From Ilumatobacteraceae bacterium (GTDB lineage: Bacteria > Actinomycetota > Acidimicrobiia > Acidimicrobiales > Ilumatobacteraceae): DNA of 64,000 nt. The stretch covers positions 1 to 64,000 of the forward strand of contig JAFMNE010000001.1 of assembly GCA_017859395.1 (NCBI GenBank), given 5' to 3'. The position numbers and the translations under genes are program-made. Position 1 is the stretch's first letter. Every line of letters starts with the position of its first letter. Under the pieces are notes generated by a model. It saw only the letters and a list, made by a program, of their open reading frames with translations. It was not told the origin of the DNA and did not search any database. Of this stretch, positions 1 through 64,000 are shown in pieces.

Positions 1-155
1 TGGCTGCTGCGGGGTGGCGCGTGTACGAGGTGGGAATCTCGTACAACGGCCGCACCTATGACGAGGGCAAGAAAATCGGCTGGCGCGATGGCGTCCGGGC
101 CATCGTCTGCATCGTGCGATATTCACGCCTTGGCCAGCGCATGCGGGGTCGGTGA
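1..155 (+). CDS. Glycosyltransferase family 2, C-terminal end (partial)
   Basis: Only the last 50 or so residues of a gene entering from the left edge are visible. The stretch around [19 protein letters not shown], followed by an aromatic and basic tail, is typical of the end of the catalytic domain of DPM1/GtrB-type family 2 glycosyltransferases, which move sugars from nucleotide donors to polyprenyl phosphate at the inner membrane face. The protein ends in an Arg-rich tail (QRMRGR) and shows no transmembrane segment in the visible part, so it resembles the short soluble form. Family membership is inferred from this tail alone; the donor and acceptor cannot be told. Confidence 0.7.
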
Positions 156-175
156 GGCGACCGCGGTGTGCGGGG

Positions 176-463
176 CTACTCGCCTGGGGTGTCGCGGAGG
201 TCGTCGTTGAAGATGCGGAACATTTCGTAGACCTCCTTGCAGCCATCGCACACGGGTAATTGCTGAGGGTCGCGTGAGGGAACCCACACATGCCCGCACA
301 GCGCCTCGAGCGGAGTGCCGGTGATGCGCGCCTCGAGCACTTTGGCGGCTGCGGACTCACCTGGTTCGGTTTTCACAATGTGGGCCACGCTGCCGGGGTC
401 GGTATCGGTCGACTCCTCGGTGTCGGGGAGTGCGGGTGCGGGAAGGGTCTCGAGGTCGCTCAT
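176..463 (-). CDS. DUF3039 family protein
   Basis: A 95-residue protein. The N-terminus is acidic and probably disordered. The core reads AHIVKTEPGESAAAKVLEARI, then a zinc-ribbon-like half with CGHVWVPSRDP and CDGCKEVYE; four Cys/His positions could bind one metal. This matches the actinobacterial DUF3039 family, which has no known function. A purine-rich AAGGA lies about 8 nt before the ATG, and a TAGGGT -10-like element sits further upstream on the minus strand (plus coordinates 488-493), so this gene has a short 5' leader, unlike many neighbours. It ends close to the end of the glycosyltransferase gene, in a convergent arrangement. Confidence 0.85.
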   Translation of the reverse strand: MSDLETLPAPALPDTEESTDTDPGSVAHIVKTEPGESAAAKVLEARITGTPLEALCGHVWVPSRDPQQLPVCDGCKEVYEMFRIFNDDLRDTPGE

Positions 464-545
464 CGTGATGTCCTTGGTCGGTACCCCACCCTATGTGAGA
501 TACCAAGAGTGCGTGAACGATCGCGCATCGCCGGTGTTGTGCAGA

Positions 546-551
546 TATGCT
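546..551 (+). promoter_or_regulatory. -10 element TATGCT for a small ORF
   Basis: TATGCT lies 7 nt before a GTG-ATG pair, the same geometry as other predicted leaderless promoters in the window. No clear -35 was identified. Confidence 0.4.
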
Positions 552-558
552 CTCGCTC

Positions 559-696
559 GTGATGCAGACCGCACTTCCGATCGCTATTGCCGGTGCCCTC
601 GCAGGCATCGTGGCGATCGCGCGCGCTGCAGCACGCATTCCCGCCGCCGTACCGGTACGGGTGCGGCACCGGCGGGGAGTCCGAGTGGATCGATAG
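559..696 (+). CDS. Putative small single-span membrane protein (45 aa)
   Basis: A short reading frame starting GTG-ATG. Residues 4-25 form a hydrophobic Ala/Ile/Leu/Gly segment (ALPIAIAGALAGIVAIA) long enough to cross the membrane, followed by an Arg-rich tail (RVRHRRGVRVDR) that would stay in the cytoplasm. It lies in the otherwise empty gap before the malic enzyme and has a leaderless-type -10 box. I do not recognise a family. The hydrophobic-then-basic design and the promoter position favour a real gene, but at this length chance is not excluded. Confidence 0.4.
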   Translation: MMQTALPIAIAGALAGIVAIARAAARIPAAVPVRVRHRRGVRVDR

Positions 697-766
697 TCCA
701 CACAACTCCGCCCGCCGCCGACCGGCAGCGGGTCTGTCGGTCGTGGGCCTCACGACAGGATCAGAG

Positions 767-2200
767 ATGACCACCACCGACACTCCTTCTGACACGACGT
801 CGAATCCGACGCCATCACCGACGCGCCCGTCGACCGGTTACGCGCTCGATGTGACGGTGCGCGCTGACACCGAGGCGATGGGGCACATCCTCGCCGCGGT
901 TGCGGGAATGGGTGCCGACGTGCGCCGCGTCGACGCCGACGGAACTGCTCTGCGCCGCCTCCTCGTGGCGTGCGCAGGCACCGATCATCAACTCGCGGTG
1001 CGCACCGCGATCGAGTCGACCGCCGGGGTCGAGGTCGTTGCCATCGTCGATGCCACCTTTGCCCTTCACGAGGGAGGAAAGCTGAAAGTCGCTCCGACCG
1101 CGGACCTGACCGGGCCGGATGATCTCGCCATGGCGTACACACCAGGCGTAGGTCGGGTGTCGAGTCGCATTGCGGACGAGCCCGAATCGGTGTGGCGGTA
1201 CACAGGTCGCTCCAATGCGGTGGCCGTGCTGTCGAACGGCACCGCGGTGCTGGGCCTCGGCGACATTGGCCCCGAGGCCGCAATGCCGGTTATGGAAGGC
1301 AAGGCGGTGCTGTTCAAGCAGTTCGCCGATGTCGACGCGTATCCCGTGTGTGTCACGGGCCGCACAGTCGATGAGATGGTGGCCATCGGTCGTGCGATCG
1401 CCCCGACATTCGGTGGGATCAACCTTGAAGACATCGCCGCGCCCGCGTGTTTCGAAATCGAGCGTCGTTTGCAGGCCGAACTGGACATTCCGATCTTCCA
1501 TGACGATCAGCACGGGACCGCCATCGTGGTCGTTGCTGCGATCATCAACGCCGCGCGTGTGGTGGGCAAGGCGTTGTCGGATATGACCGTGACCATCGTG
1601 GGGACCGGTGCCGCTGGCGTGGCATGTGCCTTGCTGCTCGACGAGATCGGCATTGGAGACATCATCGGTGTGGACTCCAAGGGTGTTCTGCACGCGGGTC
1701 GTGATGGTCTGGGCGAGTTCAAACAGTGGTTCGTCGACCACGGCAACCGGCGTGGGGTCACCGGCGGGGCTCGCGAGGCCATCGCCGATGCCGATGTGTT
1801 GATCGGCCTGTCGGGGCCCGGCATCATCGAACCGGAGTGGATCGCCGACATGGCTCCCGACTCGATCGTGTTCGCGCTGGCGAACCCGGTGCCTGAAATC
1901 ATGCCCGAGTTGCTGCCCTCGTCGGTGGCGGTGGTGGCCACTGGCCGTAGCGACTACCCCAACCAGATCAACAATGTGTTGGCGTTCCCTGGAGTGTTCC
2001 GTGGATTGTTGGATGTGCGTGCCACACGGGCCACCGATGGCGTGAAGCTGGCAGCTGCCCGTGCGCTCGCCGAGATGGTGCCCGAGCCGACCGCGGATCG
2101 CATTATTCCCGGCGCCTTCGACCCCGGTGTGGCCGAGGTGGTGGCCTTCGCTGTCTCGCAGGCAGCGGTGGCCGAAGGTCTTGATCGCCCCATGGTCTGA
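767..2200 (+). CDS. NAD(P)-dependent malic enzyme with N-terminal ACT domain
   Basis: A 477-residue enzyme converting malate to pyruvate and CO2 with reduction of NAD(P), linking the TCA cycle to pyruvate. After a Thr/Pro/Ser-rich N-terminus, residues about 25-100 look like an ACT-type regulatory domain. The catalytic part shows AYTPGVG (catalytic Tyr), GKAVLFKQFADVDAYPVCV with the active Lys, HDDQHGTAIV (metal and substrate binding) and the GTGAAGVACALLL dinucleotide-binding loop. This is the short bacterial malic enzyme with an ACT domain, as in many actinomycetes. I chose the ATG because the upstream reading frame is low-quality Arg-rich sequence, and a CAGGAT box lies just before it. Cofactor preference is not certain from sequence. 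Confidence 0.92.
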   Translation: MTTTDTPSDTTSNPTPSPTRPSTGYALDVTVRADTEAMGHILAAVAGMGADVRRVDADGTALRRLLVACAGTDHQLAVRTAIESTAGVEVVAIVDATFALHEGGKLKVAPTADLTGPDDLAMAYTPGVGRVSSRIADEPESVWRYTGRSNAVAVLSNGTAVLGLGDIGPEAAMPVMEGKAVLFKQFADVDAYPVCVTGRTVDEMVAIGRAIAPTFGGINLEDIAAPACFEIERRLQAELDIPIFHDDQHGTAIVVVAAIINAARVVGKALSDMTVTIVGTGAAGVACALLLDEIGIGDIIGVDSKGVLHAGRDGLGEFKQWFVDHGNRRGVTGGAREAIADADVLIGLSGPGIIEPEWIADMAPDSIVFALANPVPEIMPELLPSSVAVVATGRSDYPNQINNVLAFPGVFRGLLDVRATRATDGVKLAAARALAEMVPEPTADRIIPGAFDPGVAEVVAFAVSQAAVAEGLDRPMV

Positions 2201-2211
2201 GTGGGCACCCG

Positions 2212-2517
2212 GTGATCCTCATCGACCGACCCCTGTGGTGGCATAGGGGTCGGCGATGGTGTCATCTGGTGAGCGACCGATCGGTCGACGAACTCCAGTC
2301 GTTTGCTGATGCCGCTGGGCTCGACCCGCGGTTGTTCCAGGGCGATCACTACGACATACCCGAGGAACTCCGCGATGCGGTTCTCGCCGCTGGTGCGACC
2401 GAGGTCGACAGCCGTGAGATCGTGCGTCGACTCCGTGCGGCTGGGCTGCGGCTCAGCCCGGCTCGTCGGCGAGCAGCCACCGCCGACCCTCCTCGGCGTT
2501 CGGGCACATCCACCTGA
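2212..2517 (+). CDS. DUF4031 domain protein
   Basis: A 101-residue protein starting at GTG. The segment from ILIDRPLWWHRGRRWCHLVS through FQGDHYDIPEELRDAVLAAGA is typical of DUF4031: a short basic and aromatic domain with a conserved GDHYD motif, function unknown. The residues after about 84 are Arg/Pro-rich and are probably just the frame running into the gene on the opposite strand; the two coding regions overlap tail to tail by 65 nt. It follows the malic enzyme after 11 nt and may be co-transcribed with it. Confidence 0.8.
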   Translation: MILIDRPLWWHRGRRWCHLVSDRSVDELQSFADAAGLDPRLFQGDHYDIPEELRDAVLAAGATEVDSREIVRRLRAAGLRLSPARRRAATADPPRRSGTST

Positions 2518-2929
2518 GATCATCGGCAACGATCAACCAGTCGATGAGATCGAGATTGGCGTCGGCCAAGATTGCATCGATCTCTTTCCAGCGCTCGAGA
2601 TCACCGGTATCGGGTGGGGTGCGTGGGCGCACCGAGATGGCGATCACACCACGGCCGCCAGTGCGCCATATCGACGCCGTTGTCGCTGTGGCCACGTCGA
2701 TGATGTCGTCGGGGTGATCGGCACCGTCGACCACGATCATGCCGAGGCCGACACGGTGCTCATCGACGATGACGAGCACACACTGATCGCTCAGGGGGGA
2801 GTCCAGAGCCAGTGCAGCCGCCGCAAGGGCACGGCCTCGATCGGTGATCGCGTCGATACCTGCAAGGGGGATGTCATCGGGTGTGTTGATGATGTGGTGG
2901 ACGCATCGCGGGTCGACCGTGCCGACCAC
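2453..2929 (-). CDS. Conserved hypothetical protein (158 aa)
   Basis: The minus-strand frame has good protein character over its last 158 residues: CVHHIINTPDDIPLAG, then LVIVDEHRVGLGMIVVDG, HPDDIIDVATAT, and a C-terminus with WLIVADDLRWMCPN. An alternating alpha/beta pattern with conserved-looking His and Asp residues suggests a small soluble domain. I do not recognise the family: the VDGADHPDD region faintly recalls RadC/JAB-type folds, but the metal motif is not there. The start is set at the GTG where protein-like sequence begins; the longer upstream frame is Arg/Pro/Ser-rich noise under the ABC exporter promoter. The gene converges on the DUF4031 gene and overlaps its 3' end. Confidence 0.65.
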   Translation of the reverse strand: MVGTVDPRCVHHIINTPDDIPLAGIDAITDRGRALAAAALALDSPLSDQCVLVIVDEHRVGLGMIVVDGADHPDDIIDVATATTASIWRTGGRGVIAISVRPRTPPDTGDLERWKEIDAILADANLDLIDWLIVADDLRWMCPNAEEGRRWLLADEPG

Positions 2930-3121
2930 GGCTGGAATGTGCTGACGGGGGCGATGAGAGCGACGGCCGGGACATGCGGGTTGAGATGACTGCTCCGGTG
3001 GGTGTGGGGAATGCATCGGACCTCTCCTCGAGGCTCGCGAAGGGCCGCAGCAGCGGCGATGGGCGCACCGTAGGCCCGGGGTGTTGCAGCGGTGGGTCGG
3101 GGCACGGCGCCGCACAGCCGG

Positions 3122-3127
3122 TACGGT
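3122..3127 (+). promoter_or_regulatory. -10 element TACGGT for the ABC exporter operon
   Basis: TACGGT is 8 nt before the GTG of the first exporter subunit, with an ATG two codons later. The transcript would have little or no 5' leader. Confidence 0.5.
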
Positions 3128-3135
3128 CACCCGCG

Positions 3136-4914
3136 GTGACGATGACCGAACGCCCCCCGCGAGCGGCGCCACCGCGCGGCACTGTGCGCGGTGTGCGATC
3201 GACCGACTGGTCACATCTGGTTGATGTGTTGCGCGAGCGTCGTCGCGGAATTTCCGCTGCGGTGGCCCTCGGCGTGGTGTGGACCGGCGGCAAGATCGCG
3301 GTGCCGTCATTGACCCGGGTGGCGATCGACCGCTCACTCGAGACCGGCACCACGGCCGTGGGATGGGCATTGTGGATCGTGGCCGCCGGCGTGGTCACCG
3401 GCCTGTTGACCGCTGGCCGGCGTTATCTGGCCTTTCGCGAGAGTCGCACGGTGGAGGCGCGTTTACGCCGTCGCATTCACGACCATGTGCTCGGTCTGCA
3501 TATGGGTTTCCACGACCGGTCGCAGACCGGCCAGTTGATGAGCCGAATGTCGGCCGACCTCAACCAGGTGCAGATGTTCGTGGTGATGGTGCCACTCACC
3601 GTGTCGCATGTGGCGTTGATCGCCGGTGTCACCGTGGTGCTGCTCATCACCGATCCGCTCCTCGCTCTCGTGGCGTTGATCCCGTTGCCGCTGATCACGA
3701 TGGTGGCCAAGCGATTCTCCGATGCCATCCATCCGGCGGTGCTGGCGGTGCAGTCCGAACAGGCACAACTGTCGTCGGTGGTCGAAGAGAGCATCTCGGG
3801 AGTGCGTGTCGTGAAGGGCTTTGGTGCGGAGCAGGTGCGCCTCGACGCCGTAGCGGTTGAAGCGGACGACATCCAGCGGGTGTCACTCGACGCTGCCCGG
3901 GTGCGCGCCCGGTTCCTCCCTCTGATGGAACTACTGCCGGGTCTCGGCCTGATCGGCGTGCTCGGTATCGGTGGTCTTCGGGTGCTTGACGGGGCGATGA
4001 GCGTCGGTGAACTCGTCGCCTACAACTTCTACGTGACACTGCTGGTGTGGCCGCTGCGGTCGATCTCGATGACCTTGGCCTTTGGTCAACGTGCGGCTGC
4101 CGCACTCGAACGTATCGATGAGGTCCTGTCGGTGGCGCCGGCCATCGTTGCTCCGTCAGAACCCGCACAACTGCAGGCATCGGGAGGCGCTCTCGAGGTG
4201 GAACTGGCCGATGTGCACTTTGCCTACGGCGATGCCGCCGTGTTGCACGGCATCGACCTCACCATCGATCCGGGAACCTCGGTGGCTCTCGTCGGCGGCA
4301 CGGCGGCGGGCAAGAGCACAGTGGCGAGATTGCTGCTGCGGTTCTACGACCCCACGACCGGGTCGGTTCGTCTCGGTGGTATCGATCTGCGCGATCTCGA
4401 CCCCGATGATGTGCGCCGCAATGTGCAGATGGTGTTCGAAGACACCTTGTTGTTCCACGACACGGTGGCGGCCAACATCGCATTCGCGCGTCCCGATGCC
4501 AGCCCTGCAGACATTGCGGATGCGGCTGCGGCTGCGGGAGCGGATTTCATCGACGGCCTGCCCAAGGGATTCGACACCGTGCTCGGCGAACGCGGCTACT
4601 CGCTATCGGGAGGTCAACGCCAGCGCATCGCCATCGCGCGGGTGCTACTGGCCGATCCAGCGGTGCTGATTCTCGACGATGCCACCAGCGCGGTCGACCC
4701 GGCCAAAGAACATGAGATTCGTTCGGCAATGGCCACCGCCATGGTCGGGCGCACCACGATCGTGATCGCTCATCGGCCCGGCACGATCGCCATGGCTGAT
4801 CGTGTGGTGCTGCTCGATGGCGGACGCATTGCTGCTGTTGGCACCCATGACGAGTTACTCCGCACCGAACCCCGCTATCGCGCAGTGCTCGCCGACGACG
4901 AGGGTGCGCGCTGA
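3136..4914 (+). CDS. ABC exporter half-transporter, subunit A (degenerate Walker B)
   Basis: A 592-residue protein with an N-terminal ABC exporter membrane domain (six predicted helices, about residues 30-320) and a C-terminal ATPase domain. Walker A is GGTAAGKST (about 387-395), the signature is a perfect LSGGQRQR (about 490), the H-loop His is in VIAHRPGT, and Walker B reads LILDDATSAVD, with Asp where the catalytic Glu is expected. The Q-loop region reads MVFEDTLLF, with Glu in place of Gln. Start: GTG or the ATG two codons later, chosen by the -10 box. It overlaps subunit B by TGATG, so the two are translationally coupled. Together they look like a heterodimeric multidrug or lipid exporter; substrate unknown. 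Confidence 0.92.
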   Translation: MTMTERPPRAAPPRGTVRGVRSTDWSHLVDVLRERRRGISAAVALGVVWTGGKIAVPSLTRVAIDRSLETGTTAVGWALWIVAAGVVTGLLTAGRRYLAFRESRTVEARLRRRIHDHVLGLHMGFHDRSQTGQLMSRMSADLNQVQMFVVMVPLTVSHVALIAGVTVVLLITDPLLALVALIPLPLITMVAKRFSDAIHPAVLAVQSEQAQLSSVVEESISGVRVVKGFGAEQVRLDAVAVEADDIQRVSLDAARVRARFLPLMELLPGLGLIGVLGIGGLRVLDGAMSVGELVAYNFYVTLLVWPLRSISMTLAFGQRAAAALERIDEVLSVAPAIVAPSEPAQLQASGGALEVELADVHFAYGDAAVLHGIDLTIDPGTSVALVGGTAAGKSTVARLLLRFYDPTTGSVRLGGIDLRDLDPDDVRRNVQMVFEDTLLFHDTVAANIAFARPDASPADIADAAAAAGADFIDGLPKGFDTVLGERGYSLSGGQRQRIAIARVLLADPAVLILDDATSAVDPAKEHEIRSAMATAMVGRTTIVIAHRPGTIAMADRVVLLDGGRIAAVGTHDELLRTEPRYRAVLADDEGAR

Positions 4915-6716
4915 TGTGGGGCGGAGCCGGCGTCGCAGCTGAAGATCGCCTTGATGCGGCCGAGACCCGTCATGTGTTGCGTCGCGCGGCTCGTTTGGCA
5001 CGCGATGAGCGTTCGACCATGCTCGCCACCGTTGGTTTCATTGCCATGGCGACAGCGACGACGGTCGCTGGTCCACTTCTTGTGCGCCACGGCATCGATG
5101 CCGGCATCCGGGCAAATGATCGTGGTGCGCTCGGCGTCGCGGTCGTGGGGTACGTGGCCGTGGTGCTCATCGCCTGGTTCGGTGCTCGCCGCCAGTACGT
5201 AATGGTGAACATCGCCGGCGAGGGGTTCTTGCGATCGCTGCGGCTGCGGCTGTTCGCTCATATTCAGCGCCAATCGCTGGGCTTCTTCGATCGCCATCAG
5301 GCCGGTGTGCTGATTTCGCGGATGACCGCCGACATCGAGTCGATGTCGGAACTCGTGCAGTGGGGACTCTTGCAGTTCGTATCGGCCGGCATCTTGTTGA
5401 GCGTCGCCGTGGTGGTGCTCACGGCGATGAGCTGGCAGCTGACACTGGTGGCGCTGTGTGTCCTGCCGGTGGTGATCGCTGCGTCGGTGCGGTTCCAACG
5501 TGATTCGAACCGTGCCTATCTGCGAGTTCGTGACCGGGTCGGGCGGAACCTGTCGATGATCCAGGAGCATCTCGCGGGGGTCCGTGTCATTCAGGCATCG
5601 GTCCGCACCGCCGAGCAGCGCCGCCGTTTCGCTGACAACAACGACGAACTCCTCGATGCGCACATGACGACGGTGCGCATCTCCACCTGGTACTTCGGTG
5701 TGGTCGAGTTCTGTGGGGTGCTGGCCACAGCACTCGGGCTTGCTGCGGGCGGTTGGCTGGTGCAAACAGGGCGCGTGTCGGTGGGCACCGTGGTCGCCGC
5801 AATTCTGTTGTTGGCCAGCCTGTTCGAGCCGGTGCAGCAGCTCTCCCAGCTGTACAACACGGTCCAGTCCGCCACTGCGTCGCTCCGCAAGATGTTCGAC
5901 ATCTTGGACACCGAACCGGAGATCGACGAGATTCCGGGCGCGGTCGACCTTCCTCGCAGTGGAGATCTCGTCGTTGATGGTGTGGGGTTCACGTACCCCC
6001 AGACCGCGGCGCGGGTGCTGCACGATGCCGACCTGCACATCGTCGATGGGGAGCGCATCGCACTCGTCGGTGCCACCGGTGCGGGCAAGTCGACCCTGGC
6101 GAAACTGGTGGCGCGGCTTTACGACCCCGATCCCGATACCGGGTCGATCAGCTTCGGCGGTGTCGATCTGCGGCGCGCCACCTTGGCGTCGTTGCGCGAA
6201 CGCATCGTTGTCGTGCCGCAGGAGGGATTTCTGTTCAACGGCACCGTTGCCGACAACTTGCGGTTGGCCCGCCCTTCGGCCACCGACGACGACGTATGGG
6301 CAGCACTGCGCAGCATTGGCGTGGCCGAACGTTTTGCTGCGATGCCCGAGGGAATTCACACCGAGGTGCGTGAGCGCGGGTCGCGCCTGTCGGCCGGCGA
6401 ACGCCAACTCGTCTCACTTGCTCGTGCCGCACTCGTGGACCCGGCCGTGTTGGTTCTCGACGAGGCCACATCGAATCTTGATCCGGGCACCGAAGCCGAG
6501 GTGGAACGTGCACTGGAGCGGCTCATGGAGGCACGCACCGTGGTCGTGGTGGCGCACCGGCTCTCGACGGTGCGCCGGGCAGACCGGATCGTGGTCTGTG
6601 AGGGTGGTCGCATCGTGGAGGTGGGTTCGCACGACGACCTCGTTGGCCGTATCGATGGTCGCTATGCCCGATTGGCGCAGGCCTGGGAGGCCAATACCAA
6701 CACCAGCGCCGGGTGA
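4914..6716 (+). CDS. ABC exporter half-transporter, subunit B (catalytic Walker B)
   Basis: A 600-residue partner of subunit A with the same layout of six transmembrane helices followed by an ATPase domain. Walker A is GATGAGKST (about residue 386), the Q-loop is VVPQEGFLF, Walker B is LVLDEATSNLD with the catalytic Glu, and the H-loop is VAHRLST. Its signature is altered to LSAGERQL. In the dimer, the site made from this Walker A/B and the partner's LSGGQ would be competent, while the other site is degenerate on both faces. The ATG sits inside the stop of subunit A. No regulator gene is adjacent. The next gene, for a YceI protein, converges. Confidence 0.93.
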   Translation: MWGGAGVAAEDRLDAAETRHVLRRAARLARDERSTMLATVGFIAMATATTVAGPLLVRHGIDAGIRANDRGALGVAVVGYVAVVLIAWFGARRQYVMVNIAGEGFLRSLRLRLFAHIQRQSLGFFDRHQAGVLISRMTADIESMSELVQWGLLQFVSAGILLSVAVVVLTAMSWQLTLVALCVLPVVIAASVRFQRDSNRAYLRVRDRVGRNLSMIQEHLAGVRVIQASVRTAEQRRRFADNNDELLDAHMTTVRISTWYFGVVEFCGVLATALGLAAGGWLVQTGRVSVGTVVAAILLLASLFEPVQQLSQLYNTVQSATASLRKMFDILDTEPEIDEIPGAVDLPRSGDLVVDGVGFTYPQTAARVLHDADLHIVDGERIALVGATGAGKSTLAKLVARLYDPDPDTGSISFGGVDLRRATLASLRERIVVVPQEGFLFNGTVADNLRLARPSATDDDVWAALRSIGVAERFAAMPEGIHTEVRERGSRLSAGERQLVSLARAALVDPAVLVLDEATSNLDPGTEAEVERALERLMEARTVVVVAHRLSTVRRADRIVVCEGGRIVEVGSHDDLVGRIDGRYARLAQAWEANTNTSAG

Positions 6717-6730
6717 TCCGTGGCCGCTGA

Positions 6731-7501
6731 TCAGGCTGGGGTGAGCACGAGCACAAACTCGATCAAGCCATCGGGCTCGACGCGGATGGCTGGCAGCGAC
6801 GGGTCGGCGATGTCGAAGTCGGTGAAGACGACCGGGATCGAGCCGAGGACGCCGAGGCGTCCGCCGGTGATCCGGGCGGTCACCTCGAATGTCACGGGTC
6901 GGGTCACGCCGTGCATGGTGAGATCGCCGGTGATCTCCACTGTGGTGTCGGCGCCCTCGGTGGCCTCCACTCCCAGTTCGACCGGCTCGCTCAGTTCGAA
7001 TGACGCGGTGGGGAAACGATCGGTTTCCATAATTCGCCCGCGGAACTGTCCATCGCGACGGCCGTCATCGCTGGTGATTGATGCGACGTCCACCTCAAAG
7101 CTGGCCGCGGTCATCGTGGTGGACTCAATGGTAATACCACCGGTGACCTCACTCGTGCGGCCCACGCCTTCGGTGTTGACGCCGAAGAGCACCTCAGCGA
7201 CGCGGTAGCCCAGTTCTGAGCCCTCGGCGACCTGCCATTGGGAGGTATCTGGTGCGGGGTCGGCTGCGGTGGCGGTTGTTGTGGTGGCTTCGGGCGCTGC
7301 GCTGGTCGCGGCGGTGGTCGACGGCGCCGGTGCGGCGGTTGTGGCCACAGTGGTCGCGGCGAGTGCTGCATCGAGGTCGTCGGCATCGAGAGCATCAGGT
7401 GCATCGTTGATGACCGCGGCGTAGAACCACACCGCGCCATAGAGCACGCCCACACAGCCCACGAGCACGGCCGCAATGATCATCAGACGGCGACGATTCA
7501 T
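6731..7501 (-). CDS. YceI-like lipid-binding domain protein with membrane anchor
   Basis: A 256-residue protein. Residues 5-28 form one hydrophobic helix after MNRRR, so the N-terminus is cytoplasmic and the rest is outside. A Thr/Ala/Pro-rich linker (about 45-85) leads to a YceI domain: WQVAEGSELGYRVAEVLFG, GGITI, DGRRDGQFRGRIMETDRFPTA split over the middle, and LTMHGVTRPVTFEV near the end. YceI proteins form a lipocalin-like beta barrel that binds isoprenoid or other amphiphilic ligands. A CATGCT box 6 nt before the ATG on the minus strand suggests a leaderless transcript. The ligand is unknown. Confidence 0.88.
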   Translation of the reverse strand: MNRRRLMIIAAVLVGCVGVLYGAVWFYAAVINDAPDALDADDLDAALAATTVATTAAPAPSTTAATSAAPEATTTTATAADPAPDTSQWQVAEGSELGYRVAEVLFGVNTEGVGRTSEVTGGITIESTTMTAASFEVDVASITSDDGRRDGQFRGRIMETDRFPTASFELSEPVELGVEATEGADTTVEITGDLTMHGVTRPVTFEVTARITGGRLGVLGSIPVVFTDFDIADPSLPAIRVEPDGLIEFVLVLTPA

Positions 7502-7576
7502 GACATCAGCATGCCAGCGGATCTGTTCGGTGTCCGTTCGTGCACAACATCGTGCGCATGGGCCATGATGGCGCCC

Positions 7577-9025
7577 ATGGCCTCACGTGATTTTCCCCTA
7601 TCCGACCTTCCTGAGATCAGCACGGCCCGCAGCGCTTCTGCGGATGCCACCTTCGTTGGTGTGGCCGTTGGCCCGTCCGGCGCGGTGCCGCGTGCAGTGG
7701 GCTTAGCTCGCCGTGACCTCGAACGTCAGGGTTTCACCGGCAAGGTCGGCCAGGTGCTCGTCGTACCGAGTCGCGGCCGAGCCGTCGCCGCCGTCGGTGT
7801 GGGTGATCGCCCCGATGCGGGCAGCCTCCGCGATGCTGCCGCCGCATGTGTGCGCGCCGCTGGCCGCCACAGTGAGGTAGTTCTCGATCTGGTTGCGGCG
7901 GGGTCACGTTCCACCGCCGATGCTCAAGCGGTGACCGAGGGCGCGGTGCTGGCCGCCTACCGATACTCAGGGCTTGGCGAACCCGGTGACCGCGGTCGTG
8001 TGTCGCGGGTGGTCATCGTCGGCGAGGGCCGCGGTGTCGACACCGGTGTGCGTCGGGGTGTGGCCACCGCACGTGCAGCGGTTTTGGCGCGCGACCTCGC
8101 GAACACCCCTCCCACCTATTTGAACGCTCCAGATATCGCCGATCTCGCGGTGGAACTTGGCGAGCAGTACGGGTTCGGTGTTGAAGTCTTTGGCCCGCAT
8201 GAACTTGCTGAGATGGGATGCGGCGGGCTGCTCGGTGTGAACCGAGGCAGCGTTGTGGAGCCACGGCTGGTCAAGTTGACCTGGCAGCCTCGTACTCCGC
8301 GTGGCCATGTGGCCCTCGTGGGCAAAGGCGTCATGTACGACTCCGGTGGTATCAGCTTGAAGCCGTCCGATGCGTTCCATGTGGTGATGAAGATGGACAT
8401 GTCGGGCGCAGCGGCGGTGCTGTCGACGATGACCGCGCTGAGTGATCTGCGATGCCGTGCGGCGGTCACCGGCTGGTTGGTGTGCACCGACAACATGCCG
8501 TCGGGTTCGGCAATGAAGCTCGGTGATGTGCTCACGATGCGCAACGGTCGCACGGTCGAGGTGCATAACACCGACGCTGAAGGACGACTCATCCTGGCCG
8601 ACGGGCTATCGCTCGCCGTTGAGGAGACACCCGATGCGGTGATCGATATCGCCACGTTGACCGGCGCGGCGATGGCTGCACTCGGCACCGATATTGCTGC
8701 GGTTCTCGGCACCGACGATGCCCTGGTTGAACGGCTGCGCGGTGCCGCAGACGCCACGGGTGAACCGGTGTGGCAGATGCCGCTGGAACGCGGCCGGTAC
8801 CGGCGTCTTCTCGATTCGAATGTGGCCGACATGCGCAATATCGGGGGCCCATATGCGGGGTGTATCACGGCGGCGATTTTCCTGTCGGAGTTCGTGGGCG
8901 ACACCCCATGGGCACATCTCGACATCGCTGGCCCGATGAAGGTCGACGCTGATGAGTCGTGGCGGTCGCGAGGGGCGACCGGGTTCGGTACGCGGTTGCT
9001 GATCGACACGGTCACCAACTGGTGA
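7577..9025 (+). CDS. pepA: Leucyl aminopeptidase (peptidase M17)
   Basis: A 482-residue cytosolic aminopeptidase that removes N-terminal residues from peptides with a two-metal centre. The C-terminal catalytic domain shows GKGVMYDSGGISLKPSDAF (metal and catalytic Lys), KMDMSGAAAVL, and the family signature NTDAEGRLILADGL. The N-terminal domain is the usual macro-like domain. Three in-frame ATGs lie close together; I chose the third because a CATGAT box sits 7 nt before it, as in other leaderless genes here. The stop codon overlaps the GTG of the sulfatase gene, so the two should be translated together. Confidence 0.92.
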   Translation: MASRDFPLSDLPEISTARSASADATFVGVAVGPSGAVPRAVGLARRDLERQGFTGKVGQVLVVPSRGRAVAAVGVGDRPDAGSLRDAAAACVRAAGRHSEVVLDLVAAGSRSTADAQAVTEGAVLAAYRYSGLGEPGDRGRVSRVVIVGEGRGVDTGVRRGVATARAAVLARDLANTPPTYLNAPDIADLAVELGEQYGFGVEVFGPHELAEMGCGGLLGVNRGSVVEPRLVKLTWQPRTPRGHVALVGKGVMYDSGGISLKPSDAFHVVMKMDMSGAAAVLSTMTALSDLRCRAAVTGWLVCTDNMPSGSAMKLGDVLTMRNGRTVEVHNTDAEGRLILADGLSLAVEETPDAVIDIATLTGAAMAALGTDIAAVLGTDDALVERLRGAADATGEPVWQMPLERGRYRRLLDSNVADMRNIGGPYAGCITAAIFLSEFVGDTPWAHLDIAGPMKVDADESWRSRGATGFGTRLLIDTVTNW

Positions 9026-10455
9026 ACTCGGTGGGCGCGACGCGACCCAACATCGTGTTCATCATGAGCGATGACCACGCCGCTCATGCGGTGTCGGCCT
9101 ACGGCTCACGGATCAACACCACGCCCAATATCGATCGCATCGCAGATGGCGGTGTGCGACTCGACGCTGCTTTTTGCACCAATTCGATCTGTACGCCGTC
9201 GCGGGCAGCGATTCTCACCGGCACCTATAACCATGTGAATCGGGTGACCACGCTCGATACCCACATGGACAACTCCTTGGTCACCTTCCCGGGGTTGTTA
9301 CGTGACGCTGGCTACCAGACAGCCATGATCGGTAAGTGGCATCTGGGCCACGGCCCGGGCCACGATCCAACCGGCTTCGACCACTGGCGGATCCTGCCCG
9401 GCCAGGGCCACTATCACGATCCGGTGATGCTCGAAGCCGACGGCCGGGTGGTGGAACGTCGTGGTTACGTCACCGATCTGATTACCGACGACACGATCGA
9501 CTGGATCCGCTCACGGGATCGCTCCCGACCGTTCATGGTGCTGTGTCATCACAAGGCACCTCATCGACGTTGGGAGCCGGCTCCACGGCATGCCACCCGG
9601 TACGACGATGTGGACATCGCCGAGCCGGAGACGATGTATGAGGATCTGCTGACCGGTCACGCCGATCGAGCGGCTGTTGTCGCCGCGATGCGCATGCGGC
9701 TCATGGATCTCGACCCGATCTACGACCTGAAGGCGCCGGTGCCACCCGGTCTCGATGCCGAATCCGAGTTGCGGTGGCGTTACCAGCGCTACATCAAGGA
9801 TTACCTCCGGGTGATCGACGCGGTGGACGAAGGTGTGGGCCGCATCTTGGACGTCCTCGACGATGAGGGAATCGCCGAGAACACGATCGTTGTGTACACG
9901 AGCGACCAGGGCTTCTTCTTGGGCGATCACGGATGGTTCGACAAGCGTCTGATGTACGAAGAGTCGCTGCGGATGCCGTTGTGTGTCCGCTACCCGGCTG
10001 CGATTCCGGCGGCTAGTGCCTCATCGGCGATGGTGCTGAACGTCGATGTGGCGCCGACGCTGCTGTCATGGGCCGGGGTGGAGGTGCCCGCGTGGATGCA
10101 GGGGTTCGATGCAACGCCGGTGATGGAGGGCGCGGTGCCCGCGCAGTGGCGGACATCGATGTACTACCGCTACTGGATGCATCGTGACGCTGCCCACAAC
10201 GTGCCGGCTCACCTCGGTGTGCGGACCCACGACCGCAAACTGATCTGTTACTACAACGATCCGTGTGACCAACTCGGCGCGTCGGGACCTGCCGATCCTG
10301 TCGAGTGGGAGATGTTCGATCTCGCGCAGGACCCTTTGGAAACCCGCAATGTGATCGCCGATGGTGATCGGCGTGACGAGGTGGCGGCACTCACCGCTGA
10401 ACTGGTGCGCCTGGCCGACGAGGTCGGCGACATTCTTCCGGCTGGCGTGAGGTAA
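9022..10455 (+). CDS. Sulfatase (type I, formylglycine-dependent)
   Basis: A 477-residue sulfatase that hydrolyses sulfate esters. The N-terminus reads NIVFIMSDDHAAHAVSAYGS, the usual metal-binding Asp pair, followed by the activation motif CTPSR inside ICTPSRAAILTG, where the Cys is converted to formylglycine. HLGHGPG and VYTSDQGFFLGDHGW give further active-site residues. There is no signal peptide, so it is either cytoplasmic or exported without one. The start GTG overlaps the stop of the aminopeptidase gene (GTGA). No formylglycine-generating enzyme is in this window, so one must lie elsewhere if the enzyme is active. The substrate, possibly an algal or glycan sulfate, cannot be told. Confidence 0.92.
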   Translation: MNSVGATRPNIVFIMSDDHAAHAVSAYGSRINTTPNIDRIADGGVRLDAAFCTNSICTPSRAAILTGTYNHVNRVTTLDTHMDNSLVTFPGLLRDAGYQTAMIGKWHLGHGPGHDPTGFDHWRILPGQGHYHDPVMLEADGRVVERRGYVTDLITDDTIDWIRSRDRSRPFMVLCHHKAPHRRWEPAPRHATRYDDVDIAEPETMYEDLLTGHADRAAVVAAMRMRLMDLDPIYDLKAPVPPGLDAESELRWRYQRYIKDYLRVIDAVDEGVGRILDVLDDEGIAENTIVVYTSDQGFFLGDHGWFDKRLMYEESLRMPLCVRYPAAIPAASASSAMVLNVDVAPTLLSWAGVEVPAWMQGFDATPVMEGAVPAQWRTSMYYRYWMHRDAAHNVPAHLGVRTHDRKLICYYNDPCDQLGASGPADPVEWEMFDLAQDPLETRNVIADGDRRDEVAALTAELVRLADEVGDILPAGVR

Positions 10456-10467
10456 GCCGGCCGCGGG

Positions 10468-10977
10468 CTACGCGTCGACGACTGCGCGTTCGGTGGCCAT
10501 GGCGGCGAGGCGCGGTGCCACTCCGGCGGCGAGCAGGGCATCGAGAACCCGTGCCGCGTCGCTCGAACAGTTGCGCTGGGCGTGTTCGTCGTGGTCGAGC
10601 ACTAGCCGGGCAGGAAGTCGCTCCAGTTGGCGCCGGGTGATGTTGGGTACGCGCCGGCGCACGGCCAACCCATCGGGTGTGGGTCGGGCGAGGCCGAACA
10701 TGACGCATCGATGCAGTGCTCGTCCAAAAGGTGATTGGTCGCCGCGCGCATAAGACATTCCGAGTTCACCGGCGAGGTCGTGGGGGTTCATATCGAAACC
10801 CTCGGGTGCGTCGTCGAAGCAATCGGCGAAGCGCCGGATGATCCAGGTTGCCGACGGGCCGATTGCTCCCAACCAGTACCGCTCGACATACATCGATCGT
10901 GGATCGTGACCGCGGCGGTCGACGACGGGGTCGACCCATCGTTCGATCCGCATGGTGGTGGGCTGGTGCATCAACAT
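10468..10977 (-). CDS. Conserved hypothetical protein (169 aa)
   Basis: A soluble protein of up to 169 residues with no signal peptide. It contains VERYWLGAIGPSATWIIRRFADCFDDAPEGFDMN, read in parts, a helical segment DLAGELGMSYARGDQSPFGRALHRCVMFGLA that resembles a winged-helix region, and RRRVPNITRRQLERLPARLVLDHDE near the end. I do not recognise the family by name; the pattern (short, helical, Arg-rich, next to nothing related) fits a conserved actinobacterial protein that may bind nucleic acid. An internal ATG at residue 9 is an alternative start; neither has a good ribosome site. It converges on the sulfatase gene. Confidence 0.65.
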   Translation of the reverse strand: MLMHQPTTMRIERWVDPVVDRRGHDPRSMYVERYWLGAIGPSATWIIRRFADCFDDAPEGFDMNPHDLAGELGMSYARGDQSPFGRALHRCVMFGLARPTPDGLAVRRRVPNITRRQLERLPARLVLDHDEHAQRNCSSDAARVLDALLAAGVAPRLAAMATERAVVDA

Positions 10978-11033
10978 GACCCGATGTCGTCACGGTGCGG
11001 GCATTTGCGGTAGCGACCACCAGACTGTCCGGC

Positions 11034-11843
11034 GTGGACGCGACCGTCGGCGATCAGAACGAGGATCGGTTCGCCGCCGATCTCCGCCACCAGACCGACA
11101 TCGTCGCCCAGTGGGTTGGCGATGCCCAGCGCATCGTGGTGCTCACCGGTGCAGGTATTTCGACCGATTCCGGCATTCCGGACTTTCGTGGCCCGAATGG
11201 GGTGTGGACGAAGAATCCTGCAGCGGAGAAGGCATCGGATATCTCGTACTACTTGAATGATCCCGAGGTGCGTCGAGCCGCTTGGCAGAGCCGGTTACAC
11301 AACCCTGCGTGGCACGCCGAGCCGAATCGTGGCCACTTGGCGATCGCTGCACTGGAACGTGATGGTCGGCTGCACGGTCTAGTCACCCAGAACATCGATG
11401 GTTTGCATCAGCGTGCCGGCAATGACCCGGATCGGGTGATCGAGGTGCATGGCACCATATGGTTCTCGCGCTGCTGGGACTGCGGTGATCGATGCGATAT
11501 GGCCTCGACGCTCGAACGCGTGCGGGCGGGTGACCCAGATCCTTCCTGCGATCTGTGTGGTGGCATCTTGAAGAGCGACACGATCAGCTTTGGTCAGGCC
11601 TTGGTGCCCGAGGTGATCGATCGTGCCCTGCGGGTGAGTTCTGAGGCCGACCTGATGCTGGCGGTCGGGTCGACCCTCAGCGTGTTTCCTGCGGCGAACT
11701 GTGTGCCGCGGGCGCGCGCTGCGGGCGCGAAAGTGGTGATCGTGAACGGTGAGAGCACGGCGATGGATCGGTATGCCGACGAGGTGCTGCTGGGCGATAT
11801 CGGCTCAATCCTTCCTGCGATCCTCGCGGGTGGGAATACCTGA
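11034..11843 (+). CDS. NAD-dependent protein deacylase (Sir2 family)
   Basis: A 269-residue sirtuin that removes acyl groups from protein lysines while consuming NAD. It shows VVLTGAGISTDSGIPDFRGPNGVW (NAD binding, seen in two parts), TQNIDGLHQRAG, the catalytic His in VIEVHGTIW, two CxxC pairs for the structural zinc (CWDCGD and CDLCGG), and VGSTLSVFPAAN. It is close to the cobB/SIRT4-like bacterial type. I chose the internal GTG (MDATVGD) over the upstream GTG because a CAGACT box lies 7 nt before it and the extra residues are not typical of the family. Its targets are unknown. Confidence 0.9.
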   Translation: MDATVGDQNEDRFAADLRHQTDIVAQWVGDAQRIVVLTGAGISTDSGIPDFRGPNGVWTKNPAAEKASDISYYLNDPEVRRAAWQSRLHNPAWHAEPNRGHLAIAALERDGRLHGLVTQNIDGLHQRAGNDPDRVIEVHGTIWFSRCWDCGDRCDMASTLERVRAGDPDPSCDLCGGILKSDTISFGQALVPEVIDRALRVSSEADLMLAVGSTLSVFPAANCVPRARAAGAKVVIVNGESTAMDRYADEVLLGDIGSILPAILAGGNT

Positions 11844-11868
11844 CCCATCTAGTAGGGTTTAGGAACGT

Positions 11869-13035
11869 ATGGCCACGTTCCGCGACTTGCTCACCGCCGC
11901 CAAGGCCGAGATCACCGAGATCTCGACCGATACCGCTGCCGACCTCATTGCCGCTGGTCACGTCGTGCTCGACGTGCGCGAACCCGATGAATACGCCGAA
12001 GGGGCGCTCGCTGGTGCGATCCACCTGCCGCGCGGCCATCTCGAGGCTCAGATCGAAACGCGAATCCCCGACAAGACCACCCCGGTCGTCGTGTACTGCG
12101 CGGGTGGCGTGCGCTCCGCATTTGCGGCGCGCACCATGGGTGAACTTGGCTACACGACGGTCACCTCGATGGACGGTGGATTTGGTCGGTGGAAAGACGA
12201 AGGCCGGGCCTGGACGACTCCCGCATCGCTGAGCGCCGAGCAGCAGAACCGTTACAAGCGCCACCTGCTGCTGCCCGAGGTGGGCACCGAGGGTCAGAAG
12301 AAGTTGCTCGAAGCGAAAGTGCTGATGCTCGGTGCCGGTGGTCTGGGGTCACCCGCTGCGATGTATCTCGCAGCCGCCGGTGTGGGCACGATCGGCATCG
12401 TCGACATGGACGATGTGGACGCATCGAACCTGCAACGCCAGATCCTGCACAACATCGATCGGGTCGGTGATCGCAAGGTCGACTCGGCGAAGAAGACGCT
12501 CACCATGTTGAACCCCGACGTCGACGTGGTCACCTACGACACGCGGCTGTCAGCCGACAACATCATGGACATCATCGATGGCTACGACGTGATCGTCGAC
12601 GGTGCCGACAACTTCCCGTCGCGTTACGTGCTCAACGATGCCAGCGTGAAACTCGGCATCCCGGTGGTGCACGGGTCGATCTTCCGCTTCGAGGGCATGG
12701 TCAGCGTGTTCCATCCGCTCGAGGGGCCCACCTACCGCGACATGGTTCCCGAGCCGCCGCCCGCCGAATTGGCACCGAGCTGCGCCGAGGCGGGCGTGTT
12801 GGGTGTGCTGCCGGGCATCATCGGCTCGATCCAGGCTCTCGAGACCATCAAGGTGATCCTCGGCCTCGGCGATCCACTGATCGGTCGCATCCTCTCGGTG
12901 GACACCACCGAGATGGAGTTCCGTGTGTTCAACCTGCGCCGCGACCCGGCGAACCCGGTCACATGGGATAACCGTGACCGAATCCAGGTGCGCGACCTCG
13001 ATGGATTGTGTGCGCCCTGGCTCGACGATCACTGA
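11869..13035 (+). CDS. Rhodanese-ThiF/MoeB fusion, sulfur-carrier adenylyltransferase/sulfurtransferase (MoeZ-like)
   Basis: A 388-residue enzyme of the family that adenylates the C-terminus of ThiS/MoaD/CysO-type carriers and loads sulfur. Residues about 15-115 are a rhodanese domain with active-site CAGGVRS; residues about 120-388 are the ThiF/MoeB domain with GAGGLGSP (nucleotide binding), DMDDVDASNLQRQ, and PSCAEAGVLG. The domain order is the reverse of mycobacterial MoeZ, where rhodanese is C-terminal. The structural zinc CxxC of MoeB is replaced by TYRD, as in MoeZ. A TAGGGT box ends 10 nt before the ATG, leaving a very short leader. The CysM-like gene 4 kb away fits a cysteine or molybdopterin role, but no carrier gene is visible in the window. 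Confidence 0.88.
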   Translation: MATFRDLLTAAKAEITEISTDTAADLIAAGHVVLDVREPDEYAEGALAGAIHLPRGHLEAQIETRIPDKTTPVVVYCAGGVRSAFAARTMGELGYTTVTSMDGGFGRWKDEGRAWTTPASLSAEQQNRYKRHLLLPEVGTEGQKKLLEAKVLMLGAGGLGSPAAMYLAAAGVGTIGIVDMDDVDASNLQRQILHNIDRVGDRKVDSAKKTLTMLNPDVDVVTYDTRLSADNIMDIIDGYDVIVDGADNFPSRYVLNDASVKLGIPVVHGSIFRFEGMVSVFHPLEGPTYRDMVPEPPPAELAPSCAEAGVLGVLPGIIGSIQALETIKVILGLGDPLIGRILSVDTTEMEFRVFNLRRDPANPVTWDNRDRIQVRDLDGLCAPWLDDH

Positions 13036-13047
13036 ATCGGGGCGCAC

Positions 13048-13968
13048 CTATTCGTGCAGCAGGTCGGCATCGGCTGCATCACGCTCCTGCAGCACCACGC
13101 CCATGAGCACCAGGGCGATACCGACCAGGTCTGCTCCGCCAGGTGCCTGATCGAGCACTGCCCATCCCATCAAGGTTGCGGTCACTGGCAGCAACGCCAG
13201 TAGCACTGAGAAGCGCCGCACGCTCACGCGTCGCAATACGTGCTGGTCGATGCCGTACCCGATCGCATTCGAGAACACGCCGGTGGCCAAACAAGCCATG
13301 AGCAGCAGGGGAGACCCCCATACGGGGCCGCTGCCACCAACGCCGACGGGCACCAGAGCGATGGCGCCAACGGTCAAACCCACCGCAAGTCCGTCGACCC
13401 CGGACGTGCCCACAGCAACCCGTGAACCGATCACGATGTAGGCGGCCCAACACGCTGACGCAACCAAGATGAAGGCGACACCAGCGATGTTCTCACCGAT
13501 CTCTACGCCGCCGAGCACCATTACCCCGATCACAGCGAGCGCCAGCGCGGCCGCATTGCGGCGACTGCGGGTCATCGCGGCGGCGACAGCGATGGGCCCA
13601 ATGAACTCGATCGCCACGCTCTTGCCGAGATCGATGCGCGCGATGCCGAGGTAGAAGAACACGTTCATCGCTGCGGTCGCCAAGCCGAAGACCGCCGCAC
13701 CGATGAGGCGTCGCCGTCCCCAGGCGCGTGGCCGGGGTCTGGCCACAATGACGAGCGCCACCGCGGCGCCGACCACCCGAAGCCATCCCACCGATGCCGG
13801 GCCGACCCGGTCGAAGATGCCGACGGCGATAGTTGCGCCGACGTATTGCGACACGGCCGAGAGCGCGAACAGCGCTTCGGCCGGTATGCGGCGTGCGGGC
13901 GTGTTCAGTCGAACAGCTCGGGATCGGAGGCGCAGATCTCCTGCCACAACGGCTGGAAGCTGAACCAA
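13048..13968 (-). CDS. EamA/DMT-superfamily transporter
   Basis: A roughly 300-residue membrane protein with about ten hydrophobic segments in two similar halves, as in EamA-type drug/metabolite exporters. Characteristic pieces are NVFFYLGIARIDLGKSVAIEF in the first half (fourth helix region) and the matching NAIGYGIDQHVLRRVSV in the second. The start is uncertain: a TTG gives the longest form and overlaps the upstream aldolase gene by 64 nt; a GTG seven codons later, or a CTG that overlaps the aldolase stop, are alternatives. It is downstream of the aldolase gene on the same strand and probably co-transcribed. Substrate unknown, perhaps an amino acid or threonine/homoserine-like compound. 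Confidence 0.85.
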   Translation of the reverse strand: MVQLPAVVAGDLRLRSRAVRLNTPARRIPAEALFALSAVSQYVGATIAVGIFDRVGPASVGWLRVVGAAVALVIVARPRPRAWGRRRLIGAAVFGLATAAMNVFFYLGIARIDLGKSVAIEFIGPIAVAAAMTRSRRNAAALALAVIGVMVLGGVEIGENIAGVAFILVASACWAAYIVIGSRVAVGTSGVDGLAVGLTVGAIALVPVGVGGSGPVWGSPLLLMACLATGVFSNAIGYGIDQHVLRRVSVRRFSVLLALLPVTATLMGWAVLDQAPGGADLVGIALVLMGVVLQERDAADADLLHE

Positions 13969-14678
13969 CCGGCCAGGTGATGACCGATCTGCTCGAATGT
14001 GTACTGGGCGTACTCATCGCGGATGCTGATCGGGTTGCCGGCTGCCATGGCCGCCAACTGGGCCTGGCAGGTGCGCTCCATGGTGATGAACCAGAACGCG
14101 GCTTCATCCACGGTCTGGCCCACGGTGAACAGGCCGTGGTTCTGGTGGATGGCTGCTTTGCCGGTGGGGAACTTCTCGGCGAACTCCATGCCGGCTTCCA
14201 CCTCGAAGACCACGGCGCCGCCTTGTTCGGCGATCACGGTGTGGTCGCCGTAGAAGATGCACGCATCCTGGGTGAGCGGATCGAGAGGGATGCCGAGCGA
14301 GGAGAAGGCCTTGCCGTAGACCGAGTGCGAGTGTGCTGCTGCGATCACATCGGGGCGCGCTTTGTGAATGGCGGAGTGCAGCACAAATGCCGCGCGGTTC
14401 ACCGGCATATCGCCCACCACAACCTCGCCCTCATGGCTGACGAGCAGCAGGTCGCTCGAGCGCATATGACGGAAGCTCTTGCCAAAAGGATTCACCCAGA
14501 AGTGATCGGTCATGATCGGGTCGCGCACGGTGATGTGGCCGGCGACGCCCTCGCCGAATCCGAGACGCCCGAACACGCGCAGTGCACCAGCGAGTTTGGC
14601 CTTGCGGTGGACGCGTTCGGCTTCGGGGTCGTCGAAGCTTTCAGGGTGGAAGGCGATGATCGGTTCGTCGAGTGCCAT
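13905..14678 (-). CDS. Class II aldolase/adducin family protein
   Basis: A 257-residue enzyme of the zinc-dependent class II aldolase fold. The metal-binding pair HSH is in AAHSHSVYGKAF, a third His in HQNHGLFTVG, and the phosphate or substrate loop in GFGEGVAGHITVRDP. Members act as fuculose- or ribulose-phosphate aldolases or as decarboxylases/dehydratases on sugar-like substrates, so the exact reaction is open; many actinomycete homologues are annotated only at family level. A TAACGT -10 box lies 6 nt before the ATG on the minus strand, so the transcript is probably leaderless. Confidence 0.88.
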   Translation of the reverse strand: MALDEPIIAFHPESFDDPEAERVHRKAKLAGALRVFGRLGFGEGVAGHITVRDPIMTDHFWVNPFGKSFRHMRSSDLLLVSHEGEVVVGDMPVNRAAFVLHSAIHKARPDVIAAAHSHSVYGKAFSSLGIPLDPLTQDACIFYGDHTVIAEQGGAVVFEVEAGMEFAEKFPTGKAAIHQNHGLFTVGQTVDEAAFWFITMERTCQAQLAAMAAGNPISIRDEYAQYTFEQIGHHLAGWFSFQPLWQEICASDPELFD

Positions 14679-14684
14679 ATCCCG

Positions 14685-14690
14685 ACGTTA
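14685..14690 (-). promoter_or_regulatory. -10 element TAACGT for the aldolase gene
   Basis: TAACGT on the minus strand with a 6-nt spacer to the ATG fits the leaderless promoter pattern of this genome. Confidence 0.55.
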
Positions 14691-14778
14691 GCCATCTGTG
14701 CCCCATGCCCGCCGACGCGGGTGCCACGGCGCCGTGTGGTGGCCGGTGATGTGATCGTGGTGGTGACACGATGGAGAG

Positions 14779-15171
14779 ATGGAACCGGTGAACCGAGTTG
14801 TCATGCCCGACGGAATCGCTGCGCCAGCGGCGAACTATGCGCACGCCGTGCACACCGTTGGGGCATCGGCGTGGTTGCACACATCGGGAGTGGTGCCGAT
14901 CGCGCCCGATGGTGTTGTGCCCGACGACATCGAAGCCCAAGCCGAGGTGGTGTGGGCCAACATCGTGGCCATGCTCGCCGATGCGGCGATGACCCCGGCC
15001 GACATCGTGTCGGTCACCACCTATGCGGTGGTGGGGGAGAATCTCGCTCCGGTGATGGCGGTCCGCGACCGGGTACTGAACGGCCATCTTGTGGCGTCCA
15101 CCTTGGTGACCGTGCCGGCGTTGGCGCGCCCAGAGTGGCGTATGGAAATCGCCATCATCGCCGCGCGGTGA
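14779..15171 (+). CDS. RidA/YjgF family protein
   Basis: A 130-residue protein of the RidA fold, a trimer that hydrolyses reactive enamine/imine intermediates made by PLP enzymes. The family pattern is visible as HTSGVVPIAPDG, ANIVAMLADAAMTPADIVSVTTY, and the C-terminal ARPEWRMEIAIIAA with the Arg that binds the substrate carboxylate. It is followed by the mutase gene after 66 nt that contain that gene's own promoter. A CACGAT box 6 nt before the ATG and a purine run (GGAGAG) both fit the chosen start. It may be a paralogue rather than the housekeeping RidA. Confidence 0.87.
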   Translation: MEPVNRVVMPDGIAAPAANYAHAVHTVGASAWLHTSGVVPIAPDGVVPDDIEAQAEVVWANIVAMLADAAMTPADIVSVTTYAVVGENLAPVMAVRDRVLNGHLVASTLVTVPALARPEWRMEIAIIAAR

Positions 15172-15225
15172 TCGGCGTTTGCGGCGTCGTGTGGGGTCGC
15201 CTGCGCGTGCAGCCACCTCGGCCTC

Positions 15226-15231
15226 TACGCT
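15226..15231 (+). promoter_or_regulatory. -10 element TACGCT for the mutase gene
   Basis: TACGCT with a 6-nt spacer to the ATG; transcription would begin at the start codon itself. Confidence 0.55.
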
Positions 15232-15237
15232 GCGCCC

Positions 15238-16815
15238 ATGGCCGACGACATCCGACGCACCGACTCCGGAATCGAGATCCAGCCGCTGTACAGCGCCGAT
15301 GACCTCGCCGGATGGGATCCCAGCACGCAACTCGGAGCACCCGGCGAGGCGCCCTTCACGCGCGGCGTGTACCCGTCGATGTATCGCGGTCGGCTGTGGA
15401 CGATGCGGCAGTACTCGGGTTTCGGCGACGCCGCCAGCACGAATGAGCGCTTCAAGTTTCTGCTCGATGCCGGCCAGACCGGGTTGAGCTGCGCCTTCGA
15501 CCTGCCCACGCAGATGGGCTACGACTCCGATCATCCGCGTGCCGAAGGTGAGGTCGGCAAGGTGGGTGTGGCGATCGACTCGATCGATGACATGCGTACC
15601 CTCCTCGGGGGTATTCCGCTGGAGAAGGTCACCACCTCGATGACCATCAACTCCACGGCAGCGATCTTGCTGTTGATGTACGAACTCGTCGCTGAGGAGC
15701 AAGGTGTTGCCGCGTCGCAGATCTCGGGCACGATTCAAAACGACCTGTTGAAGGAATACATCGCGCGCGGCACCTACGTGTACCCGCCGAAGCCGTCGAT
15801 GCGGATCATCACCGACATCTTCGCCTACTGCTCCGAGCACATTCCGCGGTGGAACACGATCTCGATTTCTGGCTACCACATCCGCGAGGCCGGCTCGACG
15901 GCGGTGCAAGAGATCGCATTCACCATCGCGAACGCCATCGCCTACGTCCAAGCAGCGGTCGACGCAGGTCTCGATGTCGATGCCTTTGCGCCGCGCCTGT
16001 CGTTCTTTTGGAATGGTCACAACCACTTCTTCGAAGAGGTGGCCAAGTTCCGGGCCAGCCGGCGGATTTGGCATCGCGTGATGACCGAGCGTTTCAACGC
16101 CAAGGATCCACGGTCGGCGATGCTGCGGTTCCATACACAGACCGGTGGGTCCACGCTCACCGCCCAGCAGCCGATCAACAACGTGGTGCGGGTAGCGGTG
16201 CAGGCGATGGCGGCGGTGATGGGCGGCACCCAGTCGCTGCACACCAACGGTTTCGATGAGGCGTTGTCGCTGCCCACCGAGCACGCTGCGCGCCTGGCGC
16301 TGCGCACCCAGCAGATCATCGGCTACGAGTCGGGCGTGACCGATACGCCGGACCCCTTGGCCGGGTCGTACCTAGTGGAGTCGCTGACCGATGAGGTGGA
16401 AGCGGCCGCGTGGGCGTACATCGAACGCATTGACGAGATGGGTGGGGCGGTCGAGGCGATCGAGGCGCACTTCCAGCAGGACGAGATCGAGAACGCGGCG
16501 TACGAGTACACGAAGTCGATCGATGACGACGAACGAGTGATCGTTGGTCTGAACCGGTTCACGGTCGACGATGATCCGGAGCCCGACGTGTTCCCGGTGG
16601 ATCCGGCGCTCGAGGTTGGCCAAAAGGAACGGCTGGCAGCATTCAAAGCGGGCCGAGATATGGCTGTTGTGGGGCCGCGTCTCGATGCGGTGACCGCGGC
16701 TGCGCGTACCGATGAGAATCTTCTGTACCCCATGAAAGAATCGCTGCGGGTTGGCGCCACGTTGGGCGAGGTGTCTGACGCGTTGCGCGAGGTGTTCGGC
16801 AACTATCAGCCCTGA
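15238..16815 (+). CDS. Methylmalonyl-CoA mutase, large (alpha) chain without B12 domain
   Basis: A 525-residue catalytic chain. It carries [11 protein letters not shown] (the Arg-Gln-Tyr of methylmalonyl-CoA mutases), [36 protein letters not shown] in two pieces, [17 protein letters not shown] with the active His, and [15 protein letters not shown]. The enzyme interconverts methylmalonyl-CoA and succinyl-CoA through a B12 radical. There is no C-terminal cobalamin-binding domain, so it needs a separate small subunit, as in archaeal and many actinobacterial two-chain mutases; none is in the window. Related mutases for other acyl-CoAs share this fold, but the RQY motif favours the methylmalonyl type. 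Confidence 0.9.
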
Positions 16816-16830
16816 TTGGGTGGAGGAACC

Positions 16831-16865
16831 TATTTCCGACTAGCCGAATCGGTTTTGTCGGAATA
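16831..16865. promoter_or_regulatory. Inverted-repeat putative operator upstream of cysM
   Basis: TATTTCCGAC and GTCGGAATA form the two arms of an imperfect inverted repeat separated by 16 nt, with a smaller palindrome CCGAATCGG in the middle. It overlaps the -35 region and touches the likely -10 box TACACT (16864-16869), the geometry expected of a repressor site. TCCGAC-type palindromes recall Rrf2-family sites that control sulfur genes, but the regulator is not in this window and that link is inference. Confidence 0.45.
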
Positions 16866-16869
16866 CACT
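16864..16869 (+). promoter_or_regulatory. -10 element TACACT for cysM
   Basis: TACACT lies 8 nt before a GTG that opens a six-codon ORF and 25 nt before the cysM ATG. Confidence 0.4.
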
Positions 16870-16877
16870 CCGGTGGC

Positions 16878-16898
16878 GTGAGGTTGTCCGGATCATGA
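16878..16898 (+). other. Possible six-codon upstream ORF coupled to cysM
   Basis: GTG AGG TTG TCC GGA TCA TGA would encode MRLSGS and end inside the cysM start (ATGA overlap). The GTG is where transcription is expected to begin. It may only serve to deliver ribosomes to the cysM start, or may be chance. It contains no Cys codon. Confidence 0.25.
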
Positions 16899-17890
16899 GC
16901 TCCACCATCGACAGCGCGATGACGCAGACCCTGTCGCAGGCATCGGTGGCGCGCGACGTCTTGGACCTGGTGGGGAACACCCCGGTTGTGGACGTGTCGC
17001 GACTGTCGCCCAACCCCGATGTGCGCATCCTCGCGAAGCTCGAGATGAACAACCCGTTCGGCTCGGTGAAGGACCGCATCGCGAAGTCGATGATCCTCAC
17101 TGCCGAGGCCGATGGTCGGCTGCGGCCCGGCCAGACGATTCTCGAGCCGTCGTCGGGGAACACCGGTATTGCCCTTGCGGCGATCGCCCGGCTGCGGGGT
17201 TACCCGATCAAGATTCTCATGCCGGAATCGGTATCGGTCGAGCGTCGCCAGATGCTGCAGATCATGGGTGCGGAGGTCATTCTCACTCCTGGTCCCGAAG
17301 GTTCGAACGGAGCGGTTCGTCGCGCGACGGAGATGGCCGCCGACAATCCCGATTGGTGCTTCATCTACCAGTACGGCAACGAGGCAAACCCCCGCGCGCA
17401 CTACACCACGACCGGTCCTGAAATCTGGCGTGATGTCCCCGATATCACTCACTTCGTCGCCGGATTGGGCACGTCGGGAACCTTGATGGGCACGGGAACC
17501 TATCTGAAAGAGCAGAACCCCGACATCCAGATCGTTGCTGTTGAGCCACCGCTCGGCGAGAACGTCGAGGGCCTGCGCAACATGGACGAGGGCTATATCC
17601 CTCCGGTATTCGAATTGTGGAACGGGCCTGAGGTTCTCGACCGCAAGCGGGTCGTGCGACCGAGGGAGTCCATCGAGTGGACTCGGCGGCTGGTCAGCGA
17701 ATGCGGCATCTTCGCCGGGCCATCGTCGGGCGCTGCACTCGCGGGCGCGGCGAAAGTGGCGGCTGGTATCGACCGGGGAACCATTGTCTTCATCGTGTGC
17801 GATGGTGGCTGGAAGTACCTGTCGACTGGGGCGTACACCGATGACCTCGATGTTGCCGAGGCGTCGATGGGTAAAATCATCTACTTCTGA
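16895..17890 (+). CDS. cysM: Cysteine synthase, CysM-like (PLP fold type II)
   Basis: A 331-residue enzyme that makes cysteine by beta-replacement. The PLP Lys is in NPFGSVKDRIAK, the phosphate-binding loop is EPSSGNTGIALA, and GLGTSGTLMGTG and NMDEGYIPP follow. The C-terminus ends DGGWKYLSTGAYTDD, a feature shared with mycobacterial CysM, which uses O-phosphoserine and a CysO thiocarboxylate rather than O-acetylserine and sulfide. From memory of that protein, an Arg that recognises the phosphate (in an EPRYGE segment) seems replaced by Pro here (EPPLGE), so the donor is uncertain. The start is the ATG overlapping the micro-ORF stop; a later ATG at residue 9 is possible. Control by the inverted repeat upstream is likely. 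Confidence 0.88.
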   Translation: MSSTIDSAMTQTLSQASVARDVLDLVGNTPVVDVSRLSPNPDVRILAKLEMNNPFGSVKDRIAKSMILTAEADGRLRPGQTILEPSSGNTGIALAAIARLRGYPIKILMPESVSVERRQMLQIMGAEVILTPGPEGSNGAVRRATEMAADNPDWCFIYQYGNEANPRAHYTTTGPEIWRDVPDITHFVAGLGTSGTLMGTGTYLKEQNPDIQIVAVEPPLGENVEGLRNMDEGYIPPVFELWNGPEVLDRKRVVRPRESIEWTRRLVSECGIFAGPSSGAALAGAAKVAAGIDRGTIVFIVCDGGWKYLSTGAYTDDLDVAEASMGKIIYF

Positions 17891-17962
17891 TACGCCGCCG
17901 CCGACCCGCTAGTTCACTTGAAGCTCAGCCACAGTTCCCCATCGGTTACTCTCGGCAGACAT

Positions 17963-19090
17963 ATGTCAGCGGCTGCACCTATCGCGGTTCCACGATGGGT
18001 CCGGACGATCATCGTCCTCGCGCTGATCTATTTGTTCTTGGTCGGGGTGTCGTCGCTCGAGAGCGGCATCAAAGTGATGGGCGCCGACACTCAGGAGCGG
18101 CTGTTCTCCAGCGTCTCGAACCCGATTGCCGGTCTCTTCGTCGGACTTCTCGGCACGGTGCTCGTGCAGTCGTCGTCGGCGAGCACCGCGGTGATCGTTG
18201 GTCTCGTCGCCTCCGGCGCGCTCGGATTCGATCAGGCCGTGCCGATGATCATGGGGGCCAATCTCGGCACCACCGTCACCAACACGCTGGTCTCGCTCGG
18301 CCACGTGCGCCAATCGAACGAATTCCGCCGGGCGCTCGCAGCGGCCACAGTGCACGACTTCTTCAACTTGATGGCGGTGGCGGTTCTGCTGCCGGTGGAA
18401 CTGATCACCGGGCGCCTGTCGTGGCTGGCATCTCAGACCGCCGATCTGCTGGTTGGCTCGGGTGGTTCGGAGTGGAAAAGCCCGGTGAAAGCCTGGGTGA
18501 AACATCCCGTCGGATGGCTCAAAGACGGACTCGGTGGCCTTGGTCTTGCCGATAACGGTCTCGGCGTCGCCATGGTGGCCGTGGGCCTGTGCGTGGTGAT
18601 CGCTGCGTTGATTGCGATCACGAAGAACATGAAGACCTTGATCGCCGCGCGGCTCGAACGGTCGATGAACCGGGTACTGGCGCGCGGTGGCGGTGTGGTG
18701 GCGATTCTCGTCGGTGTCATGGTGACCATTGCCGTGCAATCCTCGAGTATCACCACATCGATTCTCATTCCGATGTCGGCCGCTGGGGTCATCAGCCTGC
18801 GTAATGCCTACCCGGTGACCCTTGGCGCGAACATCGGCACCACCATCACCGCCCTGCTCGCAGCGCTTGCCTCGAGCGGGTCTGATGCCCTGACCATCGC
18901 CCTGGTGCACACCTGGTTCAACGTGATCGCCATCGTCATTCTGTTCGGTATTCCATTCCTGCGACCTCTGCCGATTCGTGCAGCGGAGGCGCTTGCAGCT
19001 CTGGCTGTGCAGCGTCGTTCGGTGGCGTTTGGGTGGATGCTGTCGGTCTTCATCATCATTCCGCTGCTCGGAATTGCGGTGTTCCGATGA
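17963..19090 (+). CDS. Na+/phosphate cotransporter (NptA / SLC34-like)
   Basis: A 375-residue membrane protein with eight or more hydrophobic segments and the two inverted repeats of the Na/Pi symporter family, each with a QSSSA/T motif: VQSSSASTAVIVGLVASGAL and VQSSSITTSILIP, each followed by GANLGTTVTN or GANIGTTITA. It would take up phosphate with sodium. I chose the ATG 15 codons inside the longer frame because hydrophobic sequence begins soon after and a TACTCT box precedes it by 10 nt. The PhoU-like gene follows after 16 nt, a common pairing in which the partner tunes the carrier. Confidence 0.9.
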   Translation: MSAAAPIAVPRWVRTIIVLALIYLFLVGVSSLESGIKVMGADTQERLFSSVSNPIAGLFVGLLGTVLVQSSSASTAVIVGLVASGALGFDQAVPMIMGANLGTTVTNTLVSLGHVRQSNEFRRALAAATVHDFFNLMAVAVLLPVELITGRLSWLASQTADLLVGSGGSEWKSPVKAWVKHPVGWLKDGLGGLGLADNGLGVAMVAVGLCVVIAALIAITKNMKTLIAARLERSMNRVLARGGGVVAILVGVMVTIAVQSSSITTSILIPMSAAGVISLRNAYPVTLGANIGTTITALLAALASSGSDALTIALVHTWFNVIAIVILFGIPFLRPLPIRAAEALAALAVQRRSVAFGWMLSVFIIIPLLGIAVFR

Positions 19091-19106
19091 CCATGAGGAG
19101 ATTCCC

Positions 19107-19778
19107 ATGCCCCTGTCCTTCTTGAAGCGCTCCGAGTCACCCTTTGAACGCATCTCACGTGAGACGATCGCGATGCTGGGCGACGCGCGGCATTCGTTCG
19201 ATCTGGCATCGGCGGTGCTGCTGGCCGGCGCCGACCCCACAGCCGTCGGTGCCGATATTCGTGCCACCGATGAGCGCATCAATGCCACCGAACAACGGCT
19301 GCGATCCGAACTCGTGGTGCATGTGTCGGTGCACGGCGGTGAGTACATCGGGCTCGTGCTCGGGTACACGCTGCTGCTGAAGAAGATCGAACGCATCGGC
19401 GACCAGGCCAAGAACATCCTCGACCTCGCCGAGGAGGGCATCTCGCTCGCCGGGGCAGCCGATGTTGCCGACTTCAATGCCCGTCGACAGGAGATCTCCC
19501 AGATATTCGTCGAGGCAGCCGATGTGCTCGTCACCGGCGACGCAGAGCGGGCGGCGGCGTTTCTTGCGCGCACCAAGGAGATGAGCGCCGACTGTGAACG
19601 TCGACTGCACGGCTACATGCAGTCTGACGAACCCGGCCACTGGGCCGTGCCACGCGCCATCTTGCATCGCTATTGGAAGCGGATCGTTGCCAACCTCGCG
19701 GGCATCGTCACCTCGGCGATCGAACCGATTCAGACCCTCGACTATCTCGATGCCGGTCGGACAGACATCGACGACTGA
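19107..19778 (+). CDS. PhoU-like / DUF47 phosphate-transport accessory protein
   Basis: A 223-residue all-helical protein with no membrane segment. The PhoU-like repeats are seen as FDLASAVLLAGADPTAVGADIRATDERINATEQRLRSELVVH, in parts, and LLKKIERIGDQAKNILDLAEEG, where E/R-x-x-D patterns bind metal clusters in PhoU relatives. A strong AGGAG site lies about 6 nt before the ATG, which decides this start against the longer frame. It is directly downstream of the Na/Pi symporter gene and probably modulates it. It is not the classical PhoU of the Pst system, whose genes are absent here. Confidence 0.87.
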   Translation: MPLSFLKRSESPFERISRETIAMLGDARHSFDLASAVLLAGADPTAVGADIRATDERINATEQRLRSELVVHVSVHGGEYIGLVLGYTLLLKKIERIGDQAKNILDLAEEGISLAGAADVADFNARRQEISQIFVEAADVLVTGDAERAAAFLARTKEMSADCERRLHGYMQSDEPGHWAVPRAILHRYWKRIVANLAGIVTSAIEPIQTLDYLDAGRTDIDD

Positions 19779-19801
19779 CGTTCAGCGCGAGCCGATCTCG
19801 C

Positions 19802-19807
19802 TAGCGT
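19802..19807 (+). promoter_or_regulatory. -10 element TAGCGT for murI
   Basis: TAGCGT with a 7-nt spacer to the second of two nearby GTG codons; it selects that GTG as the leaderless start. Confidence 0.55.
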
Positions 19808-19814
19808 GCGCGGG

Positions 19815-20627
19815 GTGAGCGGGCCCATCGGCATGTTCGACTCCGGTTTCGGCGGCTTGACCGTGGCCCGAGCCGTCATTGATCTGTTGCCCTGCGAAGA
19901 CCTTGTCTACATCGGCGACACCGGTCGCTACCCGTACGGGTCGAAGCCCCTCGACGAGGTGCGTTCCCATGCGGTGGAACTCGCCACCTCTTTGGTGCAT
20001 GACTTCAACGCGTCGGCGGTGATCATTGCGTGTAACACCGCCACCGCGGCTGCTGCCGACGCACTGCAAGAACAACTCGACGTGCCGGTCATCGACGTGA
20101 TCGCCCCCGGGGCGAGAGCGCTTGTCGCCGCCACGCGTAGCGGGCGGGTCGGTGTGATCGGCACGGTCGGCACCATCTCCTCGGGGGCGTACCCAGCGGC
20201 GGTGGAGGCCGCCGCCACAGCCCTCGGACGCGATGTTGATCTCACCGCGGCGGCATGCCCGGGTTTCGTGGAATTCGTCGAGCGTGGCCAAACGACCGGC
20301 GATGAGGTCACCGTGCTCGCCGAACGGTTGCTGGCTCCCATCGTGGACGCCAAGGTCGACACCTTGTTGCTCGGCTGCACGCACTATCCGTTCCTCGCGC
20401 GCACGATCAGCGATGTTGTCGGGCCTGACGTTGTGCTCGTGTCCTCCGCGGACGAAACAGCGTTCGCGGCCCGAGACCAACTGGCCGCGGCGGGCCTGTT
20501 ACGTGCCACCGGCACCGGCGTTCGCCGCTTCCACTCGAGTGGGGATGTCGATGTGTTCCGTGATCTTGGGTCGCGTTTGCTGGGCCCGGAGCTGGATCGC
20601 ACCGAGCCGTGGCCCATAACCCCGTAG
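19815..20627 (+). CDS. murI: Glutamate racemase
   Basis: A 270-residue cofactor-independent racemase that supplies D-glutamate for peptidoglycan. It begins GPIGMFDSGFGGLTVARA, then YIGDTGRYPYGSK. The two catalytic cysteines are in ACNTATAAA and GCTHYPFL, both intact. The start GTG is chosen by the -10 box; another in-frame GTG lies three codons earlier. It is followed by rph and rdgB on the same strand, an order common in actinomycetes. Length is normal for the family. Confidence 0.95.
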   Translation: MSGPIGMFDSGFGGLTVARAVIDLLPCEDLVYIGDTGRYPYGSKPLDEVRSHAVELATSLVHDFNASAVIIACNTATAAAADALQEQLDVPVIDVIAPGARALVAATRSGRVGVIGTVGTISSGAYPAAVEAAATALGRDVDLTAAACPGFVEFVERGQTTGDEVTVLAERLLAPIVDAKVDTLLLGCTHYPFLARTISDVVGPDVVLVSSADETAFAARDQLAAAGLLRATGTGVRRFHSSGDVDVFRDLGSRLLGPELDRTEPWPITP

Positions 20628-20630
20628 GGT
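20625..20630 (+). promoter_or_regulatory. Possible -10 element TAGGGT for rph
   Basis: TAGGGT at the end of murI, about 58 nt before the rph ATG, would give an mRNA with a leader that contains the GGAGG ribosome site. No -35 box was assigned. Confidence 0.35.
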
Positions 20631-20687
20631 GAACGCATTGCCCGCAGCAAGCGGACGTTGTCAGCACACAACAACACTGGAGGACCC

Positions 20688-21443
20688 ATGACCCGACCCG
20701 ACGGACGCGCACCCGATGAGATGCGGCCGGTCACCTTCGAACGCGATTTCACCGAGATGGCCGATGGCTCTGTTCTGGTCACCGTGGGTCGCACCAAGGT
20801 GCTGTGCACCGCATCGATTGACGATGATGTGCCCCGCTGGATGCGCGGTCGTGGTACCGGATGGGTGACCGCGGAATATTCGATGTTGCCGGGTTCGTCG
20901 CCCGAGCGCGTTGATCGCGAGGCCGCTAAGGGCAAGCAGTCGGGGCGCACGGTGGAGATCCAGCGACTGATCGGCCGCGCATTGCGCGCCGCCTGCGACA
21001 TGACGCTGCTGGGTGAGCGCCAAGTGGTCGTCGACTGCGACGTGATCCAAGCCGATGGCGGCACCCGCACCGCATCGATCTGCGGGGGATACCTGGCGCT
21101 GCATGATGCGCTCAGCCGGCGCGTGACTGCAGGAGATATCGAGGCGCACCCGCTGCATTCGGCCTGCGCGGCAGTGTCGGTGGGCATCGTCGATGGCACC
21201 CCGGTGCTCGATCTGCCCTACGTCGAGGACTCCCGCGCCGAGGTGGACATGAACGTCGTCATGCTGCGCCCGGCCGGAGTGGGAGGTCAGCCACGCTTCG
21301 TCGAGGTGCAAGGCACCGCCGAGGGCATGGCCTTCACCCGTGGCGAGCTCGACACCATGCTCGCCCTCGCAGAAAGCGGTCTGGTGCGCATCGCCGACCT
21401 CCAAGATGAGATGACTGCGGTGGCGCCGCCGCCGCGCACGTGA
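20688..21443 (+). CDS. rph: Ribonuclease PH
   Basis: A 251-residue phosphorolytic 3'-to-5' exoribonuclease that trims tRNA 3' ends. It starts [19 protein letters not shown], shows the phosphate-binding Arg pair in [36 protein letters not shown], and the C-terminal [17 protein letters not shown]. The start ATG has a GGAGG site about 6 nt upstream and replaces the longer in-frame ATG, whose extra residues are not part of the family. Its stop overlaps the GTG of rdgB by 4 nt, so the two are coupled. Confidence 0.95.
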
Positions 21444-22033
21444 GCCGACCCAGGCTGGTGTGCGCCTCGGCCAACCCTGACAAGGTGGCCGAGATCGCCG
21501 CGCTGCTCGCGCCCGTGGCCAACCTCGTCGCACGCCCCGCGCAGATGGGCGAGGTGGTCGAAGACGCCGACACCTTGGAGGGCAACGCCCGGCTCAAAGC
21601 CGCCGCAGTGGCCGCGGTGGCGGGGGCACCTGCGGTGGCCGACGACACCGGTCTCGAAGTCGACGCTCTCGACGGTGCTCCCGGTGTGTATTCGGCGCGA
21701 TTCGCCGGTGAGTCCGCGTCATATGCCGACAATCGCCGGCTGCTACTCGAACGCATGGCGGGCGTGCCCGCCTCTCAGCGCACCGCGCGATTCCGCACAG
21801 TGGTGGTGGTGGACTGGGCCGACGGCACCCACACGGTGGTCGACGGGGTGTGTGAGGGTCATATCACCGAGGTTGAGCGCGGGGCCGGAGGATTTGGCTA
21901 CGACGCCGTGTTCGCCCCCAGCGACACCGATGGCGCGACGTTCGCCGAGATGGACCCAGACGCCAAGAACGCCATCAGTCATCGGGGCCGGGCGTTCGCC
22001 CAGCTCGCGGTCACGTTGGCCGCTCACCAATGA
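21440..22033 (+). CDS. rdgB: Non-canonical purine NTP pyrophosphatase (RdgB/HAM1)
   Basis: A 197-residue house-cleaning enzyme that hydrolyses ITP, dITP and XTP to monophosphates. The HAM1 pattern is seen in [42 protein letters not shown] in two parts, [11 protein letters not shown], and [10 protein letters not shown] near the end. The GTG start overlaps the rph stop (GTGA). The 3' end overlaps the end of the convergent aldolase-type gene by 10 nt. Confidence 0.94.
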
Positions 22034-23055
22034 CGCATGTCGATCGGCCACGGTTCGATCACCGCGTCACCATCGACGAGCCACATCACCTGATGGCGTG
22101 CGACCGTCGGGTCAAGATGAGCTGGCCGCACACGGATGCGATCCCCCAGACGTGGTAGCGACCCATCGTCCGGTGCGAACGTGATGTGCTCGTCGGAACA
22201 GAACCACACGGCTGCACCATCGATGCTCGGCGGACCGTGGTCCATGCCGAGCGCTTTAAGCCCCACATCGATCACACCGTGGCGGGCCCCCACGGAGATC
22301 ACCGTGCCGATGAGATTGATCGCGGGCACGAACCCGGCGTCGTGACGCATGTAGTCGGTGTCCATCAGGGCATAACTGCCCGCTTGAACCTCGGTGACAC
22401 CGGCCGGGTCATCAAGGCCGATCACCAGATCGCGATGGGTACCGGTACCACCGGCAGAGACAATGTCGCCCCCGACATCGCGGTGCGCGGCCCTCAGGGC
22501 AATCATGGCCTCGCGTACTCGTTCGGCGCGCCGGCTTGGGTCGAGATCCATCTGCAGATGGCCTTCGTAACCCATGACGCCGCGAACCACCAGCCCGGCC
22601 TCCGCTGCGCGCGTCGCAAGATCTCCGGCGGCATCGGGCACGACGCCGCAACGGGGCAGGCCGACATCGACGTCAATAACTACCTCGCGCACGCCACCGC
22701 TGGCCGCGGCAGCGATGGTCGCGGGTGAGTCCACCGCCACGGTCACCCGCGCATCATGTTGTCGGGCGGTATCGATCATTGACCTCAGCCGCGCCTCATC
22801 GAGTACCTCGTTCGCGAGGAGTAAGTCGGCACCCAGTCCGGCTCCGGCCATCACCGACACCTCCCGTGGCGTGGCACAGGTGAAACCTAGATGTCCGTAA
22901 GCGTGTTGTCGGGCTGCGAGCGCGGTGCACTTGTGCGCCTTCACATGAGGTCGCAGTGCCGCCCCCGGTAGCCGGTTGGCCATCAGAGCCAGGTTCGCGT
23001 CCAGCGCAGCGGCATCGACGACCAGCGCCGGAGTTGGCAGTTCTCGCAGCTCCAC
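22024..23055 (-). CDS. D-threonine aldolase / D-serine dehydratase-like PLP enzyme (alanine racemase fold)
   Basis: A 343-residue fold-type III PLP enzyme. It opens ELPTPALVVDAAALDANL and binds PLP at Lys39 in RPHVKAHK, the pattern of low-specificity D-threonine aldolase and eukaryotic-type D-serine dehydratase. The C-terminal FCSDEHITF holds the metal-binding His expected of this group. It would split D-threonine to glycine and acetaldehyde or deaminate D-serine; the choice is open. The start GTG is set by a CATGCT box 6 nt upstream on the minus strand. The thiolase gene starts 40 nt away in the opposite direction. Confidence 0.86.
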   Translation of the reverse strand: MELRELPTPALVVDAAALDANLALMANRLPGAALRPHVKAHKCTALAARQHAYGHLGFTCATPREVSVMAGAGLGADLLLANEVLDEARLRSMIDTARQHDARVTVAVDSPATIAAAASGGVREVVIDVDVGLPRCGVVPDAAGDLATRAAEAGLVVRGVMGYEGHLQMDLDPSRRAERVREAMIALRAAHRDVGGDIVSAGGTGTHRDLVIGLDDPAGVTEVQAGSYALMDTDYMRHDAGFVPAINLIGTVISVGARHGVIDVGLKALGMDHGPPSIDGAAVWFCSDEHITFAPDDGSLPRLGDRIRVRPAHLDPTVARHQVMWLVDGDAVIEPWPIDMRHW

Positions 23056-23081
23056 CTTGCCAGCATGGCACCGCAACCCGC

Positions 23082-23087
23082 TACGGT
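23082..23087 (+). promoter_or_regulatory. -10 element TACGGT for the thiolase gene
   Basis: TACGGT with a 7-nt spacer to the ATG. A minus-strand CATGCT for the divergent gene lies at 23062-23067, so two leaderless promoters are packed into about 40 bases. Confidence 0.5.
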
Positions 23088-23094
23088 CACGCCC

Positions 23095-24243
23095 ATGACC
23101 GAAGCCTTCATTGTCGATGCTGTTCGTACCCCTACCGGTCGCCGCGGCGGCACCCTGTCCGGGGTGCATCCCGCCGACCTTGGCGCCCATGCCATCTCGG
23201 CGCTCATGGAACGTAGCGGCGCCGATCCCGCCGGTGTTGACGATGTTGTGTTCGGCAACGTGAACTCGGTGTGGGAACAGTCGGGCTGCATCGCGCGCAC
23301 GGCGTGGCTCACCGCCAACATGCCGATGCATGTGCCGGGCGTGACGATCGATCGTCAATGCGGCTCCGCGCAGCAGGCCGTGCAGTTCGCCGCCCAAGCG
23401 GTGATGTCGGGAACCATGGACATGGTTGTCGCCGGTGGCGTGGAGAACATGTCGATGGTGCCCATCACCGCCGGTGCACAAGCCGGTAAGGACGATCCCG
23501 ATTTCAACCCCTTCACCGGTGCCGATGGCTGGACATCGCGTTTCGGCAACGGCGAGGTCAGCCAGTTCCTCGGTGCCGAGATGATGGCCGAGCACTGGGA
23601 CATCACCCGTGATGAGATGGAGGCCTTCGCTGTGATGTCGCACGAGCGGGCTTTGCGCGCACGCGCCGAGGGTCGTTTCGACGCCGAGATCGCTCCGCTG
23701 AACGGTCTGGATCACGACGAGGGTCCGCGCGAGCCGAACCTCGAGAAGATGCAGTCACTTGCCACGCTGCGTGAAGGTGGGCGCATCACCGCTGCTGTAG
23801 CGAGCCAGATCTCCGATGGGTCCGCGGCCCTGCTCATCGCCAACGAGGAGGCCGTGCGTCGTCACGGGCTCACCCCGCGGGCACGTATCCACCACATGAC
23901 CGTGCTTGCCGATGACCCGATCATGATGTTGTCGGCGCCGATCCCCGCTACCCGTCGTGCGTTTGAGCGCACCGGAATGACAATGGACGACATCGATCTC
24001 GTGGAAATCAACGAAGCGTTCGCTCCGGTTCCGATGGCATGGATCCGCGAACTCGACGTCGATATCGACAAGGTGAATGTGAACGGCGGCGCGATCGCTC
24101 TGGGTCACCCGCTGGGCGCCACGGGTGCTCGCTTGATGACCACCTTGTTGCACGAACTCGAGCGCACCGGTGGTCGCTACGGCCTCCAGACCATGTGCGA
24201 AGGTGGCGGCCAGGCGAACGTCACGATCATCGAGCGCCTCTGA
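23095..24243 (+). CDS. Thiolase (acetyl-CoA acyltransferase type)
   Basis: A 382-residue thiolase. The nucleophile is Cys89 in DRQCGSAQQA, the active His is in VNGGAIALGHPLGATGAR, and the second Cys is in TMCEGGGQANVTI, so the catalytic set is complete. It either cleaves 3-ketoacyl-CoA in beta-oxidation or condenses acetyl-CoA; the EINEAFAPVPMAW motif is typical of degradative FadA-like members. The ATG is supported by its -10 box. The next gene follows after two bases but is unrelated in function. Confidence 0.93.
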   Translation: MTEAFIVDAVRTPTGRRGGTLSGVHPADLGAHAISALMERSGADPAGVDDVVFGNVNSVWEQSGCIARTAWLTANMPMHVPGVTIDRQCGSAQQAVQFAAQAVMSGTMDMVVAGGVENMSMVPITAGAQAGKDDPDFNPFTGADGWTSRFGNGEVSQFLGAEMMAEHWDITRDEMEAFAVMSHERALRARAEGRFDAEIAPLNGLDHDEGPREPNLEKMQSLATLREGGRITAAVASQISDGSAALLIANEEAVRRHGLTPRARIHHMTVLADDPIMMLSAPIPATRRAFERTGMTMDDIDLVEINEAFAPVPMAWIRELDVDIDKVNVNGGAIALGHPLGATGARLMTTLLHELERTGGRYGLQTMCEGGGQANVTIIERL

Positions 24244-24245
24244 TC

Positions 24246-25835
24246 GTGCTCGGGCGTCCGGCGCTCTTCGCCGCTGTCGGCGCGCTGGGGTTGGTTGCTG
24301 CCTGCGGTGGCGGGTCGTCATCGGCTCCTGCGAACGACGCGGCGAGCACCGCACCAGCGGCACCGACCACCGTGGTTGCGGCCGACGAGTCGGCGCCATC
24401 GACCACGGCTGCACCGCCGGAAACGACTCCGTCGACGGCGGCGGCGCCGACATCATCGTTGGCGCCGACAACGACGCTGCCACCGATGAGCGAGCCGGTG
24501 TCGCGAATGCCGGCGCACCCACCGCTGGTGCCCACCGCTGAACCGACCGGTTTCGCCACCGATGTCGCACCGATCCTGCTCGATCACTGCGCGGTCTGCC
24601 ACAACCCCGGCGGGGCGGGATCGCCGCATTGGAACCTGTCGCAGGCCCGCGACATCACTGAGACCGCGCGATTCCTCAGCACCGCCATGGCCACGGGGTA
24701 CATGCCGCCGTGGCCGGCAACCGATCTCAGCGTTCCGATGCGCGACTCCTTGGGCTTGACCGATGGCGAGTTGGCGACGGTGCTGGGGTGGCTGGACGAT
24801 GGTGCACAACTCGATGTGGATGCCGACACGTCGATGATCGGACTCGGCACGGTGGGCCTCGATGAGGTCGACCTCGTGGTCCCACCCACCGCTCCCTACG
24901 ACAACGAGAGCGGGCGCTACGACGACTATCGCTGCATGGTGTACCGGCCCGAGGTCGACGAGCGGGTGTGGTTGCGCGGTCTCAGCTTTGTTCCGGAGCG
25001 CACCGAGGTCGTCCACCATGCCATTGGGTATTTGGTGCCCGGGTCGCAGTGGGCGGCAGCCGAAGCCCTCGACGCAGCCGACGACGGCAGCGGATGGGAG
25101 TGCTACGGCGGCACCGGTTTGCGTGACGACACCTTCTTGCTCGGGTGGGCGCCGGGGCAATTGCCTGAGATCTACCCCGATGGCACGGGGTTGGCCATGG
25201 AGCCGGGTGACTTCTTCGTCATTCAGGTGCACTACCACTACGACGTGCGTGTCGATCCTGATGCGTCATGGTTGGAGCTTGACATCGAGCCAGCTGACAC
25301 CGAATTGGAACCGATCAGCATTGCGACATATCTGACACCGGCGGAGATTCCCTGCGGCCCCGGCGAGACAGGTCCGCTGTGCGACCGCGAAGCCGTGGCT
25401 GCAGCAGCGCGGGCCGAGTTCGGTGTGTTGCCCGCGGACTTCATCAACATGCTCTGTGGCGTCACACCGGAAGATTTCGCCGGGATGGTCGACGGGGTGG
25501 CGTCGAGCAGCTGTGACCTGCCGGTGCAAACCACCGGTGAGATCGTGTCGGTGCTCGGGCATATGCACGACCTCGGGGCCAGCTATCGCATGACGTTGCA
25601 TCCCGACACCGACGACGAATTGGTTCTGCTCGACATCGACGACTGGGACTACGACTGGCAGTACAACTATCGGCCGGCCGACAGCATCATCGTCGAAGCC
25701 GGTGACGTGGTGCGGTTCGAGTGCACCTGGGAACGGTCGCGTCGCAACGCCAATCTCGAGCCGGCGTACGTGCTGTGGTCGTTCGGGTCGAATGACGAGA
25801 TGTGCTTCTCGACCATCACGACCCGGCCGCTCTGA
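24246..25835 (+). CDS. Lipoprotein with c-type heme motif and PHM-like copper monooxygenase domain
   Basis: A 529-residue exported protein. Residues 1-20 are a lipoprotein signal ending LVAAC, with Cys20 as lipid site. Residues 25-85 are a Thr/Ala/Pro-rich linker. CAVCH at 115-119 is a c-type heme site within a short cytochrome-like segment. The rest resembles copper type II ascorbate-dependent monooxygenases: HH at 256-257, His328 in QVHYHYD, HMH at 438-440 and Met518 in DEMCF match the six copper ligands of PHM. The heme could feed electrons to copper in place of ascorbate. The GTG start lies 2 nt after the thiolase stop. The substrate is unknown. Family assignment is from motif spacing and order, not a search. 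Confidence 0.83.
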   Translation: MLGRPALFAAVGALGLVAACGGGSSSAPANDAASTAPAAPTTVVAADESAPSTTAAPPETTPSTAAAPTSSLAPTTTLPPMSEPVSRMPAHPPLVPTAEPTGFATDVAPILLDHCAVCHNPGGAGSPHWNLSQARDITETARFLSTAMATGYMPPWPATDLSVPMRDSLGLTDGELATVLGWLDDGAQLDVDADTSMIGLGTVGLDEVDLVVPPTAPYDNESGRYDDYRCMVYRPEVDERVWLRGLSFVPERTEVVHHAIGYLVPGSQWAAAEALDAADDGSGWECYGGTGLRDDTFLLGWAPGQLPEIYPDGTGLAMEPGDFFVIQVHYHYDVRVDPDASWLELDIEPADTELEPISIATYLTPAEIPCGPGETGPLCDREAVAAAARAEFGVLPADFINMLCGVTPEDFAGMVDGVASSSCDLPVQTTGEIVSVLGHMHDLGASYRMTLHPDTDDELVLLDIDDWDYDWQYNYRPADSIIVEAGDVVRFECTWERSRRNANLEPAYVLWSFGSNDEMCFSTITTRPL

Positions 25836-25845
25836 CCGGTGGCTG

Positions 25846-25925
25846 TGCGGGCGGTGGGACTCGAACCCACACTCCGTAGAACAGGAACCTAAATCCTGCG
25901 CGTCTGCCAGTTCCGCCACGCCCGC
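25846..25925 (-). tRNA. tRNA-Leu (anticodon UAG)
   Basis: The minus strand folds as a tRNA: acceptor stem GCGGGCG/CGCCCGC, anticodon stem CAGGA/TCCTG with loop TTTAGGT giving anticodon UAG (Leu, CUA and perhaps other CUN codons), a long variable arm as in class II tRNAs, and T arm GTGGG TTCGAGT CCCAC. The discriminator is A. The 3' CCA is not encoded and must be added by an enzyme. Confidence 0.95.
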
Positions 25926-25934
25926 GTGAGGGGG

Positions 25935-25940
25935 ATCGTA
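25935..25940 (-). promoter_or_regulatory. -10 element TACGAT for tRNA-Leu
   Basis: On the minus strand TACGAT lies 9 nt before the mature tRNA 5' end, a usual promoter distance for a tRNA gene with a very short 5' trailer. Confidence 0.45.
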
Positions 25941-25947
25941 GCGATGA

Positions 25948-25973
25948 GGTGAGCGATTGGGCCATCGCTCACC
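25948..25973 (-). terminator. Perfect 10-bp hairpin between lipoprotein gene and tRNA
   Basis: GGTGAGCGAT and ATCGCTCACC form a perfect 10-bp stem with a 6-nt loop, 16 nt past the lipoprotein stop. No T-run follows on either strand, so it would be an intrinsic terminator of the U-less kind reported in actinobacteria, or a transcript-end stabiliser. Confidence 0.4.
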
Positions 25974-25988
25974 GCGGTTGGTCGAGGG

Positions 25989-27119
25989 TTATTCGCCTGC
26001 TGGTCGCAGTCGCGACCATGTGGCCGGATCGAGTCGGCCCGTGACGTCGAGCCCATTGTCACGCTGGAACCGCATCACTGCGCGAAGGGTGCCCGGTCCG
26101 AATTCACCATCGACATCAACGGCCACACCACGGTCGACGAGCAACGACTGCGCAGCGGTGATGACGTCACCACGGGTGCACGCGGTCGTTGTCAACGCCA
26201 TGGCTTGCATCGGGTCGTCCACCTCGGTGGGCACGTAGTCGCTGCAGAATTGCGCGCCGGGGTCCACGGTGGGCATCCGGAACTCTTCGTTCCACACGAT
26301 GGGCCACGGGTCACCGACCGAGCAGGGCCACTCCGGGGCATCGATGGCGTCAGACATCATGATCGTCACGCTGGCGGGGAATTGTGTGACGGCCTGCGGC
26401 GCCGCGACGACCCCGCAGGGGGTGATGACAGGTCGTGTCCACCAATTGCAGTTCGTGTCGAGGATGCGCACCGTCGCGCTGGGTCCGTCGGCGCTCGACA
26501 ACGATGTGACCAGCACGGGTTCATCGAGGCCGTCAAGGATGATGAGCTCGGCCGATGAGAACGCAAAAGTGGCCGTATCGGTCGTGGTGCTGTTGCCGAG
26601 CCAGGAATGGTCAGTGCGGATCCATTCGCCGTCGGCATGATGCCAGAGAGCAAATTCCGGGGTCGCCGAACCATTGGCATTGTCAATGCTTCCCCACTGG
26701 GCGGGGCCGTTCAGCACCACGGCCCGCAGCCCGCATCGCTCGGTATTCCACGCCGTCCAGCGGTCGTCGTCATCAACGGGCAGCGTGGCCGTCATTGCTT
26801 CGAATTCGTCGGTGTTCGCCGGGGCCGATGTTGTCGGCGTGGGCACGGTGGTCATCGATGGTGCATTGGTGGTTGTCGGTGCGACCTCGGTCGTGGTGGT
26901 CGCGTCGTCCGTGGATCCCACATCGGTGGGTTCCGTCATGGGTGTCAGCGTGGTGGAGGGCGCAGCGGTGCTGGGCACTGGGATGGTGACGACAGCATCG
27001 GTCGTTGCGGACACATCCGCATCGGCGGTGTCGTCGCTGTTGCCCCCGATGGTCACTGAACAGGCCGACAACGCAATGCCGGCAACAGCGGCAGCGAACA
27101 GGGTGGTGAATTGTCTCAT
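25989..27119 (-). CDS. Lipoprotein with C-terminal peptidoglycan-binding domain
   Basis: A 376-residue protein. The signal ends IALSACSV, a lipobox. A long Thr/Pro/Ser/Ala linker with acidic patches (about 28-110) is followed by a central region of unknown fold with several Trp and Cys ([22 protein letters not shown]), and a C-terminal PG_binding_1 domain: [33 protein letters not shown] in parts. It should sit on the outer face of the membrane and touch the cell wall. A strong GGAGGAA site before the ATG fixes the start and rejects the longer frame. The central domain is not recognised, and no enzymatic motif is evident. Confidence 0.82.
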
Positions 27120-27215
27120 TTGGCTTCCTCCGTCACCGTTGAGAGCGACTGCGGTGAACAATCTCGCAGAAATCTTCTCTTCGTTGCCGTCATGGCACGA
27201 GGCGCTGTCCTTTGG

Positions 27216-27221
27216 CAGAAT
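27216..27221 (+). promoter_or_regulatory. -10-like element CAGAAT for the PLP enzyme gene
   Basis: CAGAAT with a 6-nt spacer to the GTG. It keeps the second A and last T of the TAnnnT pattern only, so it is weaker than most. Confidence 0.3.
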
Positions 27222-27227
27222 GCGCAA

Positions 27228-28748
27228 GTGACGATCGTTGCTGACGCCCTGACCGATGCCCTCGAAAATCAGTTCGGTCTTGCCGATCGGGTTGTCGACG
27301 CCGACGCGCTCGAGAACTCGGTGCAACGGTTTCGCGAACGCGGCATCGTCCTGCCGCGCTTTTCGCAGTTGGCCAACCCTACGACCATCGACCCGGACCT
27401 CGTCGGTGACGCTGACCACAACGGTCCCGATGCCCGCAATCTGTGGCGGGTTCACTGGTACAACAACCTCGCCGGCGGGCGAGTGGATGTTCCCGACCAT
27501 GTGGTGTTGCCGAGCGAACTCACCGGTGTGGCCAGCCCGATCATTGCCGTGTTCGGCGATCGATTCCCGATGATCACCGCACACAAGGTGCTGGCGGCCT
27601 ACTCCTGTCTAGCACCGCGGGTGGTGACCGGTCAGTTCGATCCCACGCGTCACCGGGCGGTGTGGCCCTCGACGGGGAACTACGCCCGCGGCGGCATCGC
27701 CATCAGCCGCATCATGGCCAGTCGTGGTGTGGCCATACTCCCCGAAGGCATGAGTCAAGAGCGCTTCGACTGGCTCGACCGGTGGTGCGAGAACCCAGCC
27801 GAGGATGTGATCCGCACCACCGGCACCGAATCGAACGTGAAAGAGATCTACGACGCGTGTAACGAACTCGCCCTCGATGATGAGAACTTCATTTTGAACC
27901 AGTTCTCTGAGTTCGGGAACCACCTCGGTCATCATCGGGTGACCGGTCGTGCCCTCGGCCATGTGTTCGAGACGGTCCGTGCAGCATCGGGCCGAGATCT
28001 CCGGCTTGCGGCATTCACCTCGGCAACAGGTTCAGCCGGCACGATTGCCGCGGGTGATCGTTTGAAAGACGACTATGGCGCGCGAATCGTGGCCGTGGAA
28101 GCACTCGAATGCCCGACAATGCTCGAGAACGGGTTCGGCGAGCACAACATTCAAGGCATCGGCGACAAGCACATCCCCCTCATCCACAACGTGATGAACA
28201 CCGATGTGGTGTGCGCGATCAGCGACCGTTCCACCGATGACCTTGATGTGCTGTTCAACACCGCCGCGGGTCGCGCGCACTTGGTGGACAAGATGGGGGT
28301 GGACCCGGCCGTGGTCGCCACGCTGGAGCACTTCGGGTTCTCCGCGATTGCGAATGTGCTCGCAGCCATCAAGACCGCCCGACTGCTCGACTTGGGCCCC
28401 GATGACGCGATCATCACCGTGGCCACCGACGGTGCCGCCCTGTACCCGAGTGAACGAGCCAAGACGCTCGCCCAGCGTTTTGGCGGCGATGTTGATGCAA
28501 CCGATGCCGCAGCGATTGTCGGTGAGCACCTGATGCATCTGTCCACCGAGTACATGATCGACTGCACCGAGGCGGATCGTCGTCGCATCTTCAACCTCGG
28601 TTACTACACATGGGTCGAACAGCAGGGCACCCCCTTTGAGTTGTTCGAGCAGCGTCGCCACCAGTCGTTCTGGCAGGGCTTGCGCCGCTATGTCGACATC
28701 TGGGACACGATGATTGACGAGTTCAACGCTCGCGTGGCTGCCGGCTGA
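27228..28748 (+). CDS. Fold-type II PLP-dependent enzyme (cysteine synthase-like, 506 aa)
   Basis: A large member of the tryptophan-synthase-beta fold. The PLP Lys is probably in [14 protein letters not shown], followed by [22 protein letters not shown], the phosphate-cup pattern with the first Ser-Thr-Gly-Asn, and later [17 protein letters not shown], the glycine-rich loop that binds the PLP phosphate. It is longer than cysteine synthase (about 310 residues), with extra N- and C-terminal parts. A related PLP gene follows after 6 nt. The reaction is unknown: deamination or beta-elimination of a small amino acid would fit the fold. An ATG 12 codons upstream is an alternative start. Confidence 0.8.
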
Positions 28749-28754
28749 TCGATC

Positions 28755-29969
28755 GTGGTCGTCGGTTGGGTCTGCGCGGTCTGCGGAACGCGTGTCGACA
28801 TCGCCGAGGCCTACTCGTGGACATGTCCACGCGCCACAGTCGATGACTGGCGCCATGTGTTGATGCCGGTCACCAATGGGGCACCGGTGATCCCTGACGA
28901 CGACCCGAATACCCTTGTGGCGTTCCGACATGCAAGCGCGTGGTGGGCATTCGCGCGGGCACATGGCATGGATGACGACGTCACGGTGGAGATCGCGCGT
29001 GACATCGGTGATGGATTCAGCCGCACACCGTTTGCGCGACACGGTGTGCTGAGCGATGCCACAGGGGTGGAGGTCTGGGCCAAGGACGAGACCAGCAATG
29101 TGGCCGGCTCGCACAAGGCGCGCCACCTCGTCGGCGTGCTCTTGCATCTGCTGGTGGCCGAACGCCTCGGCCTGTCCGTCGGCCGGGCGCCGCTGGCGAT
29201 CTCGTCGTGCGGCAATGCAGCGCTCGCCGCAGCCACGCTGGCCAGTCGGGTCCGCTGGCCCATCACGGTGTTCGTCCCGACATGGATGGATGAGGCCTTC
29301 GGCGATGGGCTCGATCGCTTGGGTGCCGATGTACGCCGCTGTGCGCGCCATGACGGTGACCCCCCGGGCGACCCGGCGATGGCGGCATTCCGTCGGGCCA
29401 TCGCTGATGGGGCCGTTCCCTTCAGCGTGCAGGGGCCACACAACGGGTGGTGTCTCGACACGGGCCGCACAATCGGTTGGGAGATGAGAGCGCAGGCCGA
29501 TGCTGCCGGCGTTGATCTCGAGCGGGTGTATGTGCAGGTCGGTGGTGGGGCATTTGCCACGTGTTGCAGCGCTGGTCTTGGCGACGCCCCGGCGTTGCAT
29601 GCAGTGCAGACGGCTGGTTGTGCGCCGTTGGCGGCAGCGGTTGCCGCTCTTGGTGACGACGCCAACCCCGGCGCGCGGTGGGCCGAGGTGATGCATCCGT
29701 GGGATTCCCCGCACTCGCTTGCCGATGGCATCCTTGACGACGAGACCTATGACTGGCTCGGCGTCGTCACACGTCTGCGCGCCAGCGGTGGTCGCACGGT
29801 GATCGCCGACGAGGCCACGGTGGTGGCCGCTCATCGCATGGTGAACAACGGTGGCGATGCGGTGTCGCCCACCGGTACGGCTGGTGTTGCTGGCCTGCTG
29901 AGCGATCTGGCCGCCGGAGATCGTCCAGATGCGGCGGTGGCGATCGTTTTCTCTGGTGTGGCCCGCTGA
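28755..29969 (+). CDS. Threonine synthase/ammonia-lyase-like PLP enzyme
   Basis: A 404-residue fold-type II PLP protein. It starts with [19 protein letters not shown], like the zinc-ribbon start of threonine synthases but with only three of four Cys. The PLP Lys is in [13 protein letters not shown], the phosphate loop in [15 protein letters not shown], and the glycine-rich loop in [15 protein letters not shown]. The C-terminus ends [19 protein letters not shown]. It is not the housekeeping threonine synthase in length or motifs, so a lyase or eliminase for a small amino acid is more likely. It follows the previous PLP gene by 6 nt, so they are co-transcribed and perhaps act on the same pathway. 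Confidence 0.77.
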
Positions 29970-29990
29970 GCATGCGGCCAGCACCACAGG

Positions 29991-29996
29991 TAGCGT
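29991..29996 (+). promoter_or_regulatory. -10 element TAGCGT for clpP
   Basis: TAGCGT with a 7-nt spacer to the ATG, in the gap after the PLP gene; supports this ATG over longer reading. Confidence 0.55.
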
Positions 29997-30003
29997 GAAC
30001 CCC

Positions 30004-30606
30004 ATGGTGTCAGAGACCGGCCTCATCATGCCTTCCGCCCTCGATGGGGGTGCCGACCCGCGCAACGACGTGTTCAACCGTTTGATGAAGAACCGAGTGG
30101 TGCTGCTCGGATCCGACGTGAACGACGACATCGCGAACCAGCTGTGCGCGCAATTGCTGTACCTCGAGGGGGAAGACCCCAACGCCGACATCTGGCTGTA
30201 CATCAATTCGCCCGGCGGGTCGGTGACCGCGGGTATGGCCATCTACGACACCATGCAGTTCGTGTCATGCGATGTGGCCACGGTGTGTCTCGGGCTTGCT
30301 GCCTCAATGGGTCAGTTTCTTCTCACCGCCGGAGCCGCCGGGAAGCGCTACAGCCTGCCGAACGCGCGCATCATGATGCACCAGCCGCTGGCCGGTTTGC
30401 GTGGCCAGGCTGCCGACATCGCTATTCAGGCTGAACAGCTCGCCTATACCAAGCGTCGCATGGCCGAACTGATCGCCGAGCATTCGGGTCAGCCGTTGGA
30501 GCAGATCCAGACCGATTCCGAGCGCGACCGGTGGTTCACCGCCGAAGCAGCCAAGGAATACGGCCTGTGTGACGCGGTGATCCTGCGTCGCGGCGAAATG
30601 GTCTGA
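30004..30606 (+). CDS. clpP: ATP-dependent Clp protease proteolytic subunit
   Basis: A 200-residue serine protease subunit that forms the degradation chamber with ClpX or ClpC. The nucleophile Ser is in [12 protein letters not shown], the active His in IMMHQPLAG, and the Asp region in [21 protein letters not shown]. It starts with [24 protein letters not shown], read in parts. No second clpP and no clpX adjoin it, unlike the usual tandem in actinomycetes, so this may be one of several paralogues. The start is fixed by its -10 box. Confidence 0.94.
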
Positions 30607-30631
30607 CCGTCCGCGCTGGGTCGAGCATTTC

Positions 30632-31099
30632 TCAGTTACTGGGCTCGCTGTAGCCCGGCGGGGTGGCCGGGTCGGCGGCATCTTGTGGCGCCAGTGTGGT
30701 TACCGGGCCCAGATCGACGCCGCACGAGGCCGACACCCACGCAGATACGGCAACGGCCGCCCGTTCGGTGGCGTAGGCCTGCTGCACGGCTCGCTGCACC
30801 GTTGTCTCATCGCCGGGCACCACGGTGGCTGCGGTCACCACGCCGAGAGTCAACTGGTCCCACTCCTCACCGATTGCCAAGGGCGCGAGGTCGCCGAGGT
30901 CGCGGTACAGATCGATCGTCGTCTCGATGTCGAGTTCGGTCCTGATGGTGGGGGAGACAACGTCGGCTGCTCGTTCACTGACCAGAGCGCAAAACGCCGC
31001 GGCGTCGGGTGATGGCCCGTCATCGCCGCATGCAGCCAGCGTCGTGACGGCCACGGCAACAGCCACAAAGTGGTGGAGGCGACGCGACCTGGCTGGCAC
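30632..31099 (-). CDS. Small lipoprotein of unknown function (155 aa)
   Basis: The signal region (basic MPARSRRLHH, then a hydrophobic run ending TTLAACGDD) is a good lipoprotein signal. The mature part is helical and acidic: DAAAFCALVSERAADVV, EWDQLTLGVVTAATVVPGDET, AVSAWVSASCGVDL, with two Cys that could pair. It resembles the many short actinobacterial lipoproteins with a FC...CG pair whose role is unknown. It converges on clpP and its GTG start lies back to back with the promoter region of comM. Confidence 0.75.
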   Translation of the reverse strand: MPARSRRLHHFVAVAVAVTTLAACGDDGPSPDAAAFCALVSERAADVVSPTIRTELDIETTIDLYRDLGDLAPLAIGEEWDQLTLGVVTAATVVPGDETTVQRAVQQAYATERAAVAVSAWVSASCGVDLGPVTTLAPQDAADPATPPGYSEPSN

Positions 31100-31223
31100 A
31101 GCACCTACTGTGCCACGCCGGTCATCATCGGCGCCGTCACACCCCCGTTCTACGGTGCCATCACCGACCTCCCCTGTTGTGGCTGGGTGTCACCTGGCCG
31201 AATTCTTCACAAGGGGTACGCAC

Positions 31224-32738
31224 ATGATTGCGAATATCGCATCGGCCACGGTCCGAGGTGCACACGGGCATCCGGTCACCGTTGAGGTGCACGTTGGCGC
31301 CGGCCTGCCGGGTTTCACCATGCTTGGCCTGCCCGATGAGGCATGTCGTGAAGCCCGTGATCGAGTGCGGGCCGCCGTTCTTTCGAGCGGGTTCGACTGG
31401 CCCGATCGGCGGATCACGGTCAACCTCGCACCACCGCACCATCGCAAGACGGGGTCGGGTCTCGACCTTGCCATTGCGATCGGCGTGTTGGTGGCAGCCC
31501 AACGGATTCCGCCTGAGGCCGTCGGCGGTTTGCATATGGTCGGTGAGGTCGGCCTCGACGGGGCGTTGCATCCGGTGCCGGGGGTGGCGCCGATGGTGGC
31601 GGTCGATCGTGATGCCGACTGGGTGGTGCCGGTGGGGTCACTCGCCGAAGCCTCGGCGGTTGGCCGCTCACGGGTGCTCGGTGCCACCTGCCTGGCAGGC
31701 GTGGTCGAGGCCCTCACCGGCACGGCCGAATGGGCGGACTGCGACGCTGGCGAATCCGACACTGCGGTCGTTGATGCTCCCGATATGCGCGATGTGCGTG
31801 GTCAGCCCGTGGCGCGCGCTGCTCTCGAGGTTGCTGCTGCAGGTGGTCACCATCTCCTGCTGGTCGGGTCACCGGGATCGGGCAAGACCATGCTCGCCGA
31901 GCGGTTGTGCGGGTTGCTGCCCGATCTCACCGCTGATGTGGCGCTGGAGGCCACCATGATTCATTCCGCGGCGGGCGAGCGGCTTCCAACTGGAGGGCTC
32001 GTGCGGCGCCCCCCATTCCGCACGCCGCACCACAGCGCCACCCTTGCGGCGATGGTTGGTGGGGGGTCGCATCATCTCCGTCCGGGAGCGGCATCGTTAG
32101 CCCATGGTGGGGTGTTGTTCTGCGACGAGATGGGCCAGTTCGCACCGTCGGTTCTTGATGGGCTCCGCGAAGCACTTGAGTGCGGCGCGGTCACCATTGG
32201 TCGCGTCGAACATCAAGTCACCGTGCCCGCTCGGTTCCAGATGATCGGCGCCACGAACCCGTGCCCCTGTGGCGAGGGGCTACGGCCAGGCTCATGCATC
32301 TGCGATGAACGTGCGCGCCGTCGATACTCCCAGCGGCTCTCGGGGCCGTTGCTCGATCGGTTCGATCTGCGGGTCGCGGTGCAGCGGCCCGACACCGATC
32401 ATCTGCTCGGTGGCAGCGATGGTGAATGCTCTGCGGTGATCGCTGGACGTGTCGAGGCTGCGCGAACGGCAGCCCTTCAGCGCGCAGGGGTGTTAAACGC
32501 CCATCTCGACGCGGTCGGTCTCGATCGCCATGCCCGCCCCGATGCCGACGGTGCCGCACGCCTGCGCACCGAGATCGATGCCGGTCGTTTAACCGGCCGC
32601 GGGTACCACCGGGTGCGCCGCACAGCGCGCACGCTCGCTGATCTCGCGGGTGAGGTGGGCGACGTGATCGATGACCGCCACGTGGCCACAGCCGTTGCGA
32701 TGCGGGTGTCGATGGGGGCCGAGCGGGGGCGTGGATGA
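31224..32738 (+). CDS. comM: ComM/YifB family AAA+ ATPase (Mg-chelatase-like)
   Basis: A 504-residue AAA+ protein. The N-terminal part has VEVHVGAGLPGFTMLGLPDEACREARDRVRAA, in parts, then NLAPPHHRKTGSGLDLAIAIG; the ATPase shows Walker A GSPGSGKTML, FRTPHHSATLAAM, GGVLFCDEMGQF (Walker B), and TNPCPCGEG followed by two further Cys typical of YifB. ComM is a helicase that helps branch migration during natural transformation. The start ATG has AAGGGG upstream. The stop overlaps the ATG of dprA, so they are coupled and a DNA-uptake or recombination role is likely. Confidence 0.92.
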   Translation: MIANIASATVRGAHGHPVTVEVHVGAGLPGFTMLGLPDEACREARDRVRAAVLSSGFDWPDRRITVNLAPPHHRKTGSGLDLAIAIGVLVAAQRIPPEAVGGLHMVGEVGLDGALHPVPGVAPMVAVDRDADWVVPVGSLAEASAVGRSRVLGATCLAGVVEALTGTAEWADCDAGESDTAVVDAPDMRDVRGQPVARAALEVAAAGGHHLLLVGSPGSGKTMLAERLCGLLPDLTADVALEATMIHSAAGERLPTGGLVRRPPFRTPHHSATLAAMVGGGSHHLRPGAASLAHGGVLFCDEMGQFAPSVLDGLREALECGAVTIGRVEHQVTVPARFQMIGATNPCPCGEGLRPGSCICDERARRRYSQRLSGPLLDRFDLRVAVQRPDTDHLLGGSDGECSAVIAGRVEAARTAALQRAGVLNAHLDAVGLDRHARPDADGAARLRTEIDAGRLTGRGYHRVRRTARTLADLAGEVGDVIDDRHVATAVAMRVSMGAERGRG

Positions 32739-33865
32739 GCGCCGAGGCGGCCGCCGCTGCGCTGGCGGGGTTCAGCGGCTTAGCACCACGGTCGCTACGC
32801 CGTCTGCTCGACGTTCTGGCACCGAGCGATGCGTGGGAGTTGGCGGTGCGAGGGCAACTCGGCGAGGTTGTCGAGCTGCGCCAGGGCCGGGCACGCGAAG
32901 TCGCCGAACGGCTCAGCGGGGTCGACCCCGACGCTGTGGCGGCGTCGTGCGCCGCGAGCGACATCAACGTGCTTGTACACGGCACCCGGGCATATTCGGC
33001 GGCACTCAGCGACGACCCTGAGGCACCTGCCGTGTTGTTCGCCAGAGGTCAACCTCTAGCGCGCATCGATGAGCTGCGCCGGGTTGCCATCGTGGGAACA
33101 CGGTCGGCAACCGCGGCGGGGCGGGCCACCGCGCACGATCTCGGACATGACCTGTCCGCCAACGGGGTCGCTGTGGTGTCGGGGCTTGCCATTGGTGTGG
33201 ATGGTGCCGCACACCGTGGTGCGCTCGATGGCGGGGGTCTCGCGGTGGCCGTGCTGGCCCATGGCCTCGATCGCTGTTACCCAGAGCGCCATCGACACCT
33301 CTTCGAGCAGATGTGCGCCGATCACGTGGTGCTCAGCGAATGGCCTCCTGGTGTCGGCCCCGAGCCGTGGCGGTTCCCGCTGCGCAACCGCATCATCGCT
33401 GGCTTGGCCGAGGTCGTTGTGGTGGTCGAGTCGCGGGTCACGGGCGGCAGTCTCATCACCGCCCGCGCTGCCCTCGACAGAGGTGTTGATGTGCTGGTGG
33501 TACCAGGGTCGCCACAGATGCCGGCTTCGGAGGGAACGAACATGTTGTTGCGCGACGGTGCCGGAGTCGTCACCGATGTCGACGACGTGTTGACGGCTCT
33601 GGGTATCAGCCATGACGGTTGTCGCGGTGTTGCGCCTGTGCGTCCACCGGGCCCGCCGGGTTCGGATGCGTCACCGCATGGCGATGTTGTGGCAGCGCTC
33701 GCTGATGGGCCAGCCACCCTCGACACTTTGGCCGCTCGCACCATGCATTCCGTGGCCGATGTGGCCTGCGCTGTCAGCGACCTGGTTGGAGCCGGCCTGG
33801 TCGTCGCCGAGGGGGGCTGGGTCGAGTTGGCGATGTCACGACTGTCCGGACAGCACCCCTCATGA
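32735..33865 (+). CDS. dprA: DNA processing protein DprA
   Basis: A 376-residue Rossmann-like protein that binds incoming single-stranded DNA and loads RecA. It has VAIVGTRSATAAGRATA, SGLAIGVDGAAHRGAL, HGLDRCYPERHRHLF, PEPWRFPLRNRIIAGLAEVVVVVE in parts, TGGSLITARAALDRG and VPGSPQMPASEGTN, the usual DprA order, with N-terminal helix-hairpin-like and C-terminal winged-helix regions. Its ATG overlaps the comM stop (ATGA). Confidence 0.95.
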   Translation: MSAEAAAAALAGFSGLAPRSLRRLLDVLAPSDAWELAVRGQLGEVVELRQGRAREVAERLSGVDPDAVAASCAASDINVLVHGTRAYSAALSDDPEAPAVLFARGQPLARIDELRRVAIVGTRSATAAGRATAHDLGHDLSANGVAVVSGLAIGVDGAAHRGALDGGGLAVAVLAHGLDRCYPERHRHLFEQMCADHVVLSEWPPGVGPEPWRFPLRNRIIAGLAEVVVVVESRVTGGSLITARAALDRGVDVLVVPGSPQMPASEGTNMLLRDGAGVVTDVDDVLTALGISHDGCRGVAPVRPPGPPGSDASPHGDVVAALADGPATLDTLAARTMHSVADVACAVSDLVGAGLVVAEGGWVELAMSRLSGQHPS

Positions 33866-33870
33866 GCGAA

Positions 33871-33876
33871 TACCCT
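33871..33876 (+). promoter_or_regulatory. -10 element TACCCT for the xerC-whiG genes
   Basis: TACCCT with a 7-nt spacer to the xerC ATG, inside the short gap after dprA. Confidence 0.5.
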
Positions 33877-33883
33877 CGGCGGT

Positions 33884-34906
33884 ATGAGTGGGTCCCACGC
33901 CGCACGCGCCAGCGGAGCCGGGCGTCGCCCGCGCTCGGCGACCGCGGCGACGGAGCAGCTCCGCGCAGACGATGTGGAGGTGCCCACTGATGACGTCGCT
34001 GGAGATGTCAACCCCGACGATCATGCGGTCGATCTTGATGAGCGCTGGCACACCGCCGACTTTGCGTCGTCGTTGACCTCTTTGGCCGACCGCTCGGTGG
34101 CGGCGTACCTCAGCGATATCCGCCTGTTCGCCGAGTGGGTGGAACGCCTCGCCATGCAGGGACCCGACGATGTCACCCGGGTTGCTGTGCGTCGCTACGT
34201 GGCGAACCTCACTACCCGGCAATATGCACGCCGGTCCATTGCACGCAAAGTGGCTGCGCTCCGCCGTTATTTCGCGTGGGCGTTGCGACGCGGACTCGCA
34301 CCGGTTGACCCCACACTCGGCGTCCAGATCAGCGCGGGCGCTGGTCGCCTACCCCGCGTGCTGGGCGACCGTGACCTCGAGTCGCTCTTCGCTCCGGCCG
34401 ACCCTGGTGAGCCCGAATGGCGACACCGTCGTGACCTCGCGATCTGCGAGATCCTGTACGGGTCGGGGCTGCGGGTGTCGGAAGTGTGCGGTCTTCGTCT
34501 CGACGATCTCGATTTGAACGGCGGTGCTCTCCGGGTGTGGGGTAAAGGATCGAAACAGCGTCGTGTGCCACTCGGACAACCAGCCGTCGCAGCGACTAGT
34601 GAGTGGTTGGCGCTGCGTCACGAGGTTGTTCCCACCGACCTTGGTGATCTTGTGTTCGGCAACGAACGGGGTCATCAGCTCACCCCGCGCGACGTGCGCC
34701 GCATCCTCGACCGGCGTTGTGCCACCCCAACGCACCCACATGCGCTGCGCCACACATTCGCCACCCACCTGCTCGATGGTGGAGCTGACCTTCGGGCCGT
34801 TCAGGAGATGCTCGGCCACTCCGATGTGTCGACCACCCAGCGCTACACCCACGTGAGCCGAGAGCGCTTGATGAGTGCCTACCGCGACGCCCATCCACGC
34901 GCATGA
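33884..34906 (+). CDS. xerC: Tyrosine recombinase XerC-like
   Basis: A 340-residue tyrosine recombinase that resolves chromosome dimers at dif. The first 45 residues are an unusual hydrophilic extension; the core-binding domain (about 55-145) and catalytic domain follow. Catalytic residues are visible: Arg in GSGLRVSEVCGL, Lys in WGKGSKQRRV, His and Arg in HPHALRHTFATH, His in LGHSDVSTTQ and Tyr in QRYTHVS. Its place between dprA and whiG/rpsB is the conserved actinobacterial site of xerC, so I do not call it a phage integrase. The stop overlaps whiG (ATGA). Confidence 0.93.
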   Translation: MSGSHAARASGAGRRPRSATAATEQLRADDVEVPTDDVAGDVNPDDHAVDLDERWHTADFASSLTSLADRSVAAYLSDIRLFAEWVERLAMQGPDDVTRVAVRRYVANLTTRQYARRSIARKVAALRRYFAWALRRGLAPVDPTLGVQISAGAGRLPRVLGDRDLESLFAPADPGEPEWRHRRDLAICEILYGSGLRVSEVCGLRLDDLDLNGGALRVWGKGSKQRRVPLGQPAVAATSEWLALRHEVVPTDLGDLVFGNERGHQLTPRDVRRILDRRCATPTHPHALRHTFATHLLDGGADLRAVQEMLGHSDVSTTQRYTHVSRERLMSAYRDAHPRA

Positions 34907-35703
34907 CCCCACCTCCTCCACCTCCGCCGGCCGGGCAACGCCGCGGGCTTGCCGATGCTGATGCCGAGTTGGCTCTGCACTGGGATCGTTGGCAGCGACG
35001 GCGTGCCCCGGCGAGTCGAGACCACCTGATCGTGCACTATTCGCCTCTGGTGAAATTCGTGGCCGGTCGTGTGGGCGCCGGTCTGCCGTCGAGTGTCGAT
35101 GGAGGGGATCTGGTGTCCTACGGGGTGTTCGGTCTAATCGATGCGCTGGAGCGATTCGACCCGACGCATGGTGTACGGTTCGAAACCTTCGCGGCGCCGC
35201 GTATTCGTGGCGCTGTCTACGACGGTTTGCGTCAACTCGACTGGGTGCCGCGCTCGGTGCGGTCGAAAGCTCGTCGAATCGAGTCGGCGATTGCCGGATT
35301 CGAACATGACGAGGGTCGAGCGCCGGCCGATGCCGAACTCGCCGAACGGCTCGGGATCGACGTGGACGAGTTGGCGGCATGGCTGTCGGCTGTCGCTGCC
35401 ACCACGGTTGGCCCGCTCGATCGGGCAGTGGCTGCGGGTGCAGAACCGGTTTCCGTCGACCGTGATGGCGAGCGCACACCGTCGGCCGGGGTTGAAGAAG
35501 ACGAATTGCGTGCGGCGGTGCGCGCAGGAATCGGTGATCTCAGCGATCGCGAGCGGTTCGTGCTCGCCTTGTACTACGACGAAGGCCTGACGCTTGCCGA
35601 GATTGGTGACGTCCTCGGCGTCACTGAATCGCGGGTCTCGCAAATCCACACGCGGGCGGTGTTGGCATTGCGGGCACGGTTGCGCTCGCGCGATCTGCTC
35701 TGA
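34903..35703 (+). CDS. whiG: FliA/WhiG-type sigma factor (sigma-28 family)
   Basis: A 266-residue group 3 sigma factor. After a run of prolines, region 2 shows YSPLVKFVAGRVGAGLPSSVDGGDLVSYGVFGLIDALERFDP (in parts), then FETFAAPRIRGAVYDGLRQLDWVPRSVR, the hallmark of the FliA/WhiG group; region 3 and a region 4 with YYDEGLTLAEIGDVLGVTESRVSQIHTRA follow. WhiG controls sporulation in Streptomyces, FliA motility in other bacteria; no flagellar or spore genes are here, so the regulon is open. It is coupled to xerC by ATGA. Confidence 0.92.
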   Translation: MTPPPPPPPAGQRRGLADADAELALHWDRWQRRRAPASRDHLIVHYSPLVKFVAGRVGAGLPSSVDGGDLVSYGVFGLIDALERFDPTHGVRFETFAAPRIRGAVYDGLRQLDWVPRSVRSKARRIESAIAGFEHDEGRAPADAELAERLGIDVDELAAWLSAVAATTVGPLDRAVAAGAEPVSVDRDGERTPSAGVEEDELRAAVRAGIGDLSDRERFVLALYYDEGLTLAEIGDVLGVTESRVSQIHTRAVLALRARLRSRDLL

Positions 35704-35757
35704 GCGGCATCAGCGCAACCCGCGCGGCGTCATGCCGACAGATGCGGAGGTGTAGTT

Positions 35758-36288
35758 GTGGGTGTCAACCTGGGATCGGCGATCGGGGTCGTGCTGGTAT
35801 CGGTTGCGGTCGTGGCATTCACCGCGGCGGCAGTGGCCGACACCACCATCTCTCAACCGGTTGCTGCAACGTGTTGGGTGCCGGTGGTGGATGCGCCGAT
35901 CATCGACCCGTTTCGGCCCCCTGCGTGTCCGTGGTGTGCCGGCAACCGCGGGGTTGAGTTCGAGTCCGATGCGGGAGCGCTGGTGCATGCTCCAACGCCG
36001 GCGACGGTCATCTTTGCCGGTGCGGTGGCGGGGACGCCGTGGATCACTCTCGACACCGGCACCGAGCGCATCACCATTGGCGGGGTTGACGCAATGGTGC
36101 ACGTGGGGGACAGGGTGCGGCGCGGCCAGATGCTCGGCGTATCAACGACAACGGTGCATGTGGGCGTGCGCCGTGGCGATGACTACCTCGATCCGGCGCG
36201 ATGGCTCACCTCCTCTGGCTATCGAGCACGGGTGGTGCCCGACGATGGCGCACCTGGGCGACCAGCGTCGCGGCGACCCACGTGCTGA
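35758..36288 (+). CDS. Degenerate LytM/M23-like exported domain
   Basis: A 176-residue protein with a signal-like hydrophobic start (about 6-27) and a short LytM-like beta-sheet domain. The usual H-x3-D is replaced by N63...E67 in NRGVEF, and the HxH by T132-V-H134 in TTVHVGVRRG, so three of four zinc ligands are missing. The shape of the family (GDRVRRGQMLGVST before the last motif) is kept. Like EnvC or ActS it may activate an amidase rather than cut peptidoglycan. A GGAGG site about 7 nt before the GTG sets the start. It sits where actinobacteria usually have an active M23 peptidase gene before rpsB. A CPWC motif at 57-60 is extra. Confidence 0.72.
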   Translation: MGVNLGSAIGVVLVSVAVVAFTAAAVADTTISQPVAATCWVPVVDAPIIDPFRPPACPWCAGNRGVEFESDAGALVHAPTPATVIFAGAVAGTPWITLDTGTERITIGGVDAMVHVGDRVRRGQMLGVSTTTVHVGVRRGDDYLDPARWLTSSGYRARVVPDDGAPGRPASRRPTC

Positions 36289-36350
36289 TCATGGGGCCGC
36301 GAGGGACTCTGGTGTTCTCACCACCGTGTCCGACCGCTGTGTGCAGTCGA

Positions 36351-36356
36351 TAGCAT
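36351..36356 (+). promoter_or_regulatory. -10 element TAGCAT for rpsB
   Basis: TAGCAT lies about 124 nt before the rpsB ATG, so the mRNA would carry a leader over 100 nt, unlike the leaderless genes nearby. No -35 was assigned. Confidence 0.4.
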
Positions 36357-36382
36357 CGAGTGAGTGCCCCATCCCGGGGTGC

Positions 36383-36398
36383 CGCACCAACTGGTGCG
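36383..36398 (+). ncRNA. Hairpin in the rpsB 5' leader
   Basis: CGCACCA and TGGTGCG form a strong stem inside the leader, preceded by a weaker CCCC/GGGG stem. Bacterial S2 operons often have an S2-binding leader structure that limits translation; the link to this hairpin is inference. Confidence 0.35.
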
Positions 36399-36479
36399 TC
36401 CATAAGAAACAACCACCGGTCCATCTGCGGTCGCTACGGCGCCCGGGCTGGTTGGGTAACCGCAGAACAGGAGACACTC

Positions 36480-37430
36480 ATGGCTGTGATCAGCATGCGC
36501 CAGATGATTGAGGCAGGCGCCCATTTCGGGCACCAGACCCGTCGCTGGAATCCCAAGATGCGGCGCTTCATTTTCGGCGAGCGCAACGGCATCTACGTCA
36601 TCGATCTCGATCAGACGCTGTCGCGTATCGAGACCGCCTACGGTTTTTTGCGTGACCTCGTCGCCGACGGTGGAAACGTGTTGTTCGTCGGTACGAAGAA
36701 GCAGGCGCAGGACCCCATTCGCAACTCGGCCGATCGTTGCGGCATGCCGTATGTGAACGAGCGCTGGCTGGGCGGCATGCTCACCAACTTCTCGACCATT
36801 TCGGTGCGGGTCAACAAGATGTTGGAACTCGAGCGCCAGAAGTCCATCGGCGAGTTCGACCTCATGATCAAAAAAGAGGCGCTCCTACTCGACCGTGAAC
36901 TCACCAAGTTGCAGCGCAACCTTGGTGGTCTGCGTGACATGAAGAAGGCACCTGACGCAGTGTTCGTGCTCGACACCGTGAAAGAACACATCGCGGTAAC
37001 CGAGGCGAACAAGCTCGGAATTCCCGTGGTGGCGGTGGTCGACACCAACGTCGACCCGGATGTCATTCAGTACCCGATCCCCGGCAACGATGACGCGATC
37101 CGCGCGAATGCCCTGTTCGCCAATGTGATTGCCGAGGCAGTGCTCGAGGGGCGCTACATCGCGTCGCGTCGCCCATCCGCAGAGCCGGTGATCCCAGCGC
37201 CGCCCGAGCGCACCCCCGAGGATGCCGCAGCATTCGAGAAGGCTCAAGCTGACGCCCGCGCCGCAGCAGCCAAGGCCCAAGCCGAGCGCGAGGCCCGTCT
37301 CGCTGCCAAGAAGGTGGCCGCCGATGCCGGGGAGGCCCCTGAGGCCTCCGCTGTCACCGAGGCCCCCGCAGCTGAGGAGGCTCCCGTCGAGGAGTCAGCC
37401 GCCGAGGTTGCGCCCGCCGACGAGAACTGA
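36480..37430 (+). CDS. rpsB: 30S ribosomal protein S2
   Basis: A 316-residue S2. It opens [27 protein letters not shown] (in parts), then [29 protein letters not shown], and [21 protein letters not shown] long Ala/Glu-rich acidic tail (about 245-316) extends the family's normal length of about 250 residues; tails like this occur in actinobacterial S2. An AGGAG site precedes the ATG. It heads the translation block with tsf, pyrH and frr. Confidence 0.97.
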
Positions 37431-37457
37431 CCCCCACAACCGAATCGAGGACGACCG

Positions 37458-38246
37458 ATGTCATTCACCGCACAAGATGTGAAGGCGCTGCGCGAGGCAA
37501 CCGGCGCCGGCATGATGGACTGCAAGAAGGCTCTCACCGAACACGACGGTGACATGGAAGCCGCTAAGCAGTTCCTACGCGAGAAGGGCTTGGCCGCGTC
37601 GGCCAAGCGCGACGATCGCGACAACGACCAGGGCGTCATCGCCCTCGCTGTCGAGTCGGGCGTGGCGGCGATGGTGCAGTTGAAGTGCGAGACCGACTTC
37701 GTAGCCGGTTCCGACCAGTTCAAAGAAGCGGCCGATCGCATGCTCGCTGCGGTACTCGCCGGTGGACCCGACGCGGTCAGTGCCGACGACGCCGACCTCG
37801 AGGAGTTGAAGATCACCCTCAAGGAAAAGATCGAACTTGGCCGAGTCGAGTACATGAAGGCCGCCGACGGCAATGTGATTGGACATTACCAGCACATCCA
37901 GGGTGGCCGCGGCGTGAATGGCGTGCTGGTTGAAGTGGCCGGCGGTGACGACGAACTCGCCCACGACCTCGCCGTGCACATCGCCTTCGCGCGTCCCGCA
38001 TACCTGCGGCGTGACGATGTTCCCGCTAGCGCCATCGAGGCCGAACGGGCCACGCTGGAGACAATCACCCGTAACGAGGGTAAGCCCGAGCAGGCGATCG
38101 CCAAAATCGTTGAGGGCCGCTTGGGCGGGTTCTTCAAAGACATCGTGCTCTACGAGCAGCCCTTCGCTAAAGACGACAAGAAGAGCATCACCGACATCGT
38201 CGGATCGGCCGAGATCGTCCGATTCGCCCAGGTCGAGATCGGCTGA
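37458..38246 (+). CDS. tsf: Elongation factor Ts
   Basis: A 262-residue nucleotide-exchange factor for EF-Tu. The N-terminal part has [30 protein letters not shown] (in parts), followed by [17 protein letters not shown], the core that contacts EF-Tu. It follows rpsB by 27 nt and is followed by pyrH by 13 nt. The length is normal. Confidence 0.97.
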
Positions 38247-38259
38247 GAGGACAACGACG

Positions 38260-38991
38260 ATGACCACCACACCCCGTTGGCGGCGCATCGTCTTCAAGCC
38301 CTCCGGTGAGGCACTCGCCGGCCCGGAGGGGCGCGGGCTCGACGGGCCCACTCTCGACGCGACCGCAGCCGAGATCATCGATCTCCGCCAGAACATGGGC
38401 GTTGATGTGGCCGTGGTTGTCGGTGGTGGCAACTTCTGGAGAGGCCGCACCGGTGCAATGGAGGGGATGGACCCCACCCAGAGCGACCATATCGGCATGC
38501 TCGGCACAGTGATGAACGCTCTCGCTCTTCAAGATGCGCTCGAACGCAAGGGCCAACCCACCCGGGTGCAGACGGCGATCGAGATGCCGCGGATCGCCGA
38601 GCAGTACATCCGGCGGCGTGCTGTGCGCCACCTGGAGAAGGGCAGGGTGGTGATCTTCGCCGCCGGTACTGGCAACCCGTTCTTCACCACCGATACCGCA
38701 GCGGCGCTGCGTGCGGCCGAGATCGAAGCAGATGCCCTGTTGAAAGGCACTCATTCAGGTGTGGACGGTGTGTACGACGCCGACCCCCGCGTGAACGACG
38801 ACGCCGTGAAATACGACGAGGTCGACTACATGGAGGTCATGACCAAAGACCTCAAGGTGATGGACGCCACCGCCATTGCGTTCTGCCGCGATAACCAGAT
38901 TCCCATCGTGGTGTTTGACATGTCGACGCGCGGTTCTCTGCGCGCAATTCTCGCCGGCGAACAGGTCGGCACCATGGTTCACGACGTCTGA
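38260..38991 (+). CDS. pyrH: UMP kinase
   Basis: A 243-residue amino-acid-kinase-fold enzyme that phosphorylates UMP. Seen: [53 protein letters not shown] and VYDADPR. The usual KLSGE start motif reads FKPSGEAL here, a Leu-to-Pro change beside the conserved Ser-Gly-Glu. A GAGAGGA site precedes the ATG. It follows tsf in the standard order. Confidence 0.96.
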
Positions 38992-39029
38992 GAGGTGCAC
39001 GCCTCCACCTGTGTGGCCCATGGGGTGGG

Positions 39030-39035
39030 TACGCT
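39030..39035 (+). promoter_or_regulatory. -10 element TACGCT for frr
   Basis: TACGCT with a 6-nt spacer to the second of two in-frame GTG codons; decides the shorter start of frr. Confidence 0.5.
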
Positions 39036-39041
39036 GTGCGG

Positions 39042-39599
39042 GTGATCGACGAGACGTTGCTCGACGCCATGGAGAAGATGGACAAAGCCGTGGTGCACGT
39101 GCAGAGCCAGTTCGCGACGGTGCGTACCGGCCGTGCCGCACCAGCACTCGTTGAGCACCTCCTTGTCGAGTACTACGGCGCGCCAGTGCCGATGCAGCAG
39201 TTGGTGTCGATTCAGGTGCCCGAAGCCCGCCAGCTGCTGATCAAACCGCATGATCGAGCGGCGCTCGGCGCGGTCGAGAAGGCCATTCGCGACTCCGATC
39301 TCGGAGTATCACCGAATAACGACGGTGTGGTGATCCGTTTGAATTTCCCGGCGCTCACTGAGGAGCGGCGCCGCGACTACGTGCGGGTTGCCAAGCAGAT
39401 GGCCGAAGACGGTCGCGTGGCGGTGCGAAATATTCGTCGCGATGCGCGCAAAGCGCTCGAGTCGGCGGAGAAAGACAGCGAGATCTCCGCCGACGAGTTG
39501 GAGCGAGCCGAGAAAGAACTCGACCGATCCACCTCTGAACACGTTGATCGCATCGATGCGGCACTTGGCCGCAAGGAGACCGAACTACTCGAGGTGTGA
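39042..39599 (+). CDS. frr: Ribosome recycling factor
   Basis: A 185-residue factor that with EF-G splits the post-termination ribosome. It starts VIDETLLDAMEKMDKAV, matching the usual N-terminus; RTGRAAPALVEHLLVEYYGAPVP and a coiled-coil C-terminus (RRDARKALESAEKDSEISADELERAEKELD, in parts) complete the family pattern. A GTG two codons upstream is also in frame, but the -10 box and the family N-terminus favour this one. The gene follows pyrH by 50 nt. Confidence 0.96.
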   Translation: MIDETLLDAMEKMDKAVVHVQSQFATVRTGRAAPALVEHLLVEYYGAPVPMQQLVSIQVPEARQLLIKPHDRAALGAVEKAIRDSDLGVSPNNDGVVIRLNFPALTEERRRDYVRVAKQMAEDGRVAVRNIRRDARKALESAEKDSEISADELERAEKELDRSTSEHVDRIDAALGRKETELLEV

Positions 39600-39650
39600 C
39601 CGCAATGCGGGCACCTGGGGCGGGTACCAACCGATGAAGGGGGTACAGAG

Positions 39651-41111
39651 ATGAACGACCGGTACGACGACGACGGATCCCTGTTCCGTGATCCCACCGA
39701 TCCAGGCCGCGAGCATCGCGATGATGCCGAGGCCGATCGTGCGGCTGGCGACGCTGGCGACACTGGCGACAACGGTGAAAGCGGCGACAACGGGCTGCTC
39801 GACAGTGCGCTCGACGCCGACTTCGATCGATTCGCTGATCGTGTTCGTCACGTCGAAGACGCACCGGCGCCGCCACCCGCACTGGCCTTCGACGACGAGT
39901 CCGGCCCAATGCCGCACTGGAGCGAACCCGCAACGGGTGAGATTCCGCGTCCGTCGGATCCCACCGGGGTGAACCCGGTCGTGGATCCCACACCGGCAGC
40001 CTCGCGCTCCGAAGATGAATTGTGGGCGTCATTCACGGCCGAGCAGCCCGTCTGGAACGACGATTCGCCTGAGGGCGTTCCCGTTGACTCGGGTCGTGTC
40101 ACCGGTGAAACGGTGGCCACAGAGCCGTCACGCATCGTCATCGGGACCGACCCCGCGGGTATCGAACGCCGCAGCGCCGATCCGTCGGGTGCTACGCGCC
40201 GGCCGTTGCGTCGGCCGGGTCGACGGGCACCTGAACCGGTGCCGGGCACCGCGCCGAGTGCCACCGGTCGTGACCTGCCGGTCGCCACCGCAGTGGGCTT
40301 GTTCCTCGTGCTGTTGTTCGTCGGCGCCATGATGTGGCGTCCATGGTCGGTGGCCGCACTGGTCGCCGTTGTCCTTGGTCTCGGAGCCGTGGAGTTCTAC
40401 GACAAAGTCACCGAACGTGGATACCGGCCTGCTGTAGTGCCCGGCATCGTCACCTGCGTGACCGCGCCGTTGGCGGCTTACTGGTTGGGTGACGGCACGT
40501 TGCCACTGGTGCTGCTCCTCGGTTTTGCTGCGACAGCGGGCACGTACATCGGGTCACGATCGATCGACATCGGGCCGCTGCCGAATATTTCGATCACCAC
40601 CTTGCCCACCGTGTGGATCGGGTTGGCGGGTGCCTATGCAGGGTTGATTCTGCGGTTCTCCACCACCGGTGAGGTACTGCGGGCCGACACCGGCACCGAC
40701 ACATTGTTCATGCTGGCCCTTGCGGTGGTGGCGAACGATGTGGGTGCGTTGTTCGTTGGATCGGCTGCTGGGCGCACACCCTTGCGGTCGTGGATCAGCC
40801 CGTCGAAGACGGTGGAGGGCTTCATCGGCGGCGGCTTGATGACCGTTGTGGCACTGGTCGTCGTGGGCATCGGCGGGTGGAACAGCACCTGGGACAGCAC
40901 GGGCCATCTGCTCGCACTCGCGGTCATCGTGTCGATCACCGCGCCGGCAGGAGACCTGATCGAATCGATGTTCAAGAGGAACCTCGGCATGAAGGACTTC
41001 GGGTCGCTGGTCAAGGGCCACGGTGGGGTGCTTGACCGCTTCGACGGTTTCTTGCTCACCTTGCCGGCGGTGTACTACCTCACGTTGATTCTCGAGCCCT
41101 GGGCCTCGTGA
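39651..41111 (+). CDS. cdsA: Phosphatidate cytidylyltransferase with long N-terminal extension
   Basis: A 486-residue inner-membrane enzyme making CDP-diacylglycerol. The first 205 residues are acidic, Asp/Pro/Arg-rich and low in structure; the membrane domain (about 210-486) has eight or so helices and the family motif near the end: SPSKTVEGFIGGG, then SITAPAGDLIESMFKRNLGMKDFGS in parts, and GHGGVLDRFDGFL. The extension is far longer than in E. coli CdsA and may contact other proteins. The stop overlaps the GTG of dxr. Confidence 0.93.
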   Translation: MNDRYDDDGSLFRDPTDPGREHRDDAEADRAAGDAGDTGDNGESGDNGLLDSALDADFDRFADRVRHVEDAPAPPPALAFDDESGPMPHWSEPATGEIPRPSDPTGVNPVVDPTPAASRSEDELWASFTAEQPVWNDDSPEGVPVDSGRVTGETVATEPSRIVIGTDPAGIERRSADPSGATRRPLRRPGRRAPEPVPGTAPSATGRDLPVATAVGLFLVLLFVGAMMWRPWSVAALVAVVLGLGAVEFYDKVTERGYRPAVVPGIVTCVTAPLAAYWLGDGTLPLVLLLGFAATAGTYIGSRSIDIGPLPNISITTLPTVWIGLAGAYAGLILRFSTTGEVLRADTGTDTLFMLALAVVANDVGALFVGSAAGRTPLRSWISPSKTVEGFIGGGLMTVVALVVVGIGGWNSTWDSTGHLLALAVIVSITAPAGDLIESMFKRNLGMKDFGSLVKGHGGVLDRFDGFLLTLPAVYYLTLILEPWAS

Positions 41112-42271
41112 CCGTTTCGGTCGCACTCGCCGGGTGCACCGGTTCTATCGGTCGCCAAACCGTTGAGGTCGTGGCAGCCGACCCCGATCGCTACCGCATC
41201 GATGCGGTGTCGGTGGGATCGTCGGTCGCCGACGCGGTACAGGTGGTGGCCTCCACCGGAGCGCGAGTGCTGGCCGTGGCCGACGAGGCCGCTCGTTTCG
41301 CAGCCCGCGACATGTTGAACGATGCCGGGATGGTCCGTGTCGAGGTGGTCGACGACCTCGCGCCGGTGTGCAGCGAGGTCGACGTGGTGGTGAATGCGGT
41401 TGTTGGTTTCGCCGGGTTGGATATCACGGTGGCCACGTTGGCGGCGGGGCGTCGATTGGCGCTGGCCAACAAGGAAAGCCTCATCGCGGCGGGCCCGGTG
41501 GTGCAGCCGCTGCGCGCAACGCCGGGCGCCGAATTGATTCCGGTGGATTCCGAACACAGTGCCCTGCATCAATGTCTGCGCTCGGGGACACCTGGTGCAG
41601 GTGAGGTCGAGCGCTTGATTCTGACGGCCTCGGGTGGCCCGTTCCGTGGCCGGACACTGGACGAACTGTCGCAGGTGCGTCGACAAGATGCTCTTGCTCA
41701 CCCGACATGGGCGATGGGCCCAAAGATCACTGTCGATTCGTCCACCTTGATGAACAAGGGCCTTGAGGTCATCGAAGCACACGAGTTATTCGCTGTGCCC
41801 TATGACTGCATCGATGTTGTGGTGCACCCGCAGTCGGTGGTGCATTCGATGGTGGAATTCACCGACGCGTCCACCATTGCGCAACTCTCGATGCCCGATA
41901 TGCGCCTGCCCATCGCGTACGCGTTGGCGTGGCCGCAGCGCGGTGGGACGCCGTTCGGACGCATCGATTGGGCAACCGTTGGTTCGTTGACGTTCGAACG
42001 CCCGGACCGCGACACGTTCCGCTGTCTGGATCTCGCAATCGCTGCTGGTCGGATGGGTGGCGATGCGCCTGCGGTTCTGTCGGCAGCGAATGAGGTTGCG
42101 GTAGAGGCATTTCTCGACGGCCACCTCGGATGGGCTGCGATTTCCGATGTGGTGAGCCGTGTGCTCGACGCGCACGATGTGGCTGTGCCGGGTACCGTTG
42201 GAGATGTGATCGATGCCGATCGACGCGGTCGGATTGCCGCCACTGCGGTGGTGGCACAAATGGCCGCCTGA
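41108..42271 (+). CDS. dxr: 1-deoxy-D-xylulose 5-phosphate reductoisomerase
   Basis: A 387-residue NADPH-dependent enzyme of the MEP isoprenoid pathway. NADPH binding is seen in AGCTGSIGRQTVEV; catalytic and metal-binding residues in LANKESLIAAG, VDSEHSALHQCL, TASGGPFRG, and KITVDSSTLMNKGLEVIEAHELF. The GTG start overlaps cdsA (GTGA). With ispG two genes on, two steps of the MEP pathway are encoded here. Confidence 0.96.
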   Translation: MTVSVALAGCTGSIGRQTVEVVAADPDRYRIDAVSVGSSVADAVQVVASTGARVLAVADEAARFAARDMLNDAGMVRVEVVDDLAPVCSEVDVVVNAVVGFAGLDITVATLAAGRRLALANKESLIAAGPVVQPLRATPGAELIPVDSEHSALHQCLRSGTPGAGEVERLILTASGGPFRGRTLDELSQVRRQDALAHPTWAMGPKITVDSSTLMNKGLEVIEAHELFAVPYDCIDVVVHPQSVVHSMVEFTDASTIAQLSMPDMRLPIAYALAWPQRGGTPFGRIDWATVGSLTFERPDRDTFRCLDLAIAAGRMGGDAPAVLSAANEVAVEAFLDGHLGWAAISDVVSRVLDAHDVAVPGTVGDVIDADRRGRIAATAVVAQMAA

Positions 42272-42304
42272 TCGTCTCGAACGACACTGCGAAGCCAACC
42301 AACG

Positions 42305-43636
42305 ATGACCGATACCGACCGTTCCCCCACTACCGGCGGCGACGCCTGGCCGGCTCCTGAGCCCGATCATCGCGCGGGCGACACAGGTGCGGGCACGGGT
42401 GCATTTGGCCGCACGGCGCTGGCTGGTGGGGCTCTTGACGATGCCGAACCGGTCGGTGGCCTGCGAGGTCTGCTCGGTGTGCTGGGTGTGGCAGCGTCCA
42501 TCGCGGTACTGGCGATATTCAGCATCTGGTGGTTCGTATTCGCCGTTGGCCTGCTGGTCTCGATTCTGTTGCACGAACTCGGCCATTTCTCTACAGCCCG
42601 GCTCACCGGTATGAAGGCAACGCAGTTCTTCATCGGTTTTGGCCCACGGGTGTGGAGTTTCCGCCGTGGAGAAACCGAGTACGGAGTGCGGGCTCTGCCG
42701 CTGGGGGCATTTGTGCGCATCATCGGGATGCATGCCGGCGAAGAGGTCGATGCTGCCGACCGCGACCGCACCTACCGGTCGAAGCCGTTCGGCTCACGAA
42801 TGCTGGTGATCTGTGCCGGATCGCTCGCTCACTTCATCTTGGCGATCGTGATTTTGTCGGTCGTCTACGCAACAGCCGGGCAGACCCAGCCCGTGGATGC
42901 TGCACGGGTGGTGGCGGTCTCTGATGGCACGCCTGCCGCAGCGGCAGGGCTACTGCCCGATGATGAGGTGTTGTCCATCGGTGGGGTGCCGGTGACCGCA
43001 GGGGGTGGCCTCTCGGCTGCGGTGACGGCGCATGCCCCGGGCGATGTTGTCGATGTCGTGGTCGCCCGAGGTGACGAGGTGCGCACGGTCGATGTCACGC
43101 TCGCGTCACTCGCGCTGGTGGGTGGTAGCGATGATGCGGCGTTCCTTGGGGTGTCCGCACGCCCGGTCGTGGAGACCTTTGACCGCGCGTGGTGGTCGTC
43201 GCCATGGCACGCCGTTGGGTCGTTGGTGGATCAAACCGGCGCGTCGATCACCGGTGTGGTGCGCGTGCTGGACCCGACGAATCTGTTCAGCCACTTGGCT
43301 GGGACCACCGATGATCTCTCCACTCGGCCAACGACGCTGGTGGGAATCACCGCGGTCAGCGATGACATCGGTGATTCGGCCGGGTTCACCGGCATCATGG
43401 AAATGCTGGCGCTGTTGAACGTCTTTGTTGGCGTGTTCAACCTGTTCCCCTTGCTGCCCCTCGATGGTGGACACGCCGCGGTGGCGATCTACGAACGGAT
43501 TCGCGAGGGTCGCAGCGGTCGCCGGTACTACGCCGACATGGAACGCTTGGCACCGCTGACAATGGTCGTGGTGACACTTCTGCTGTTTCTGTTCATGTCG
43601 GGGCTCTACCTCGACATCGTTCGGCCGGTTGGATGA
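42305..43636 (+). CDS. Site-2 intramembrane metalloprotease (RseP/Rip1 type)
   Basis: A 443-residue membrane protease that cuts anti-sigma factors or signal peptides inside the membrane. HELGHF at about residue 90 in the first helix and NLFPLLPLDGGH in the last third are the two active-site motifs, with a PDZ domain between them (about 195-270, GTPAAAAGLLPDDEVLSIGG). A 50-residue acidic Pro-rich N-terminal extension precedes the first helix. It sits between dxr and ispG, the usual place in actinobacteria. Confidence 0.95.
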   Translation: MTDTDRSPTTGGDAWPAPEPDHRAGDTGAGTGAFGRTALAGGALDDAEPVGGLRGLLGVLGVAASIAVLAIFSIWWFVFAVGLLVSILLHELGHFSTARLTGMKATQFFIGFGPRVWSFRRGETEYGVRALPLGAFVRIIGMHAGEEVDAADRDRTYRSKPFGSRMLVICAGSLAHFILAIVILSVVYATAGQTQPVDAARVVAVSDGTPAAAAGLLPDDEVLSIGGVPVTAGGGLSAAVTAHAPGDVVDVVVARGDEVRTVDVTLASLALVGGSDDAAFLGVSARPVVETFDRAWWSSPWHAVGSLVDQTGASITGVVRVLDPTNLFSHLAGTTDDLSTRPTTLVGITAVSDDIGDSAGFTGIMEMLALLNVFVGVFNLFPLLPLDGGHAAVAIYERIREGRSGRRYYADMERLAPLTMVVVTLLLFLFMSGLYLDIVRPVG

Positions 43637-43693
43637 TCGCAGGTATGCGTACGGGTGACGATGCCCACGTGGGCGATAGAAGGGCGATGAGTC

Positions 43694-44923
43694 ATGCAGG
43701 TCACTGAATGGGCGAGCGATCGTCGCGAGACCCGACAGATCATGGTGGGGTCAGTGCCCGTTGGCGGGGGTGCTCCTATCACGGTGCAGTCGATGACGGT
43801 CACCAAAACCGCCGATGTCGAGGGCACCCTGCAGCAGATCTACGCGCTGGCGGCGGCGGGCTGCGACATTGTTCGCTGCACCTGCAACGACGCCGATGCG
43901 GCGGTGGGTCTCGCCCAGATCGTGCCGCGTTCGCCCATACCGGTCATCGCCGACATCCATCACCAGTACAAGATGGCACTCGCCGCACTCGAGGCTGGGG
44001 TGCATGGTCTGCGGTTGAACCCCGGCAACATCCGCAAGCCCGAGCACATCAAGGCCGTCGCCTCCGAGGCGCGCGATCGTGGGGTGCCGATTCGTATCGG
44101 TGTCAATGCGGGTTCGCTCGACCCCGACCTGTACGAGCGTCACGGTGGCGCGACGCCCGAAGCGATGGTCGAATCGGCCCAGCGTGAATTGGCCTACTTC
44201 GCCGACGTCGATTTTTCTCTGGTCAAAATCTCGGTGAAGGCATCGAGCGTGCCGTTGATGGTGGAGGCCTACCGGCAGTTGGCCGAGGTCACGGATCATC
44301 CTCTGCATTTGGGTGTGACCGAGGCCGGTCCGCCTCCGGCCGGGCTGGTGAAGGCCACCGCCGGTATCGCCACGCTGTTGATGGAGGGGATCGGCGACAC
44401 TATTCGGTATTCGCTCACCGCCGATCCGGTGGAGGAAGCTCGTGCTGGTCGCCAGCTGCTCGAAGCGCTGGGGTTGCGCGAGCGTCGCAACGTCGATTTG
44501 ATTGCCTGCCCATCATGTGGACGGGCGGAAATCGATGTGATCGATGTGGCTGCACGAGCCATGGAGGCCTTCGGCGAGCGGCAACTTCCGCTGCAGGTCG
44601 CGGTGATGGGATGCGTGGTGAACGGTCCCGGGGAGGCGCGGGAGGCCGATCTCGGTATCGCTGCCGGGAACCGTCGTGGTCACCTGTTCGTGAAGGGTCG
44701 CAATGTGGCAGTGGTTCCAGAAGACGAGATGGTCGATGCCCTCGTCGAGTGGGCCGAGTACATCAACGAGCACGGCACCGATGCAGCGATTGCAAAAGCG
44801 GATACGGCCCGCGCTGAACGTGAAGCGGCACGTGACCGGTCGGCACTGTTGGAAGCCCAAGGCGACGACGCGAACAACGCCAGCGAGAAGATCGTCGAGA
44901 TCGGTCGCCGACTCGGCGGGTGA
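43694..44923 (+). CDS. ispG: 4-hydroxy-3-methylbut-2-enyl diphosphate synthase (flavodoxin/ferredoxin)
   Basis: A 409-residue [4Fe-4S] enzyme of the MEP pathway. Cluster ligands are in ACPSCGRAEIDV and in GCVVNGPGEA with its Cys and Glu; VQSMTVTKTADVEGTLQQI and GLRLNPGNIRK belong to the TIM-barrel. The C-terminal 50 residues after the cluster motif are longer than usual, Ala/Glu/Arg-rich, probably helical. It ends the housekeeping run; the next genes converge on it. Confidence 0.96.
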   Translation: MQVTEWASDRRETRQIMVGSVPVGGGAPITVQSMTVTKTADVEGTLQQIYALAAAGCDIVRCTCNDADAAVGLAQIVPRSPIPVIADIHHQYKMALAALEAGVHGLRLNPGNIRKPEHIKAVASEARDRGVPIRIGVNAGSLDPDLYERHGGATPEAMVESAQRELAYFADVDFSLVKISVKASSVPLMVEAYRQLAEVTDHPLHLGVTEAGPPPAGLVKATAGIATLLMEGIGDTIRYSLTADPVEEARAGRQLLEALGLRERRNVDLIACPSCGRAEIDVIDVAARAMEAFGERQLPLQVAVMGCVVNGPGEAREADLGIAAGNRRGHLFVKGRNVAVVPEDEMVDALVEWAEYINEHGTDAAIAKADTARAEREAARDRSALLEAQGDDANNASEKIVEIGRRLGG

Positions 44924-44928
44924 CGGTT

Positions 44929-45801
44929 CTAGTCCGCTGACATAGCGGCAATCGCGTCGGCCACTGCAAGAACCCGGCGTGCATTGTCGACGTGAAGGTT
45001 CTCGATCATGCGTCCATCGACGGTGATCACGCCGCGGCCCTCGGCGGTGGCTTCGTCAAAGGCGGCGATCACGCGCCGGGCGTAGTCCACGGCGTCATCG
45101 TCGGGAGCCCACACATCGTTTGTAGGGTCAACTTGGCTCGGGTGGATCAGGGTCTTGCCATCAAAGCCCATCCGGCGTCCGGCGGTGGCTTCGGCGAGGA
45201 ACCCGTCAGAGTTGCGCACGTCGTTGTACACACCGTCGAGAATCACCTTGCCGGCCTCGCGGGCGCCGAGGAGGGCGGTGGCGAGATGGGGGGTGAGTGC
45301 TGACCTGTCGGCGGTGGCTTCGGCACGGAGTTCTTTCAACAGGTCATTGGTGCCCATGACCAGCACCGGCACGCGCGGGTGGCCGGCGATGGAGCGGATG
45401 TCGAAGATTGCCGTCGGGGTTTCGACCATTGCCCACACACCCATCGTTGCAGGAGCGCCGGCGTCGTCGAGGTGTTGCACAACAGCGTCGATCTCGGTGA
45501 CCGAGGCAATTTTTGGGATGACGACCGCATCAGCACCGCTGGTGGCAGCCGCGGCAAGATCGTCAGCACCCCATGGGGTGTCGAGTCCGTTGCAGCGGAT
45601 GGTGATCTCTCGGCGGCCGTAGGCACCGCTGGCCGCGGCGGCGCAGGCGTTGACCCGTGCAGCTTCTTTGGCGTCGGGGGCCACTGCATCTTCAAGGTCG
45701 AGGATCAGCGCATCGGCGGCGATGGTCTGGGCCTTTTCCAGCGCGCGTTCATTCGCGGCTGGCATATACAGCACAGATCGGCGGGGACGGAGGTAGTTCA
45801 T
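44929..45801 (-). CDS. CitE-like acyl-CoA lyase/thioesterase
   Basis: A 290-residue TIM-barrel protein of the HpcH/HpaI/CitE superfamily. LILDLEDAVAPDAKEAAR (metal and CoA), NGLDTPWGADDL, VVIPKIASVTEID and ETPTAIFDI are the family landmarks, with a C-terminal GKTLIHPSQVD. Members split malyl- or citramalyl-CoA, or hydrolyse (S)-malyl-CoA. The ATG lies one base past the stop of the upstream lyase gene, so the two are coupled. This one resembles the shorter CitE/Mcl2 type, probably the thioesterase or a second lyase. Confidence 0.87.
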   Translation of the reverse strand: MNYLRPRRSVLYMPAANERALEKAQTIAADALILDLEDAVAPDAKEAARVNACAAAASGAYGRREITIRCNGLDTPWGADDLAAAATSGADAVVIPKIASVTEIDAVVQHLDDAGAPATMGVWAMVETPTAIFDIRSIAGHPRVPVLVMGTNDLLKELRAEATADRSALTPHLATALLGAREAGKVILDGVYNDVRNSDGFLAEATAGRRMGFDGKTLIHPSQVDPTNDVWAPDDDAVDYARRVIAAFDEATAEGRGVITVDGRMIENLHVDNARRVLAVADAIAAMSAD

Positions 45802-45802
45802 A

Positions 45803-46858
45803 TCAGGCTCCGGTCGAGTAGAGGGCGGCGAGCTCAGGGTCAGAGGCGGCAAGCTGTTCGGCGAGTCGCACGACGACCTGACACTGCTTCACCGACGCGT
45901 CATCTTCCATCTTGCCATCGAGCATGATGGCTCCGGTGCCGTCGCCCATGGCCTCGATCACGCGCCGGGCATGAGCCACCTCGGCGGCCGATGGCGAGAA
46001 CACTTCTTTGGCCACGGCGATTTGATCGGGGTGCAAACTCCAGGCGCCCACGCACCCGAGGAGATAGGCGTTGCGGAACTGGTCGCCGCACGCCGTGAGG
46101 TCACGGATATCGCCGAAGGGTCCGTAGTAGGGCAGGATGCCGGCGGTGACACAGGCGTCGACCATCCGAGCGATCGTGTAGTGCCACAGGTCCTGCTGGA
46201 AGTGTTGGCGCGGAGCCTCAGGATTGTCGGGATCGGGATCAGAACGCACCAGGTAGTCGGGATGTCCACCGCCCACACGGGTGGTCTTCATACGGCGGTT
46301 CGCGGCGAGGTCGGCCGGGCCGAGCGACAGGCCCTGCATCCGCGGTGATGCCAAGCAGATCTCTTCCACGTTGGCCACGCCACGCGCGGTCTCTAAGATC
46401 GCGTGCAGCAGTATCGGTCGGTCGAGCCCGGCGCGAGCCTCGAGTTGGGCGATCAGCCGGTCGGCGTAGTGGATGTCTTCGGGGCCCTCCACCTTGGGCA
46501 AAATGATGACGTCCACCGCATGACCGGCCTCGAGCACGGCCGCCTGCAGGTCGTCGAGGCACCAGGGCGAGTCGAGGCTGTTGACGCGTGTCCACAATTG
46601 GGTGGTGCCGAAATCGACCGTTGTGGCCACCTCGATCAGGCCAGCGCGAGCGGCCTCCTTGTCGGCCATGGGCACGCCGTCTTCAAGATTTGCCACCAGC
46701 ACGTCGACGGTGCCAACGAGCGATGGCACCTTGGCACGCATCTTGTCGTTGTTGGGCGGGAAGAAATGCAGCATCCGGCTCGGCCGGAATGGAATCTCGT
46801 GCAGAGGCTCGGGAGCCCCGACGGCGAGTGGGCGAAAGAAGTCCTTGGGAGAGCGCAC
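45803..46858 (-). CDS. L-malyl-CoA / beta-methylmalyl-CoA lyase-like protein
   Basis: A 351-residue member of the CitE superfamily of the Mcl1 type. [49 protein letters not shown] and [29 protein letters not shown] (in parts) are seen; the later [13 protein letters not shown] and [13 protein letters not shown] match Mcl1 of the ethylmalonyl-CoA and 3-hydroxypropionate pathways. It would split L-malyl-CoA to acetyl-CoA and glyoxylate, or the methyl form to propionyl-CoA. It is coupled to the CitE-like gene downstream. The start GTG has a leaderless-type TAGCGT box. Confidence 0.86.
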
Positions 46859-46864
46859 ACCGAG

Positions 46865-46870
46865 ACGCTA
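46865..46870 (-). promoter_or_regulatory. -10 element TAGCGT for the malyl-CoA lyase gene
   Basis: TAGCGT on the minus strand with a 6-nt spacer to the GTG, overlapping the stop codon of the thioesterase gene. Confidence 0.5.
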
Positions 46871-47308
46871 CGTGGATTCGGCGCCATCGGCGAAACCGCG
46901 CAGCCATGCGGGCAGACGCACGGGTCGTCCGTCGCTGCCCACTCCGCCGTGGGCGGTGGTGGCACTGGCATGCACCAGATCGTCAACGCAGAGCAGGTAC
47001 TGCATTGTGAACCAGGCTCGCTGCACAGTGCCCATAGCCACGTGCACTGTCACCTGGTCGTCGAAATGTAGGGGTCGGCGGTAGGCCACGTGAGCTTCGA
47101 GTACCGCGAAGTCGACGCCATCGGCGCGAATCTGGTCGTATGGCCGGCCGATATGTCGTAAGAACTCGACCCGTGCCTCTTCGAGGTACGGGAGATATCG
47201 GCTGTGATGCACGATGCCCATGGCGTCGGTTTCGGCGAAACGCACCCGCAGCCGATGCGCAAACCCGTAGTCATCGGGTTCACTTGATGGCTGGTCGGTG
47301 ATACGCAC
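46868..47308 (-). CDS. Acyl-CoA thioesterase (4HBT hotdog fold)
   Basis: A 146-residue hotdog-fold thioesterase. The 4-hydroxybenzoyl-CoA thioesterase-type pattern RFAETDAMGIVHHSRYLPYLEEARVEFL includes the catalytic Asp in ETDAMG, read in parts. Cytosolic, probably a tetramer. The GTG start is set by a TACGGT box 6 nt upstream; the longer frame is Arg/Pro-rich and not family-like. It lies just before the malyl-CoA lyase gene on the same strand, so it may release acids from the same acyl-CoA pool. Confidence 0.86.
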   Translation of the reverse strand: MRITDQPSSEPDDYGFAHRLRVRFAETDAMGIVHHSRYLPYLEEARVEFLRHIGRPYDQIRADGVDFAVLEAHVAYRRPLHFDDQVTVHVAMGTVQRAWFTMQYLLCVDDLVHASATTAHGGVGSDGRPVRLPAWLRGFADGAEST

Positions 47309-47314
47309 GCTGTG

Positions 47315-47320
47315 ACCGTA
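47315..47320 (-). promoter_or_regulatory. -10 element TACGGT for the thioesterase gene
   Basis: TACGGT on the minus strand with a 6-nt spacer to the GTG that begins the hotdog protein. Confidence 0.55.
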
Positions 47321-47397
47321 GTGCTTCGCGAGGGTGGTTCCGGCAAAGGCCGTACCCGCGATGGTGGTCCTCGAGGTTGGCGTGGAAGACTGCTGTC

Positions 47398-47859
47398 GTG
47401 ACACCAGCGGTACGTGAACTCGAACGCCACGGTGTGGCCTTCGAACTTGCTCCGTATACCCATGACCCCACGAATGAGTCATACGGACTCGAGGCGGCGG
47501 ACGCCCTCGGAGCGGATCCATCGGTGGTGTTCAAGACCCTCGTCGTCACCGGCGACAAGATGTACCTGGCCATTGTTCCGGTGACGCATCGGGTGTCGCT
47601 GAAACTGGCAGCTGCCGCCATCGGTGAACGTCGACTCTCGATGTGCACCCCCGCTGAGGCCGAGCGTGTCACCGGGTATGTGGTGGGTGGAATCTCACCG
47701 TTTGGAGGGCGACGACGCCTTGGCGTGATCATCGACGCCGCAGTGCGTGATCACGTCACGGTGTATGTGAGCGGCGGTCGTCGCGGGCTCGATATCTGTG
47801 TCGCTGTCGATGACCTCATCAGGATCTGCGCCGCAACGGTGGCAGACATCGTTGCGTAA
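47398..47859 (+). CDS. ybaK: Cys-tRNA(Pro)/Cys-tRNA(Cys) deacylase YbaK/EbsC
   Basis: A 153-residue trans-editing enzyme that hydrolyses mischarged Cys-tRNA(Pro). The family order is clear: HGVAFELAPYTHDP, FKTLVVTGDKMYLAIVPVTHRVSLKLAAAAIG (in parts) with the catalytic Lys, and GYVVGGISPFGGRRRLGVIID. It starts at GTG VTPAVRELERHGV; a TTG seven codons upstream is possible but adds nothing family-like. It is divergent from the thioesterase gene. Confidence 0.93.
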   Translation: MTPAVRELERHGVAFELAPYTHDPTNESYGLEAADALGADPSVVFKTLVVTGDKMYLAIVPVTHRVSLKLAAAAIGERRLSMCTPAEAERVTGYVVGGISPFGGRRRLGVIIDAAVRDHVTVYVSGGRRGLDICVAVDDLIRICAATVADIVA

Positions 47860-47870
47860 GGTCGGTGAGG

Positions 47871-48767
47871 TCAGCCCGGCTGGAGGTTGGATGGGTGCCG
47901 CAGCACCGCCTCGATGCGGGCGATTCGGGTGCGAGCGGCGGGATGCGACGCTTGCAGACGGGCTCGCCATCCAACAGCACGGCCGCCATGACCTAAGGCG
48001 ACGACCTTGCGCAATGCACCTGCGAGGGGAGTGCCGAACCCCATTTGGATGGCGCGTCGATCGGCGTCGAACTCGCTGCGATGAGCAACGAGGTTCGCTG
48101 TGGCATCGGCGGCGTACACGATGGACAGCAGTGCCCATGCAATGCAACGCGCAATACCGGCACACACTCGCCCCAACGCGGTGAGCGCAGACGAGTGCGC
48201 GACGAAGGCATCGGTGGCAGCCGTGGCCACGTTTTGGAGCACGAATGCGGTGCGCGACACCTGCGTGATGGGTAGCGATAGCCAGTGCATAGCGGTGAGG
48301 GCCACGGTGTGCAGTCCGAGGTGATGGCCGACCTCGTGAGCGAGCACCCCGGCGAGTTGTTCGTCATCGAGGTGATCGAGAGCGAAGGTGGTGACGAGCA
48401 CCAGGTGCCCCCCGCAGGCAAAGGCGTTGAGGTCGTTCGAGTCGACCACCCGCAGCACAAAACGGTCGTCGCGCAGGTTCGCGCGGGAACTGACCGCGGC
48501 CCAAATAGGTGCAAGGCGGGACCATTCGTCGGTGGTAGGGGCGCGTCCTCCCACCACTGGTGCGAGTGCGGCGATCTGTACCGGCCGCCAGAACAGGGTG
48601 AGCCCGGCCGCGAGCCACGCGAGCGGCACCGACCACCACGGCAGGGGGGTGAGTGCGGCGAGTAGACGGCCGGCCAGCCAGGTGAGCGCGAACCAGAACG
48701 GGGCCACAACGACCAGTGGGGCCACCCCGGCGACTCCCGCACCCCACCTGGAGTTCTCTCCGTTCAC
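47871..48767 (-). CDS. Membrane-bound M48-family metalloprotease (HtpX-like)
   Basis: A 298-residue protein with two N-terminal hydrophobic segments (about 12-60), then the zinc site HEVGHHLGLH and further helices; the third ligand is the Glu in HRSEFDADRRAI. This is the Oma1/HtpX-like M48B pattern of membrane proteases that degrade damaged membrane proteins. The GTG start has a TACCCT box 7 nt upstream on the minus strand. It converges on the ybaK gene and diverges from the esterase gene. Confidence 0.88.
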   Translation of the reverse strand: MNGENSRWGAGVAGVAPLVVVAPFWFALTWLAGRLLAALTPLPWWSVPLAWLAAGLTLFWRPVQIAALAPVVGGRAPTTDEWSRLAPIWAAVSSRANLRDDRFVLRVVDSNDLNAFACGGHLVLVTTFALDHLDDEQLAGVLAHEVGHHLGLHTVALTAMHWLSLPITQVSRTAFVLQNVATAATDAFVAHSSALTALGRVCAGIARCIAWALLSIVYAADATANLVAHRSEFDADRRAIQMGFGTPLAGALRKVVALGHGGRAVGWRARLQASHPAARTRIARIEAVLRHPSNLQPG

Positions 48768-48774
48768 ATGGCAC

Positions 48775-48780
48775 AGGGTA
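48775..48780 (-). promoter_or_regulatory. -10 element TACCCT for the M48 protease gene
   Basis: TACCCT on the minus strand with a 7-nt spacer to the GTG. Confidence 0.5.
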
Positions 48781-48810
48781 CGCCGTGCGCTCTCTGGCGT
48801 GTTGGTGGGG

Positions 48811-48816
48811 CAGACT
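48811..48816 (+). promoter_or_regulatory. -10-like element CAGACT for the esterase-lgt genes
   Basis: CAGACT with a 6-nt spacer to the ATG; weaker than TAnnnT but in the same position. Confidence 0.35.
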
Positions 48817-48822
48817 GGGGAC

Positions 48823-49590
48823 ATGAGCGACACCGAGAACACGCCCGGGGTGCTAGTTGGCGCCGAACCGATGTCCCATGTGGCTGGTTCATCCACCGGG
48901 GTGGTCGTCCTGCACGGATTCACCGGGAACCCGTCGTCGGTGCGGCATCTGGCCACCGCGATTGCTGATGCGAAATACGACGTTGAGATGCCGCGACTGC
49001 CGGGCCACGGCACCACGGTCGATGACATGATGACCACCTCTTGGGACGACTGGTTCGCCACCGCGCTCGACGCCGCCGACGCTGTTGCTGCTCGCTGCGA
49101 CAAGGTGGTGGTTGCAGGACTGTCGATGGGCGGTTTGCTGACGTTGGCTGTTGGGATGGAACGCGATGTTGCCGCGTTGGTGTGCGTGAACCCGGTGGCG
49201 CGGATGCGCTCGCCAGAGGAAACGGCGATGGTCGAGGAACTCATCGCCGACGGGATGACCGTGCTGCCCGGCATCGGCTCCGATATCGCCGATCCCGATG
49301 TGGTCGAGATCGCCTATGAGGGAACTCCGCTGCAACCGCTGTGGTCGATGTTCCATGAGGGTGTCAAGCCGCGGTGTGATAACTGGGGGAGCTCAACAGC
49401 GCCTCTGCTGCTGTTCACGTCGTCGCAGGACCATGTCGTGGATCCAGCAGACAGCGTGCATCTCGCGACCACCCACGGTGGGCCGGTGGAGCATGTGTGG
49501 TTGGAACGGTCGTTCCATGTCGCCACACAGGACTACGACCGCGACCTGATCTGCGAGCGGACGCTGGCGTTTCTCGCCACCGTGTCGTGA
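48823..49590 (+). CDS. Alpha/beta hydrolase, carboxylesterase Est30-like
   Basis: A 255-residue serine hydrolase. HGFTGNPSSVRHLA (oxyanion region), GLSMGG (nucleophile Ser), SSQDHVVDP (Asp) and SFHVATQDYDRDL (His) give a full catalytic triad, in the order of Geobacillus Est30 and monoglyceride lipases. The substrate is probably a short-chain ester. It is coupled to lgt by a TGATG overlap. Confidence 0.9.
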   Translation: MSDTENTPGVLVGAEPMSHVAGSSTGVVVLHGFTGNPSSVRHLATAIADAKYDVEMPRLPGHGTTVDDMMTTSWDDWFATALDAADAVAARCDKVVVAGLSMGGLLTLAVGMERDVAALVCVNPVARMRSPEETAMVEELIADGMTVLPGIGSDIADPDVVEIAYEGTPLQPLWSMFHEGVKPRCDNWGSSTAPLLLFTSSQDHVVDPADSVHLATTHGGPVEHVWLERSFHVATQDYDRDLICERTLAFLATVS

Positions 49591-50474
49591 TGCCACTCGC
49601 TCCTGCGGCATTCCCTGCTCCACCGGGCGCGTCGGTGTCGGTTGGTCCGCTCGACATCAGGATGTACGGGTTGATGATCGGTCTTGGGGTCATTGCCGCG
49701 GTCTGGCTCCTGGGACGACGTCTCGTCGAGATCGGCGCGGGCACCACCGATGATGCGGCCTCGATCGCAACGTGGGGTGTCGCCGGCGGCATCGTGGGTG
49801 CGCGCCTCTATCACGTCGCTACCGACTGGGACCGGTTCGCCGATGACCTCGGGGCGATCCCCGCGATCTGGAAGGGTGGATTGGGCATCCCCGGTGGTCT
49901 TCTGGTCGGCATCGTTGCCGGGTTGTGGGTTGCGCGGCGTCGTGGTCTCGTCACCGCCGACGTGTTGTGGGCGGTGGCACCGGCATTGCCGCTTGGTCAG
50001 GCGATCGGTCGATGGGGCAACTGGTTCAACCAGGAACTGTTTGGATTGACGACCGATCTCCCCTGGGGGTTGAGCGTCGACGACGCCTACCTGCCCGCTG
50101 GGGCCGCATCGGGCACGCTGTTCCACCCGACGTTCCTCTACGAATCGATGTGGAACCTGGGCTTGGCTGGGGTGCTCATCGTTGTGGGTCGTCATTGGGG
50201 ACGCAACGGTGGCGGCCTGCTCGCGGTCTATGTCGCAGGGTATGGGCTGGGCAGATTCTGGGTGGAGGGTCTGCGCATCGATCGAGCCGATGAGCTTGCT
50301 GGTCTGCGCTGGAACCAGTGGGTAGCCGCCGCGGCCGTCGTCGGTGGGGTGGCGCTGGCTGTGCGTGCGCATCGCCGTGCGAGCGGCGTGGTCGGAGAAG
50401 ATGTCGTGCCCGATTCTGATGCGGCACCGTTGGGCCACCACGATGATGGCCTCGGCACCCCGCCGGTAGCCTGA
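49590..50474 (+). CDS. lgt: Prolipoprotein diacylglyceryl transferase
   Basis: A 294-residue membrane enzyme that adds diacylglycerol to lipobox Cys. Seven hydrophobic segments; the family signature GRWGNWFNQELFG and HPTFLYESMWNL are present. It begins PLAPAAFPAPPGASVSVGPLDIRMYGLMI, in parts, as usual. It would process the lipoproteins encoded in this window. The ATG lies in the esterase stop (TGATG), and gatC follows after 6 nt but has its own promoter. Confidence 0.95.
   Translation: MPLAPAAFPAPPGASVSVGPLDIRMYGLMIGLGVIAAVWLLGRRLVEIGAGTTDDAASIATWGVAGGIVGARLYHVATDWDRFADDLGAIPAIWKGGLGIPGGLLVGIVAGLWVARRRGLVTADVLWAVAPALPLGQAIGRWGNWFNQELFGLTTDLPWGLSVDDAYLPAGAASGTLFHPTFLYESMWNLGLAGVLIVVGRHWGRNGGGLLAVYVAGYGLGRFWVEGLRIDRADELAGLRWNQWVAAAAVVGGVALAVRAHRRASGVVGEDVVPDSDAAPLGHHDDGLGTPPVA
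50467..50472 (+). promoter_or_regulatory. -10 element TAGCCT for gatCAB
   Basis: TAGCCT spans the lgt stop and is 8 nt before the gatC GTG. Confidence 0.45.
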
Positions 50475-50480
50475 GTCGTC

Positions 50481-50783
50481 GTGGCTGGACGGATCACCGA
50501 CGACGATGTGGCCCATGTGGCCCGCCTCGCACGGCTGGGGCTCGACCCTGACGACGTGCAACGCGCGGTTGCCGAGCTCGGCGCGGTACTCGAGCACTTT
50601 GCCGATATCGACGCCCTTGAGTTGGATGCGGTCGAACCGATGGCGCAGCCGTATCCGCTGACAAACGTGTTGCGCGAGGATGTCGTCACGACATCGCTCG
50701 ATCGTGACGAGGTGCTCGCGCAGGCTCCTGATGCTGTCGACGGCCGTTTCGCGGTACCTCCCATTCTTGGTGATGGCGCATGA
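50481..50783 (+). CDS. gatC: Asp-tRNA(Asn)/Glu-tRNA(Gln) amidotransferase subunit C
   Basis: A 100-residue small subunit that links GatA and Gat[44 protein letters not shown], in parts, then [21 protein letters not shown] are the family marks. GTG start; the stop overlaps the gatA ATG (ATGA). The C-terminus is normal. Confidence 0.95.
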
Positions 50784-52216
50784 GCACGCCGAGTACCGCC
50801 ATCGGTATCGCGGCTGCGGTGCGATCTGGCAGCATGAGCGCTGTCGACGCGGTTGAACAGTCGCTCGAGCGCATCGGCGCGAGCGATGGCGACATCGGCG
50901 CATTTCTCACGGTGACAGCATCATCGGCGCGTGACGAGGCTGCGGCAATCGATGCTGCGGTGGCCTCAGGTTCCGATCCTGGGCCGCTTGCCGGGGTACC
51001 CATCGCCATCAAGGACAACATGTGCACCCGGGGCATTCCCACCACCTGTGCATCGCGCATGCTCGATGGCTGGCTGCCGCCCTATGACGCCACCGTGATC
51101 TCACGGTTGCGTACCGCCGGCGCGGTGATCGTCGGCAAGACCAACCTCGATGAGTTTGCAATGGGGTCATCCACCGAGAATTCGGCCTTTGGCGTCACGA
51201 AAAACCCCCATGACCCCACCCGGGTGCCGGGCGGCTCGTCGGGTGGGTCGGCCGCGGCCGTCGCCGCGGGTTTCGTGCCGGTGTCGCTCGGCTCGGATAC
51301 CGGCGGGTCCATTCGCCAACCGGCCGGTCTGTGCGGTGTGGTCGGGGTGAAACCCACCTATGGCGCAGTGAGCCGACTGGGCCTGGTCGCATTTGCATCC
51401 AGCCTCGACCAGATCGGCCCCTTTGCCGGCAATGTGGCCGACGCGGCCGTGGTGCTGGAGGCCATTGCGGGACACGACCCCGGTGACTCCACGTCGATAC
51501 CCGAGCCCTTTGGCCCACTCGGCGCGGCGGTGCCCCGCGGCGTCGAGGGCATGCGTGTCGGCCGTATCACCGACCTGCCGGCCGGTGCTGATCCCGATGT
51601 CACAGAGCGTTTTGAGGCGGCCTTTGATGCCCTTGCGGACGCCGGCGCCGACATCGTGGATGTCGAGGTACCGGCATTCACCTATGGGTTGACGGCGTAC
51701 TACCTGATCGCACCGGCCGAGGCCTCGTCAAATCTGGCTCGCTACGACGGCGTGCGCTACGGGCATCGGGTGGCGGCGCCGGACACGGATGCGATGTACG
51801 TGGCCACCCGCACCGATGGCTTCGGCGCCGAAGTGAAGCGCCGCATCCTGCTCGGTACCTATGCACTGTCCGCTGGCTACTACGACGCCTACTACGGCAA
51901 GGCACAGCGAGTGCGACGGCTGATCGCTGACGACTTCGCGCGCGCCTACACCCACGCCGATGTGCTGTTGACCCCCACCGCACCAACCGTCGCGTTCGAG
52001 ATCGGCGCGAAATCCGACGATCCATTGGCGATGTACCTGTGCGACACGTACACGATCCCGTCGAATCTCGCTGGCCATCCTGCGATGTCGGTGCCGTTCG
52101 GCACCGGCGCTGACGGTCTTCCGGTCGGAGTTCAGGTGCTGGCACCCGCCGTTGGCGAGGCCACGATGTTCGCCGTTGGGGCTGCCCTGGAGCGTGCGAT
52201 GGGGGCCCAGCGATGA
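50780..52216 (+). CDS. gatA: Asp-tRNA(Asn)/Glu-tRNA(Gln) amidotransferase subunit A
   Basis: A 478-residue amidase that makes ammonia from glutamine. The Ser-Ser-Lys triad is complete: Lys in [11 protein letters not shown], Ser in [15 protein letters not shown], and Ser in [14 protein letters not shown]. Ammonia passes to GatB to convert mischarged tRNA. Its stop overlaps gatB by ATGA, so the three subunits are made together. Confidence 0.97.
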
Positions 52217-53646
52217 CTGAGCGGTGGACCTACGAGGGGTTTGAGATGGTTGTCGGGCTCGAGGTCCATGTGGAGCTCGACACTGCCACCAAGTTGTTCT
52301 CCGGATCAGCGAATCGTTTCGGTGACGACCCGAATGTGCATATCGACCCGGTCACGCTCGGTCTCCCCGGTGCGTTGCCGGTGTTGAACGCGCGAGCGGT
52401 TGAACTGGGTGCCCGTATTGGTCTGGCGCTCGGCTGCACGGTTCAGGCCTGCGTGTTCGCCCGCAAGAACTACTTCTACCCCGATATGCCCAAGGCGTAT
52501 CAGATCTCCCAATACGACAAACCGTTGAATATCGACGGGCGCCTTGCCCTGTCCGATGGAACGGTGATCGGGGTTGAACGCGCTCACCTCGAAGAAGACA
52601 CGGGAAAGAGCACACACCTCGGTGGCTCGGGTCGAATTCATGGCAGCGAAGGATCACTCATCGATTTCAACCGAGCCGGTGTTCCCCTCGTCGAGATCGT
52701 GTCGCGGCCCGACATTGTCTCACCCGATCAGGCTCGCGAGTACGTCAGTGAATTGCGGGCAATCCTCGTTGCGATCGGTGCATCGGATGCGCGGATGGAA
52801 GAGGGGTCGATGCGCGTCGATGCCAATGTCAGCGTTCGTCGCCCCGGTGAACCGCTCGGCACGCGATGCGAGATCAAGAACGTGAACTCGGTGCGTTCCC
52901 TCGGGCGCGCGATCGACGCCGAAGCTCGTCGTCAGGTCGCCTTGATCACCGCCGGTGAATCGGTGGTGCAGCAGACCCGTCACTGGGATGAGGGTGATGG
53001 CCGCACACATGCGTTGCGGTCCAAAGAGGACGCTGACGACTATCGCTATTTCCCCGATCCCGATCTGGTGCCGTTCGTCCCGTCAGCGGAATGGATTGAC
53101 GAGGTCCGTTCAGCCCTGCCACCTTTGCCGGCTAAGCGCCGCGCCGCCCTTGCGGTGCTGTGTGGTGTGGCGGCCGACACCGAGGCGGTAATGACCGTGG
53201 TCGAACGCGGCCAAGACGCCTACGTCGCAGAAGTTGCCACACACGGTGCCGATGCTGCGCGGGCCTTGGTGCATGTCAAAGAAGCCTTTGCAGAGCTTGG
53301 TGCCAGGCCACGTGTTCCCGCCAGCGACCTTGCTGCGTTGGTGGCGATGGAATCATCGGGTGCGGTGACGGCCACACAGGCCAAGACCCTGCTCGGTGAC
53401 CTCATCGATGCCGGTGGTGGTGACCCCGCCGCCCTCGCCGCACAGCGGGGCTTCGAGGCCATGGACGACGGTGAACTGGTTGCTCTGGTCGATGCTGCCA
53501 TCGCCGCCGAACCGGACGCGTGGCAGAAATACTGTGCCGGCGAAGACAAGGCCATGGGCGCTCTTGTCGGTCACGTGATGAAAGCATCGCGTGGCCAAGC
53601 CGACGGCAAGGCGGTGAGCGCCCTGCTCGTCTCGCGTCGGAGCTGA
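52213..53646 (+). CDS. gatB: Asp-tRNA(Asn)/Glu-tRNA(Gln) amidotransferase subunit B
   Basis: A 477-residue kinase-like subunit that phosphorylates and amidates the tRNA-bound acid. [50 protein letters not shown] and VNVSVRRPG-like [21 protein letters not shown] (in parts) are the family core; a C-terminal YqeY-like tRNA-binding helical domain follows. The enzyme complex suggests the organism lacks GlnRS and/or AsnRS, but this is inferred from family knowledge. Confidence 0.97.
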
Positions 53647-53661
53647 GCCCGGCCCGCTGAT

Positions 53662-53667
53662 TACCGT
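53662..53667 (+). promoter_or_regulatory. -10 element TACCGT for the acyl-CoA dehydrogenase gene
   Basis: TACCGT with a 6-nt spacer to the ATG. Confidence 0.55.
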
Positions 53668-53673
53668 TCGGGA

Positions 53674-54918
53674 ATGGACTTTGCCATCCCCGAACAGATC
53701 CAAGCGACCCTCGACGCGCTCGACGCATTCATCGAGGCCGAGATCGAGCCGTTGCAGCATGCCGACGACAACATGCGCTTCTTCGACCATCGTCGGGAGT
53801 GGGCTCGCACCGATTGGGATAACGATGGGGTGCCGAACCCAGAATGGGAAGACCTGCTGGCCCAGATGCGCCGACGCGCCGATGAGGCTGGGTGGCTGCG
53901 GTGGGCATTACCGGCCGAGTTCGGTGGCCATGACGCCACCAACCTCGAGATGGCGATCATCCGCGAGCATCTGGCGCATCGTGGGCTGGGGCTGCACAAC
54001 GACCTGCAGAATGAATCATCGATCGTCGGCAACTTTCCGACGGTGTTGATGATGCGCGATTTCGGAACCCCGGCGCAGATTGCTGAGTGGATGCCCGGTT
54101 TTCTCGACGGCACGCGCCGTCTCGCGTTCGGACTCACCGAGCCGAACCATGGCAGTGATGCCACCTATATGGAGACCACTGCAGTGCGTGATGGTGATGG
54201 CTGGGTCATCAATGGGATGAAACGCTGGAACACCGGCGTGCACACCGCCACCCACGACATCATCTTTGCGCGGACCTCGGGCGAGCCCGGACAGGGGTCA
54301 GGGATCACTGCGTTCCTCGTCCCGACCTCCGACCCGGGTTTCGAGGTGGAGTTCTACTGGTGGACGTTGAATATGCCGAGCGATCACGCCGAGGTGCGCC
54401 TCACCGATGTTCGTGTTGGCGACGACGCCGTGTTCGGCGATGTGGGCCGCGGGCTCGAGTTGGCGCAGCACTTCGTCCATGAGAATCGAATCCGTCAGGC
54501 TGCGTCGTCGCTCGGTGCGGGTCAATACTGCGTTGACACCGCGGTGACGTACGCGCGCGAACGCATCACATGGGGCAAGCCGCTCGCGGTGAACCAGGGC
54601 ATTCAGTTCCCTCTTGTGGAGTTGCACACCGAGGCCGCGATGCTGCGCCAGTTGATCCGTGAGACCGCGTGGCGCCTCGACCAGCAGCACCACATGGAAG
54701 TCACCCATCAGGTGGCGATGTGTAACTATCGGGCGAATCGGTTCGCCTGTGATGCAGCCGATCGTGCCATGCAGACCTGTGGCGGTGTCGGCTACAGCCG
54801 GCACATGCCCTTTGAGCACATCTACCGGCATCATCGCCGCTACCGCATCACCGAAGGGTCAGAGGAGATCCAGATGCGCAAGGTCGCCAAGGAGCTGTTC
54901 GGGTTCGGTCGTCGCTGA
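53674..54918 (+). CDS. Acyl-CoA dehydrogenase family protein
   Basis: A 414-residue flavoprotein oxidising acyl-CoA at the alpha-beta bond. [54 protein letters not shown] and the C-terminal [31 protein letters not shown] (in parts) fit the FadE-like group. The usual catalytic Glu region lies near the ITEGSEEIQ end; the chain length is normal. It is monocistronic by its own promoter, 17 nt before ilvD. Confidence 0.9.
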
Positions 54919-54922
54919 CCAC

Positions 54923-54928
54923 TAGCGT
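54923..54928 (+). promoter_or_regulatory. -10 element TAGCGT for ilvD
   Basis: TAGCGT with a 7-nt spacer to the ATG. Confidence 0.5.
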
Positions 54929-54935
54929 TCGCCCC

Positions 54936-56642
54936 ATGACGGGGAACTCGGACACACCAGTCGACATCAAGCCACGCTCGCGCGACGTCACCGACGGCAT
55001 CCAACGGGCGGCATCACGGGCAATGCTGCGTGCGGTCGGCCTCACCGACGATGACTGGGAGAAGCCCCAGGTGGCGATCGCCAACGCATGGAACGAGATC
55101 ACACCATGTAATGCATCGCTGCGTCGACTTGCTGCAGCTGCCAAAGAAGGTGTGGTCCGTGCGGGTGGTGTTGGTCTCGAATTCGGAACGATCACCGTCT
55201 CCGATGGCATCTCGATGGGCCATGAGGGCATGCGCGCCTCACTGGTCAGTCGCGAAATCATCTGCGACTCGGTGGAAGCAGTAGTGCATGCCGAGCGCCT
55301 CGATGGTCTGGTCGCTCTCGGCGGATGCGACAAGTCGATGCCGGGAATGATGATGGCCATTGCCCGTCTCGATCTCCCGGGCGTGTTCGTCTACAACGGG
55401 TCCACGCTGCCCGGGTACCTGAACGGCAAGGCCCTCGACATCACCTCGGTGTTCGAGGCGGTGGGTGCATGTGCTGCCGGCACGATCACCCCCGAGGAAC
55501 TGCACGCCATCGAGTCCAATGCGTGCCCCGGTGAGGGTGCATGCGGCGGCATGTTCACCGCAAACACGATGTCGTCCATTGGCGAGGCCCTCGGTCTCAG
55601 CCTGCCGGGGTCGGCGGCCCCTCCAGCGGTTGACCGGCGCCGTGAGGATGACGCACGTCGCGCCGGTGAGGCGGTGCTGGGCATGTTGCGCACAGGTCTG
55701 CGCCCGCACGACATCTTGACGAAGGGGGCCTTCGAGAACGCGATCGCCCTGGCGAATGCGGTGGGAGGCTCCACCAACGCTGTACTGCATCTGCTGGCCA
55801 TTGCCAACGAGGCGGGTGTCGACTTGGACCTCGATGATTTCAATCGCATTGCGGCACGGGTGCCGCACTTCGCCGATATGAAGCCCGGCGGGAAGTTCCA
55901 CATGACCGATCTCGACCGAATCGGTGGTGTGCCGGTGGTGCTCGCCCACCTGCTTGAGGAGGGACTGTTGCACGGCGACGAGATCACCGTCACCGGCAAG
56001 ACGATGGCCGAGAACCTCGCGGAAATCGATCCGCCGTCTCCCGATGGCACGGTGGTGTACCCGATCTCGCAGCCGATCAACCCAGAGGGTGGGCTCAACA
56101 TCCTCACCGGCAGCCTGGCTCCCAGCGGGTCGGTCGTGAAGGTCGCTGGGCTCACCTCGGAGCAGCGCACCTTCGAAGGGCCCGCGCGCGTGTTCGACGG
56201 CGAAGATGGTGCGATGGCGGCGGTGCTGGCCGGTGAGATTCAACCGGGCACGGTGATTGTGATTCGCTATGAGGGCCCCAAGGGCGGCCCGGGAATGCGT
56301 GAGATGCTCGCGATCACCGGTGCGCTGAAGGGCGCCGGTCGCGGTGCCGATTGCGCACTGATCACCGACGGGCGCTTCTCCGGTGGTACCTGGGGTTTCT
56401 GCATTGGCCATGTGGCACCAGAAGCGGTGGACGGCGGACCGATCGCGTTCGTGCACGACGGCGACATCATCCGCATCGACGTGCCGTCATTGTCGCTCGA
56501 CCTTGTGGTGGATGACGACGAACTCGCCCGCCGGCGCGACGGATGGGAACCCATGGCTCCGCGCTATACCAGCGGTGTGCTGGGCAAGTACGCCCGACTG
56601 GCTCAGGGAGCCGAACGCGGCGCTATCACCAACCCGCTCTGA
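54936..56642 (+). CDS. ilvD: Dihydroxy-acid dehydratase
   Basis: A 568-residue Fe-S enzyme of valine, leucine and isoleucine synthesis. Cluster Cys are in [19 protein letters not shown] and [13 protein letters not shown]; the active Mg site is in GCDKS and the later [17 protein letters not shown]. Ends [15 protein letters not shown]. With ilvB and ilvN 5 kb away, a local branched-chain synthesis group is present, though ilvC is not in the window. Confidence 0.96.
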
Positions 56643-56657
56643 CCAGCTCGGCCGAGA

Positions 56658-58616
56658 TCAGCACCAGTCGTTGCGCAGGGTCAGACCCCGGCGCAACGAC
56701 AGGTCGTCGAGGGCGTGCATCGCCACGCCGGTCATGGCCACCGTGATCAACTCATCGCCTACCACCAGTGCCCGTTGCACGGGGTCCCAGCAGTAATCCC
56801 ACCGGCCTGGCTCGGTGGGCAGCGGATCATCAGAGGCACTGATCCCTGCGTCGGCTGCGCCGAGGGTGGCCGCAGTGGGGCCAAGGTCGCCAATGACCTC
56901 AATGCTGTCGCCCGATACGCGACCAACGAAGACACCCCCATCCGATCGTGGAACAGCCACGGTGCCGTCCGCAGGCCAATACAAGAAGGCCAGGTGGTTC
57001 CACTCAGCCTCGCTCCAGCCACCGATCAGTACCTGGTCCACTCGGGTGGGTGTTGCAGGGTCGGACACGTCGAAGAGCGACAGCTGGGTGCCGGTGGTGA
57101 CTCCCTGTTCGGAGGCGTCCTGTCCAAGCCCGAGCAGGCGGCCCTCACCGATGGGATGCAGGTAGCTCGAGTACCCGGGAATCTTCAACTCGCCACGCAT
57201 GACCGGTGCGGCCGGGTCGGTCAGGTCCAGCACATAGAGCGGATCGACCTGCCGGAACGTCACCACATAGGCCAACGGACCGATATAGCGGACCGCGTAG
57301 ATCTGCTCTGTCAGGCCGAGGTCCTCGACTGCACCGACTTCGACGAGTTCTCCGTCGCTCGGCCGCAGTACTGCCACCCGTGACCGCGATACCCCATCGA
57401 CGGTGTGGGTGCTGGCCACGCGCAGGTCGCCCAAGTACTCGCTGAGAGCGAACTGCCCGATGAGGTGGCCCGGCACCTCTCCTGAAGCCACATGGGTGAT
57501 GGCGGTGGTCGACCCCATCGAGAACGAGTGCACCACCGTGGTGGTGTCGCGATCCGACCCATCCCAATCGGTGGTGGCGGTGTGCAGGCTGCGCGCCGTG
57601 GCGTAGACCGTGTCGGCTCGTCCGGCGAGCGCGATGGAACCGACCGCGGGTCCGGTGTCACCGAGGTCGATCGATGCCACCCAGGTCATCGCAATATCGG
57701 CACCCGTAGTAGGGATGGCCACATCGGCGCAGTCGACTGCGCCCACCACCGACCCGTCGTCGGCGAGCCGCCGGGGCAGCCAATCGTCGATGGATGAGGC
57801 AGCAACGATCTCTCGGTTGCGAATGAGTGCCCGTTCCTCGTCCAGTCCAAAGCCATCCGGGGTCACGAAATTGAGGCGGTCACTGATTGCGCTCCGCAAG
57901 ATCACACGCACCACACCATCGGCGGAGCGGGCCGCGATCAGTGATCCTTCGAGTTCGTCGGTACGGACCGTGATCGGGCGTGATGGGTCGGTGATATCGG
58001 CGCGGGTAATCACGGTGGTGTTCCAGCGCGACCACGGCGACGAGATCACCGTCAAGATGCCGTCAGCGAGTAGCAGGCGGTGATCAGCGGGCTCGAGGTT
58101 GATCGTCGCGAGCACAGTTGCGGTGGCGATATCGATGATCGTGACGCCGTTCTCGTCAACGGTGTAGAGCACGCGCCCGTCGGTTTCCACCGTGTCGGCC
58201 TCGTCGACCCCGGCCTCTTGGGTATTTGTATCGCTGAATGCGGGAGCGCTGCCGGCATCGGTTGCTGCGGATTCGGCCATTGCTATGTCGTCGGTCGCCA
58301 TTACCTCCACCGGCATGACCCGCCAGTCATAGGGCTGATCGAGCCCCCATGCAGTGACTCGCTCGAGTGCCACGGTCACGATGCGCTCGAGCACGACGTC
58401 GCAGTCCGCGCCGCTCAGCAGACGTGAGGCACCAAACGGTGCCGAGGGCATGACTGTGGCGCCTCGTGGTGCCGTCGTCGTACTCGACGGTGATGGCTCA
58501 CTTGGGTCCGGAGGAGGCGGCAGCGCCGCATCCGGATCGTCGGCAATGCATGACACCGCCACGAGACATATGGCGAGGGAACGTGCGGAGCGAGATATGG
58601 CCGGCGAGATGCGCAT
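56658..58616 (-). CDS. Secreted beta-propeller domain protein (PF09826-like)
   Basis: A 652-residue exported protein. It begins with a signal ending AVSC, a possible lipobox, then a Pro/Asp/Ser/Thr-rich linker (about 35-60). DTNTQEAGVDEADTVETDG starts the propeller, and repeated blade-like segments such as LYVLDLTDPAAPVMRGELKIPGY (in parts) follow. This matches the bacterial/archaeal secreted beta-propeller family whose function is unknown. It ends with an unusual Cys near the C-terminus. The ATG at MRISPAIS is preferred because upstream sequence is not signal-like. It converges on ilvD with a 15-nt gap. Confidence 0.83.
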   Translation of the reverse strand: MRISPAISRSARSLAICLVAVSCIADDPDAALPPPPDPSEPSPSSTTTAPRGATVMPSAPFGASRLLSGADCDVVLERIVTVALERVTAWGLDQPYDWRVMPVEVMATDDIAMAESAATDAGSAPAFSDTNTQEAGVDEADTVETDGRVLYTVDENGVTIIDIATATVLATINLEPADHRLLLADGILTVISSPWSRWNTTVITRADITDPSRPITVRTDELEGSLIAARSADGVVRVILRSAISDRLNFVTPDGFGLDEERALIRNREIVAASSIDDWLPRRLADDGSVVGAVDCADVAIPTTGADIAMTWVASIDLGDTGPAVGSIALAGRADTVYATARSLHTATTDWDGSDRDTTTVVHSFSMGSTTAITHVASGEVPGHLIGQFALSEYLGDLRVASTHTVDGVSRSRVAVLRPSDGELVEVGAVEDLGLTEQIYAVRYIGPLAYVVTFRQVDPLYVLDLTDPAAPVMRGELKIPGYSSYLHPIGEGRLLGLGQDASEQGVTTGTQLSLFDVSDPATPTRVDQVLIGGWSEAEWNHLAFLYWPADGTVAVPRSDGGVFVGRVSGDSIEVIGDLGPTAATLGAADAGISASDDPLPTEPGRWDYCWDPVQRALVVGDELITVAMTGVAMHALDDLSLRRGLTLRNDWC

Positions 58617-58629
58617 GCCACATCTGACG

Positions 58630-59013
58630 TCACTGCGCCGTGGTTGGTTCCCGTCGCCATGCACGCCACACAGCACGCCAGCCGATCAGCCCAAGCCCCA
58701 AGAACGCAGCGGCCACACCAACGAAGGCGATGGCGGTGCCCCCATCGGTGAACACCCGTCGCAGCACCATTCCCAGCACCAGGGTGACCGCCCAGATCCG
58801 TGCCCCTGCCGATGGGGTGAGCGGATCGGCACGTGTGATGCCGATAACCACCCAACCGAGGACGGCCGCGACCACGAACGGCGCAGCCACCTCGACAAAG
58901 CTGGCACCATCTACTCCGGAGTCGTGCTCGTCGCGTCCGGCGACGACGAACCCGACGATGATCGCAAGGTCGATGGCGGCGGCAATGATGGCCGCGATAC
59001 GTGGGCGGTGCAT
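58630..59013 (-). CDS. DUF3054 family membrane protein
   Basis: A 127-residue protein with four hydrophobic segments: one near the N-terminus (IAAIIAAAIDLAIIVGFVVAGR), then APFVVAAVLGWVVIG, RIWAVTLVLGMVLRRVFTDGGTA (in parts), and FVGVAAAFLGLGLIGWRAV. This fits DUF3054, common in actinobacteria, function unknown. The ATG lies one base past the stop of the flavin reductase gene upstream, so it is translated with it. The next gene downstream, the propeller, is on the same strand. Confidence 0.84.
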   Translation of the reverse strand: MHRPRIAAIIAAAIDLAIIVGFVVAGRDEHDSGVDGASFVEVAAPFVVAAVLGWVVIGITRADPLTPSAGARIWAVTLVLGMVLRRVFTDGGTAIAFVGVAAAFLGLGLIGWRAVWRAWRREPTTAQ

Positions 59014-59014
59014 G

Positions 59015-59506
59015 TCAGCCAAGTGGGTGCAGGCCGCCCAATTTGCCACCGTGGAATAACAGCGGTCCGCGTGTTGCATCATCCACAGCAAGTTCGACCA
59101 CGCGTCCAACGACGATGTCGTGATCGCCTGCTGCGTGCACGTCCTCGATGCGGCAATCGATATGTGCCAAGCACCCATCGATGACGGGTGCCCCCGATGT
59201 TCCGGCGTGCCAGGTCAGGCCGCCAAAGCGATCGTCGTCACCCGATTTGGCAAAGGCCCAGCACAGGGCGTCTTGATCCTCGGCGAGCACGTTGGCGCAA
59301 AAGACGCCAGCATCGCGCATCGCCACCCAGGTGGCCGAGTCCCGGGTGGGCAAGAACGCCACCAACGGTGGGTCGAGCGACACCGAGGTGAACGACCCGA
59401 TTGTCAGCCCTACAGGGCGCTCCCCGGCGAGTCCGGTCACCACTGTGACGCCGGTAGGAAATTGGCCGAGTACGTCGCGGAACTGTCGCTGGTCGATGTC
59501 GCTCAT
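59015..59506 (-). CDS. Flavin reductase-like FMN-binding protein
   Basis: A 163-residue split-barrel flavoprotein. FRDVLGQFPTGVTVVTG, GLTIGSFTSVSLDPPLVAFLPTRDSATW (in parts) and FAKSGDDDRFGGLTWH are typical of NAD(P)H:flavin oxidoreductases that feed two-component monooxygenases. No partner monooxygenase gene adjoins it. The ATG has a TAGGCT box 6 nt upstream on the minus strand. Confidence 0.9.
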   Translation of the reverse strand: MSDIDQRQFRDVLGQFPTGVTVVTGLAGERPVGLTIGSFTSVSLDPPLVAFLPTRDSATWVAMRDAGVFCANVLAEDQDALCWAFAKSGDDDRFGGLTWHAGTSGAPVIDGCLAHIDCRIEDVHAAGDHDIVVGRVVELAVDDATRGPLLFHGGKLGGLHPLG

Positions 59507-59512
59507 GCGACG

Positions 59513-59518
59513 AGCCTA
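59513..59518 (-). promoter_or_regulatory. -10 element TAGGCT for the flavin reductase genes
   Basis: TAGGCT on the minus strand with a 6-nt spacer to the ATG. Confidence 0.5.
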
Positions 59519-59541
59519 GGTGCCGGTACAGGTCGCGGACA

Positions 59542-59547
59542 TACGCT
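59542..59547 (+). promoter_or_regulatory. -10 element TACGCT for the 5-formyl-THF cyclo-ligase gene
   Basis: TACGCT with a 6-nt spacer to the second of two adjacent GTG codons. Confidence 0.5.
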
Positions 59548-59553
59548 GGTGTG

Positions 59554-60093
59554 GTGGCAGGATCGGATGCGCAGATGTCACCGACGCAGTCGGCGAAGGT
59601 GCAGATGCGTTCAACGATGCGCGCATGGCGACGCAGCCTCGACGACGCCGACCTCACGCGTCGCTCGGCCCGACTCGTGGCCAATGTGGCGCCGCTGCTG
59701 GCACCCAGAGGGCTCATCATTGGCTATGACGCGATCCGGGGTGAACCCGACCTTGCGTCGCTGTGGGAGAACTACACAGCCGCGGGTGCGACCGTCCGGC
59801 GGGTAACCAGTGCCGACGATCCGTGCACGCTGCCTCTCGACGATGTGGCAGCCGTGGTCATGCCAGCACTGGCCGTCACGCCGACCGGGCAGCGTCTCGG
59901 TCAAGGCGGGGGATGGTTTGACCGTTTGCTCGCGCGTTGCGACGCAACGGTCACCACAATCGCCGTGTGTTTCGACGAGCAGGTAGTCGACGCACTCGCT
60001 GTCGACGACCACGATCGGTTGGTGGATCTGGTGGTCACCGATCAGCGGGCGATCGTGGCGTCGGCAGGTGGAACCGGGCGGCAGCCCACCTGA
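59554..60093 (+). CDS. 5-formyltetrahydrofolate cyclo-ligase family protein
   Basis: A 179-residue protein. The N-terminal MRAWRRSLDDADLTRRSARL is the family's start, and VMPALAVTPTGQRLGQGGGWFDRLLARC has the ATP/folate loop, with GQGGGWFDR in place of the usual GyGkGyYDR. It would recycle 5-formyl-THF to methenyl-THF. The C-terminus is short and the usual glycine-rich loop is altered, so activity is likely but not certain. The start is one of two adjacent GTGs, the -10 box favouring the second. Confidence 0.86.
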   Translation: MAGSDAQMSPTQSAKVQMRSTMRAWRRSLDDADLTRRSARLVANVAPLLAPRGLIIGYDAIRGEPDLASLWENYTAAGATVRRVTSADDPCTLPLDDVAAVVMPALAVTPTGQRLGQGGGWFDRLLARCDATVTTIAVCFDEQVVDALAVDDHDRLVDLVVTDQRAIVASAGGTGRQPT

Positions 60094-60125
60094 CGCGACG
60101 TTCGACGGTGTCGGGGTCGTTTGGC

Positions 60126-61490
60126 TTAGAGGTCGTCGTAGTACTCGCGGCCAAGGTGGGTGATCGGCTCCTCGCCCATCATCCAACGCAGCGTGTTCTT
60201 CAACTTCGTGAGCTGGATGAACAGGTCGTGCTCTGGGTAGAGCCCGGGAGCCACCATCGGTGCCTTGTAGTAGAAACTGAGCCACTCTTGGATACCGCCG
60301 AGGCCGGCGCGGTGCGCCAGGTCGCTGAACAGCACCAGGTCGAGCGCGAGGGGGGCGGCGAGGATTGAATCTCGACACAAGAAGTCAATCTTCAACTGCA
60401 TCGGGTACCCCATCCAACCGAAGAGGTCGATGTTGTCCCATCCCTCTTTGTTGTCACCACGCGGCGGGTAGTAGTTGATCCGCACCTTGTGGTAGACGTC
60501 GCCGTAGAGCTCGGGGAAGCGATCGGGTTCCAAAATGTGCTCGAGCACGCCCAGTTTCGACTCTTCCTTGGTCTTGAAGTTGTCGGGGTCGTCGAGCACC
60601 TCGCCGTCGCGGTTGCCGAGAATGTTCGTGGAGTACCAACCGTTCAACCCCAGCATTCGGGCGCGGAGCATCGGCCCGATCACGGTTTTGATCAGCGTCT
60701 GGCCGGTCTTGAAGTCCTTGCCGGAGATCGGTACGCGCCGTTCGGCCGCCAGTTCGCGCAAGGCTGGGATATCGACGGTGAGGTTCGGTGCCCCGTTTGC
60801 GAAGGGGACGTCCTCGAGAATGGCGGCATAGGCGTAGAGCATCGAGGGGGCGATCGTCGGGTCGTTCGCATCGATGGCGGCGTCGAACGCTTCCAGCGAG
60901 GCATGCGCGGGGCCGGGCTCGATGAAGATCTCGGTCGATGCGGCCCAGAGCATGACCACCCGTTCGAGTTGGTTCTTGTCGCGGAACGCGGCGATGTCGG
61001 CGCGGATTGCCTCGAGCATCGCGCGTTTTGACACCGTGCCGATGGTGTTCTCGCCGTCGAGGCGCTTCACATATTCGCGGTCGAAGGCTGCCTTCATCGG
61101 CTGCACCGATCGCAGGGCGTCCGAGATCGCCTCGAGGTGACGGCCCGACTCGAGCACGCCGGCGCGTTGCGCGGCTACGTAGGCATCGTCGGGGAACGGA
61201 TCCCATGCACCGAACACGATGTCGTTGAGGTCGGCGAGTGGAACGAAGTCCTTGATGAGTGGGCTGCGGCCGTCGGTGCGCTTGCCGAGGCGGATGGTGC
61301 CCATTTGGGTGAGGGCACCGACCGGGGCAGCGATACCGGCCTTGGCGAGCTCGACACCGGCGATGAGGGTCGACGACACGGCGCCGAGGCCGACGGTGAG
61401 CACGCCGAGGCGTTGGGCGGGGGCGGGCGGCGACACCGGCGGGGGACCCGCGGTTGTGGGGTCGGTGGAACGTTCTTCAGATTCGGTCAC
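60126..61490 (-). CDS. ino1: Inositol-3-phosphate synthase (long type)
   Basis: A 454-residue NAD-dependent synthase converting glucose 6-phosphate to inositol 3-phosphate, the entry to inositol lipids and mycothiol. Seen: VGLGAVSSTLIAGVELAKAG (NAD loop), FGAWDPFPDDAY, ILEDVPFANGAPNLTVDIPAL (in parts), SGKDFKTGQTLIKT and LNGWYSTNILGN, KVRINYYPPRGDNKEGWDNIDLFGW. It is longer than mycobacterial Ino1 (about 365 residues) and is of the bacterial long class. The GTG start has TATCGT 6 nt upstream. It is divergent from the ilv leader. Confidence 0.92.
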   Translation of the reverse strand: MTESEERSTDPTTAGPPPVSPPAPAQRLGVLTVGLGAVSSTLIAGVELAKAGIAAPVGALTQMGTIRLGKRTDGRSPLIKDFVPLADLNDIVFGAWDPFPDDAYVAAQRAGVLESGRHLEAISDALRSVQPMKAAFDREYVKRLDGENTIGTVSKRAMLEAIRADIAAFRDKNQLERVVMLWAASTEIFIEPGPAHASLEAFDAAIDANDPTIAPSMLYAYAAILEDVPFANGAPNLTVDIPALRELAAERRVPISGKDFKTGQTLIKTVIGPMLRARMLGLNGWYSTNILGNRDGEVLDDPDNFKTKEESKLGVLEHILEPDRFPELYGDVYHKVRINYYPPRGDNKEGWDNIDLFGWMGYPMQLKIDFLCRDSILAAPLALDLVLFSDLAHRAGLGGIQEWLSFYYKAPMVAPGLYPEHDLFIQLTKLKNTLRWMMGEEPITHLGREYYDDL

Positions 61491-61496
61491 GGTCGC

Positions 61497-61502
61497 ACGA
61501 TA
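61497..61502 (-). promoter_or_regulatory. -10 element TATCGT for ino1
   Basis: TATCGT on the minus strand with a 6-nt spacer to the GTG; a strong TAnnnT match. Confidence 0.55.
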
Positions 61503-61554
61503 GGCGTTGTGACCGCCCGAATTGTGCACGCCACACCGAACAGGGCGCAGCGAC

Positions 61555-61583
61555 TTGTGATTGTGGTGTGACTCTGGCATGCT
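61555..61583 (+). promoter_or_regulatory. Promoter of the ilvB leader (TTGTGA - 17 nt - CATGCT)
   Basis: TTGTGA and CATGCT are separated by exactly 17 nt, and the -10 ends 7 nt before the leader GTG, so transcription should begin at or next to that GTG. Confidence 0.5.
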
Positions 61584-61590
61584 GTCGGGC

Positions 61591-61635
61591 GTGTACGCCG
61601 CCGTCACCCGCCTCGTAGTAGTAGTAGTCCGGTAG
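61591..61635 (+). CDS. ilvB leader peptide (regulatory, valine-rich)
   Basis: GTG opens a 14-residue peptide VYAAVTRLVVVVVR with one Leu codon followed by four GTA and one GTC Val codons, then Arg and TAG. GTA is a rare choice in this GC-rich genome, which would make the run sensitive to charged tRNA-Val. The longer in-frame ATG four codons upstream is possible, but it would start inside the predicted -10 box. A hairpin terminator and ilvB follow. Ribosome stalling on the Val codons when valine or leucine is short would permit transcription of ilvB, as in known leader-peptide attenuators. Confidence 0.75.
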   Translation: MYAAVTRLVVVVVR

Positions 61636-61669
61636 CGCACCGGCTCGTCAACGACCGCGTGCGCCTACC
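61631..61669 (+). promoter_or_regulatory. ilvB leader alternative RNA structure
   Basis: GGTAGCGCAC, overlapping the leader stop, pairs with GTGCG-CTACC (one bulged C) just before the terminator. Within its loop, AACGACC (61650-61656) is complementary to GGTCGTT (61686-61692) in the 3' arm of the terminator, a candidate antiterminator. The pairing choice between them is inferred by eye; energies were not calculated. Confidence 0.4.
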
Positions 61670-61700
61670 GACCTCCCAGCCGGGAGGTCGTTTGCTTTTT
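61669..61700 (+). terminator. Attenuator terminator before ilvB
   Basis: CGACCTCCC and GGGAGGTCG form a perfect 9-bp stem with a 4-nt AGCC loop, followed by TTTGCTTTTT. It is 33 nt past the leader stop and 58 nt before the ilvB start, with no gene ending here, so it can only serve as an attenuator. Confidence 0.85.
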
Positions 61701-61758
61701 CACCCCGTCACCCCGCCACGCCCACCCCCGAACACAACCCGCTGCCACAGGAGCAATC

Positions 61759-63537
61759 GTGAACACCGAGAATCAGATTTCAGAGGGACAGATCATGACC
61801 GGCGCTCAGGCGCTGATCCATGCTCTCGAGCTTGAAGACGTCGACACTGTGTTCGGCCTGCCGGGTGGATGCATCCTTCCGGCCTACGATCCGCTGCTCG
61901 AGTCGTCCATCCGCCATGTCCTCGTGCGCCATGAACAAGGTGCGGGCCATATGGCCGAGGGGTACGCCCATGTCAGCGGTCGACCGGGGGTCGCAATGGT
62001 CACGTCCGGCCCGGCGGCCACCAACTTGGTGACACCGCTGATGGACGCGTACATGGATTCGATTCCGATGGTGGCGATCACCGGGCAGGTCGGCACGGGT
62101 GCGATCGGTTCGGACGCGTTCCAAGAGTGCGACACGGTCGGCATCACGCGTAGTTGCACCAAGCACAACGAATTGGTGATGAGCGCCGATGACATCCCGC
62201 TCGCCATCCGCCAGGCCTTCCACATCGCCACCACCGGCCGCCCCGGTCCGGTTCTGGTCGACCTGCCAAAGGATGTGCTGCAGAACCAGATGTCATGGCA
62301 TTGGCCCACCGATGAGGAGGTGGCAGCATCGCTGCCCGGGTACCGCCCGACGTCAAAGGGTCATCCGCGGATGGTCGCTGAAGCGGCCCGCATGATCCTC
62401 GAAGCAGAACGCCCTGTTCTCTACGTCGGCGGCGGCATGTTGAAGGCTCGTGCCGCAGAAGTGCTGATGGAACTCGCCGAGCTGACCCAGATTCCGGTCG
62501 TGACCACCTTGATGGCGCGTGGCGTGTTCCCCGACAACCATCCGCTGTGTCTGGGGATGCCTGGCATGCACGGCACCATCGCCGCCACCACGGCGATGCA
62601 GCGCGCCGATCTGCTGATTGCACTGGGTGCGCGTTTTGACGACCGCATCACCGGGCGTCTCGATGGTTTCGCCCCCGATGCGCGCGTCATCCACGTCGAT
62701 GTCGATCCGGCTGAACAGGGCAAGGTGCGTCGTCCCGATGTGCCCATTGTCGGTGACTGCCGATTGGTCACCACCGACATCGTTGCGTCGCTGCGGTCGT
62801 TGCTCGATGGCGGTACCACTCAGGCCGATGTCGGGCCGTGGCGCAGCCAGATCTCCGGGTGGCAAGAGGTGTTCCCGCTGACCTATGACGCCGCGGAGCC
62901 TGGTGGCGCGTTGAAGCCGCAGTACTGCTTGGAGCGTCTGCGCGATTCGGCCGCACCGGGCACCATCGTTGCCTCTGGCGTGGGACAGCATCAGATGTGG
63001 GCATCGCTGCACTGGCATTTCAACGAGCCCTACACCTGGGTGAACTCGGGTGGTCTCGGCACGATGGGCTTCGCCATTCCCGCTGCGATCGGCGCCAAGA
63101 TGGCCCGCCCTGACGCCATGGTGTGGGCGGTGGACGGCGATGGCTGTTTCCAGATGACCGCCCAAGAGCTCGTCACCGCTGCTGTGGAGCGCATCCCGGT
63201 GAAGATTGCGCTGCTGAACAACTCCTATCTCGGCATGGTGCGCCAGTGGCAGGAGATGTTTTACGACGAGCGGTACAGCGAGGTGTATTTGTCTGTCGAC
63301 ACGCCGGACTATGTGAAGTGGGCCGAGTCGATGGGGTGTGTCGGCATCCGGGTCGAGTCACCCGAAGAGGTGCAGCCCGCGATCGACAAGGCGAACTCGA
63401 TCAATGATCGCCCGGTGGTCGTCGAGTTCCGCACCGATGCGTCCGAGAAAGTGTTCCCCATGGTTCCGGCGGGCTGCACGAACGATGACGTGATCGTCCA
63501 TCCCTCCCAGCAGGACCAGCGAGCCCAACTGGGCTGA
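61759..63537 (+). CDS. ilvB: Acetolactate synthase large subunit
   Basis: A 592-residue TPP- and FAD-dependent enzyme that makes acetolactate or acetohydroxybutyrate, the first common step of branched-chain synthesis. The catalytic Glu59 is in [18 protein letters not shown]-Mg motif [15 protein letters not shown] through [13 protein letters not shown]. The GTG start has AGGAG about 6 nt upstream; an ATG 12 codons later with a GAGGG site is an alternative. ilvN follows after 25 nt. Control by the upstream valine attenuator is likely. Confidence 0.96.
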
Positions 63538-63562
63538 TCCGCGACCGGTACGAAAGGCAGCC

Positions 63563-64000
63563 ATGACCGCCATCAATCCACACGGTTCCTCGCTGAACCA
63601 TGCGATCCTCTCCGTGCTTGTGCAGAACCGGCCGGGCGTGCTTGCCCGGGTGTCGAGCCTGTTCGCTCGTCGCGGTTACAACATCTTCTCGTTGGCGGTT
63701 GCACCCGCCGAGGACGATGCTCAGAGCCGCATCACCATCGTCGTCGATCTTGAATCGGCCCCACTGGAGCAGATGGTGAAGCAACTGTTCAAGTTGGTGG
63801 ATGTGGTGAAGATCTCTGAATTGGATCCCCGTCGTTCGATCGAGCGCGAACTGCTGCTGGCCACGGTCCGTGCCGGGTCGAGTGAGCGGTCGCAGATCGT
63901 CGAACTGGTCAATATCTTCGAAGCCAAGATTTTGGCTGTTGGAGGTGACGCTCTGACGGTGAGCCTGGAGGGGCACCCCGACAAACTGGATGACTTCGAG
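63563..64000 (+). CDS. ilvN: Acetolactate synthase small (regulatory) subunit, partial
   Basis: The first 146 residues are visible before the window ends. The N-terminal ACT domain reads ILSVLVQNRPGVLARVSSLFARRGYNIFSLAV (in parts), the valine-binding feedback domain, then SRITIVVD and a second alpha/beta region with VELVNIFEAKILAVGGD. It activates IlvB and confers feedback inhibition by valine. AAAGGCAG lies before the ATG. It is the next gene of the ilvBN operon, and ilvC probably follows beyond the edge. Confidence 0.94.
   Translation, partial: MTAINPHGSSLNHAILSVLVQNRPGVLARVSSLFARRGYNIFSLAVAPAEDDAQSRITIVVDLESAPLEQMVKQLFKLVDVVKISELDPRRSIERELLLATVRAGSSERSQIVELVNIFEAKILAVGGDALTVSLEGHPDKLDDFE

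Follow-up and report, generated by a model that had tools for sequence, protein, structure and literature searches.

The region upstream of the acetolactate synthase genes ilvBN in the analysed stretch of DNA (64,000 nt from an Ilumatobacteraceae bacterium, hereafter the window) raises the question of whether a short frame rich in valine codons controls these genes, and by which RNA structures it would do so. We consider it likely, at roughly 80%, that transcription of ilvBN is attenuated here by a ribosome-mediated mechanism that responds to the level of charged tRNA-Val (and tRNA-Leu). The features are listed in Table 1; ilvD lies 5 kb upstream of the leader region. The window genome is distributed over 95 contigs, and its named relatives, as found by IlvB, are mostly Ilumatobacteraceae and other Acidimicrobiia.

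Table 1. Features of the ilvBN leader region in the window.
Feature	Position	Strand	Basis
-35 element TTGTGA	61555..61560	+	conserved TTG(C/T)Gn, 17-18 nt from the -10 in most family loci
Extended -10 TGGCATGCT, hexamer CATGCT at 61578-61583	61575..61583	+	family consensus TGGCACACT
Predicted transcription start, on the G of the leader GTG (putatively leaderless)	61591	+	promoter spacing, no Shine-Dalgarno
Leader peptide VYAAVTRLVVVVVR*, 14 codons and stop TAG	61591..61635	+	sequence; position and branched-chain amino acid content conserved in relatives
Control codons CTC GTA GTA GTA GTA GTC	61612..61629	+	GTA enrichment, 66% vs 4.7%
Stop-codon hairpin A (sensor, probable antiterminator)	61631..61669	+	folding; covariation; shuffles
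Intrinsic terminator hairpin CGACCTCCC-AGCC-GGGAGGTCG, 9 bp, -17.3 kcal/mol	61669..61690	+	folding, covariation
Terminator U-tract TTTGCTTTTT	61691..61700	+	sequence
ilvB Shine-Dalgarno AGGAG	61749..61753	+	anti-Shine-Dalgarno duplex -6.6 kcal/mol
ilvB, acetolactate synthase large subunit, start GTG	61759..63537	+	NF005860 892 bits (cut-off 881), TIGR00118 752 bits (cut-off 538)
ilvN, acetolactate synthase small subunit, truncated by the window end	63563..64000	+	NF008864, TIGR00119 above cut-offs

The leader reads GTG TAC GCC GCC GTC ACC CGC CTC GTA GTA GTA GTA GTC CGG TAG. GTA makes up only 4.7% of the Val codons in the window genes. Among 108 non-redundant leaders, by contrast, it accounts for 66% of the Val codons within the final six positions, and 96 of these leaders end with UAG. 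Across the loci, the Val/Leu/Ile run preceding the stop is kept and the N-terminus of the leader drifts. The branched-chain codons expected of a ribosome-mediated attenuator of the trp/his/ilv type are thus present, as five Val codons in the window, and recur class-wide. C. glutamicum and M. tuberculosis likewise use GUA for control (PMC11857589; PMC13236596).

As in trp/his/ilv attenuators, the leader and the first gene are separated by an intrinsic terminator. Such strong terminators are scarce, with 6 others in the 464 kb of the window and three family genomes. An earlier note, made from the window sequence alone, had described a 14-codon leader with five consecutive Val codons (four of them GTA) after one Leu codon, followed by a 9-bp GC-rich terminator with a T-run and then the ilvB ribosome site; these elements are all borne out, and the reading as valine-codon, ribosome-mediated attenuation of ilvBN is supported. 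The terminator core is nearly always CCTCCC...GGGAGG in the family of the window and neighbouring families, and CCCTCC or CCCCTC in other families. As a side aspect, the CCTCCC/GGGAGG core (61672-61677 and 61682-61687 in the window; columns 52-56 and 67-71 of alignment A1) is more invariant than pairing demands, and its 3' arm resembles a Shine-Dalgarno sequence and its 5' arm an anti-Shine-Dalgarno sequence.

The earlier note had named absence of the element from close relatives as one of the observations that would overturn its claim. In the relatives that we examined, leader and terminator recur, and the claim survived. A script found both in 82 of 90 ilvB loci of the family (Ilumatobacteraceae-like), with the leader 23-33 nt before the terminator. 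Among the other eight loci, three were too short upstream (L002, L004, L055), one was cut yet keeps the leader end and the terminator (L082), and four show the element by eye (L009, L010, L051, L060). For the rest of the class, the script detected leader and terminator in 60 of 76 sampled loci, and the element was seen by eye in L103, L108, L109, L111, L119, L126, L130, L134, L152, L161, and L170, which the script had missed; it is absent in L133, L142, L143, L146, and L153, and the script match at L137 is implausible. At L133, ilvB directly follows the apparent end of ilvD, and there is no attenuator. Leader and terminator are found in 72 of the 78 named loci, and the element recurs in most of the Acidimicrobiia families tested. 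Several loci stem from metagenome-assembled genomes with short contigs. Four loci with Acidimicrobiia-type ilvB and leaders carry the titles Bifidobacterium breve, Ferrithrix thermotolerans, Thermoanaerobacterales, and Acidobacteria (L186, L195, L213, L225), and these genome names look wrong.

We then considered how translation of the leader would begin. A distance of about 7 nt between a -10 element and the transcription start is usual. In 74 of the 82 family loci, the -10 TGGCANACT, which in most cases has TTG(C/T)G 17-18 nt before it, lies 5-10 nt before the leader start codon, which is ATG or GTG, and in 41 of them the distance is exactly 7 nt; the transcript should therefore begin at or beside the start codon. 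The window conforms to this pattern, with TTGTGA, 17 nt, CATGCT, and 7 nt to the leader GTG. The -10 element occupies the position at which a Shine-Dalgarno sequence of the leader would be expected, and pairing of the leader with the anti-Shine-Dalgarno sequence is negligible (-2.5 kcal/mol versus -6.6 kcal/mol at ilvB). A generic sigma-70 scan of the window returned no promoter at the leader because the -10 TGGCANACT departs from TATAAT, and it was conservation that revealed the promoter. Leaderless initiation, which we infer from the promoter spacing and the lack of a Shine-Dalgarno sequence, is thus a well-supported prediction, in agreement with the promoter coordinates and the probably leaderless start that had been proposed for the leader GTG. 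Family f21 of the class differs from the usual spacing, as 25-32 nt separate its -10 from the leader start.

The key element of the attenuator, which the earlier note had missed, is a hairpin between stop codon and terminator, termed hairpin A, that is present in nearly all members. In the window, its 5' arm overlaps the leader stop codon and its 3' end abuts the terminator, with which it shares one nt. Across 141 loci (5th-95th percentile), the 5' arm begins -3 to 0 nt from the end of the stop codon, and a gap of 0-5 nt, with a median of 2, separates hairpin A from the terminator. Compared to shuffles, hairpin A folds with a median z of -4.3. When 64 diverse loci were aligned, both-sided changes were seen in 11 of the 12 consensus pairs of hairpin A and terminator, which occurred in 0 of 500 shuffles, and 102 cells with both-sided changes were observed versus 34 in shuffles and 5-16 with the partners slid. 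Ordinary terminators are a weak background for abutting hairpins, as 464 kb contained only six strong ones, of which two had an abutting hairpin, and we therefore relied on the shuffles (88% versus 39%).

We searched 61 genomes of the class with a covariance model of the post-stop hairpin and the terminator, from which all leader codons except the last one were left out. Matches were obtained in 52 genomes. Among 23 secondary loci, one of them in the window genome, which were chosen among the stronger matches and to which the leaders were assigned after the match, 20 have leaders with residues that match the gene downstream; the remaining three (L383, L386, L388) look spurious. Eight secondary loci precede citramalate synthase (cimA) and have leader ends such as IIIIL, IIIC, IIIIR, IIIIA, and IIIID. 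These poly-Ile leaders come from several families of the class (L371-L374, L379, L382, L343, L345), with MSASIIIIA and MNASTASAAVAIIIIR as examples. Seven loci precede 2-isopropylmalate synthase (leuA), with LLLLT, LLLLM, LLLR, and LLLT, and five precede 3-isopropylmalate dehydrogenase (leuB), with VIIIE, IVIIR, VIVIS, IIVIV, and VVITT. The leuA attenuator of the window genome (L318; G000:C77:69114-69180, minus strand) has the leader MNAIADRREFLLLLT, with TAGCCT located 8 nt upstream of its ATG, and a hairpin that is followed at zero distance by a GCCCCC/GGGGGC terminator. Hairpin and terminator are 0-4 nt apart in the cimA, leuA, and leuB leaders. Seven representative downstream proteins were assigned by NCBIfam from N-terminal fragments, with scores that are below the full-length cut-offs and clearly best for the respective families, and the others were assigned by evident similarity to these seven; the citramalate synthase at L345 was judged from leader and family only, as the longest frame shown there is another one.

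CimA belongs to the isoleucine branch and LeuA to the leucine branch, and LeuB serves leucine as well as, via the citramalate route, isoleucine. Upstream of leuA, Actinobacteria are also known for the LEU element, a conserved pseudoknot. The class thus appears to have a set of leaders whose residues match the gene, with Val/Leu at ilvB, Ile at cimA, Leu at leuA, and Ile/Val at leuB. As the leader residue fits the pathway of the gene downstream, this is the strongest evidence for a working attenuator. The set would amount to a small regulon with one shared RNA architecture, through which every branched-chain gene senses its own amino acid. We found no paper on a poly-Ile leader at citramalate synthase in the open-access literature searched. 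The leuB-like genes (L375, L376, L378, L384, L389) have Ile/Val rather than Leu leaders, which suggests control by the citramalate (isoleucine) route.

On this basis, the attenuator may operate as follows. RNA polymerase would start at the leader GTG, and a ribosome would load on the leaderless 5' end of the transcript. With ample valine, the ribosome would reach the UAG stop, where its footprint would cover the 5' arm of hairpin A and thereby block this hairpin, and the terminator 24-33 nt downstream would fold freely, ending transcription before ilvB. With valine in short supply, the ribosome would stall within the GTA codons, 6-18 nt short of the stop; the exposed hairpin A would fold, abut or slightly invade the base of the terminator, and impair it, and the polymerase would read on into ilvBN. 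Valine shortage should hence switch on genes for valine, leucine, and isoleucine synthesis. The ribosome states and the role of hairpin A as antiterminator are deduced from this arrangement. As hairpin A and terminator are predicted to coexist in the window despite the shared nt, folding of hairpin A alone would not antiterminate without an added steric or kinetic effect.

Among the possible explanations of antitermination by hairpin A, we favour a steric block, which would require no base-pair competition. A hairpin A helix that ends 0-5 nt from the terminator stem could not thread into the exit channel of the polymerase, and the lower terminator stem could therefore not close. A study in E. 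coli (PMC4824070) reports almost full repression of a terminator positioned a few base pairs behind a gene, with recovery as the distance grows, which would be compatible with a bulky neighbour blocking a terminator. An abutting, non-overlapping layout with a gap of 0-4 nt also occurs in about 25 ilvB leaders of other families of the phylum, including Streptomyces-type leaders (MRTRILVLGKRVG) and Mycobacterium-type leaders with LVVI. That steric antitermination is the rule for ilvB, cimA, leuA, and leuB across Actinomycetota, including Streptomyces and Mycobacterium, we propose tentatively and with considerable doubt. If true, it would be a principle of antitermination that is distinct from the mutually exclusive folds of the trp and his attenuators.

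The published model for M. tuberculosis is of this mutually exclusive type, and the corresponding view of our element would be that hairpin A, extended from the last leader codons, displaces the 5' arm of the terminator when the ribosome stalls. In the genus of the window, hairpin A indeed reaches across CGG-UAG and occupies one or two nt at the start of the terminator, and in family f4 the hairpin lies deep in the terminator (e.g., L122 and L125). In most clades, however, hairpin A and terminator do not overlap and both fold together. When stall folds were computed for all loci with the ribosome placed on the first Val codon, the pairs of the lower terminator stem still had a mean probability of 0.90, and simple competition is therefore not general. 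Neither terminator arm has a conserved pairing partner in the leader or between stop and terminator; the mean duplex energy of the 5' arm is -3.4 kcal/mol with the stop-to-terminator stretch and -6.0 kcal/mol with the leader. As mutually exclusive folding of antiterminator and terminator was tested in the window and not found, we keep the element apart from the classical trp/his/ilv-type attenuators, and we regard displacement of the terminator arm as a serious but unlikely explanation. Family f4 (L121, L122, L125, L128, L131, L135) has leaders that run 4-5 codons beyond the Val run, and together with the deep invasion of the terminator in L122 and L125, this looks like a classical overlapping antiterminator that evolved or was retained in one family.

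Hairpin-induced pausing of the polymerase is a feature of the trp leader. Hairpin A could likewise only delay the polymerase until the ribosome has closed up, with another element being responsible for antitermination; in favour of this, a hairpin just upstream would pause the polymerase inside the terminator. The idea nevertheless appears improbable to us, as pausing by itself yields no antitermination, and no other alternative pairing is conserved, including partners of the terminator 3' arm. The earlier note had proposed such a partner in AACGACC (61650-61656), whose seven bases are complementary to 61686-61692. This antiterminator has to be rejected with near certainty: among the 82 family loci, the motif occurs only in two genomes of the same genus (L001, L003), and in the stalled state the forced structure has -22.3 kcal/mol versus -40.4 kcal/mol, a cost of about 18 kcal/mol. 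Finally, that the terminator is merely the constitutive end of a short RNA or upstream transcript, with a coincidental Val run, has next to no probability given that the nearest gene upstream points the other way, on the minus strand, and given the class-wide conservation, the GTA bias, and the matched Ile/Leu leaders at cimA and leuA.

Returning to the attenuator reading, we compared the window with known systems. A search of Rfam gave no match beyond chance for 61300-61900 and none in 16 relatives, and the window element matches no model of an ilvB-linked RNA, a T-box, or a ppGpp riboswitch. Mycobacterial polycysteine attenuators have a leaderless short open reading frame with a run of codons for one amino acid, as is predicted for the window. 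They differ in that no conserved intrinsic terminator was found there (PMC1262725), whereas termination is expected in the window. The same study reported in 2005 candidate leaders and terminators upstream of ilvB for Corynebacterium, Mycobacterium, and Streptomyces, and the window attenuator should work like the ilvB attenuators of these genera. We came across no publication on such elements for Acidimicrobiia in the open-access literature searched, and the present data would extend leaderless leader-peptide attenuation to this largely uncultured class.

The novelty that had been seen in leaderlessness is not upheld, as Corynebacterium and Streptomyces already provide examples of leaderless ilvB leaders. 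For the C. glutamicum ilvB leader MTIIRLVVVTARRLP, the transcription start is one nt from the start codon according to Morbach et al. (2000), as cited in PMC11857589, and S. lividans ilvL is a mapped leaderless branched-chain amino acid leader (PMC8079986); because of these precedents, leaderlessness and a poly-Val run are not new in kind. The C. glutamicum ilvBNC attenuator (ilvL; ilvB-II motif, Narunsky et al., 2023) shares with the window a branched-chain amino acid leader with VVV, the GUA control codon, and a terminator before ilvB; it is leaderless, as is predicted for the window, and its leader translation and Val dependence are proven (PMC11857589, PMC10272879). In C. glutamicum, however, it is the leader that folds into the first hairpin, and the proposed antiterminator pairs with the 3' side of the terminator, whereas the sensor hairpin in the window starts from the stop codon and lies directly against the terminator.

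The Streptomyces ilvBHC leader resembles the window in being leaderless, which is a prediction for the window, in its branched-chain amino acid codons, and in a hairpin that abuts the terminator with zero gap in the fold, and differs in its longer hairpin and fewer control codons. Codon changes in the S. coelicolor ilvB leader were without effect (PMC1262725), which counts against the codon-sensing reading; a steric mode of antitermination may help to explain these ambiguous results. In M. tuberculosis, mutation of the LVVI codons abolished induction (PMC13236596). The ilvB1NC operon of this organism has GUA among its LVVI control codons and a terminator, like the window, but a 166-nt leader and a published model of mutually exclusive structures. 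Mycobacterium-type ilvB relatives share with the window a strong hairpin that abuts the terminator (0-1 nt), and they differ in a longer peptide and a stop codon inside the hairpin. The comparison bears on the M. tuberculosis ilvB1 attenuator, which is now studied as a point of drug vulnerability. In four Mycobacterium-type loci (L277, L278, L280, L284), antiterminator and terminator are predicted to coexist with a gap of 0-1 nt, against the published exclusive model.
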